A DNA stretch of 37,059 nt from Verrucomicrobiota bacterium (GTDB lineage: Bacteria; Verrucomicrobiota; Verrucomicrobiia; Verrucomicrobiales; Akkermansiaceae), in contig JAURPJ010000035.1 of the NCBI GenBank assembly GCA_030835305.1, positions 1-37,059 of the forward strand, written 5' to 3'. The translations under genes were made by a program, and so were the position numbers. The stretch's first letter is position 1. Each line of letters begins with the position of its first letter. Shown one piece after another: positions 1 to 37,059 of this stretch. The notes under the pieces are model-generated. The model had not been told where the DNA came from and made no database searches. It saw nothing but the letters and a program-made list of their open reading frames with translations.

Positions 1-2
1 AA

Positions 3-281
3 ACGGTAGCTAAGAAAGCCGCTAAGAAAAAGGTAGCTAAGAAAGCCGCTAAGAAAAAGGTAGCTAAGAAAGCCGCCAAGAAAACGGTAGCTAAGAAAGC
101 CGCCAAGAAAAAGGTAGCTAAGAAAGCCGCCAAGAAAACGGTAGCTAAGAAAGCCGCCAAGAAAAAGGTAGCTAAGAAAGCCGCCAAGAAAAAGGTAGCT
201 AAGAAAGCCCCAAAAAAAGCGGCTAAGAAAAAAGTCGCCAAAAAGGCTGCTAAAAAGAAAACCGCCAAAAAACGCAAGTAA
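3..281 (+). CDS. Histone H1-like Lys/Ala-rich protein, C-terminal part (5' end outside window)
   Basis: The frame is open from the left edge and ends with TAA at 279-281. It encodes almost only Lys, Ala, Val and Thr in the pattern VAKKAAKKK or VAKKAAKKT, closing with a basic tail ending KKRK. Such low-complexity tails occur in bacterial histone-H1-like or AlgP-like proteins, which bind and compact DNA through charge. A globular N-terminal domain may exist upstream but is not in the window. The tail is built from near-identical 27-bp DNA repeats, so its length may vary between strains. It is the last gene before a strong terminator at 310-341. The family call rests on composition only, and the exact function is not determinable. 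Confidence 0.75.
   Translation, partial: TVAKKAAKKKVAKKAAKKKVAKKAAKKTVAKKAAKKKVAKKAAKKTVAKKAAKKKVAKKAAKKKVAKKAPKKAAKKKVAKKAAKKKTAKKRK
6..194 (+). repeat. 27-bp tandem coding repeat, seven full copies
   Basis: Copies start at 6, 33, 60, 87, 114, 141 and 168, each encoding nine residues (VAKKAAKKK/T). Copies differ only by synonymous gct/gcc changes and by aag/acg at the last codon. Degenerate copies follow from 195 to 278. The near-identity suggests recent expansion by slippage or unequal recombination. Confidence 0.9.
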
Positions 282-309
282 GGACCTCGATCCCTACCTG
301 GTAATTTTC

Positions 310-341
310 AAGGGACACTCCAAACGGGGTGTCCCTTTTCT
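310..341 (+). terminator. Rho-independent terminator of the histone-like gene
   Basis: A stem at 310-321 pairs with 326-337 (core gggacactcc / ggggtgtccc with one G-U pair) around an aaac loop, followed by a T-rich run. It lies 29 bases after the TAA of the Lys/Ala-rich gene. Confidence 0.85.
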
Positions 342-379
342 CTTTTCTTCAATCCTCCTTCAGCTACATCCTTCTCATC

Positions 380-1924
380 ATGTTTTGTCATTCTAAATTC
401 TTTTCCACTCTTCTGGGCATCCTCGCCATCGCCTCCGCCTCAGCAGAGAAGAAACCCAACGTCATCATCATCATGGCCGACGACTTGGGCTACGGCGATC
501 TCTCCTGTTACGGAGCGAACACTTTCAAAACACCTCACATCGATAAACTCGCCGCCGGAGGCCAACTCTTCACCAGTGGATACTGTTCCGCCTCCACATG
601 CACACCCACCCGCTACTCCCTGCTCACCGGCAATTACGCCTTCCGTAAAAAGGGAACCGGAATCGCGCCCCCTAACGGGCACCTCATCATCGATGCTGAC
701 ACTTTCACCCTGCCCGACCTCATGAAGAAAGCTGGCTACCGGACCGCCGTCGTCGGCAAGTGGCACCTCGGACTTGGAGAAAAGGGCAAAGGCCCGGACT
801 GGAACGGCGAACTCAAACCCGGCCCCCGCGAGATTGGTTTCGACCACCACTTCCTGCTTCCCACCACCAACGACCGCGTCCCCCAGGTCTACGTCACCGA
901 TAGCCGTGTCCTCAACCTCGACCCCAAAGACCCCCTCTGGGTCGGCAATAAGAAGCCATCGCCCGACCACCCAACCGGCATCACCCATCGCGACTCCCTC
1001 AAAATGGACTGGTCTCACGGCCACAACTCCACCATTCACAACGGAATCTCTCGCATCGGATTCTATACCGGCGGAGAAAAAGCCCGCTTCCGGGACGAAG
1101 ACCTCGCCGATAAGTGGGTGGAGAAATCAGTCGAATGGATCGAGAAGAACCAGGACGATCCATTTTTCCTCTTTTATGCTTCGCACGATCTCCACGTTCC
1201 CCGCATCCCTCACGAGAGATTCCAAGGAGTTACTCCGCACGGCTTCCGCGCCGATTCCATCGTCCAACTCGACTGGACGGTCGGCGAAATCATGAAGACC
1301 CTCGATCGTCTCAAGCTCACTGAAAAAACTCTCGTGGTCTTCTGCTCCGACAACGGCCCTGTCATGGATGATGGCTACAAGGATGGCGCGGTTGAAAAAG
1401 TGGGGACACACAAAGCCGCAGGTCCCTACAAAGGTGGCAAATACAGTGTCTATGAGGGCGGAACCCGCACTCCTTTCATCACCTACTGGAAAGGCCAAAT
1501 CCCGGCAGGAAAATCAGATCAAATGGTCTGCACCATCGACCTTGCCACCAGCATTGCCAAGCTCACTGGAACTGAAACGCCAAAAGATGCCTTCAAGGAC
1601 AGCTTCGACGTATCAGAAGCCCTGCTCGGCAAACCCGACTCGAAAGGCCGGACACACCTGATCCAGCAGGACAACGGGGGACGAGGGAAATTTGGCTTCC
1701 GAAAGGGCAACTGGAAGTTAACCAAACATCCAGGCGGATCAGCTCGAAATACCGTCGTCGAAAAGCAACTAGCCAACACCAAGGTTCCCGAATTTCAACT
1801 TTACCATCTCAGCAAGGACCCAGCTGAAAAAAAGAACGTCATTAAAGATCAGCCCAAGGTCGCAGCCGAGATGAAAGCTGAATTGGAAATCCTCGTGAAG
1901 GCAGGCCGATCGCGTCCGGAATAG
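380..1924 (+). CDS. Secreted arylsulfatase (S1 family)
   Basis: This is a 514-residue S1-family sulfatase that would remove sulfate esters from a glycan or aryl substrate outside the cytoplasm. A signal peptide covers about residues 1-22, ending ASASA. The metal-site pair D34-D35 lies in ADDLGYGD, the formylglycine motif is C74-T-P-T-R78, and K127-W-H129 and a later SDNGP motif complete the usual active site. The C74 motif needs a formylglycine-generating enzyme, which is not in this window. I chose ATG 380 because an upstream in-frame GTG at 329 lies inside the terminator hairpin and would spoil the signal peptide. No clear Shine-Dalgarno is visible. It stands alone between a terminator and a tRNA gene. 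The substrate cannot be told from sequence. Confidence 0.9.
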   Translation: MFCHSKFFSTLLGILAIASASAEKKPNVIIIMADDLGYGDLSCYGANTFKTPHIDKLAAGGQLFTSGYCSASTCTPTRYSLLTGNYAFRKKGTGIAPPNGHLIIDADTFTLPDLMKKAGYRTAVVGKWHLGLGEKGKGPDWNGELKPGPREIGFDHHFLLPTTNDRVPQVYVTDSRVLNLDPKDPLWVGNKKPSPDHPTGITHRDSLKMDWSHGHNSTIHNGISRIGFYTGGEKARFRDEDLADKWVEKSVEWIEKNQDDPFFLFYASHDLHVPRIPHERFQGVTPHGFRADSIVQLDWTVGEIMKTLDRLKLTEKTLVVFCSDNGPVMDDGYKDGAVEKVGTHKAAGPYKGGKYSVYEGGTRTPFITYWKGQIPAGKSDQMVCTIDLATSIAKLTGTETPKDAFKDSFDVSEALLGKPDSKGRTHLIQQDNGGRGKFGFRKGNWKLTKHPGGSARNTVVEKQLANTKVPEFQLYHLSKDPAEKKNVIKDQPKVAAEMKAELEILVKAGRSRPE

Positions 1925-1964
1925 GCTCATCACTTAAATAGCTCCTAAAAAAGGTATTTTCCTG

Positions 1965-1993
1965 TTGCCAGATCCCAGCTCTCTTCCTAGTTT
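1965..1993 (+). promoter_or_regulatory. Candidate sigma-70 promoter for tRNA-Val
   Basis: TTGCCA at 1965-1970 and TAGTTT at 1988-1993 are separated by 17 bases, and the tRNA 5' end follows 10 bases later. The spacing and position fit a stable-RNA promoter; the -10 box is a weak match. Confidence 0.45.
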
Positions 1994-2002
1994 TCGCCCG
2001 CC

Positions 2003-2077
2003 GCTCGGCTAGCTCAGGGGTAGAGCACCACATTGACATTGTGGGGGTCGCTGGTTCAAATCCAGCGTCGAGCACCA
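2003..2077 (+). tRNA. tRNA-Val (anticodon GAC)
   Basis: A full cloverleaf folds. The acceptor stem GCTCGGC pairs with GTCGAGC. The D arm is GCTC/GAGC. The anticodon stem CCACA/TGTGG has loop TTGACAT, placing GAC at 2035-2037. The T arm is GCTGG-TTCAAAT-CCAGC. Discriminator A and an encoded CCA end at 2077. The 3' half borders the debris of an integrated element. Confidence 0.97.
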
Positions 2078-2091
2078 TTCTTTTTTTAACT

Positions 2092-2130
2092 AAAAACGCT
2101 ATAGCTCAATGAGTTATGGCGTTTTTTCTT
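2092..2130 (+). terminator. Terminator downstream of tRNA-Val
   Basis: A 15-bp stem (2093-2107 with 2111-2125, including two G-U pairs) closes a three-base loop and runs into TTTTTT. It begins 15 bases after the encoded CCA. Confidence 0.8.
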
Positions 2131-2230
2131 CCAGAAAATGGTAGCGGGAATTGCAGGATATATACCCTAAAATGCAGGGTTTTGCAGCATTTATTGCGGG
2201 AACTGTTGCAGGAAAATAAAGCCGGCTCAG

Positions 2231-2422
2231 CTAAACAGACGGCAAAACAAAGCCCGAATCTGCTAACTCACTAGCCCTAATAACGATGCTCCTAAAGAGT
2301 CTCCCCTGTTGGTCAAACACATCAATGGTGCCACCAGTGTCACGGGCATCCCAACGGGCATAATCAGCGGCATCCCGGGCCGTTTGATACCTAAGGCAAC
2401 CTGCTTGCCCCCACCGGGCCAG
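2231..2422 (-). pseudogene. Orphan coding fragment, unknown family
   Basis: On the minus strand a 63-codon frame runs from an in-frame TGA (complement of 2423-2425) to TAG at 2231-2233. It lacks a good start. The translation reads like real protein, with a polar stretch containing ARDAADYARWDARDTGG and FDQQGRLFR. I do not recognise the family. It lies in the stretch between tRNA-Val and the integrase remnant, so it is probably a truncated cargo gene of the old element. An overlapping frame on the plus strand looks less protein-like. The call is tentative. Confidence 0.35.
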
Positions 2423-2500
2423 TCAGCAGCCATTAGCCACGAGATGGCTCGTATTCGACTCGGTAGGTTGGAACGGGTGGTTGGGGCATTCTAGCTGGCC

Positions 2501-2620
2501 TTACTCGCTCTTGTCCTTGGCGTTTTTCTTAAGCCATTCCTTTGCGTCTGCGTCTCCTTGTTCAGCGGCCTTACGATACCACTTCGTAGCTTGCGCCATA
2601 TCTTTCGGGACTCCATCGCT
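2501..2620 (-). pseudogene. Sel1-repeat protein, C-terminal remnant
   Basis: The minus strand encodes about 39 residues matching one Sel1-like repeat (SDGVPKDMAQATKWYRKAAE followed by QGDADAKEWL), ending with a basic tail and TAA at 2501-2503. The consensus positions of the helical hairpin (GVPKD, A-x-KWY, KAAEQGDADA) are all present. Immediately upstream in frame is a TAG (complement of 2621-2623), and the frame before it does not continue the repeat pattern convincingly. This is therefore the broken 3' end of a Sel1-repeat protein gene. Sel1 proteins are solenoid scaffolds; no function can be inferred from one repeat. Confidence 0.6.
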
Positions 2621-2696
2621 CTAGCAATACTCAACCAGAGCACCCCGGAAACCGTGTGCCAACTTTGAGATGAAGATTCGACAAGCTTCTTGCTAC

Positions 2697-2885
2697 TCAG
2701 ATTTCTGGTGGATCGTCGAATCCAGCGAGAATTGCAGCAACCTCCTCCTTCTTAACGTGCACCGTGTTACTGCGCAATTCTCGTTCGATATCAACTTCCC
2801 ATGATTCCATGCCTTTCACTTCATCCAATTGGACTGGCCAAGGAAACGCCGCCTCCCACACGATCCCCTGTCTGGAAACAACCAT
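2697..2885 (-). CDS. Small hypothetical protein (62 aa)
   Basis: An ATG at 2885 is preceded closely by AAGGAAG, a reasonable ribosome binding site, and the frame ends with TAA. The product is acidic, with a C-terminal part containing KKEEVAAILAGFDDPPEI. I do not recognise it and see no membrane segment or signal peptide. It sits among fragments of an old integrated element, so it may itself be a shortened gene. It is included because composition and start context look coding. Confidence 0.35.
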   Translation of the reverse strand: MVVSRQGIVWEAAFPWPVQLDEVKGMESWEVDIERELRSNTVHVKKEEVAAILAGFDDPPEI

Positions 2886-3010
2886 GCACTTCCTTATTGA
2901 CCTTTTTCAGTCAGAGGTGCGTTTCGAAGTCCGATCAGACCAGCGACTTGAAAAATCGATGTGCTGCCAATTCTTCGTCTGAGGAAAAAAAATTCAACTT
3001 CTATAGGATC

Positions 3011-3325
3011 TTAGTAGTTCACCCGAAAAGTCGGAGAATCCTCAGGCTTTGATTGCCTCCGATCGTAGGGCTTGGTCGTCGAAACATTACTATGCCCGAG
3101 CCATTCCTGGACCTTCGCGATGTCCGCTGAATTCGAGAGCGCGTTGGTCGCGGCAGTTGCCCGCATCGCGTGATTGGAAACTCCATTCACATCGAGGCCA
3201 GCCACGAGGGACCATTTTTTAATGACATCCCGGTAAAGTGAGGGCTGGGAGAGGGGAGCCAACCCCCTTTCTCCCCCATGTATGACGCCAAACCCCGGTT
3301 TCCACGACCCTTCCGCCAAAAGCAA
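3011..3325 (-). pseudogene. Tyrosine recombinase (phage integrase) C-terminal remnant
   Basis: The translated fragment contains the C-terminal catalytic half of a tyrosine recombinase: H52-A-M-R55, then WLGH (H78), then TTKPYDRR with the nucleophile candidate Y87. The stretch SLYRDVIKKW before HxxR also fits the family. The first catalytic Arg and the Lys, plus the whole core-binding domain, are missing, because the fragment starts only about 25 bases after the end of hisF. It cannot be an active recombinase. Its place about 0.9 kb from tRNA-Val fits a deleted integrative element that once used that tRNA as attachment site. The recognisable homology begins near residue 25. Confidence 0.75.
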
Positions 3326-3349
3326 TTTCCTAGCAGCGCCTCGCCTGCC

Positions 3350-4120
3350 TCAATGCACCATCGGCCGCACCGGAATCCCGCGCTTCTGGAAATAGTCCTT
3401 GGCTTCCGGCACAGTGTGCTGGCCAAAGTGAAAAATACTGGCGGCAAGAACCGCATCAGCCTTCCCCTCGTCGAGAACATCCACCATGTGCTCAAGCGTC
3501 CCGGCACCGCCGCTCGCGATAACCGGAATGCCCACCGCCTCGCTCACCGTCCGCGTTAGCTCAAGATCGTAACCATTTTTGGTTCCGTCGGCATCCATAC
3601 TGGTAAGGAGAATTTCCCCCGCCCCACGATTGTAAACTTCCTTCGCCCACTCGATGGCATCAAGCCCCTCCACCGGCTGCCGACCTCCGTGAGTGTAAAC
3701 CCCCCATTTCCCCGGCCCCTGCCGTTTGGCATCGATCGCCACGACAAGGCATTGGTTCCCAAAAGCCTTTGCTCCCTCATCCACCACTTCGGGTCGAAAA
3801 ATAGCGGCAGTATTGACCCCCACCTTATCAGCCCCCGCAAGCAACATCCGGCTCATATCAGCCACTTCGCGAATACCACCCCCAACCGTCAAAGGCACGA
3901 AACACTGTGCCGCCGTTTCACGGACGACATCCACCATGGTGTCACGCCCGTCCGATGACGCCGTGATATCCAGGAAAACAATCTCGTCAGCCTGCTGCTC
4001 GTTGTAAGCAACTGCAGACTCCACCGGATCTCCGGCATCGATGAGATCGACAAAATTTGTCCCTTTCACCACCCGGCCATTGGTGACATCGAGGCAGGGA
4101 ATGATTCGCTTGGCAAGCAT
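3350..4120 (-). CDS. hisF: Imidazole glycerol phosphate synthase, cyclase subunit
   Basis: HisF (256 aa) is a TIM barrel that joins PRFAR with ammonia from HisH to give imidazole glycerol phosphate and AICAR in histidine synthesis. The two catalytic acids are visible at D11 (PCLDV) and D130 (VVAIDAK), and the phosphate-binding loops VGGGI and ASGGAG are intact. The start [12 protein letters not shown] is the family standard and the length is normal. It is the third gene of a minus-strand group after sua5 and a broken nuclease-like gene, separated from the latter by about 200 bases without a convincing gene. Its other pathway genes are not in the window. Confidence 0.97.
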
Positions 4121-4321
4121 GAGAGTGATTTACCTTTCAGGCCGAGGAAAGCAAGCCCACGGAACCCCAGGCCCGAGAGCTCCGGCTTTGGCCCGGTCAA
4201 AGTAGAGCGACTGGCTACCCAAACCAAGAGGCGGCCCCAAATTCAACCTCAATATTACCCCAATACCCCAGCCACCGGTTCTGGCGCGTTTCACCTTCTG
4301 CTCAAGCCCTCTCAATTCGTT

Positions 4322-4906
4322 TTACTGGCTTCGCCGAACGGTCCCTCCAGCCAAATCCGCCTCATTGGTGTGAATTCTCGCTGGCCCCTTCTCCACCAAT
4401 TCCTGATACCAGAATTTCCCGTTCTCCATTCGAACAAAAGCATAATACCGCCCGCTATCGTATACCTCCTCCCACGCCGTGAAGACTGTGAGATGCTGTT
4501 TTCTCAAACGGCTCGCTTCATATTTTTTTGCTTCCCGCCCTAACAGAATCGTTTCCTGGTAATCCAAGCCTCCAAAATCCTCCCCCTGATCCGCGACCCG
4601 ACGCCGATAATCATCGTAAGGCTTATCCTTGCTCTCTGCATCACCGACAAAATACATCCGGATCTCGACCACCCGGCCGTCACTTGTTTTAATCTTAAAA
4701 ATCCCGTCGTTTTATTTCTCGTCGGAAACATAGACACAGTCTTCTAATACAAGATACCGCCTTTCTTTCCCATCCTGAGCAATCTCCAGCTGGGATGGAC
4801 CTGTTAGCTCCGGGGAACTCGGATTCGTCGCGGCATCGTAAACCCTGATCGTAACTGCAATCACGAGGAGAATGCCAACAAAGATTGTCTTAAGTTTTCC
4901 ATCCAT
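4322..4906 (-). pseudogene. Thermonuclease (SNase)-like exported protein, interrupted by an in-frame TAA
   Basis: A single minus-strand frame starts at ATG 4906, one base after the sua5 stop, and runs to 4322. The first 64 codons give a membrane anchor or signal (TIFVGILLVIAVTI) and a short linker, then TAA at 4712-4714. After it the same frame continues for 129 codons with a staphylococcal-nuclease-like domain: DGRVVEIRM, GREAKK, RYYAFVR and ELVEKGPARI. Residues equivalent to the SNase arginines and acidic cluster seem to be kept. No frameshift is needed to join the parts. It is either a young pseudogene with one nonsense change, or an error in the sequence. A restart at GTG 4672 could in principle give a domain lacking its signal. 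Confidence 0.7.
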
Positions 4907-4907
4907 C

Positions 4908-5933
4908 TCACTTCTTAGAGCCTGCCGCCGCACGACGCAATCGATCCATCATCGCGACTCCAATCCCGGTTTCAGAAACCGATTCGGAAACAATCACATC
5001 GACTCCTGCTGCATCAAGATTTCGCAGACAGTAGAACAATCTTACCGCGCCTTCCGCCAACTTACCCTTCCCCGGACTCATGATCTCCACGTGCGCCCAA
5101 TCGGTCGCCTCCATTAAACAACTGTTTCCCTCGCCACGATAACTCAGCAAACCATATTTCACGCCCTCCTCGGGCACAAAGTCCGCCGGCTTGTCGATCA
5201 CCACCAAAGGAGTCGCCGGAGCATAGTGGCTCTCCACCTGCCCCGGGGCCTCAATATGATCTGCCTTCGTCTTCTTCGGTCGGATCACTTTGGCGATCTT
5301 CCGCAAATCCTCTCGTGAAATCGGCCCCGGTCTAAGCAGCCTCAAAATAGGCCCCTTCTCCGACATCTCCGGAGCGATAATCGTGCTCTCCAAACCATCG
5401 CGACAAGCCCCGCCATCAATCACCATCGGGATTTTTCCTCCTAACTCCTCCATCACCGCATCCGCTGAAGTCGGGCTAATCCGCCCAAAGCGATTCGCGC
5501 TCGGAGCCGCCACCGGAATTTCCCTGGCCACTGCCCGCATCACCTCATGCGAACTCATGCGAACCGCCACCGTTTCGAGCCCGCTTGTTACCAAATCAGG
5601 CACATCCTCCTTCTTCGGCAAAACCAAAGTCAACGGCCCCGGCCAGTAGGTCGCCATCAACTCATCCACCACCTCATCAAGCTCCTCTGGCACTTTTGCC
5701 ACGAGCTCGAGATCCCGTTTGTGCCCGATATGCACGATCAGTGGATCAAAAAAAGGTCTCTCCTTGACCTCAAAAACTTTTGCCACCGCCTCGGCATTAA
5801 AGGCATCCGCGGCCAATCCATAGACGGTCTCAGTGGGCAATGCCACCACCCCGCCATCTTCCAAAAGCGCGACAGCTTCCGCCACCGCCTCCCGCCAATC
5901 TTCAAAATCTGCAACCACCCGTTTTGTGTCCAC
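4908..5933 (-). CDS. tsaC/sua5: L-threonylcarbamoyladenylate synthase (Sua5 type)
   Basis: This enzyme makes threonylcarbamoyl-AMP from threonine, bicarbonate and ATP for the t6A37 modification of ANN-decoding tRNAs. The YrdC domain covers about residues 15-205, with PTETVYGLA (33-41), the K57-x-R59 pair, S145-A-N147 and LESTI near 181. The C-terminal Sua5 domain (about 235-335) marks the long two-domain type; 341 aa is normal for that type. The best start is GTG 5933; I see no clear Shine-Dalgarno. It is divergent from aroK across a 64-base gap and its stop is one base from the nuclease-like frame, so the two were probably co-transcribed. Confidence 0.95.
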   Translation of the reverse strand: MDTKRVVADFEDWREAVAEAVALLEDGGVVALPTETVYGLAADAFNAEAVAKVFEVKERPFFDPLIVHIGHKRDLELVAKVPEELDEVVDELMATYWPGPLTLVLPKKEDVPDLVTSGLETVAVRMSSHEVMRAVAREIPVAAPSANRFGRISPTSADAVMEELGGKIPMVIDGGACRDGLESTIIAPEMSEKGPILRLLRPGPISREDLRKIAKVIRPKKTKADHIEAPGQVESHYAPATPLVVIDKPADFVPEEGVKYGLLSYRGEGNSCLMEATDWAHVEIMSPGKGKLAEGAVRLFYCLRNLDAAGVDVIVSESVSETGIGVAMMDRLRRAAAGSKK

Positions 5934-5997
5934 ACGAGATCTTTAGCAGATACGGCTTCGCGAATCGAATTCAGAAAGGTAGAGTTTTTCCAGGCGC

Positions 5998-6525
5998 ATG
6001 CAGAAGAACATTATCCTCATCGGATTTATGGGAACGGGAAAGTCCACCATCGGACGAAACCTCTCCCAAACCTTCGGCTACCCGCTCATTGACACCGACA
6101 ATTTCATCGTGGAGCAGGATGGGCGGTCCATCCCCCAAATCTTTGAGGAAGAGGGTGAACAAGCCTTCCGCGACATGGAGACCAAACTCCTTCAATCGCT
6201 CAATCGACACACCGGGCACATCATCGCCACCGGCGGCGGAATCATCGGCCGGCCCGAAAACCGCCAACTTCTCCGGAAACTCGGCTACGTCGTGTGGCTT
6301 ATCGCCCGCCCTGCCGAGATCCTCGAGCGAACCTCCCGGAATTCCAACCGACCGCTCCTCAATAACGAAGATCCGAAAAAAACAATCCGGGACCTCCTCG
6401 AAATCCGCACCCCGCTTTACCGCGATACCGCCCACCTCGGCATCGAAACCGACAATCTCTCTTTCGACGAAGTCACCACCGGCATCATCGAATCCGCACG
6501 CTACTACTTCGGCACCCAGGAATGA
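5998..6525 (+). CDS. aroK: Shikimate kinase
   Basis: AroK phosphorylates shikimate at the 3-hydroxyl with ATP, on the way to chorismate and aromatic amino acids. Visible sites are the P-loop GFMGTGKST (9-17), D32 and D34 in IDTDN, R58, the GGG of ATGGG (79-81), the lid arginine R118 in NRPLL and R137. The length of 175 aa is standard. It is the first gene of a closely packed plus-strand run; its TGA overlaps the ATG of queG by the ATGA arrangement, which suggests translational coupling. Confidence 0.96.
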   Translation: MQKNIILIGFMGTGKSTIGRNLSQTFGYPLIDTDNFIVEQDGRSIPQIFEEEGEQAFRDMETKLLQSLNRHTGHIIATGGGIIGRPENRQLLRKLGYVVWLIARPAEILERTSRNSNRPLLNNEDPKKTIRDLLEIRTPLYRDTAHLGIETDNLSFDEVTTGIIESARYYFGTQE

Positions 6526-7550
6526 ATCCGGACATCGCCAAAGCCAACGTCAGGTTCGTCGCCCGGCAACTGGGCTTCGATGAGTGCCGCGTCGCTGCAG
6601 CCACCCGCGCTCCCCACGCCGACACCTACCTCGAATGGGTCGAGGAAGGCCACGCCGGCGATATGACCTGGCTGGAAAGAAACCTCGATCGCCGCTGCGA
6701 TCCCCGTGAAGTTCTTCCCGGCTGCAGGTCCGTCGTTTCCCTCGCCCTCAATTATCTCCCCGCCAAAGATCAGCCCCGCTCCGACTATCGTATTGCCAGA
6801 TACTCCTGGAACGACGACTACCATGATCTTATCGGGGATAAGCTCAAGGACGTTGATCTCGCCATGCAGGACATGGGCGGCATCCAGCGCTACTACGTCG
6901 ATACCGGCCCCGTCCTGGAGCGCGACTTCGCCTCCGCCTCCGGACTCGGATGGAACGGAAAATCCACCGTCCAGATCCACCGCAAACTCGGCACTTGGTT
7001 CTTTCTGGCCGAACTCCTCACCACCCTGGACCTCGCGCCCGATCCCACCTCAAGCGACCACTGCGGTAAATGCACTGCCTGCATCACCGCCTGCCCCACC
7101 CACGCCATCACCGCCCCGCGCAAACTCGCCGCCACCCGCTGCATCTCTTACCTCACCATCGAGCACAAAGGCGCCATCCCTCTCGAATTCCGCCGCGCCA
7201 TCGGCGACCGCATTTACGGCTGCGACGACTGCCTCGACGCCTGCCCCTGGAATCGCTTCGCCAGAGTTTCACGCGAATCCTCTTTCCACGCCCGCGAAGA
7301 AATTTTCTCCCATTCGTTAGCTGACTTCCTCGACATGACTGTGGACGATTTCCGCCGTGTCTTCGCCAAATCCCCCATCAAACGCATCAAGCACGAGCGC
7401 TTTTTACGGAACGTCTGCATCGCCCTCGGTAACACCGGCACAAAAAAAGATCTCCCCAGGCTCAAAGAACTCGCCTCCCACGATTCCCCCCTCATCGCCG
7501 AGCACGCCCAATGGGCCGTCGATGAAATCACCGCCCGAAATCTGGTATGA
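6522..7550 (+). CDS. queG: Epoxyqueuosine reductase
   Basis: QueG reduces epoxyqueuosine to queuosine in the wobble position of tRNAs with a GUN anticodon, using cobalamin and two [4Fe-4S] clusters. The N-terminal cobalamin-binding region includes D127 in VDTGP, matching the family catalytic acid. The cluster cysteines are in CGKCTACITACP (181-191), C207, YGCDDC (234, 237) and CPWN (241). A HEAT-like helical C-terminus follows (about 290-340). The length of 342 aa is typical. It overlaps aroK at its start and the small membrane protein at its end. Other queuosine genes are not in the window. Confidence 0.95.
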   Translation: MNPDIAKANVRFVARQLGFDECRVAAATRAPHADTYLEWVEEGHAGDMTWLERNLDRRCDPREVLPGCRSVVSLALNYLPAKDQPRSDYRIARYSWNDDYHDLIGDKLKDVDLAMQDMGGIQRYYVDTGPVLERDFASASGLGWNGKSTVQIHRKLGTWFFLAELLTTLDLAPDPTSSDHCGKCTACITACPTHAITAPRKLAATRCISYLTIEHKGAIPLEFRRAIGDRIYGCDDCLDACPWNRFARVSRESSFHAREEIFSHSLADFLDMTVDDFRRVFAKSPIKRIKHERFLRNVCIALGNTGTKKDLPRLKELASHDSPLIAEHAQWAVDEITARNLV

Positions 7551-7879
7551 AAGCCCCATCTGTGGTCAGACAAAGACTTTTTATCGCTGCCCTCATTCCC
7601 TCCATCCTTCTGCTCACTCCAGAGGGAATGATTTTGGGAATAGCCATCCAAGGCGGCCAACTCCCCATAGAACGAATGGTCCTGGGAACCATTGGAGGTT
7701 TTGTCTTCATGCTTTGGGCCACTTCCTGCACCGTCATCGCATGGCAGCATCAAAAATGGTTCCAAATCAAAATTTTCCTTATCGTCTACCTCCTTATCAA
7801 CTTCTGGTGGGTCCCAATTGCCCTCTATGAAAATTTCTCAACCCACCCCGAATCCAAAAAGAAACGCACCTTTGGTTAA
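7547..7879 (+). CDS. Small integral membrane protein, unknown function (110 aa)
   Basis: The ATG overlaps the queG TGA (ATGA). Three hydrophobic stretches at about residues 8-28, 45-66 and 73-92 predict three membrane spans, and the C-terminus is basic (SKKKRTFG). No motif is recognisable. The tight coupling to queG supports that it is translated. It ends 16 bases before the next sulfatase. Confidence 0.7.
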   Translation: MKAPSVVRQRLFIAALIPSILLLTPEGMILGIAIQGGQLPIERMVLGTIGGFVFMLWATSCTVIAWQHQKWFQIKIFLIVYLLINFWWVPIALYENFSTHPESKKKRTFG

Positions 7880-7895
7880 ACAACCTCTCGCTGTC

Positions 7896-9461
7896 ATGCA
7901 GATCCACCACTTCATCTTCTTTTTCCTCATTCAAAGTTTGTGCTCACTATTCGGAGCTCAAAGTTCACCAAACATCCTTGTCATCCTCGCCGATGACCTC
8001 GGCTACTCCGACCTTGGGTGTTACGGATCCGAAATCAAAACCCCAAACCTCGACTCGCTCGCGGAAAACGGCCTTCGCTTCACCAATTTTTACAACACTG
8101 CCCGCTGCTGGCCTACCCGCGCCTCCCTGCTCACCGGTTACTACCCCCAACAAATCCGGCGGGACACCCTCAAACAAAAGAGCGGCGGCATGCGCGGCAA
8201 ACGCCCGGACTGGGCACCCCTCGCACCCGCACTTCTGAAGCCCGCAGGCTACCGTTCGTATCACATTGGCAAATGGCACATCGACGGCACCCCCATCGCC
8301 TCCGGATTCGACCGATCCTACTATCTCAAGGATCAAAGCCGTTTTTTCAGCCCAACCACCCACTACCTCGACGACAAAAAGCTCCCTCCCGTCGAACGTG
8401 GCACCGACTTTTATGGCACCATCGAAGTCGCCAACCGCACCATAGAGTTTCTAGAGGAACACGAAGCAAAACACAATGACTCCCCTTTCTTCACCTACCT
8501 CGCCTTCGCCGCTCCACACTTCCCGCTCCATGCGCTCCCGGAAGACATCGCCAAGTACGATAAAACCTACACTTCAGGGTGGACCACCATCCGGGAAACT
8601 CGTCACCAGCGGATGACCAAGCTCGGCTTCCCAAAAGTCGAACTTTCACCTGTCCTTCCGAGTCTCGGCCCACCCTACCACTTCCCCGACCAACTCAAAA
8701 TTCTCGGCCCCGACGAAGTGAACCGTCCTCTCCCCTGGGAAAAGCTCACCAACGAACAAAAGACACTTCAGATTAAAAAAATGGCCATTCACGCTGCCAT
8801 GATCGATCGCATGGATCACGAAATCGGCCGGATTATTGCCCACCTTAAGAAGGTAGACCGCTTCAAAAACACACTCATTCTTTTCCTTTCCGATAACGGC
8901 GCCAGCGCCGAAATCATGGTTCGTGGCGATGGACACGATCCTTCCGCCCCCCTTGGATCGGCGGCGACCTACCCCTGTCTGGGCCCGGGTTGGTCCACCA
9001 CCGCCAATACTCCTTTTAAAAAACATAAAACGTGGACTCACGAAGGAGGAATTTCCACTCCGTTGATCGCTCACTGGCCAAAAGGACTTGCCGCCAGAAA
9101 CAAGTTCCGCCACACCCCGGCCCACGTCATTGACCTCTTCCCCACATTTCTGGACCTCGCCAATATCACTCCCGACTCTCCCCTTGTTTCCAGCTCCGGC
9201 AAAAGTCTCCTCCCCGTCTTCACAGGGGAGCAGAAGACTCTCCACCAAGACCTCTGGTGGTCCCACGAAGGCCACAACGCCATCTTGAAGGATGGCTGGA
9301 AAGCCGTCTCCTCGTTCAAAGAACCCTGGGAGCTTTACCATCTTGCCAAAGACCGCAGCGAAACTCAAAATCTCGCAAAAGCGCACCCCGAAAAACTAAA
9401 AGCCCTCGTAGCTCTCTGGAACAAACGTGCAGACCAATTTATCGAGGACTCAAAAAAATAA
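7896..9461 (+). CDS. Secreted arylsulfatase (S1 family)
   Basis: This 521-residue sulfatase is distinct from the first: signal peptide at about 1-20, metal site D33-D34 in LADDLGYSD, formylglycine motif C71-W-P-T-R75, a GKWH motif, an SDNGAS motif and an HEGG-x-STP block typical of arylsulfatase A-like enzymes. A much longer frame is open upstream from 7692, but that part overlaps the preceding gene and is not protein-like; ATG 7896 gives a clean signal peptide. It opens a block of exported proteins (sulfatase, DUF1080, two propellers), suggesting a shared role in breaking down a sulfated polymer. The substrate is unknown. Confidence 0.92.
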   Translation: MQIHHFIFFFLIQSLCSLFGAQSSPNILVILADDLGYSDLGCYGSEIKTPNLDSLAENGLRFTNFYNTARCWPTRASLLTGYYPQQIRRDTLKQKSGGMRGKRPDWAPLAPALLKPAGYRSYHIGKWHIDGTPIASGFDRSYYLKDQSRFFSPTTHYLDDKKLPPVERGTDFYGTIEVANRTIEFLEEHEAKHNDSPFFTYLAFAAPHFPLHALPEDIAKYDKTYTSGWTTIRETRHQRMTKLGFPKVELSPVLPSLGPPYHFPDQLKILGPDEVNRPLPWEKLTNEQKTLQIKKMAIHAAMIDRMDHEIGRIIAHLKKVDRFKNTLILFLSDNGASAEIMVRGDGHDPSAPLGSAATYPCLGPGWSTTANTPFKKHKTWTHEGGISTPLIAHWPKGLAARNKFRHTPAHVIDLFPTFLDLANITPDSPLVSSSGKSLLPVFTGEQKTLHQDLWWSHEGHNAILKDGWKAVSSFKEPWELYHLAKDRSETQNLAKAHPEKLKALVALWNKRADQFIEDSKK

Positions 9462-9501
9462 GAGCCTTTCCAAAGCCCGCTTCGAATCATTAGCTTCGTA
9501 A

Positions 9502-10236
9502 ATGTTTTTTAAGAAAGTCCTCTCGACGGCTCTGCTGTTTTCGACCCTTACAGCGCAGGAGAAGCCCAACGTTCCCACAGCTGAATTTGGATTCATCAAC
9601 CTTTTCAACGGCAAAGACCTCACGAACTGGGTCGACGTCAACACCTCGCCCGAAACCTGGTCAGTCAAAGACGGCCTTCTCGTATGCTCCGGCAAACCCA
9701 TCGGGGTGATGCGATCAGAAAAACAATATGAGAATTTCATCCTGGTCATCGAATGGCGGCATATGAAGGCCGGCGGCAACTCCGGAGTTTTCCTCTGGAG
9801 TGATGCCAAACCCAGCGGAAATCGGCTCCCGAAGGGAATGGAAGTACAGATGCTTGAACTCGAGTGGCCCAACATTCACAAGAGACGTGATGGCTCGCCA
9901 AACCACCCTGGCTACGTCAGCGGTGAACTCTTCGGTGCAGGGGGCATGAAAGCCGTCCCTGAAAACCCCCGTGGATCGCGATCCATGTCCTTCGAAATGC
10001 GGTGCAAAGGCAAGGGCGAGTGGAATCAATATGTCATCGTCGCAGTCGATGGCGCCGTCAAACTCTCCATCAACGGAAAATTCGTTAACGGTATCCGGGA
10101 GGCCGACCTTCGCAAAGGGTATCTTTGTCTCGAAGCGGAAGGTTCCGAGATACATTTTCGAAAGATCCAAATTATGGAGCTTCCTGCAGGCCGCGCCGCA
10201 GACCTCGGCATGACGCTCGATCAACAAAACAAATAA
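9502..10236 (+). CDS. DUF1080 (3-keto-disaccharide hydrolase-like) secreted protein
   Basis: The 244-residue product has a signal peptide (about 1-18) followed by one DUF1080 domain with the family opening [13 protein letters not shown], then a jelly-roll with [18 protein letters not shown] and a C-terminal [11 protein letters not shown] strand. DUF1080 proteins are concanavalin-like folds abundant in the PVC group, and some act on 3-keto-glycosides. Its place 40 bases after a sulfatase fits glycan breakdown. Enzyme activity for this member is inferred from the family only. Confidence 0.9.
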
Positions 10237-10248
10237 CTTTCTCCATCG

Positions 10249-12972
10249 ATGAAATCCTGGCTGCTTCTCCTAACCCTTTCCCAACTGGCGCATGCCGGGA
10301 TCATTGGTTCCTGGTCGCTTAACAAAGAATTCTTTAACAACCAAAAACTCCAACCGGAAGGAGAGGCGCAGGAAGCCCCGGAGTTCGACACCGAAGACAA
10401 CCTTATATTCGACTCGAAGCAGCATGTCCTCCTTCCTGAGGAATCTGCCAAGAAACTCGCACTTCAGAAATTTGCCATCGAAGCACGCGTCCGAATCGAC
10501 CAACCCCAAAAATGGGGATCCATCCTGAGCTATAGTCAAGACAATGGCAGCTACGAGCGTGGCTGGCTGCTCGGATTCAATGACTCGCACTTCTCCTTCC
10601 GGCTCTCCACCGGCGGAAGACTTCTCGAAGTTGCAGCTCCCGAACCCTTCGAACCCGGCGAGTGGAATCACCTCTACGCAAGCTATGATGGCAAAGTCAT
10701 GCGACTTCATTTGAATGGCCTTCTCGTGGGCTCGCGAACAGTCGCCGGACCCGTCGTGCTACCCGACATCCCCACCCCCTTTGTCATCGGCGCCTACAAG
10801 GACGCAGACGAATTCTATCCCATCAACGGGCGCATCGAATGGCTCAAATTTCACGACTCCCTGCCCACCCCTAAAGAACTCGCGAGCATCGCCAAAGAAT
10901 CCGCCGCCGTGCCCTTTTCAGTTCGCCCTGCAGTTCGCTTTCTTTCTCCGGGCCGTGCCCTCCTTTTTTGGGAAGCGAGCCACCCCGGCAAAGCGGTCGT
11001 CGGATATGGGACCAGCCGTAAGCTTGGCAGTATCATCGAGTCAGATTCACGCGACCTTCGCCATGAAGTTGTTCTCGAAAACCTAAAGCCTCACACCCGC
11101 TACTCCTACCGGATTAGCTCCACCACCGAAAACGGCCAGAAATTCAGCCCCCTGTATGAATTCGACACCAGCATGAACTACATGCCGGCGCCCACTCCCG
11201 ACACCAGCCACCCACTCGCAGCGGACTATCTTCAAGACCTCGCCGATCAACCCGGCTTCGCTGTCGTGGTGGGCTTATCCGACGGTTCGCTGGCCACGGC
11301 CATCGCGTCCCAGAGCCAACTCAATGTCACCGCTTTCGATGACGACCTTGAAAAGGTCAACTCGCTCAGAAAAGAACTCACTGATCAAGGCCTTCACGGA
11401 TCCCGCATCACACTGCTCCACCTTCCAAATCTCACAAACATCCCCCTTACTTCCTGCGTCGGCAACCTGGTCTTCACCGAACGCGAAGCCTTACCGTGCC
11501 CCGGCGCAGAACTCACGCGCCTGACCCGCCCCGGAGGTCGTATCGCGTTTCCCGATGGCACCTTGACAACCCGACCTCCCCTTCCTGGATCCGGCGAATG
11601 GACCCATCAATACGGACCGCCTTCCAACACTGCTTATTCCGGCGAGCGCCTCGGGGGGAGTCAGGCAACCGAAGATCTCGAACTCCAATGGATCGGGCGA
11701 CCCGGAGCTGATTTTGGCATCGACCGCCAACCCCGTATGTCCGCTCCACTGGCCACAAACGGTCGACTCTTCCACCAAGGCCTCGATCGACTCATGGCAG
11801 TGGATGCCTTCAATGGACAGATCTTATGGGGCATGGAAATTCCTGATCTCCGCCGGGTGAACATCCCCCACGATTGCGCCAACTGGTGTGCCGACAACGA
11901 TCACCTCTACGTTGTGGTCAAAGACCTTCTTTGGGTGCTTGATGGAAGCAGCGGCAAGAGAATCATAACCTTGAAACTGACCGCAAACCATCTCGAAACC
12001 CACGACTGGGGATACATCGCGCAAGAGAACGAAATCGTGATCGGCTCCTCGGTCCGGCTTGGAGCAGAGTTTAAAAAATACTTCGGTGATGCCTGGTATG
12101 ACAAGGTTGGCCGGGATTCCGACACCGCAAATGTCCTCAGTGACAATATCTTCGCTTACACCAAGTCCGACTGGAAGGGCGCCTGGTCTTACAGCCGAGG
12201 CCTCATCATCAACCCCACCATTTCACTTTCCAACGAACAGCTTTGTTTCCTCGAATGCCGTAGTCCCGACCTTAAAAAAGAGAGCTCGGGTCGAGAGGCC
12301 ACCCGCAGCCTTTGGAAAGACATCCACGCGGTTTGCCTTGACGCGACCACCGGAAAAGTCATTTGGGAAAAGCCCTTCCCTTCAACCCTGCTCCGCACCG
12401 AGACCAAAGGATTCATTCAGGTTTCCTATGGCGCCATGACCAGCGAGGGATTTCTTGTCACCCTTTCGGAGGGCGATACCAATGAGGCCGGCAAGCAGAC
12501 GGGAAAAGGCATATTCAGCTATCACTACTTTGATCTTAAAAATGGAGCTCTGCGATTCCAATCCCAAACCCCGTGGCGCACCAATCACCACGGCTCACAC
12601 ATCTCCCACCCCGTTGTTTACGAAGACCGGGTCTACACCGACCCCACCGGGATCTCCCTCCCCAACGGCAAGCTCCTCGACCACAAATTTGGGCCCCGGG
12701 AAGGGTGCTCGGCCGTCGTCGGAACCAGCTACGGGCTCCTTCTTCGGGGAATCGATCGCTGCCTCACCTTTTGGTCAATTGACCAAAAAAAAACCACCCA
12801 CTGGCCGAGACTCCGCCCCTCCTGCTGGCTCAGCTTCCTTCCCGCCCAGGGACTATTCCTCGCCCCGGAGGGTGGAGGGGGGTGCTCCTGCGGTGGTTGG
12901 ATGGAAACCTCCCTCGCCTTTATTCCCAGGAACAATTCGGGGATTCCCGAAACGACCCCGTCCAAGAAGTAG
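10249..12972 (+). CDS. Exported multidomain protein: LamG, FN3-like, methyltransferase-like, PQQ propeller (907 aa)
   Basis: A signal peptide (about 1-16, ending AHA) leads into a LamG/concanavalin-like domain (about 60-215; GEWNHLYASYDG and LHLNGLLVGS). Next come an FN3 or phosphatase-N-like domain (about 222-307; NLKPHTRYSYRISS), a Rossmann-like stretch resembling SAM methyltransferases (about 325-445; VVVGLSDGSLATAIA, then TRPGGRIAF), and a PQQ-type beta-propeller (about 455-905; DAFNGQILWG, DATTGKVIWEKP). It ends with a cysteine-bearing segment (C879, C881, GGWMETSLAF). Similar large PQQ proteins are common in PVC bacteria, but their function is unknown. The methyltransferase-like part is probably structural, because SAM is not expected outside the cytoplasm. 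It starts 12 bases after the DUF1080 gene, suggesting an operon. Confidence 0.8.
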   Translation: MKSWLLLLTLSQLAHAGIIGSWSLNKEFFNNQKLQPEGEAQEAPEFDTEDNLIFDSKQHVLLPEESAKKLALQKFAIEARVRIDQPQKWGSILSYSQDNGSYERGWLLGFNDSHFSFRLSTGGRLLEVAAPEPFEPGEWNHLYASYDGKVMRLHLNGLLVGSRTVAGPVVLPDIPTPFVIGAYKDADEFYPINGRIEWLKFHDSLPTPKELASIAKESAAVPFSVRPAVRFLSPGRALLFWEASHPGKAVVGYGTSRKLGSIIESDSRDLRHEVVLENLKPHTRYSYRISSTTENGQKFSPLYEFDTSMNYMPAPTPDTSHPLAADYLQDLADQPGFAVVVGLSDGSLATAIASQSQLNVTAFDDDLEKVNSLRKELTDQGLHGSRITLLHLPNLTNIPLTSCVGNLVFTEREALPCPGAELTRLTRPGGRIAFPDGTLTTRPPLPGSGEWTHQYGPPSNTAYSGERLGGSQATEDLELQWIGRPGADFGIDRQPRMSAPLATNGRLFHQGLDRLMAVDAFNGQILWGMEIPDLRRVNIPHDCANWCADNDHLYVVVKDLLWVLDGSSGKRIITLKLTANHLETHDWGYIAQENEIVIGSSVRLGAEFKKYFGDAWYDKVGRDSDTANVLSDNIFAYTKSDWKGAWSYSRGLIINPTISLSNEQLCFLECRSPDLKKESSGREATRSLWKDIHAVCLDATTGKVIWEKPFPSTLLRTETKGFIQVSYGAMTSEGFLVTLSEGDTNEAGKQTGKGIFSYHYFDLKNGALRFQSQTPWRTNHHGSHISHPVVYEDRVYTDPTGISLPNGKLLDHKFGPREGCSAVVGTSYGLLLRGIDRCLTFWSIDQKKTTHWPRLRPSCWLSFLPAQGLFLAPEGGGGCSCGGWMETSLAFIPRNNSGIPETTPSKK

Positions 12973-13037
12973 CTACCCTCTTTGCATAACAATTGACCGG
13001 GCCCCATCCTCCGAGTCTCAAGCCAAATCGTATCCCA

Positions 13038-14381
13038 ATGCGCCACCCAGCTCTCCTACTTCTCATACTTGGCACATTTTGCGCTGCCGATATCTGGCCC
13101 ACTTATCGGCATGACAATCGACGCAGTGGAGTTTCTTCCGTCCCATTGAAACTCCCCCTCACCGAAGCCTGGATGCACGACGGAGGACCTCCCCAGCAAG
13201 CTTGGACCGGACCAGCGAAGTGGGACGCCTTCTCCGGTAATGAAGGCCTCCAGTCGATGCGTAATTTCGACCCATGTTATTTCACCACCGCCGCCCATGA
13301 CCTCATTTACTACGGATCTTCATCCGACAATGCCGTTCATTGCCTCAAAGCCTCCACGGGGGAAGAACAATGGCATTACTTCGCCAATTCGTCCGTCCGC
13401 TTCCCGCCCACCATCGTCGACGAAATCGCTTGGTTTGGCTCGGACGATGGATTTGTTTACTGCACCAATGCCCTAACCGGAAAACCACTCTGGAAGAAGC
13501 AAGCCGCCCCATCCGACCGGCTCATTCCCAGTAATGGCAAACTCATCTCTCCCTGGCCCGTCAGAACCGGGATCACCATTGAAGACGGTCGCGCTTTTTT
13601 CGCGGCCTCACTCCTGCCATGGAAGACCTCTTACCTCTGGTGCATCGATGCAAAAACAGCGGATCAAAAATACCTGACCGAACACCAAGGGGTCACTCTC
13701 CAGGGTGCCATGCTCGCAGGCAACGAACGCCTCTATATTCCACAGGGCCGGGCGGCGCCCATCACCCTGAACCAGAAGGACGGCAAAAAGACAGGAACCA
13801 TCGGACAAGCCGGAGGCGTTTTCTGCCTTCTCACGGAAGACGATCAACTGATCGCGGGGCCGCCCAATCAGAAGCAAAGAGATCAGCAACTCCGACTTGC
13901 CGATCCCGATTCTGGCAAAAGTCTCACGACTTTCAACAACACCACCCGGGTGGTCGTGAACCAAGGGAAAGCCTATCTGCATTCCGTCGACAAACTTCAG
14001 TGCCTCGATCTCACGCGCAAGCGGCAGCTCGAAAATCAACTCGCCTCCCAGAGCACCGCTCTCAAAAAACTTGACCCGAAAATCGAAACAAATCTCCCGA
14101 AAATTGAAGCCCTCAAAAAAGAGATCTCCTCGATTCAAGCTCAAGTTAAAGCCTGCCTCATCTGGAGCATTGAGCACCCCGCGCCCTTTGAACTTGTCGT
14201 CGCCGGAGACCAACTCATTGTCGGCCTCGATAACCGGGTCACCATCCTGGACACCAAATCCGGCAAGTCCCTTTGGGAGCACAAGGTTTCGGGAAAGGCA
14301 TACGGGCTCACCCCAGCCGAGGGCCGCCTCGTTGTCTCCACTGATCTCGGCCACATCCACACTTTTCATTCGAAACCGTGA
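13038..14381 (+). CDS. Exported PQQ-like beta-propeller protein with coiled-coil insert
   Basis: ATG 13038 gives a signal peptide (about 1-17, ending FCAA) and then WPTYRHDNRRSG, the usual opening of PVC PQQ-propeller proteins. Propeller blades are seen as CLKASTGEEQWHY, CTNALTGKPLWKK and DTKSGKSLWEHK. A Lys/Glu-rich helical stretch (about residues 333-375, around KKLDPKIETNLPKIEALKK) interrupts the propeller and is probably a coiled coil. A longer frame from 12993 has an unsuitable N-terminus. Its TGA overlaps the GTG start of the next gene. It probably binds or scaffolds another envelope protein; no catalytic site is seen. Confidence 0.85.
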   Translation: MRHPALLLLILGTFCAADIWPTYRHDNRRSGVSSVPLKLPLTEAWMHDGGPPQQAWTGPAKWDAFSGNEGLQSMRNFDPCYFTTAAHDLIYYGSSSDNAVHCLKASTGEEQWHYFANSSVRFPPTIVDEIAWFGSDDGFVYCTNALTGKPLWKKQAAPSDRLIPSNGKLISPWPVRTGITIEDGRAFFAASLLPWKTSYLWCIDAKTADQKYLTEHQGVTLQGAMLAGNERLYIPQGRAAPITLNQKDGKKTGTIGQAGGVFCLLTEDDQLIAGPPNQKQRDQQLRLADPDSGKSLTTFNNTTRVVVNQGKAYLHSVDKLQCLDLTRKRQLENQLASQSTALKKLDPKIETNLPKIEALKKEISSIQAQVKACLIWSIEHPAPFELVVAGDQLIVGLDNRVTILDTKSGKSLWEHKVSGKAYGLTPAEGRLVVSTDLGHIHTFHSKP

Positions 14382-15439
14382 AGCATCTTCTGATCTTTCT
14401 TTGGGTAACCGCTTCGTCCCTCGCTTGTCAGGTCCCGGTCTTTCGCTACGCTCTCGAGCGGTGGCAAGCCGACCCCTTCCGGCTTCAGCTCATTCATCAA
14501 GGTGAAGCGCCATCGGAGTTGTCGGTCGAGCCAAAGAATCTCAACCTCGAGTTCGAATCACTCGACATGGACAAGCTCACCCCGAAGGAGCGCTTCGCCG
14601 TTGTGGGACTCGAGAAACTTACCGTGTATCCCGCATATCTTCTCCACCCTCCGGAAAGCTGGGAAAACAACGAACCTCTCGTCTTCCCGGGCACCAAATC
14701 AGCGCTCGATGGCATCCTTGATTCTCCTCTCCGCCAGCGCATCAAAAACGATCTCCTAGAAGGACAATCCACGGTCTGGGTTTTCGTCGAAGGCTCTGAT
14801 AAAGCCGCCAACGAAGCCGCCTTCAACCTCCTAGACAGCACCCTCAAGAAAGCCAACCAAGCAATTCAAATTCCCGAAGGAGTCATTCAGGCCGATCAAG
14901 TCGGAAAGGTGGGTGAAGACATCAATCTCGACGACGTCCTCCGCTCATCCATTCCGCTCAAGATTTCGTTCAAGATCGAACGAATCAATCACAACGATCC
15001 CGCCGAACAAACCTTCCTCCGCATCCTCACCGCCAACCGCTACTCTCCCCCCGAAGAACCACTTGTCGTTCCCGTCTTTGGTCGGGGCCGCACCCCCGGC
15101 CCACTCCTCGGAAGCACCATCACAACAGAAACCATCATAACCGCCTGCGAATACCTCTGCGGCGCCTGCTCATGTCAGGTCAAAAGTGGCAATCCCGGTT
15201 ATGACCTCCTCTTTCAGGCCAACTGGCAGGAGAAACTCCAATCCGGCCTCGTCGTCGTCGACAAATCACTCCCCACGCTCCTTCCCTCTCTCAACGACGG
15301 ACCGCCAACTGAACCGGAGTCACCACCGGAAAAAACCGCCCTCAATTCCTACCGTTTCAACCTCCCTTTACCCTTGGTAATCGCCATCCCCCTGATCCTC
15401 ATTCTGGGCACGATTTTCATCCTCAAAAAATCCAAATAA
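14378..15439 (+). CDS. Cys-rich envelope protein with C-terminal membrane anchor, unknown family
   Basis: The GTG start overlaps the previous stop (GTGA). After a signal peptide (about 1-16) the mature part begins C17-Q-V-P-V-F-R-Y-A-L-E-R-W, a striking motif I associate with uncharacterised PVC proteins. A Cys cluster C257-x3-C261-x2-C264-x-C266 lies in CEYLCGACSCQVK. A single hydrophobic segment (about 328-348) and a KKSK tail anchor the C-terminus with most of the protein outside the cytoplasm. The cluster suggests metal binding or thiol chemistry, but this is inference. It sits between a PQQ propeller and an FtsX-like permease and is probably a partner of that exporter. Confidence 0.75.
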   Translation: MKHLLIFLWVTASSLACQVPVFRYALERWQADPFRLQLIHQGEAPSELSVEPKNLNLEFESLDMDKLTPKERFAVVGLEKLTVYPAYLLHPPESWENNEPLVFPGTKSALDGILDSPLRQRIKNDLLEGQSTVWVFVEGSDKAANEAAFNLLDSTLKKANQAIQIPEGVIQADQVGKVGEDINLDDVLRSSIPLKISFKIERINHNDPAEQTFLRILTANRYSPPEEPLVVPVFGRGRTPGPLLGSTITTETIITACEYLCGACSCQVKSGNPGYDLLFQANWQEKLQSGLVVVDKSLPTLLPSLNDGPPTEPESPPEKTALNSYRFNLPLPLVIAIPLILILGTIFILKKSK

Positions 15440-15496
15440 CTCCCTCCGCGCCTTGGCGTGAGCCCTCCAAACAAGCATCCCGTTTCATCTCCCGTC

Positions 15497-16708
15497 ATGC
15501 TTCTTCAAGAAATCAAACACCGAAAGTTCAACTTCATCATCGCGACCCTCGCCGCAACCGCTGCCATTTGTATCTGGCTCGCCGCCCGGGAGAGCATGAC
15601 CGACTTTGACCGGACCACCGAAGCCCAGCTCGAAAAGCTTCAGACAGAGACCAAAGCCGAGATGACACAACTCGAGAACGACATCCGCAAGACCATGAAG
15701 GGCCTTGGCTTCAATGTCTTTCTCTTTCCCAAAGGGGAAGAGCTTTGGGAAATCAAAGAGCGGGGCTACGCCGAAACAACACTCCCGGAAGACTCCGTTC
15801 ACAAACTGGCTGAAAGTGGCATTGTTACCGTCAACCACCTCCTTCCCCAACTCTCAAAACGAATCCGCTGGAAGGAGCAAAACCGCTCCATCCTCCTCGT
15901 CGGAGTCGAGGGACAAGTCCCCATCGCCCACCGTTCCAAAAAGAAGCCCATCATGAATCCTCTCGCTCCCGGAACGATCAATCTGGGATACGACCTCCAC
16001 CAATCTCTCGGTCTCAAAAAAGGAGATCAAGTCAACCTCAACGGTCAAACCTACACCCTGACCCAAACCCACCCTCCCCGAAACTTTCGTGATGACAGCT
16101 CCGCCTGGATCCACCTCGACGAAGCCCAAGGAATCTTCGACCAACCCGGCCGGATTAATGCCATCCTTGCTCTGGGCTGCAACTGCGCCTCCATCGACCG
16201 GCTTGGCGAGATCCGCTCGGAGATTTCGAAGATCCTGCCCGATGTCCAGATCATTGAACTTGGCTCCTCCGCCATGGTGCGTGCCGAAGCCCGCAACAAA
16301 GCCGGTAACCGTGCCCGCAATGCCAAAGCCACCATTCTCGAAAGCCGCGAAGCCGCACGTGCCGAGCGAGCCCGCTTTTCATCCGTCCTCTCTCCACTCA
16401 TCGCCAGCGGTGCTTTCCTAGTCCTCGCCTACCTCGCCTTCGCCAACGTCCGCGAGCGCCTCCCCGAAATCGGCACCCTCCGCGCCATCGGCGTCAGCCA
16501 CCTCAAAATTGCCCTCACCCTTCTCGCCCGCGCTAGCCTGATCGGCCTTCTCGCCACCGCCCTCGCATTCTTTTGTTCCAAAGCACTCACTTTCCCCCTC
16601 CCCTCCATCGCTTGGATTCTCATTCCCCTTGTCAGCGCCGCAGCCGCATGGCTCCCCACCGTCTACGCCCTCACCCGGAGCCCGGTGTCAATTCTGAGAC
16701 ACGACTAA
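15497..16708 (+). CDS. FtsX/LolE-type ABC transporter permease
   Basis: The topology is that of MacB/FtsX permeases: one N-terminal span (about 12-31), a large external domain (about 35-305, with a coiled-coil stretch at 40-66), then three C-terminal spans with the family segment ANVRERLPEIGTLRAIGVS. I chose ATG 15497, giving 403 aa; the earlier in-frame GTG at 15458 adds an unlikely N-terminus. The external domain carries C228-N-C230. No ATPase gene follows; the matching LolD-like ATPase is on the other strand at 21243-21908. Such systems move lipoproteins or use mechanical force on envelope partners rather than importing solutes. Its substrate is unknown. Confidence 0.85.
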   Translation: MLLQEIKHRKFNFIIATLAATAAICIWLAARESMTDFDRTTEAQLEKLQTETKAEMTQLENDIRKTMKGLGFNVFLFPKGEELWEIKERGYAETTLPEDSVHKLAESGIVTVNHLLPQLSKRIRWKEQNRSILLVGVEGQVPIAHRSKKKPIMNPLAPGTINLGYDLHQSLGLKKGDQVNLNGQTYTLTQTHPPRNFRDDSSAWIHLDEAQGIFDQPGRINAILALGCNCASIDRLGEIRSEISKILPDVQIIELGSSAMVRAEARNKAGNRARNAKATILESREAARAERARFSSVLSPLIASGAFLVLAYLAFANVRERLPEIGTLRAIGVSHLKIALTLLARASLIGLLATALAFFCSKALTFPLPSIAWILIPLVSAAAAWLPTVYALTRSPVSILRHD

Positions 16709-16738
16709 TTCACCCATCCCAAGCACGCTCCCGTCATC

Positions 16739-17302
16739 ATGGGCAGAATCCATCTCCTAATCTAGGTTCTGATTCTCCCCATCCTCGGAAAGAAACAACG
16801 CCCCCTCGACCTTCCCTCTCTTTGCGAACAAGCAGATCGTTATGAGGTTCCAAAATCTCCTGGGAATTCAAAACTAGTTCTTTTCAACACCGGATAGGTA
16901 ACAGTGCAAAAAGGCTCTTGGTCGCCAATCTAAGACGCTGCTTTCTTCCTGAAGAAAAATGGTGACGGAACCGACTCGGTGATGGCAGGCTTTGCGAAAA
17001 TTCAGACGGATGTATATAATCACAACTACGCCCTGATCCTTCCATTTGACGGCAACGTAAAAGAACTTCTGCCCAATGAGTATGTATTGAGATGCGACAC
17101 CATGAATTGATTCGCCACCGCGATTCAGTGCGCGCGACGTGGCAACATCGAGACAGCCGGGACATTAGCAGGACAATATCTGCGCAAAAGACTTAAGGGC
17201 GGATTCAAGACCATTGAAAATGGACGCCGTTACGATAAGAATATTTCTCTACTTGTCGCTAGAATCATCTTTATATGTGTCTTCAAAAAAACGTGGACCT
17301 GA
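16739..17302 (+). pseudogene. Decayed reading frame with four in-frame stops, unknown family
   Basis: One frame from ATG 16739 to TGA 17300-17302 reads like protein for long stretches without any frameshift, but contains TAG 16763, TAG 16895, TAA 16931 and TGA 17108. The N-terminus looks like a hydrophobic signal (VLILPILG). The most convincing parts are codons from 16934 to 17107 (GFAKIQTDVYNHNYALILPF) and from 17111 onward (GQYLRKRLKGGFKTIENGRR). I do not recognise the family. The stops lie in a gap between converging transcripts, which fits a decayed gene. The N-terminal third is less certain, since random sequence could give it. Confidence 0.45.
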
Positions 17303-17402
17303 AACAGGCTCTCAAGTTCATGGAGACACTCCTACGCGAATTATCACCAATTAGCGTCCGACAACCGGCACTCTGCTTTTTCTAACAAGCCCCTCCGTCA
17401 CT

Positions 17403-18035
17403 TCACTCCATCATCACAACGCGATCCGCGATCGCTTCCGCCTCTTTTTTTGAGTGGGTAACATGCAAAGCCGTCACCCCTTCCACCTCGATCATCTTTC
17501 GAATCACGCCAAGCACCTCTTCGTGACGCGCCTCGTCCAAGCCCGTTAAGGCCTCATCCAGGCAAAGCAACCGGGGCCTCAGCGCGAGCGCCCGCCCCAG
17601 TGCCACCCGGCGGGCCTCTCCGCCCGAAAGCTTGCCGGGAGAGCGTTCCAAAAGATTCTCCAGGCCGAGATCTCTCGCCAACCCCTCCACTCGCTGCATG
17701 ATCTCGACAGAATTCCAACCATGAAGCCTCGGGCCGAACTCCAGCTGTTCTCTTACTTTTAATGAAGGAAAAAGAGCCACATCCTGCGGGACCAAACCAA
17801 TACCCCGCGCACCCGGTGGCAAGTTTGTCACCTCATCTCCGCCCAAAATAATCCGCCCGCCAGCCGGCCCTCGACGCAAGCCACAAGCCGTCTCCAGAAG
17901 AGTCGTCTTTCCGCAACCGCTCGGCCCCATCAGGGCAACGCATTCGCCCTCGGCAATCTCGAGCGAAAACGGAGGGAGAACGAATTGCCCGGCCTGCACC
18001 GTCACTTCCTCTAAAACCAACATCGCTTTTTTCAC
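17403..18035 (-). CDS. modC: Molybdate ABC transporter ATP-binding protein
   Basis: This ATPase (210 aa) has Walker A GPSGCGKTT (37-45), the Q-loop region VPQDVALFP, the signature LSGGEARR, and Walker B LLCLDEALTGLD followed by the switch His in HVTHSKKE. It lacks the C-terminal molybdate-binding MOP domain of classical ModC, so it probably has no molybdate feedback of its own. The GTG start overlaps the modB stop; an ATG five codons later is the alternative. It is the last gene of the operon, and the modA/modB neighbours support the substrate. Confidence 0.85.
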   Translation of the reverse strand: MKKAMLVLEEVTVQAGQFVLPPFSLEIAEGECVALMGPSGCGKTTLLETACGLRRGPAGGRIILGGDEVTNLPPGARGIGLVPQDVALFPSLKVREQLEFGPRLHGWNSVEIMQRVEGLARDLGLENLLERSPGKLSGGEARRVALGRALALRPRLLCLDEALTGLDEARHEEVLGVIRKMIEVEGVTALHVTHSKKEAEAIADRVVMME

Positions 18036-19021
18036 ACCGTCCCCCCTCTCCCCGCCAGAAATCTCACCACCAAGAGCGTCGAAACCGCCAACATAATCAT
18101 CAGTAATGAAAGCGCCGCCGCCCCCGGCAAATTTCCAATATTAATCTCCAAAAAGACCGAAGTCGCCAAGACCTCGGTGCGCCCTCGCGTCGCTCCTGCA
18201 AAAATTAAAATCGGCCCAAACTCTCCCAACGCCCGCGCCCACGCCATCGTCCCCGCCGCCACCATCCCCTTCCCGGCCAATGGCAGAACGACGCGCATGA
18301 AAGCCTGCCCTCGATTGCAACCCAGCGTCATCGCCACGTCCTCGTAGCGCGGACTGATTTGATCAAAAGTCGTTCGCATCGTTCTTACCGCAAAGGCCGC
18401 CGCCACCGGAAACTGCGCCAGCACCACTCCCAACGGATGAAAGGTCATCGGCAGACCCACCTCGCTCACGACTTCCTCCAATGAATGATCGCTCCCGCCA
18501 AACGCCCAGGCGATGAACCCAAAAACAATCGCTCCCCCCGTAAAAAACCGAGGCACGATTCCATTCTCGCCTCGCCCAAAACCCCAACCCGCCGCCGCCA
18601 ACGCCCCTCCCGCCAAAATCCAACAGGAAGCCGATGGTGAAATCCGGTTAAACAAAATTAATAGGCTTAAGCCTACAATCAGAGGCGGCAACAAGATTGG
18701 AATGTCTAGGAGAGTATCGATCAGAGCTCTCCCCCGGAAACGATACCGCGATAAAAGATAACCCACCGGAACTGAAACCAAAACCGAGAGAATCGCAGTC
18801 GCGGTGCACGTCACAAAAGTCAACTTGATCGAATGCTGAATATTGGGATCCTTTAAAACCTCTCCAGCTTGACGCCATGAGACCGTCAGGACATTCGCAC
18901 CCACCAGCAAAAGTAAAACTCCGAGGTAGGCAGCTACCGCAAACACCAAAAACAGAAGAAAAGGCCACTCCGGCCTCACCCTCCATATCTTTGCTTGATT
19001 GCCACCTTCCTTAACCATCAC
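18032..19021 (-). CDS. modB: Molybdate ABC transporter permease
   Basis: This is a binding-protein-dependent permease with N- and C-terminal hydrophobic spans and the EAA loop (EDVAMTLGCNRGQAFMRVVLP, abridged to its core AMTLGCNRG). It is 329 aa, about 100 longer than usual ModB. The extra length lies after SLLILFNRI as two added hydrophobic segments (about 130-170) before the conserved GVVLAQFPVAAAF block. The insert probably adds two membrane spans. It follows the ModA fusion by six bases and overlaps modC. Confidence 0.88.
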   Translation of the reverse strand: MMVKEGGNQAKIWRVRPEWPFLLFLVFAVAAYLGVLLLLVGANVLTVSWRQAGEVLKDPNIQHSIKLTFVTCTATAILSVLVSVPVGYLLSRYRFRGRALIDTLLDIPILLPPLIVGLSLLILFNRISPSASCWILAGGALAAAGWGFGRGENGIVPRFFTGGAIVFGFIAWAFGGSDHSLEEVVSEVGLPMTFHPLGVVLAQFPVAAAFAVRTMRTTFDQISPRYEDVAMTLGCNRGQAFMRVVLPLAGKGMVAAGTMAWARALGEFGPILIFAGATRGRTEVLATSVFLEINIGNLPGAAALSLLMIMLAVSTLLVVRFLAGRGGTV

Positions 19022-19027
19022 CCAAAT

Positions 19028-20515
19028 TTAGCGCTCAAGCCTCCACTGAAAACCCAACTCCTCAAATCTCCCTCTGGCTTGTCCGTCGGTAAGGAATTCC
19101 CCCAACCGCTTCATTAATTCAGGATAAGGGGTTTCTTTTCCAACCGCAAACGGCTGCTCGGCAAACGCCAACTCATCGTTCAACTCCAAAATTTCATGTT
19201 CCTCCAGGGTGACAGGACTCGCCAGGGCATTGCTCCGATAAATCAGAGCCGCGTCAAGGGAGCGGGCCTGCATCGCTGAGACAAGGTCATCTCCCTTCGC
19301 AACCTTCACTGAGACCCTACCTTCCAATATCCCGGTCAAACCGCGTCTCTCTAGCATGATTCGCGTCAACTCTCCCAACGCACTTTTCTCACCATCACAG
19401 ATCCCGAGTTTCAGCCCCTCCCTACTCAAATCAGCCAATCCTCGGAGCTCCAGCGGATTCCCCTTCCGGACCAAAAGCACGATCTCATTACCCGTCATGA
19501 CCTGGCCTGCAAAAAAGCGATCCTGCACCATCATCAGAAATTTGGTATCGCACGCAAAATACCCTGCCGGATTCGCCCCGGCCTCCATCTGAGCCACCAA
19601 GGTTCCGCAACCCTCAAAGACGGTATTCACCCGGCACCCTTCACGGTCTTCAAACTCACGGATGCGCCCCTGTATCGCTGGCCTGAGCATCGAGCCCGAA
19701 AACAGAGTCACATCGGGCACCTGCGACCACGCATCACCCTCATCCGGAACCACAAAGCCTAAGTCCAAAAAAGTCTTTCTTCCCCGGTCTCGTGCAGTGA
19801 CAAAGCGGGCAAAGTGCAACGCCCTAGTCGCATCTTTGCACGAAGTCAGCACTCCAATTGATGCCCGCTTCGCCCTCCTGGAAAACTCGGGAACCGCGAT
19901 CCATTCCACCTCGGCGAAGTTCCCCGCCACCGCATCCCAGGCGAGAGAAACATCCACAGCACCAGTCGCCACGTCCTCGACGATGGCATTCACCGTCGGT
20001 TTGGTCACCACCACGTTGGGGGTCACTTTATCAATCAAACCTTCCATCTCCAATACCTTCCAGGTGAACTTACCCACCGATGCCGACTTCTCGGCCAGGG
20101 ATATTTTCAAAGCTTCCTGGCCCAAATCCGAGAGCTCTTGCAATCCTTTCGGATTCCCCTTCGAAACCACCAGGCCCGCCGTCAATCTCGCCGCCGGAAT
20201 CGCCTCCTTCATCAATCCCTTCTCTCTCGCAAAATCGATATAACTCTGATCCGCCGGTAAATAAAGATCCCCACCCGCAACTTCAAGCTGACTGGCCAAA
20301 GCCCCTGAACCACCGAACTGGAGATTCACCTTAACCCCAAACTCCTCCTCATATTGACGGGCAATTTCACTCATGGGCCTTCGCAATCCCGCCGCGCAAT
20401 GGACAAGTAAATCCTCTTTACCCGGCTCATTGACACGATCGCCCTTTCTCAACCACCTGAGGGCACCTCCAAGCAAGCCCACGAGAATTGCAATGACAAG
20501 AGCAGGTCGTTTCAT
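19028..20515 (-). CDS. modA: Tandem ModA-ModA molybdate-binding protein fusion
   Basis: The product (495 aa) is about twice the length of ModA. After a membrane anchor or signal (about 5-20) the first domain (about 36-262) has CAAGLRRPMSEIA and FGGSGALASQLE, the oxyanion-binding features of ModA. A second, diverged copy (about 268-495) starts LFSGSMLRPAIQGRIREFE and has FEGCGTLVAQMEAG in the same position. Both halves have the later KGNP and G-x-V/SLA-type segments. It feeds molybdate (or tungstate) to ModB-ModC. Two linked binding domains may raise local capture or have different ions. Its ATG overlaps the TGA of the E1-like gene upstream. Confidence 0.85.
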   Translation of the reverse strand: MKRPALVIAILVGLLGGALRWLRKGDRVNEPGKEDLLVHCAAGLRRPMSEIARQYEEEFGVKVNLQFGGSGALASQLEVAGGDLYLPADQSYIDFAREKGLMKEAIPAARLTAGLVVSKGNPKGLQELSDLGQEALKISLAEKSASVGKFTWKVLEMEGLIDKVTPNVVVTKPTVNAIVEDVATGAVDVSLAWDAVAGNFAEVEWIAVPEFSRRAKRASIGVLTSCKDATRALHFARFVTARDRGRKTFLDLGFVVPDEGDAWSQVPDVTLFSGSMLRPAIQGRIREFEDREGCRVNTVFEGCGTLVAQMEAGANPAGYFACDTKFLMMVQDRFFAGQVMTGNEIVLLVRKGNPLELRGLADLSREGLKLGICDGEKSALGELTRIMLERRGLTGILEGRVSVKVAKGDDLVSAMQARSLDAALIYRSNALASPVTLEEHEILELNDELAFAEQPFAVGKETPYPELMKRLGEFLTDGQARGRFEELGFQWRLER

Positions 20516-21246
20516 ATTTTGATCTTTGAACAGTGATCACAAGCCGGATCCCTGACAAGGCGCACTTTCTTCATCCGCATCCGCTGCGCATCAATATGAA
20601 TCATCTGATCCAACGCTGGATCGGAAAAGCGGGTCAAAAGCTTGATCCCTTCCAAAACCGCAATCTGGGCCACCATTGCCGAGACCGCCCCAATCACCGG
20701 AAACCGCCTTTTCCAGTATGCCGGTGGCTCCTTCACCAAACACCCAAGGCAAGTCGATTTGCCCGGATCCACCACCATGACATGCCCTTCCATTGAGCAC
20801 ATCGCACCATCGACAAACAACTTCCCCTGCCTCATCGACTCGCGATTCATCAAAAGACGTTCTTTGAAAAGAGGGGCGCACGAAAAGACGATATCCGTCC
20901 GCTCCACGAGCCCGACAACATTCTCCTCCGAAATATTCTCGCCCACTGATTCGATTTTCAGGTCCCGGTTGAACCGCCTCAAAGTCTCCGCAGCCTGGTC
21001 GTGCCGCTCACTCCCCAAGCCTTCGTGAGTCATCAGAATCTGACGGTTCAAATCATCCGCTCTCAGTTCGCCCCCGTGCGCCAAAATAATCCGCCCCACT
21101 CCCGCCGCTGCGAGCGACAATGCCAGCGGTCCCCCGAGCCCGCCCACCCGCGAAACCAACGCAGAAGCATTCTTAAGTTTCTCCTGGGCCTCCCTGCCAA
21201 AGCCAGGAACATCCTCCTGCCAAGTATAATAATCCTCGTACTTCAC
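20512..21246 (-). CDS. MoeB/ThiF/HesA-type E1-like adenylyltransferase
   Basis: The 244-residue protein has the E1 fold: nucleotide loop RVGGLGGPLALSLAAAGVG, the arginine-finger region LNRQILM, a conserved D-V-F-S segment for the acidic site, and two zinc Cys pairs (CLGC and CDHC). Such enzymes adenylate the C-terminal Gly-Gly of MoaD or ThiS. Its position directly before molybdate transport genes favours a MoeB-like role in molybdopterin synthesis. Start is GTG 21246, overlapping the preceding ATPase stop. ThiF-like activity is the alternative. Confidence 0.85.
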   Translation of the reverse strand: MKYEDYYTWQEDVPGFGREAQEKLKNASALVSRVGGLGGPLALSLAAAGVGRIILAHGGELRADDLNRQILMTHEGLGSERHDQAAETLRRFNRDLKIESVGENISEENVVGLVERTDIVFSCAPLFKERLLMNRESMRQGKLFVDGAMCSMEGHVMVVDPGKSTCLGCLVKEPPAYWKRRFPVIGAVSAMVAQIAVLEGIKLLTRFSDPALDQMIHIDAQRMRMKKVRLVRDPACDHCSKIKI

Positions 21247-21908
21247 GAGCGAATCCTTCCTTCCTCCAAAGTCAGCACCCGATCTGCTTTTCCAAGAGCA
21301 CGAGGATCATGGGTCACCACCAGCACCGAGCCTCCGTCTTCAACAAATTGACGCAGCCCCTTAACAACCACTTCCGCGCTCATATCATCGAGATTCCCCG
21401 TCGGTTCATCGGCTAATACCAGTGTGGGTCGATGAACCAGAGCCCGGGCCAACCCCACCCGCTGTTGCTCTCCGGCACTCAACTTCCCCGGAACATGACT
21501 CGCTCTTCCTTCTAGCCCCAAAAAAGTCATCAATTGCGTCGCCCTATCGTCATCTCCCCCCGCTGCGAGAATATTGGCGCGAATATCGAGGTAAGGAATC
21601 AACCTGGCATCTTGAAATACCAATCCGATCACCTCTTTGCGAAAGCGTGTTTTGCCGGCCCCGCTCAGCTTCGAGACCTCGGCCCCGGCAACATGAATCG
21701 ACCCCTCATCCGGCTTCAACAGACCGGCCACCAGATAGAGGAGAGTCGATTTCCCCGCCCCACTTGGACCACGCAGTGCAACAAATTCGCCTTCGCCAAT
21801 GGCAAGCGAAACACCATCAAGAGCAACCACCTTTTCATAGGATTTCGACAAACCCTGCAAGCGAAGCACCGGGGGCCCCTTCACATTCGGTTGTTTCTCT
21901 TCACTCAC
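21243..21908 (-). CDS. LolD/MacB-type ABC transporter ATP-binding protein
   Basis: Walker A GPSGAGKS, signature LSAGEQQR, Walker B LVLADEPTGNLD and the switch VVTHDPRAL place it in the LolD/MacB/FtsE ATPase group. I chose GTG 21908 (221 aa), because upstream codons to 22004 overlap the protease gene and are not conserved-looking. The FtsX-type permease it should serve is not next to it; the only one in the window is at 15497-16708 on the other strand. It lies 59 bases after the protease and overlaps the MoeB-like gene. Confidence 0.88.
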   Translation of the reverse strand: MSEEKQPNVKGPPVLRLQGLSKSYEKVVALDGVSLAIGEGEFVALRGPSGAGKSTLLYLVAGLLKPDEGSIHVAGAEVSKLSGAGKTRFRKEVIGLVFQDARLIPYLDIRANILAAGGDDDRATQLMTFLGLEGRASHVPGKLSAGEQQRVGLARALVHRPTLVLADEPTGNLDDMSAEVVVKGLRQFVEDGGSVLVVTHDPRALGKADRVLTLEEGRIRS

Positions 21909-21967
21909 GGCAGACCAAACTCCTATTTTCTTCAGAGTGACCCAAGAGAAAGATGCAAAAATTTCTC

Positions 21968-23752
21968 CTAGCGCTCCAAACCCGGATCGAGCCAAAGCCC
22001 CCAATCGGAGCCGCTCCCATCATTGGTGGGATCAACCACTAACTCCAAAGTCTTCACACCCGAAACGTCAACCGAGTAGTTGGCCAAGCCACCGCCCTTG
22101 ATCACTTTGGACTTCCAGAGGGTCTTACCATCACCTTTGATCTCAAACCGGACCGAACCACGCTTTCCGGCAGCCATTCCCGCTTTTCCGCGAAACATTT
22201 TCCACTTCTCCCCCAGGTCGTAGCGATGATTGGCCGGGGCATGGCCATAGATCCCGGTTGTAAAGATCTCACCGCCTGCTTCCAAAAGGAATGGAGGTTC
22301 TGGTAAAAAATTATAGGCAGGCCGTCCCCACCCCACCTTGGCCGCAGATGCCTGGAATTTAGTCAGGGCCACCAAGGTCTGCTTCCCGTCGGCTTGAGCA
22401 GGTGATTTTGTCGCCTTTCGACCGCGCTCTAAAATTTTTTCGGCGAGCTCCTGCATCTTGCCTTGCGGAAATTGTCGTGCTTCGGCCACCGCTGCTTCCC
22501 GATCTCCATTCCGAAGCGCTTCGATAAACGGAGCCATCGCCAAACGAATTTGAAAAGTCCCCAGATCCGGAGTCCCGTCGCGCCCCACCGAGTAGGGATA
22601 CTTGAACTTCGTCTGCGACATCCAGCCTCCCGTGGAACCATTCACATGCAGCGGAATCAAGCGCAACTCGCCCGACTTTCCGGGAGGAAGCGCATCACAG
22701 GAAAGACTAAAATTCCCATCCGCATCCGGCACCGCAGTTGCTGTTGTGGCATTATAATCACCTCCACCATCCGGATCGAAATATGCCACCACTGCATAGG
22801 CAGGAGGATTGGCCTCCAGCTTCCCTGAAACTTGGATCGCCTTCCCCTTTGACGTGATCTTCAACTCCTCGATCCTCGAGTTGACCGGCAAATTCATCCC
22901 TTTGACCGAACCCGAAAACTGGGGGTGCGAAGCCAATCTCAAGGCATGCGCCAGCGTCAAAAAAGATCCCTTCCCCTCTCCTCGCAATTCATCGCCATAA
23001 CTCCGGTTGCCGGAACCCATCAGCGCCGTCCCCCGCAGTGCTTCATCCGGCCGCTCCTTGCAATGAGGAAGCCCCAGGGCATGCCCGAGCTCGTGGGCAA
23101 TCCCGCCAATGAAAATCGAGTTGTGCTTCCCCAACGAGATTCGGCCATATTGCCCATCCCGCATCATCGGCTCCTTCTTTGCCAAATTTAGAACATCCAA
23201 CTCGGGCGAATCCAATTGCCAGGCCGTTCCCCCTTGAAAGGTGCCTCCGGCATAGTAGGGAGACTTGTGGGTGAAGACCAACTTATCCTCATCCCATTGG
23301 GCCAGATTGCAAAAAATGACCAAGGTCTCCTTGTTTCCATCGATTCCCTTGTCGGACAATACCGGCAGACATTCCCCTTTGATCTCATTCCCCGAAGACA
23401 TTCCATATTCGTCTTCCGGCTTCTTTCCTTCGATTAAATGAATCTCAAGCTTTTTGCCTTCCATTGGAAGATTGATTGACCTGGGCCCGAATCCCAACCT
23501 CTCCAATTCGTTCCCGTAAAAATCCCGGATATGCGTCATGATCCGGGTCAATCGTTCCTCATACTTTTCCGGACCAGGGCGACCTTTTGGAGTCCAAAGT
23601 ACAAAATGAAGGGTTCGCTCTTCTTTCCGGGCATTCTGTTCATGCCACCCATCAAGAATCTTGAGAGCCGCCGCAGCTTTTTCAGGTTCGCCCGGAACCT
23701 GCCCGTGAACCAGCGCCATCGAAAATGTCAGAATTGCTGCAAATCGCATCAT
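21968..23752 (-). CDS. Secreted metzincin-type zinc protease with NPCBM domain
   Basis: A signal peptide (about 1-17) precedes a catalytic domain with the extended zinc motif HELGHALGLPH (220-230) and a downstream Met-turn candidate ALMG (243-246), marks of metzincins such as matrixins. A middle beta-sandwich (about 300-390, with DPDGGGDYNATT) resembles extracellular linker domains. The C-terminal part (about 460-594: KVGWGRPAYNFLPEP, GIYGHAPANHRYDLG, VDPTNDGSGSDWGLWLDP) matches the NPCBM carbohydrate-binding family. It would be a surface or secreted protease targeted to glycan. It is divergent from the M24 peptidase across about 80 bases and may head the minus-strand operon. Confidence 0.88.
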   Translation of the reverse strand: MMRFAAILTFSMALVHGQVPGEPEKAAAALKILDGWHEQNARKEERTLHFVLWTPKGRPGPEKYEERLTRIMTHIRDFYGNELERLGFGPRSINLPMEGKKLEIHLIEGKKPEDEYGMSSGNEIKGECLPVLSDKGIDGNKETLVIFCNLAQWDEDKLVFTHKSPYYAGGTFQGGTAWQLDSPELDVLNLAKKEPMMRDGQYGRISLGKHNSIFIGGIAHELGHALGLPHCKERPDEALRGTALMGSGNRSYGDELRGEGKGSFLTLAHALRLASHPQFSGSVKGMNLPVNSRIEELKITSKGKAIQVSGKLEANPPAYAVVAYFDPDGGGDYNATTATAVPDADGNFSLSCDALPPGKSGELRLIPLHVNGSTGGWMSQTKFKYPYSVGRDGTPDLGTFQIRLAMAPFIEALRNGDREAAVAEARQFPQGKMQELAEKILERGRKATKSPAQADGKQTLVALTKFQASAAKVGWGRPAYNFLPEPPFLLEAGGEIFTTGIYGHAPANHRYDLGEKWKMFRGKAGMAAGKRGSVRFEIKGDGKTLWKSKVIKGGGLANYSVDVSGVKTLELVVDPTNDGSGSDWGLWLDPGLER

Positions 23753-23832
23753 ACCTTCTGATACGCACCCACCTCTCCAAGCTTTCCCTCCAGGCTTTGC
23801 TTTTCAACACAATCTCGCAAACTTTCTTCCAG

Positions 23833-24942
23833 ATGTCCCAAGTAAATCTGTTCTCAGTCCAGGAAATTCAGGCTCGAATCAGCCGCATTCGTCAGAAAAT
23901 GAAGTCGCTTGAAATCGATGCCGTCATTTCCAGCGACGCCTCCAACGTCCGCTACACCACCGGATTCAAAGGCGAACCCCGAACCCTCCTCATTCTCCTC
24001 GACTCCATCGTCCTTTACACCTCCTTCCGCACCATCTCGTGGGCCTGTCAACAAACCCGTCCTCTTGAAGAGTCTCTGGAACTGTCGACCAAGCCAGCAC
24101 CTGCCAAAGAGATCAAAAAAAGGCTACCGACAATTCCTCTCAAGATCGCAATCGATCAAAACATCACCGCCGCGGCTCTCTTCCAATGGAAAAAACAACT
24201 TGCTCCCCACCAGGTCGAATCCCACCACGTCATCGAAACGATCCGCCAGATCAAATCTCCCGCTGAGATTGCCATCATGCAGCAGTCCCAGCAACTCAAC
24301 GAAGAGATCTTCAATGCAATCCTCCCCCAAATCCACCCCGGCATGACTGAACGCGGCGTCCAAGGACTTATCCTTTCTGAAATGGCCACCCGCGAAGAAA
24401 TCGAGGGCTACTCCTTCAACCCTATCGTCGCCTGCGGCCCCGGCTGCTGGGAAATCCACCACCTTCCCGACCCAACTATCACCCGTCCCGGTGACCTCCT
24501 CCTCATTGACCACGGCATCTTTCACCAAGGATATGCCTCCGACATGACCCGCGTGGTCTGCCTCGGAGAGCCCTCCGCCGAAATGCGCGAAGTAAATCAA
24601 ATCGTCAATTCAGCCCGCCAAGCCGCCATCAACGCCACTCGTCCCGGGGTCACCAGTCACGAACTCGACCGTATTGCCCGCGACATTATCGAAGCGTCCG
24701 GCCATGGGAAAACCTTTACCCATGGCCTTGGCCACAGCATCGGACTCCAAACCCACGACCCCGGCCTCAACCTCTCCCAAAACACTCCTGAAGTGACCCT
24801 CGAACCCGGGATGGCCCTCACCATCGAGCCCGGTATCTACCTCGAAAACCAATTCGGCATCCGAATCGAAGACACCATCATCGTCACCCCCGAAGGTTCA
24901 AAGAACCTCACCTCACAGCAAACAGAGATCATCGAGCTCTAG
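23833..24942 (+). CDS. pepP-like: Xaa-Pro aminopeptidase (M24 family)
   Basis: The 369-residue enzyme has an N-terminal creatinase-like domain (about 10-130) and a pita-bread catalytic domain. The five metal ligands are visible in LIDHG, YASDMTR, THGLGHSIG, TIEPGIY and RIEDT. It removes N-terminal residues preceding proline in the cytoplasm. I chose ATG 23833 as start; an in-frame extension to 23725 is open but overlaps the divergent protease start. It is monocistronic, between a divergent promoter region and the arsenic operon. Confidence 0.92.
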   Translation: MSQVNLFSVQEIQARISRIRQKMKSLEIDAVISSDASNVRYTTGFKGEPRTLLILLDSIVLYTSFRTISWACQQTRPLEESLELSTKPAPAKEIKKRLPTIPLKIAIDQNITAAALFQWKKQLAPHQVESHHVIETIRQIKSPAEIAIMQQSQQLNEEIFNAILPQIHPGMTERGVQGLILSEMATREEIEGYSFNPIVACGPGCWEIHHLPDPTITRPGDLLLIDHGIFHQGYASDMTRVVCLGEPSAEMREVNQIVNSARQAAINATRPGVTSHELDRIARDIIEASGHGKTFTHGLGHSIGLQTHDPGLNLSQNTPEVTLEPGMALTIEPGIYLENQFGIRIEDTIIVTPEGSKNLTSQQTEIIEL

Positions 24943-25164
24943 GATAAAAACCAGAGGGACAGACCAGTACCCCCGAACTATCGCGAAAAGGCCGTCACTT
25001 GGTAGAGTCTCTTCCAAATTTAAGGCGTTTCCAAAGAATCGACATCCGCCACGGTCAGTTTGGTACGACCCTTCGTTCACTTGTAAGCTTCGCAGCATTG
25101 GCAGATTGGATGCGATAGGCTGTTTGAACCATTTTCGGCGAGGCCATAAGGCCTGCTTGGACTT

Positions 25165-25614
25165 TTAGATCAAGTCACGTCGTTTCAACTCATCAATCCG
25201 TCCGGCAGCGTATGCCCCAAAGACGGCTTTAATTTCATCTCGGACGCGCCGGAAAAAGTCGAGTCGTTCCTCCTCTGTTCCTGGAGCGTGAGCAGGATCA
25301 TCAAAGGGAAAGTGGTGACGATTCACTTGGCCGGAAAACGAGGGACATTCTTGATCGACTTTGCCACACACCGTAATGACCGTCTCAACATCCTGATTAA
25401 GGAATTCATCAAGATGTTTCGACCGGTGATCGGCAATATCAATTCCAATTTCAATCAGGACCTGAATTGCAAGTGGATGGACATAGCCGGCGGGTTTGGA
25501 GCCTGCACTTCTTACGATGAAATCTTCCCCAAGTTCTTTCGTGAGAAGCCCCTCGGCAAGGTGGGAACGACAGGAGTTACCTGTGCATAGAATGAGAATG
25601 GTTGGTTTTTTCAT
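25165..25614 (-). CDS. arsC: Arsenate reductase, thioredoxin-coupled (LMW-PTP family)
   Basis: The product (149 aa) has the phosphatase-like P-loop C10-TGNSC15-R16 and the redox pair C83 and C90 (TVCGKVDQECPSF), which mark the thioredoxin-linked ArsC type. The acid D105 lies in FPFDDPAHAPG. It reduces arsenate to arsenite in the cytoplasm for export by the Acr3 pump encoded just upstream (19 bases). It is the last gene of the arsenic operon. Confidence 0.95.
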   Translation of the reverse strand: MKKPTILILCTGNSCRSHLAEGLLTKELGEDFIVRSAGSKPAGYVHPLAIQVLIEIGIDIADHRSKHLDEFLNQDVETVITVCGKVDQECPSFSGQVNRHHFPFDDPAHAPGTEEERLDFFRRVRDEIKAVFGAYAAGRIDELKRRDLI

Positions 25615-25633
25615 ATCTAATCTTTATGAAAAG

Positions 25634-26692
25634 TTAAGAACTTGGATCGCTTCGAAAGATTCGGCCTTTAAGCCAGAATGAGACATGCACAAGCCCGATC
25701 AGCGCCGGGACCTCGACCAAAGGTCCAACTACGGCCGCGAATGCGACACCGGAATCGATTCCAAAGACAGCAATGGCAACAGCGATGGCCAACTCAAAAT
25801 TATTTCCCGATGAAGTGAAGGCGATGCTGGCCGACCGAGGGTAGTCGGCCCCCAATTTTGCCGCCATCAGAAAACTTACCAGGAACATCGCCGCAAAGTA
25901 AATCAGGAGCGGTAGAGCAATGCGAAGAACATCAAGCGGCAGACTCACAATGGCGTCCCCCTTGTAGGTAAACATGACTACGATCGTAAATAAGAGTGCC
26001 GCCAGGGTAAGAGGCGAAATCCTTGGGATGAAAACCTGCTCATACCACTCGAGGCTTTTCACGCGAACTAGGATCAAGCGGCTTAAAATTCCCGCGGCAA
26101 ATGGAATCCCCAGGTAGGTCAGGACGCTTTGAAAAATATCGGCCATCACCACATCAACCACGACCCCCTCCAGGCCGACATACTCTGGAAGTAATGTAAC
26201 GAAGAGCCAGGCATAAGCACTATAGAGAAGGATCTGAGCGATGCTATTCAACGCAACCAGTCCCGCCGCATATTCGCTACTTCCTTTGGCAAGGTCATTC
26301 CACACCAGGACCATCGCAATGCATCTGGCGAGTCCCACCAGAATCAATCCCACCATGTATTCCGGTTGGTCGCGCAAAAAAAGGACCGCCAAAACCCACA
26401 TCAGAATGGGTCCGATTACCCAATTTTGAAAAAGAGACAGACTCAAAATTCGGGTGTTGGAAAACACCTTGGGGAGTTCGCCATACCTAACCTTGGCCAG
26501 CGGAGGATACATCATCAGGATGAGGCCAAAAGCAATGGGTAGATTAGTCGTCCCAACAGTTAACGGTGCAAAGAAGGACGAGGGATCGGGAATGACCAGG
26601 CTCCCAAGCGCAACACCCAAAAGCATCGCTACAAAAATCCAGACGGTAAGATACCGATCCAGGAATGACATATTTTTAGAGATCGTATTCAT
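25634..26692 (-). CDS. acr3: Arsenite efflux permease (ACR3 family)
   Basis: The product is a 352-residue, about ten-span membrane protein with the ACR3 signature [13 protein letters not shown] (essential cysteine C124) and [15 protein letters not shown] near the C-terminus. It exports arsenite using the proton gradient. A longer frame reaches 26830 but overlaps the DUF6428 gene; ATG 26692 starts the family-standard region [12 protein letters not shown]. It lies 16 bases after the DUF6428 gene and 19 before arsC. Confidence 0.95.
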
Positions 26693-26708
26693 GGTATTAA
26701 CAACATTT

Positions 26709-27173
26709 TTATTCGTGAGAGCAGCAATATTCAGACTTTTGCGCTTTGACAGGAATTGCGGGCAATCCGCAAAATTCAGTAGTAAGGAACTCAGTGGGTT
26801 TATGGGCCAGTTGCAGGACCACAGAGTCATCTGAAATTTCTGTCCCCTGAATCGTATATTGGGAAATCACATTCCTTTCATATTCAATTTCAACGGGAAT
26901 GGATTCGTCCGGGAGATACGGTTTGGCAATCTCAAGAATCGAGGCCATTTTTTCCACCTCAATCCGGTGATCATAATCTTCCCCCACCCATACTTGAAGC
27001 TGGCAGGTGACTCGTTCGCGCAGCTTGCCGCCACAGTCTAGAAAAGTCTTTTGGATACGTCCGACCTCTGTCACGTGGAAGGACACTGGCACGGTTGCGC
27101 CATCCGGAAGTACAATTCGGAAGTCTTTCTCGGAATCCTCAGCAAGAAGCATTTTAAGCTCAGATAATTTCAT
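26709..27173 (-). CDS. DUF6428 family protein in arsenic operon
   Basis: The product (154 aa) is a soluble protein with [14 protein letters not shown] and TFLDCGG segments and the cysteine-bearing end SEYCCSHE. It matches the DUF6428 type found next to arsR in many ars operons. The function is unknown; the vicinal C-terminal cysteines suggest arsenite or metal binding, an inference. The ATG overlaps the arsR stop (ATGA), and acr3 follows. Confidence 0.75.
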
Positions 27174-27562
27174 GAGGTCATGCTCGATTTGGATTTCTTG
27201 CGGGAAGTGAGTTTTCTAGGTCCCGGGCAGCAACTTCCCTCCCGTTCCTTGAGACGGCGCTCCGCTCTCCTGGCGTCGTCCTTCCAGGCCGGGTCTTCCG
27301 TTCCAGCGAAAAATAACTTCATTGAACGGATCAACTTGAGATACCGTCTCTCGATTCGAAAATAGGTCCACTTTTCGCATTTTTCGCTCTCCAGCAGACC
27401 TGCTTTTCGAATGATTTGAACATGGCTTGAAATGGTGGATTGCGGCATCTCGAGGATGTCTGATAGCTCGCAGGCGCAAAGAGCGTTATCGGTGACGAGA
27501 GACACAATTCGCCACCGTGTGGGGTCGGCCAAAGCCCGGTTGAAAAAAACAACGTCATCCAT
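27170..27562 (-). CDS. arsR: ArsR/SmtB-family arsenic-responsive repressor
   Basis: This winged-helix protein (130 aa) has the metal-site pair C29-A-C31 in LCACELSDIL and the recognition helix MPQSTISSHVQIIRKAGL. A KSG-like Cys pair near the C-terminus (GSCCPGP) may take part in sensing. It would bind a palindrome 11 bases upstream of its ATG and release it when arsenite binds, opening the whole operon arsR-DUF6428-acr3-arsC. Confidence 0.93.
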   Translation of the reverse strand: MDDVVFFNRALADPTRWRIVSLVTDNALCACELSDILEMPQSTISSHVQIIRKAGLLESEKCEKWTYFRIERRYLKLIRSMKLFFAGTEDPAWKDDARRAERRLKEREGSCCPGPRKLTSRKKSKSSMTS

Positions 27563-27572
27563 AACGTAAATT

Positions 27573-27583
27573 ATCGTAACGAT
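27573..27583 (-). promoter_or_regulatory. Candidate ArsR operator
   Basis: A perfect palindrome ATCGT-A-ACGAT lies 11 bases upstream of the arsR start, in an AT-rich stretch that can hold the promoter. Position and symmetry fit autoregulation by ArsR. Confidence 0.5.
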
Positions 27584-27797
27584 GAAAGTCGTTTTGTAAA
27601 GATCGAGTTTAAATATTATCTTAGGATGGTCTGTCAGTCCTCGACTCGATCGAGGCCAACGGGAACCAGGGAAGACGCTTACTTCAGCAACAGCTGGTCC
27701 GCGGGTTCTCGATGATCACCGGCTCGAGCAAACCCAACTTCGTGCCCCTTTAGAATGTTCACATTATTTAATAAAACCTCCGAGCTTCCCGGGAGTT

Positions 27798-27848
27798 ATT
27801 TCGTAAAAGCCCCAGCGGTCTCCGGGTCCAAAGACCGGATTACGAAAT
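27798..27848. repeat. Nested inverted repeat in the gap upstream of arsR
   Basis: ATTTCGTAA (27798-27806) pairs with TTACGAAAT (27840-27848), and inside it CGGTCT (27816-27821) pairs with AGACCG (27832-27837). The result is a two-tier hairpin without a T-run. The rest of 27563-28086 shows no convincing gene; a short frame near 27650-27750 reads weakly protein-like and I do not call it. Confidence 0.55.
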
Positions 27849-28086
27849 TCACCTCTTTCTAGACTGGCGCAATTTTGCAAAACGAACCTTCAAACTGGTC
27901 CTTGATCCCTGCTCGATCAACGGTACGGAGCGATCTGATCACCGTAGATGTCGTTCATTTCTTTTCAGAGACCATCCCCCTCGGCCCGCCGCAATTACAA
28001 TTTTGTCCCTTTCTCCATTTCCGGCCTGGACCAAAGGACGGCGTCTCAGGCATTCCCGGCAAAAAATCCCGGCTGTCCACCGCTGA

Positions 28087-29187
28087 CTATTTACCGGTGA
28101 CCTGGCGTAACACGGCATACTTCCCCTTGTTCCACCCGTGGACCAGGAGAACGAGCTCTTTTTTCCCATTGGCTCCGGGGATTTCATGCGGCCAAACGTG
28201 GTGGATGTTCTTCAGCACAGGTATACCCAACTCGCCAGGGATGATAGTGGAAACAAGCTTTTTTCCTGAGTGAGCAAAGATTGCAGCAGTCTTGTTACCA
28301 GCGACCGGACTCAGGGCATTGAAGAAAAAGTGTTCTTTAAGATACGAGACGTTGCAAACTAAGTTACCTGCCGGGATCTCGTCGAGAAGCTTGACGAACT
28401 TGCCGTCTTTGGTGAAGTGCACAATCTGTTGGGCAGCGCGATTGGCCACGTAGATGTCACCTTTGTGCGCAAAAATTCCGTGGGCTGTACTAAACTGTCC
28501 GGGCTGCTTCCCACGACCTCCCCAAGCGAGAGTCCCCCAGCCCCAATTCCCATCACTTTCAGTAAGGGTCAGGACGAAATCACCCGGTGAATAGCCTGTA
28601 ACAGCGTAAAGAACTCCATCAAGATAAGTGACATCGGTCACCGCAAAGTTGGGCTTCTCGCCCGCATAATAGGTTTTCGCAGGCTCGAAAACAAAGGTCT
28701 CGCCAGTCGGGCAGCCAATCTCATGGATTACCTCACCTTGCAAATCTGTGATCAATATTCGCTTGTCGCTCGGCTGCGCAAGCGCGAGGAGCTTCTTCCC
28801 CTCGTGAACAAAGAATACCTGTCCGTGGATCGTTCCTTTTAGCCGCAGATCGCTACCAAGTTTTTTCCACGTCTTCAGGTCTTGGCTGATTGAGCAGAGG
28901 CCGTAGCCCGGGATACCGGTATATATCGTACCGTCCGCATCCTCGGTAAACCCACCATGCATGCGTGGCTCAAACGGTTTCGCATCCTCCGGGAAGTTCT
29001 CGGTCAAGGCCTTGTCCCATTCAAAGACGAAATCACCCTGACCAGTCGTTGCAACAACGACAGCCGTATCCGAGGTGGTGATTGTATGGGTGTGATCCGC
29101 CCCTCCATTTTTCACCTCGTGGGCGAAAGCGGGCAGGCATGCGCAGGCAAAGCAAGTTGCAGCTATCGTAAAAATTGACGTTTTCAT
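28087..29187 (-). CDS. Exported NHL/six-bladed beta-propeller protein
   Basis: ATG 29187 has a good Shine-Dalgarno (AAAGGA about ten bases upstream) and gives a signal peptide of about 22 residues (ending AFAHE). The rest (to residue 366) is a propeller with repeated blade motifs such as GGFTEDADGTIYTGI, QFSTAHGIFAHKGDIYVANR and HFTKDGKFVKLL, typical of NHL or SMP-30-like folds. A His-rich start (HTHTI) follows the signal. No catalytic residues can be assigned. It is monocistronic between two gene-poor stretches. It could be a structural or ligand-binding envelope protein. Confidence 0.8.
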   Translation of the reverse strand: MKTSIFTIAATCFACACLPAFAHEVKNGGADHTHTITTSDTAVVVATTGQGDFVFEWDKALTENFPEDAKPFEPRMHGGFTEDADGTIYTGIPGYGLCSISQDLKTWKKLGSDLRLKGTIHGQVFFVHEGKKLLALAQPSDKRILITDLQGEVIHEIGCPTGETFVFEPAKTYYAGEKPNFAVTDVTYLDGVLYAVTGYSPGDFVLTLTESDGNWGWGTLAWGGRGKQPGQFSTAHGIFAHKGDIYVANRAAQQIVHFTKDGKFVKLLDEIPAGNLVCNVSYLKEHFFFNALSPVAGNKTAAIFAHSGKKLVSTIIPGELGIPVLKNIHHVWPHEIPGANGKKELVLLVHGWNKGKYAVLRQVTGK

Positions 29188-29369
29188 TGGTTCGTTTTCC
29201 TTTGGGTTTCTATTCTGAATGAGAATCATCTTCGCTTTACGAGTCATCCCGATTTCCCGGGTTCACACGCATCTAACTTTTATGACGGCCCGAACTCTGA
29301 GTCAAAAGGAGCAAGGAGCCAGCCCAAAGATCGTTAACATTGAGCAATCGCGTGTTGCCTCACAAAAGA

Positions 29370-29706
29370 GGACACCATGGCGCAAGCCATCTGGAACATG
29401 CCAACTGGGTGAAAAAAGACAAGTCACCCCCGCAGTTGGCAGGGTCTAGCTGATTTCGAACATCTCTATGCGCCAAAGCCCGGTTCAGTCGATAGAACGA
29501 TGGTCCTGTTCGGGGAGCATAATCCGGCCGATGTGACCACACTCCAGTTCGGTGTCGCCCGGGATGGGAAGATACGGGTTTAGTTTTCCACCGAAGTTGA
29601 TTTTGAGATCGAAACGGACTGGGATGATCTGGAGCAGATCGAGATGGATTTTGATCTGAAACTCGAGGTGCAGCTGCTTCGTGTTTCGACGAGTCTAGAA
29701 AAGTAA
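29370..29706 (+). pseudogene. Broken small gene, unknown family (frameshift and in-frame TAG)
   Basis: Two frames read as protein one after the other: a first part up to about 29450 (HANWVKKDKSPPQLAGSS) and, in a different frame, a second from about 29450 to TAA 29704-29706. The second part includes APKPGSVDRTMVLFGEHNPA and, after an in-frame TAG at 29581-29583, acidic sequence TDWDDLEQIEMDFDLKLE and a clean end at SLEK. I do not recognise the family. The simplest view is one gene damaged by a frameshift and a nonsense change. The stretch 29188-29370 shows no feature I can support. Confidence 0.45.
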
Positions 29707-29799
29707 TGCGACTGCGACAGTAGGACGATTAGCGAAACGATTGCACCGATGGTCGACCTTTCCTAATATGGAGCTCTGGAAAAGATTCCCGGCGGATTT

Positions 29800-30478
29800 A
29801 CATTCGGGATTGAGTGACGGGCACGCCTTGTCTCTCCGCTTGTGCTCGATCAACAAGTCGATCAACACCTCGCCGGAGAAGGTCCGTGTCCAGGCGTCGG
29901 GGTGAATCGTTAGTTTGACTTAGCCTCCTCTTTTCTGAATCGCTCTCTCCATGCAGATCGATTCGTAGACCGGGATGACTGGATCCTTTTTCTCCATGGA
30001 TCAGCGAGATCGGAAGGTTTCCGGACCAGCCCGCATAGGGAGTTGGCGAGGCTGCCCACAGGACAAGCATGACCGCAAAGCGGCCGGGGGTTTCCATGAC
30101 GAGGCGATAGGCTCCGTATCGTCCGCGACTCATACCGGCGAGGTAGATACGATGGGGGTCAAATTCGATTTCGGTTTTCAGCTGATCCAGAAACCTGGCG
30201 AGTCGATTTTCCTCCCAGAACCCTTTGGCATCGGAATTGAGTAGAGAAACGACGACCATGGGTTAGTTCCGTCCGTTCTCGATTTCCTTGGGCGGCCCGT
30301 GGGGTTTGACTTTTTCCAAGTCGTCACCACTTTCGCCGCCTCCGTGAAGGAAGAGGAGAAGGGGCGGTGCCGCGTCGGCTCTCCGATCTTTCGGCTGGTA
30401 GAGGCGAAAGTCGACGATTTCTCCGGTGGGTAAGATGGCTTTCCAATTTTCCTGATCAGCGTGAAGGGAGCTCTATCC
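29800..30478 (-). pseudogene. Decayed alpha/beta-hydrolase (esterase/PHB-depolymerase-like)
   Basis: The minus-strand frame just after the DUF1501 stop reads PPLLLFLHGGGESGDD, the oxyanion-hole segment of secreted esterases, and then TAA at 30263-30265. It continues in the same frame with FDPHRIYLAGMSRGRYGAYR, where GMSRG holds the nucleophile serine. At a run of five A near 29985-29990 a one-base insertion shifts the frame; correcting it restores EKDPVIPVYES with the acid residue. Another TAA (29920-29922) precedes VKLTIHPDAWTRTF. The usual GHD before the WT is absent, so the catalytic His seems lost. The N-terminal domain is also missing. It is clearly inactive. Confidence 0.75.
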
Positions 30479-30487
30479 TTTGCCGGG

Positions 30488-31978
30488 CTACGCAAGGACG
30501 TCTTTGATGACGTGGCCGTGCACGTTGGTGAGGCGACGTTCAAGACCGTTGTGGTAGTAACTGAGCCTCTCGTGATCCAGCCCCATGAGATGGAGAATCG
30601 TCGCGTTGAAGTCGTAAACCTCGACGGGATCGGCGGCGGTCTTGAAGCCGAATTCGTCGCTCTGTCCGTAGCTGAATCCCTTTTTCACTCCGGCCCCGGC
30701 AAGGAAGCAGGTAAAGGCGTCTGGATTGTGATCGCGGCCTGTGCCATTGCCTTGGAGGAAGGGCATGCGTCCAAACTCAGTGGCCCAGACGATGAGCGTG
30801 TTCTCCAGCAGGCCACGACGCTTCATGTCCTGAATCAGCGCAGCGGTTGGCTGGTCCATGATTTCGGCCTGCATCGCGTGAGTATTCTTGATGTTGGAGT
30901 GGGAATCCCAATTCGTGATTCCGTTTCCTCCGGAGGGATCGCTTCCGTTGAATAGCTGCACGACGCGAACGCCTTTCTCAATGAGACGACGGGCGAGGAT
31001 GCAGTTCTTGGCATACTCGCGTTTCAGTTCCGTCCCGGTATCAGTTCCGTATTCCTTATGAATGGACTCGGGCTCTCTGGAGAGGTCCATCATATCCGGG
31101 ACGGAAGTCTGCATTTCGCCCGCCAGTTCGTAGCTCGCGATCCGGGCGGCGAGATCGGCGTCATTCGGATATTTTTCGAGATGGCCGGCATTGAGCCGTT
31201 TCAGAAGATCGACGGTTTGCCGGTCATCGGCTGCGGTGAATCCTTTGGGGCGACGGAGATTGGCCGGGGGATTCTTTGCGTTAAAATCGGTTCCCTGGAA
31301 GGCTGCAGGGAGGAATCCGTTTCCGAAGTTGTTCTTGCCGGAGCGGGCAAGGCCGCGGGGATCATTGATTGCCACAAAGGCGGGGAGTTCTTCGCAGGCG
31401 GAACCGAGAGCGTAGGTGACCCAGGATCCAAAGGACGGAAACCCCTCCATCGTGAAGCCAGTATTCATAAAATTTTCCCCCTGCGGATGCGCACTCGTCT
31501 GAGTGTGAAGGGAGTGAACAAAGCAGAAGTCATCGGCCAACTCGCCCATTTTTGGGAGTAAATCGGAGGTCATTTTTCCGCTCTGCCCACGAGGTTTGAA
31601 GTCCCAGAATGGCTTTGCGACATTCCCCGGGGGGCCCTCAAAAGTCACGTCGGGAATGAAGGCCGCTTTCTGGCCATGGATTTTTTCCAAAGCGGGCTTG
31701 TAGTCGAAGGTGTCAACGTGGCTGACTGCTCCGGGGCAATAGATCACAAGCACCTGCTTCGCGGCGGCTTTAAAATGGTTTGCCCTTGGGGCGTAGGGAT
31801 TGTTCGGGTCAATGTCAGGACGGATTGGTCGCTTTCCGCTGAAAGCAGTCGGGTCTTCTTTTGCGGCAAGGAGTTGTGCCAGCCCAAGGCCACCGAGGGT
31901 TCCGGCAGTATTCTTGAGAAAATGACGGCGGTCCAGAAGTCGCTGACCGAATGGAGAAATGTTTTCTGCTTCGTTCAT
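30488..31978 (-). CDS. DUF1501 (sulfatase-like fold) Tat-exported protein
   Basis: The product (496 aa) starts with a Tat-type leader (LLDRRHFLKNTAGTLGGLG) and covers the DUF1501 domain, an alkaline-phosphatase-superfamily fold. Visible blocks include VSHVDTFDYKP, HSLHTQTSAHPQG, NWDSHSNI and TEFGRMPF. In the PVC group DUF1501 genes sit beside DUF1549/DUF1553 cytochrome genes, as here, and the pair probably acts together at the cell envelope; the reaction is not known. It is 34 bases after the sulfatase gene. Confidence 0.92.
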   Translation of the reverse strand: MNEAENISPFGQRLLDRRHFLKNTAGTLGGLGLAQLLAAKEDPTAFSGKRPIRPDIDPNNPYAPRANHFKAAAKQVLVIYCPGAVSHVDTFDYKPALEKIHGQKAAFIPDVTFEGPPGNVAKPFWDFKPRGQSGKMTSDLLPKMGELADDFCFVHSLHTQTSAHPQGENFMNTGFTMEGFPSFGSWVTYALGSACEELPAFVAINDPRGLARSGKNNFGNGFLPAAFQGTDFNAKNPPANLRRPKGFTAADDRQTVDLLKRLNAGHLEKYPNDADLAARIASYELAGEMQTSVPDMMDLSREPESIHKEYGTDTGTELKREYAKNCILARRLIEKGVRVVQLFNGSDPSGGNGITNWDSHSNIKNTHAMQAEIMDQPTAALIQDMKRRGLLENTLIVWATEFGRMPFLQGNGTGRDHNPDAFTCFLAGAGVKKGFSYGQSDEFGFKTAADPVEVYDFNATILHLMGLDHERLSYYHNGLERRLTNVHGHVIKDVLA

Positions 31979-32012
31979 GAGAGAGGGTTTGGTTGGCTTG
32001 GGATTGAAGCGA

Positions 32013-33632
32013 TTACTGAAGATATTCCTGCACCTTGGCTGACAGCTCTTTGACTACCGCAGGATTGTCTTCCGCTACGTTTACGGTTTCTTTCGGGTCC
32101 TTATCGTGGTCGAAGAGTTCGACAAAAACGGGTTCCACCTTCGGGTTGCGAGAGTCGAGCCAAGTTACAACGCGGTAGCGGTTAGTCCTGAGAGAATACC
32201 CCATGAGATGGTTTTCAAACAGGTCTCGGTCCCATTGCTCTCCGTGTTGCTCGATGATTCGCCCTTCAACCTCTTCAATGAGAGGACCGAAGAAAGTTTC
32301 TCTCATTTCGGCGGAGAGGGGGTTGGCGGCCCACTCACGAAGAGCCGGGCTGGGGAACTGGCTCAGAGCGGAGTCCTTCCACTCCTGATCCGCATCCTCG
32401 AGGAGAGGCGCGAAGCTCTTTCCGACAATATGGTCCGGATTTGGGATTCCAGCGAGTTCGCAGAGGGTGGGATAGATATCGACCAGCTCAACAAGAGCGT
32501 TGGTCCCCTCGCCTTTTGCTTTCATTTCCGGTGTGGAAATGATCAGGGGAACGCGGGTAGCAATTTCGTAGTTGGTGGCCTTGCCCCAAATGCCCATGTC
32601 ACCGAGATGCCAGCCGTGGTCTCCCCAGACAATGATGATGGTGTTGTCGCTGACCCCGGCCGCCTTCAGGGCGGCTATCATCTTTCCGATGTTCGCATCG
32701 ACATAACTAACACTGGCATAATAGGCGTGGAGAAGAGTTCGGGAAAGCTCGTCTCCCATGGGACCGATTTTCGGAACGTTGGCGCGAACGCGAAGCTCAA
32801 AGGACGGGTGCAGTCCGATCCGCGCTCCGTTCGAAGGTCCCTCCGTCTGTTCCGGCAAAGCGATCTTCTCACGGTCGTAGAGATCCCAGTATTTCTTCGG
32901 GGCGACCCAGTTGAGGTGAGGGAGCTTGAACCCGAGAGCGAGAAAGAACGGCTTCTCTTTGTTTGTGGCCACCATGTCCTTGAGCGTTGCGATGGCGACT
33001 TCGGTATTCCATCCGTCGATGTAGGCATGGTCCGGCACGTCGTAGCTTTCGTAGGCAGGACCGCTTGCTAGACCGCGTTTCGAGGCCTCACCATACTTTT
33101 CGAACATTTCCTTTTTCTGCTGCATATGAAGCTCGTGATTCTTCGGATCAGCGAAGGTGTATTTCGGCTTTTGATAGGGAGTCTTCTTCACTGCCGGCAT
33201 GCGACTCCAGGACTGAGGGTCGTCTCCGGGACGGTGAAAAATCTTTCCACTGGAGACGGTTTCGTATCCGTGCGCCATGAAATGCTGGGGCAGGGTGATG
33301 ACGTCGGGATTGAGTTCCCGGAACTGGACGTAGTTGTGGGTGATTCCGGTCTGGTCGGGGCGAAGTCCGGACAGCAGGCTGGCCCGAGAGGGAGAGCAGA
33401 TCGCCTCCTGGCAGTAGGCACGATCGAAACGCAGTCCTTTCGAAGCCAGCTGATCGAGGTTGGGGGAAAGCACAGCTTCGGAACCGTAGCAACCGAGCTC
33501 GGGTCGAAGGTCATCGATCGCGATGAACAGGATGTTGGGCTTGTCCGCTGCATTCGAGGTGAAGGCAAGGATGGTGAGAGCGTTCAGGCAAAGGAGCCGA
33601 GGCGCAAAAAGAAATTTGGAAAGGTGTTTCAT
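32013..33632 (-). CDS. Iduronate-2-sulfatase-like secreted sulfatase
   Basis: The product (539 aa) has a signal peptide (about 1-29), the metal site D40-D41 in AIDDLRPELGCYG, the formylglycine motif C79-S-P-S-R83, HGWHLGD and GLRPDQTG, a layout typical of the iduronate-2-sulfatase/choline-sulfatase-like branch. It should act on sulfated uronic-acid-type glycans, an inference from the branch. I chose ATG 33632; an in-frame GTG at 33653 adds seven residues and lies next to the upstream stop. It is between the PSCyt1 gene (26 bases) and DUF1501 and probably shares their transcript. Confidence 0.93.
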   Translation of the reverse strand: MKHLSKFLFAPRLLCLNALTILAFTSNAADKPNILFIAIDDLRPELGCYGSEAVLSPNLDQLASKGLRFDRAYCQEAICSPSRASLLSGLRPDQTGITHNYVQFRELNPDVITLPQHFMAHGYETVSSGKIFHRPGDDPQSWSRMPAVKKTPYQKPKYTFADPKNHELHMQQKKEMFEKYGEASKRGLASGPAYESYDVPDHAYIDGWNTEVAIATLKDMVATNKEKPFFLALGFKLPHLNWVAPKKYWDLYDREKIALPEQTEGPSNGARIGLHPSFELRVRANVPKIGPMGDELSRTLLHAYYASVSYVDANIGKMIAALKAAGVSDNTIIIVWGDHGWHLGDMGIWGKATNYEIATRVPLIISTPEMKAKGEGTNALVELVDIYPTLCELAGIPNPDHIVGKSFAPLLEDADQEWKDSALSQFPSPALREWAANPLSAEMRETFFGPLIEEVEGRIIEQHGEQWDRDLFENHLMGYSLRTNRYRVVTWLDSRNPKVEPVFVELFDHDKDPKETVNVAEDNPAVVKELSAKVQEYLQ

Positions 33633-33658
33633 TGGAAGTTGACTGGACTGCACTCCAG

Positions 33659-36403
33659 CTATGGCAGGAACGCATATTCGTTCGAGTTAATGAGACTGCG
33701 GCAAACGAGAGCGAGGTCGATATCGGCACAGGCGGTGAGCTCGTCTTCGGTCGGCTTGCGGGTCAAAAGAAGTTCAAACGCTCGACTGATTTGCGCTACC
33801 CTGTCATCTCCCGCCTCCTTTTTGGCGCGTTCGGCAACGAAGGCGGACTGCTCGACGACGAAATCACTGTTCATCAGGTTGAGCGCCTGAAGGGGGGTCG
33901 TGGAGACAGGGCGTTTTGCCCTGACCTGACCACAATCGGGAAAATCGAAGGCAGTGAAGATCTTGTCATCGACCCGGCGCATGCGCTCCTGGTAGATCAT
34001 GCGACGCCAGGTTTCGGGGCCATGATTGTTGACCACTTGCCACTGGGCATAGGTCTTTTTCACGTTGTGAATCCGGAAGCTACGCCCACCGAGTTCAGAA
34101 TTCAGTTTCCCGGATGCCTGAAGGACGCCATCGCGAATGACCTCGGCTTCGACCCGCTGGGGAGGATACCTCCAAAGGTAAAATGCTCCGGCATCTTTCT
34201 GGAGTCCTTCTTCCTTAGGCAAGCTGGAACGCTGGAAGGCATCGGTCATGACGAGTTGACGGATCATTGCCTTCACCGACCAGGGGGCTGCCTCGCTCTG
34301 GGTTGGTTCCATGAATTCTGCGGCAAGCCAGTCGAGTAACTCCGGATGGGAAGGCGGAGCTCCGGCGGATCCAAAGTCGCTGGCGGTGGGAACGATTCCA
34401 GAACCAAAAATGTGGTGCCAGATCCGATTCACCATGACGCGGGCCGTGAGAGGGTGCTCCCTGCTTCCGATCCAATTGGCAAACTCCACCCGTCGCTTCG
34501 ATTCCGGCGTGGAATTATCGAGCCCGAGATCGCCATCGAGAAGGGAAAAACCGGCGGGCATAACTTCATCCCGCGGATTTTCCGGGCTGCCGCGGTGGAG
34601 AACCTTGGTGACCTTTGGTTTTTCAAATCGCGCCACAAAGCTGTGTTGCGGGCCCTCTTCCTTGATCTGAGCAATCAGGTTGTGAAGACGCTCTGAGGAA
34701 GCCTTCATTTCCGGATTTCGTTTCAACAGTTCTTTGGCCCATCCGGTTTTTCCGACTTCCTTCCAACTGCCGTCAGGCTGCTGCACAGAGATCTTGAAGC
34801 CGGAGAAATTGGGAGCGCCCTTCGATTTCAGATAATCAGTCTCGAAGTAGTATTCGCGGTTGCTACTGAAGCGGAAGCGACTGAGTTCCTTTTCCTCCGG
34901 CAGGTGGATTTCCACCCAGGGTTTTTCTTTGGCTCCTTTGGGAAGGCTGGTTCGCCAGGCCATGGTACCAAATTTCCCGTCGTTGGCATTGGAGAGAAGA
35001 TTCCCGGGTTTGGTGAACGTATCATCTGTCACCAGCCTGGTTCCGGACGAGGCGATGGCGAGATTTTCGCTGTAGTTTTCCGTGCCGTAGACTTCCAATT
35101 CGTCGATGCCGATGTTGGGACGATCAAACTCGATTCGGAGCGCCTTGGATTTCGTCTTCGGGAAAAAGAAGTCGTAGAATCCGCCCCAGTTCTCTTCCCA
35201 TTGTCCAACGTTTTTGCTCAGAGCATTCCGCTCTTCGAACATTTTTTTGCGAAGCTCCTTTGCGGATTGCATACGAGGGTGGTCATCAGCGAATTCCGGA
35301 TAGCGCCCCCCGAACTCGACGCCCTGGAACACGGCCGTCATCGAGTAGTAATCCTGAATCGAAATGGGATCGAACTTGTGATTGTGGCAGCGCGCACAAC
35401 TGACCGTCATCCCCAGCATCGAGGCTCCCACGGTTTGCATGATTTCATCCATACGATCAGCACGGGCCTGGCGAATCGCGGCCGGCTCCCGCCCCACCGT
35501 GGCGGCAGGGACGTGAGGGCCCGCGACAAGGAATCCGGTAGCTTCTCCGACACCCATCTGGTCGCCTGCGAGTTGCTCTTTGATGAAGCGGTCATAAGGG
35601 AGATCCTCATTGAAGGCACGGATCACATAGTCCCGATAGATCCAGGCACCTTTGCGATAGAGATTCGCTTCGGAGCCGTTCGTCTCGGCCCAGCGGATGA
35701 CATCGAGCCAATGTTGCGCCCAGCGTTCGCCGAAGTGAGGGGAATCCATCAGTTCATTGACAAGGGCCCGGTAGGATCCGTCCGCGTCTATTGCATAGGC
35801 TTCGACAAAAGACTCCACCCTCTCCGGTGTCGGAGGTAGCCCTGTTAACACGATGGAGGCGCGTCGGACGAGCGAGCGGGCATCAGTGGGGCCGTTAGCG
35901 GGCAGACCCATTTCCCTGAGTTTGTGATTGAGAAAGGCATCGACCGGGGTCGCGTTATCTCCGGGAATCTCGGGGCGCTCGACGGGTTGGAAGGACCAAA
36001 GGTCGGTCGTCTCGTTTTGGACTTCGTCCATTTGCCCGGGCCATTCCGCTCCCGCGTTAACCCATTGCTTGAGCAGCTCGATATCACTCTCTGGCAGCGG
36101 ATCGCCCTTCGGCGGCATCGCCATGTCTTCGTCGAGGTGGGTCACGACCTCCATGAGATAGCTCGCTTCCCAGTCTCCGGGAACAAGCGTGGCAATTCCG
36201 GTGTCGCCGCCTTTCAGCATGAGCGCGCGCTGGTCAATCCGAAATCCAGACTTCTGTTTGTCCGGCCCATGACAATCGAGGCAGTTCTCCTCCAGAATCG
36301 GGAGGATATCGTTCTCGAATTCAACGGCGTGGGTGATCGTAGCAAAGCCCACCATTGCAGCCAGTCGAAACAGGTTCGCGATAGAAGCAGCAAGGTTTTT
36401 CAT
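33659..36403 (-). CDS. PSCyt1 - DUF1549 - DUF1553 cytochrome-like surface protein
   Basis: The product is 914 aa with a signal peptide (about 1-26). A PSCyt1 domain has heme motif C41-LDCH45 and AMPPKG with possible axial Met95. DUF1549 (about 153-360) contains a second heme-type motif C336-ARCH340-NHKFDPI. A discoidin-like segment lies in the middle (about 400-570; IGIDELEVYGTEN, FRFSSNREYYF), and DUF1553 at about 640-890 holds NRIWHHIFG and a QALNLMNS end. These large proteins are typical of Planctomycetes/Verrucomicrobia and are linked to glycan breakdown, but no reaction is established. It heads the minus-strand operon with the sulfatase and DUF1501. Confidence 0.94.
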   Translation of the reverse strand: MKNLAASIANLFRLAAMVGFATITHAVEFENDILPILEENCLDCHGPDKQKSGFRIDQRALMLKGGDTGIATLVPGDWEASYLMEVVTHLDEDMAMPPKGDPLPESDIELLKQWVNAGAEWPGQMDEVQNETTDLWSFQPVERPEIPGDNATPVDAFLNHKLREMGLPANGPTDARSLVRRASIVLTGLPPTPERVESFVEAYAIDADGSYRALVNELMDSPHFGERWAQHWLDVIRWAETNGSEANLYRKGAWIYRDYVIRAFNEDLPYDRFIKEQLAGDQMGVGEATGFLVAGPHVPAATVGREPAAIRQARADRMDEIMQTVGASMLGMTVSCARCHNHKFDPISIQDYYSMTAVFQGVEFGGRYPEFADDHPRMQSAKELRKKMFEERNALSKNVGQWEENWGGFYDFFFPKTKSKALRIEFDRPNIGIDELEVYGTENYSENLAIASSGTRLVTDDTFTKPGNLLSNANDGKFGTMAWRTSLPKGAKEKPWVEIHLPEEKELSRFRFSSNREYYFETDYLKSKGAPNFSGFKISVQQPDGSWKEVGKTGWAKELLKRNPEMKASSERLHNLIAQIKEEGPQHSFVARFEKPKVTKVLHRGSPENPRDEVMPAGFSLLDGDLGLDNSTPESKRRVEFANWIGSREHPLTARVMVNRIWHHIFGSGIVPTASDFGSAGAPPSHPELLDWLAAEFMEPTQSEAAPWSVKAMIRQLVMTDAFQRSSLPKEEGLQKDAGAFYLWRYPPQRVEAEVIRDGVLQASGKLNSELGGRSFRIHNVKKTYAQWQVVNNHGPETWRRMIYQERMRRVDDKIFTAFDFPDCGQVRAKRPVSTTPLQALNLMNSDFVVEQSAFVAERAKKEAGDDRVAQISRAFELLLTRKPTEDELTACADIDLALVCRSLINSNEYAFLP

Positions 36404-36464
36404 TGCTCAAAACTACCCGAGCCGAAAAGCCCTAACGAGAACAATTCGAGATTTGGCAAAAATT

Positions 36465-36492
36465 TGCAAAGAGTGCTTGCCACTAGTATCTT
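36465..36492 (+). promoter_or_regulatory. Candidate promoter, possibly giving a leaderless mRNA
   Basis: TTGCAA and TATCTT (36487-36492) are separated by 17 bases. The expected start point, about seven bases on, coincides with GTG 36499 of the small secreted protein, so the mRNA might be leaderless. No Shine-Dalgarno is seen. Confidence 0.35.
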
Positions 36493-36498
36493 CACACC

Positions 36499-36735
36499 GT
36501 GGAAACGTCTTCCCTTCGCCCCGCGCTTCCCTTTCTTTCTACGATCTATGCGGGCTTGCTTCTCAGCGCTTTTTCTCCAGCCAATTCTCAGGATAAACAG
36601 CCGTTAACCCAGGACGATTTCAACCTGCTTCACTCCACGGTGCAACCCGATGCATCACCACCCTTTCTCACCCTCTCCGATTCCTTCAACGACGCCCTAA
36701 GGCGCTCCACCTCAAAAGCAAATTCTGAGCAATAG
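36499..36735 (+). CDS. Small secreted protein, unknown function (78 aa)
   Basis: GTG 36499 begins a frame with a signal peptide (about 1-29: PFLSTIYAGLLLSAFSPANS, with cleavage near SQD) and a short polar mature part (QPLTQDDFNLLHST and a Ser/Asn-rich end), closing with TAG. Composition and a good -10/-35 upstream support it. I do not recognise the family. It is divergent from the PSCyt1 gene. Confidence 0.55.
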   Translation: METSSLRPALPFLSTIYAGLLLSAFSPANSQDKQPLTQDDFNLLHSTVQPDASPPFLTLSDSFNDALRRSTSKANSEQ

Positions 36736-36811
36736 GGCCCAGAGCGTCCCCAGGAACGCTGACCGCGACAGTGGCAACCCTGCTACCGGGCTGCATTACT
36801 TGTCGGCACTT

Positions 36812-36873
36812 CAGACGATGTGAACCCGAAACAGGAACGCATCGTCTGGTATCGCGTTACACAAAAGTTACAC
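36812..36873. repeat. Inverted and direct repeats in the gap before tRNA-Arg
   Basis: CAGACGATG (36812-36820) and CATCGTCTG (36840-36848) form a perfect nine-base inverted repeat around a 19-base loop. Then GTTACAC occurs at 36856-36862 and 36867-36873, one helical turn apart. No gene is supported in 36736-36984. Confidence 0.55.
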
Positions 36874-36984
36874 GAAATTACTCAAGAAAAGTAGAGGCTA
36901 ACGAGAGCGAATGCAGTGATCCGAGATTTTCTCCCGTCTGGGCCCTGAATCGCTTATTTATTAACGCTTATAAGGGATTGAGAG

Positions 36985-37059
36985 TGGCACTCCCGGCGAG
37001 AATCGAACTCACATCTAAGGTTTAGGAAACCCTTGTTCTATCCGTTGAACTACGGGAGC
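36985..37059 (-). tRNA. tRNA-Arg (anticodon CCT)
   Basis: Read on the minus strand the sequence folds as a full tRNA. The acceptor stem GCTCCCG pairs with CGGGAGT with a G-U first pair. The anticodon stem AGGGT/ACCTT has loop TTCCTAA and anticodon CCT. The T arm is GTGAG-TTCGATT-CTCGC, followed by discriminator G and an encoded CCA (36985-36987). Its 5' base is the last base of the window. Confidence 0.95.

Follow-up and report, generated by a model that had tools for sequence, protein, structure and literature searches.

The window, by which we mean the whole stretch of DNA analysed (37,059 nt), harbored two convergent runs of genes. On the minus strand, from position 22004 down to 17403, genes for a LolD-like ATPase, an E1-like protein, a tandem ModA-like binding protein (ModAA), a ModB-like permease, and a short ModC follow one another closely, adjacent genes either overlapping by 4 bases or being separated by 6, and the plus-strand run (10249–16708) encodes two propeller proteins, the protein tmC, and an FtsX/LolC-E-like permease. 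The following features were identified (basis in brackets):

19028–20515, minus strand: tandem ModA-like binding protein ModAA, 495 aa (ORF, Pfam, TIGR01256, AlphaFold2)
20444–20515, minus strand: N-terminal hydrophobic helix of ModAA, residues 1–24 (AlphaFold2 helix 3–24 and a simple heuristic)
19730–20413, minus strand: half 1 of ModAA, residues c. 35–262, with a ModA-like pocket and Cys40 (alignment, model)
19031–19726, minus strand: half 2 of ModAA, residues c. 264–495, with Cys at the Ser39 and Ala58 positions (alignment, model)
19607–19609, minus strand: codon of Cys303, the Ser39 equivalent of half 2 (Cys in 67/67 rows; 17/17 in the motif-free set)
19550–19552, minus strand: codon of Cys322, the Ala58 equivalent of half 2 (Cys in 67/67 rows; 17/17 in the motif-free set)
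18032–19021, minus strand: ModB-like permease, 329 aa, with 229 aa in E. coli ModB (family searches)
17403–18035, minus strand: ModC-like ATPase without MOP domain, 210 aa (family searches, length)
20512–21246, minus strand: divergent E1/MoeB/ThiF-like protein (family searches, alignment)
21243–22004, minus strand: LolD/FtsE-like ATPase, true start uncertain (family searches)
14378–15439, plus strand: tmC, apparently exported, comprising a thioredoxin-fold domain and, at its C-terminus, a hydrophobic helix (profile, model)
15458–16708, plus strand: FtsX/LolC-E-like permease (Pfam; homologue scored against LolCE)
10249–12972, plus strand: prop1, Cys-rich PQQ-like propeller with a laminin-G domain (locus comparison, Pfam)
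12993–14381, plus strand: prop2, PQQ-like propeller protein (locus comparison, Pfam)

ModAA is encoded by a single ORF with an ATG start and zero internal stops, which Pfam family SBP_bac_11 matches in two separate regions (1e-70 overall). Comparison with TIGR01256 (modA) resulted in 101.4 bits for the whole protein against a cut-off of 62.5; in a genome search that scored the halves separately, half 1 reached 75.6 bits, above the cut-off, and half 2 reached 30.1, below it. ModAA was therefore classed as a variant among ModABC-type proteins, given that this family score is passed by half 1 and failed by half 2. The halves share 61 identities over 229 columns, 14.7 s.d. above 300 shuffles, and the AlphaFold2 model (mean pLDDT 92.1) revealed two ModA folds. 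Among the matches listed by VIA-align, half 2 corresponded to ModA 1wod (Z 22.2, rmsd 2.4, 220 residues) and half 1 to 4kd5 (Z 20.4, rmsd 2.5, 221 residues), these listings covering at most 50 of the 1000 chains compared, so that other families may match as well. In regard to its N-terminus, a simple heuristic predicted a membrane anchor lacking both a lipobox and an AxA site, as it did for 35 of 67 aligned rows, with a lipobox in 9 and a possible AxA site in 23. A frameshift or chimeric contig, which the preliminary description had named as one possible refutation of its ModA–ModA fusion in one chain, is ruled out by the uninterrupted ORF and because a separate assembly (L031, 95% identity) and 16 further genomes of the phylum encode the full-length fusion. 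Altogether, ModAA is a genuine tandem of two diverged ModA-fold domains, and the neighbours proposed along with it, namely ModB, a ModC lacking the MOP domain, and an E1-like enzyme, were all recovered. The absence of the MOP domain was deduced from the length of this ModC, since 210 aa, compared with 352 in E. coli, leave no space for it.

A survey of PVC genomes, as suggested in the preliminary description, revealed a wide distribution of the fusion. Within the phylum, 17 of 288 sampled genomes, the source genome included, encoded it in full length at 18 places, with 33–45% identity between the 16 other aligned phylum fusions and the window protein. A scan of named genomes led to 529 stretches detected by motif, 520 of which encode a relative according to tblastn, a number that does not imply the full fusion in each case. 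The best 80 of these 520 relatives, found partly by motif and hereafter called the 80 loci, belong to records labelled Verrucomicrobia, Planctomycetes, Lentisphaera, Omnitrophota, Poribacteria, Armatimonadetes, Hydrogenedentota, and others. One record labelled as a Flavobacteriaceae MAG (L100) carried the fusion together with FtsX, LolD, prop1, and tmC, possibly by mis-binning or transfer.

In a tree of 76 domains, which is unrooted, has a weak backbone, and used 21 of the 67 fusions, half 1 formed one group and half 2 another (100/100 each), canonical ModA formed a separate group (100/99), and two proteins consisting of half 1 only fell within the half 1 group. Genomes that we call Kiritimatiella-type possessed a related pair of domains, K1 and K2. 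K1 grouped with half 1, albeit weakly (83/77), and K2 formed its own group (100/99) apart from half 2; in E. coli ModA numbering, its position 58 was His in 9/9 rows and its position 57 Cys in 6/9. The pair occurred fused as K2-K1 (L019, L022, L025) or K1-K2 (L024) and as adjacent genes in L020, L023, L026, and L028; thus, half-1-like domains pair with an unlike second domain in several ways. Locus L026 (G245) displayed three consecutive ModA-like ORFs, the first of which is very divergent (end branch of 1.99 in the tree).

Pocket positions were numbered on E. coli ModA, with 12, 39, 152, and 170 mapped from the ligand residues S39, S66, V177, and Y195 named for Acinetobacter baumannii ModA (PMC11734730). 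The alignment of 67 rows consisted of the window protein and 66 of 78 listed fusion ORFs, 12 near-duplicates having been left out. In half 1, the Ser39 and Val152 equivalents were retained and position 9 was Cys in 67/67 rows; position 12 was Gly in 57/67 and Ser in 9/67, and position 170 was Trp in 57/67 and Tyr in 9/67, the window protein having Gly and Trp, respectively. The half-1-only protein of L021 (G086) agreed with canonical ModA at positions 9 (Ala) and 12 (Ser), unlike most fused half 1 domains. Half 2 carried Cys in place of the ligand Ser39, Met, Val, or Ile in place of Ser12, and Gly or Ala in place of Val152, each in 67/67 rows; the Tyr170 equivalent was retained in 62/67 and position 173 was Asn in 67/67. 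As a whole, the ModA ligand set is therefore not preserved in half 2, with S12, S39, and V152 lost and Y170 mostly retained. Its second invariant Cys, at position 58, lies outside the ligand residues named in the consulted part of the A. baumannii work and was treated as pocket-near only.

Since the search motif contains Cys303, the count for this residue among the 80 loci carries a bias; neither of the two search motifs covers Cys40 or Cys322, and a motif-free set of 17 possessed Cys303 and Cys322 in 17/17 and Cys40 in 14/17. For the 61 distant rows, in which the window and five close relatives were omitted, mean pairwise identity was 50% in half 1 and 49% in half 2, with 13 and 22 invariant columns, respectively. 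This equal conservation rules out a decayed second half, the other possible refutation considered in the preliminary description. Its view of two diverged halves agrees with the residue comparison, in which the two pockets differ, half 1 being ModA-like and half 2 Cys-bearing. Its suggestion that the protein binds two oxyanions, or Mo and W, was not borne out as worded, in view of the three replaced ligand residues and the second invariant Cys of half 2. Judged from its residues, half 2 seems more compatible with a thiol site than with another site for molybdate.

Across the 80 loci, homologs of the window genes were counted for ModB in 75, ModC in 69, ThiF in 52, LolD in 46, tmC in 45, FtsX in 43, prop2 in 36, and prop1 in 23, where 16 loci form one close group, many contigs end early, and labels reflect the best match to window proteins only. 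The order of these genes is reshuffled from lineage to lineage. Such a recurring set around ModAA points to an undescribed uptake system; among the titles listed by our literature searches in open-licence papers, none describes a fused ModA or this gene set, and these searches revealed no measured ligand either. The preliminary description had not mentioned the larger set, with tmC, LolD, FtsX, the propellers, and the MoaD-like protein. A Pfam search with 54 unlabelled neighbours matched 36 families, and among the 25 listed only four recurred, namely ThiF, rhodanese, and ceramidase, each in 3 members, and DNA_alkylation in 2. In some Verrucomicrobiales (L135, L136, and L163 in G187, G234, and G199), tmC and ModAA were found together, with a ModB homologue elsewhere in the genome. 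The fusion system directly neighbours Mod genes of the canonical type and a MoeB-like gene at L157 (G189) and L138 (G023); in G023, a single open frame of >500 aa matches ModA as well as ModB and perhaps represents a fusion of the two.

Other neighbours in the window do not seem to belong to the set. An arsenate reductase-like gene adjoins an ACR3-like gene, the latter named by reading of the sequence, near the operon at 25165–26830, and a link to arsenic genes was rejected with ArsC in 1/80 loci (the near-identical L031) and ACR3 in 0/80, many of these loci being incomplete. A putative metallopeptidase with an NPCBM domain is located directly upstream of the operon (21968–23752); it occurred in 8/80 loci and an M24 peptidase in 7/80, both within close relatives only, and these candidates were rejected as well. 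Finally, a defence system was discarded, the PADLOC matches being read as shared folds: the LolD-like ATPase matched mad3 at 5.9e-27, the FtsX-like protein two LolE_TM models (best 5.1e-5), and the window E1-like protein, weakly, E1-E2 models (best 1.6e-7), with zero PADLOC matches for ModAA or tmC.

The E1-like protein was aligned using 29 of 52 listed ThiF-like ORFs together with the window protein and E. coli MoeB, whose residues R14, N70, R73, K86, and D130 we take to be the active site. R73 was retained in 30/30 rows, and the other four were replaced in 30/30 (R14 by W, N70 by D, K86 by R, and D130 by P), so that the MoeB/ThiF active-site set is not preserved in this family and adenylation may therefore be lost or altered, judged from these residues. 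A ThiS/MoaD-like gene was found in 20 of 64 distant loci, usually adjoining the E1-like gene, and none was seen in the 37,059-nt window. The aligned MoaD-like proteins ended in Gly-Gly in 15/18 cases, three extending past it, and the one member scanned scored 23.3 bits with the ThiS family (cut-off 22.5). Elsewhere, the source genome revealed a stronger ThiF-family match, in a frame with one TGA, and two ThiS-family matches. Among fusion loci, the E1-like gene was present in 10/14 MoaC-positive versus 0/3 MoaC-negative cases (p = 0.051), a tally made by eye and too weak to rest on.

For tmC, there was no convincing Pfam match (E up to 1, one-off matches, the best at 0.00042 in 1/39 rows). Its model (pLDDT 83.5) displayed a thioredoxin fold at residues c. 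115–262, the matches listed within residues 114–281 having Z 8.4–9.3 and rmsd 2.1–3.3 over 88–116 residues, the best of these having Z 9.3, rmsd 2.3, and 99 residues. With the whole model, Foldseek placed the multi-thioredoxin-domain proteins ERdj5 and ERp57 first, with weak values (E 1.4e-4 and 8.8e-4; TM c. 0.2). In an alignment of 38 of 49 listed tmC ORFs and the window protein, Cys17, Cys264, and Cys266 were found in 39/39 rows and Cys261 in 12/39; the invariant cysteines are thus Cys17 and a CxC at 264–266, and the CxxC active site of thioredoxin was not found. The source genome contains a second, partial tmC-like match with two internal stops (G000:C115:49137-49604), perhaps a decayed copy.

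A profile search detected tmC in 32/288 genomes, namely in 26/26 with paired domains (17 with the fusion and 9 Kiritimatiella-type) versus 6/262 others (p = 1e-31, a value that overstates independence because the genomes are related). G259 was counted as paired, its two domains lying on different contigs, and the matches in G194 and G222 contain a stop codon and come as two pieces, respectively. Absences of tmC are less sure than presences, since the profile was derived from fusion-adjacent genes and at most six candidates per genome were scored. In G004, G015, G115, G145, and G194, tmC was either remote from the ModA genes or on a separate contig altogether; its link to the paired domains is thus more than operon linkage. 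Six genomes (G161, G201, G213, G229, G238, and G277) possessed tmC without a ModA-like match at E 1e-5. Two genomes, G190 and G086, harbored half 1 alone: the half-2 profile matched only half 1 there (85.6 and 75.9 bits), compared with 268.6–317 bits for true half 2 in three genomes, and the profile search found no tmC in either. Both half 2 and tmC were present in G187 and G199, which belong to the genus of G190, and G190 retains a ModB homologue (57% over the matched stretch) away from its half-1 gene. Thus, in these two cases of our sample, half 2 goes with tmC and half 1 can stay with ModB. Directly after the half-1-only ModA of G190, beside DNA polymerase I, lies a gene for a small, apparently exported protein that we read as rhodanese-like (L132:8770-9237).

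In regard to molybdenum, the source genome makes molybdenum cofactor, to judge from its matches to MoaC, MoeA, and molybdopterin enzymes, and the genome search found no ModA-like protein there besides the fusion, a third PF13531 match reading as an iron- or polyamine-type binding protein. One molybdopterin-oxidoreductase match (G000:C110:14140-15420) lies in a 917-aa frame with one TGA, perhaps a selenocysteine codon. MoaC was present in 14/17 fusion genomes versus 74/271 others (p = 8e-6). Canonical ModA, defined for these statistics by a TIGR01256 match of at least 120 bits, a threshold of our own, occurred among the 88 MoaC-positive genomes in 2/14 with the fusion versus 42/74 without it (p = 0.007), so that the two tend to be mutually exclusive in such genomes; they are not always alternatives, since G023 and G189 hold both. 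Shared ancestry may explain part of every one of these associations, and the statistics on MoaC, canonical ModA, and tmC rest on genome lists transcribed by hand. Three fusion genomes (G139, G214, and G029) were found without MoaC and MoeA, a MoaC-negative share (3/17) no different from that of genomes with canonical ModA (8/52), and MoaC and MoeA were not found in 6/9 Kiritimatiella-type genomes, here differing in MoaC from the 8/52 (p = 0.003). A reading in which the system strictly serves Moco is weakened by such Moco-less genomes. Weighing the MoaC association and the exclusion of canonical ModA against these genomes and against G023 and G189, a molybdate-class oxyanion is the likeliest ligand of half 1.

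Based on these results, we tentatively favour ModAA as the binding protein of a two-site ModABC-type importer, in which half 1 would serve as the oxyanion transport domain and half 2 would act together with tmC as a thiol domain, a reading in which our confidence falls just short of even. ModAA would be tethered to the membrane by its N-terminal helix. Half 1 would capture a tetrahedral oxyanion of the molybdate/tungstate type, as its conserved residues and the genome context suggest, dock on ModB, and deliver the oxyanion to ModB/ModC. The Cys pair of half 2 may form a switchable disulfide or a site for a soft metal or thiolated ligand, and half 2 may exchange thiol or ligand with the thioredoxin-fold membrane protein tmC, to which both its residues and the co-occurrence point. 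The whole would be part of the envelope system recurring in PVC and allied bacteria. The apparently incomplete ligand signature of half 1, with Ser12 and Tyr170 mostly changed, counts against this explanation.

An alternative that goes back to the preliminary description is a pair of oxyanion sites differing in affinity or preference (molybdate, tungstate) and feeding one ModBC, as SBD1 and SBD2 do in GlnPQ. The ModA fold of both halves and the Tyr170 equivalent kept by half 2 in 62/67 rows agree with it, as do the tandem domains of GlnPQ, which reportedly differ in specificity (PMC8025302, PMC11331510) and one structure of which (6h30) was a Foldseek match. We consider it unlikely, given that half 2 is without Ser12, Ser39, and Val152 and carries two invariant cysteines, and that tmC was absent from the search results for both half-2-less genomes, a link not to be expected if half 2 were simply another oxyanion site. 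Somewhat doubtful, too, is an importer that merely resembles ModABC and carries, instead of molybdate or tungstate, another substrate such as a metal-thiol complex, copper, or a different oxyanion, a view that overlaps with our favoured explanation on half 2. The excess of MoaC-less genomes among Kiritimatiella-type pairs, the canonical ModA additionally kept in G023 and G189, and the Cys-rich partners, including the CxC of tmC in 39/39 rows, speak for it; MoaC in 14/17 fusion genomes, the fusion as the only ModA-like protein found in the source genome, and the MoeB-like, MoaD-like, and E1-like genes adjoining the fusion in several genomes speak against it. Exported cysteines often make structural disulfides, and together with the mostly replaced ligand residues this would suit a half 2 that binds no ligand and serves only for structure or docking, its disulfide being fixed. 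Such a role appears quite improbable to us, since one of the cysteines occupies a ligand position, half 2 exceeds half 1 in invariant columns (22 vs 13 in 61 rows), and the K2 domains, which branch separately in the tree, possess His58 in 9/9 and Cys57 in 6/9 rows.

Compared with known systems, ModAA resembles ModA (TIGR01256/SBP_bac_11) with ModBC in the fold of both halves, the family score, the ModB/ModC neighbours, and Ser39 and Val152 of half 1, but differs in having two domains per chain, an apparent N-terminal tether, Cys in both halves, a changed Ser12 and Tyr170 in half 1, mostly changed ligands in half 2, and a ModC without MOP. With GlnPQ (6h30) it shares tandem binding domains serving one translocator, but the GlnPQ domains are joined to the transmembrane subunit, whereas ModAA is of the ModA class and a chain separate from ModB (18032–19021). 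In A. baumannii ModA, oxidation shifts the affinity for molybdate from 0.177 to 30 nM, and its C141-C189 pair, with the change in lobe B, is reported as unique to that species (PMC11734730). It provides a precedent for Cys-based redox tuning of ModA binding, from which ModAA differs in that its cysteines lie early in the domain, in the second domain, and are invariant across the sampled rows. By the ModA topology, the early cysteines of half 2 presumably lie in the lobe other than lobe B. As in MoaD/MoeB sulfur transfer and archaeal SAMP/UbaA, there is an E1-like protein, with a ThiS/MoaD-like gene in 20/64 distant loci, but this E1-like family differs at four active-site residues in 30/30 rows and none MoaD-like was seen in the window. 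Transporters of the LolCDE/MacB type likewise comprise a LolD-like ATPase and a LolC/E-like permease, but in the present set it is tmC, with its thioredoxin fold, that recurs as their partner.

More speculatively, and improbable as it stands in our estimation, PVC and allied bacteria could possess a hitherto undescribed envelope system in which the import of a molybdate-class oxyanion is coupled to chemistry of thiols or sulfur and a thiolated metal species (such as Mo-S, W-S, or Cu-S) is acquired or assembled. Its parts would be the two-site ModAA, tmC, the LolCDE-like ABC unit, the Cys-rich extracellular propellers, and, optionally, the MoaD/E1-like pair.

To our knowledge, molybdate-binding proteins have been taken as single-domain proteins with one oxyanion site. 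ModAA departs from this picture in a form that is widespread: its two sites are dissimilar, one being putatively thiol-bearing as judged from its residues, and genome-wide co-occurrence ties it to tmC. The natural relatives that possess half 1 only offer a built-in control for the role of the second domain, and ModAA thus gives a handle on a multi-gene envelope system that recurs in planctomycetes and verrucomicrobia.
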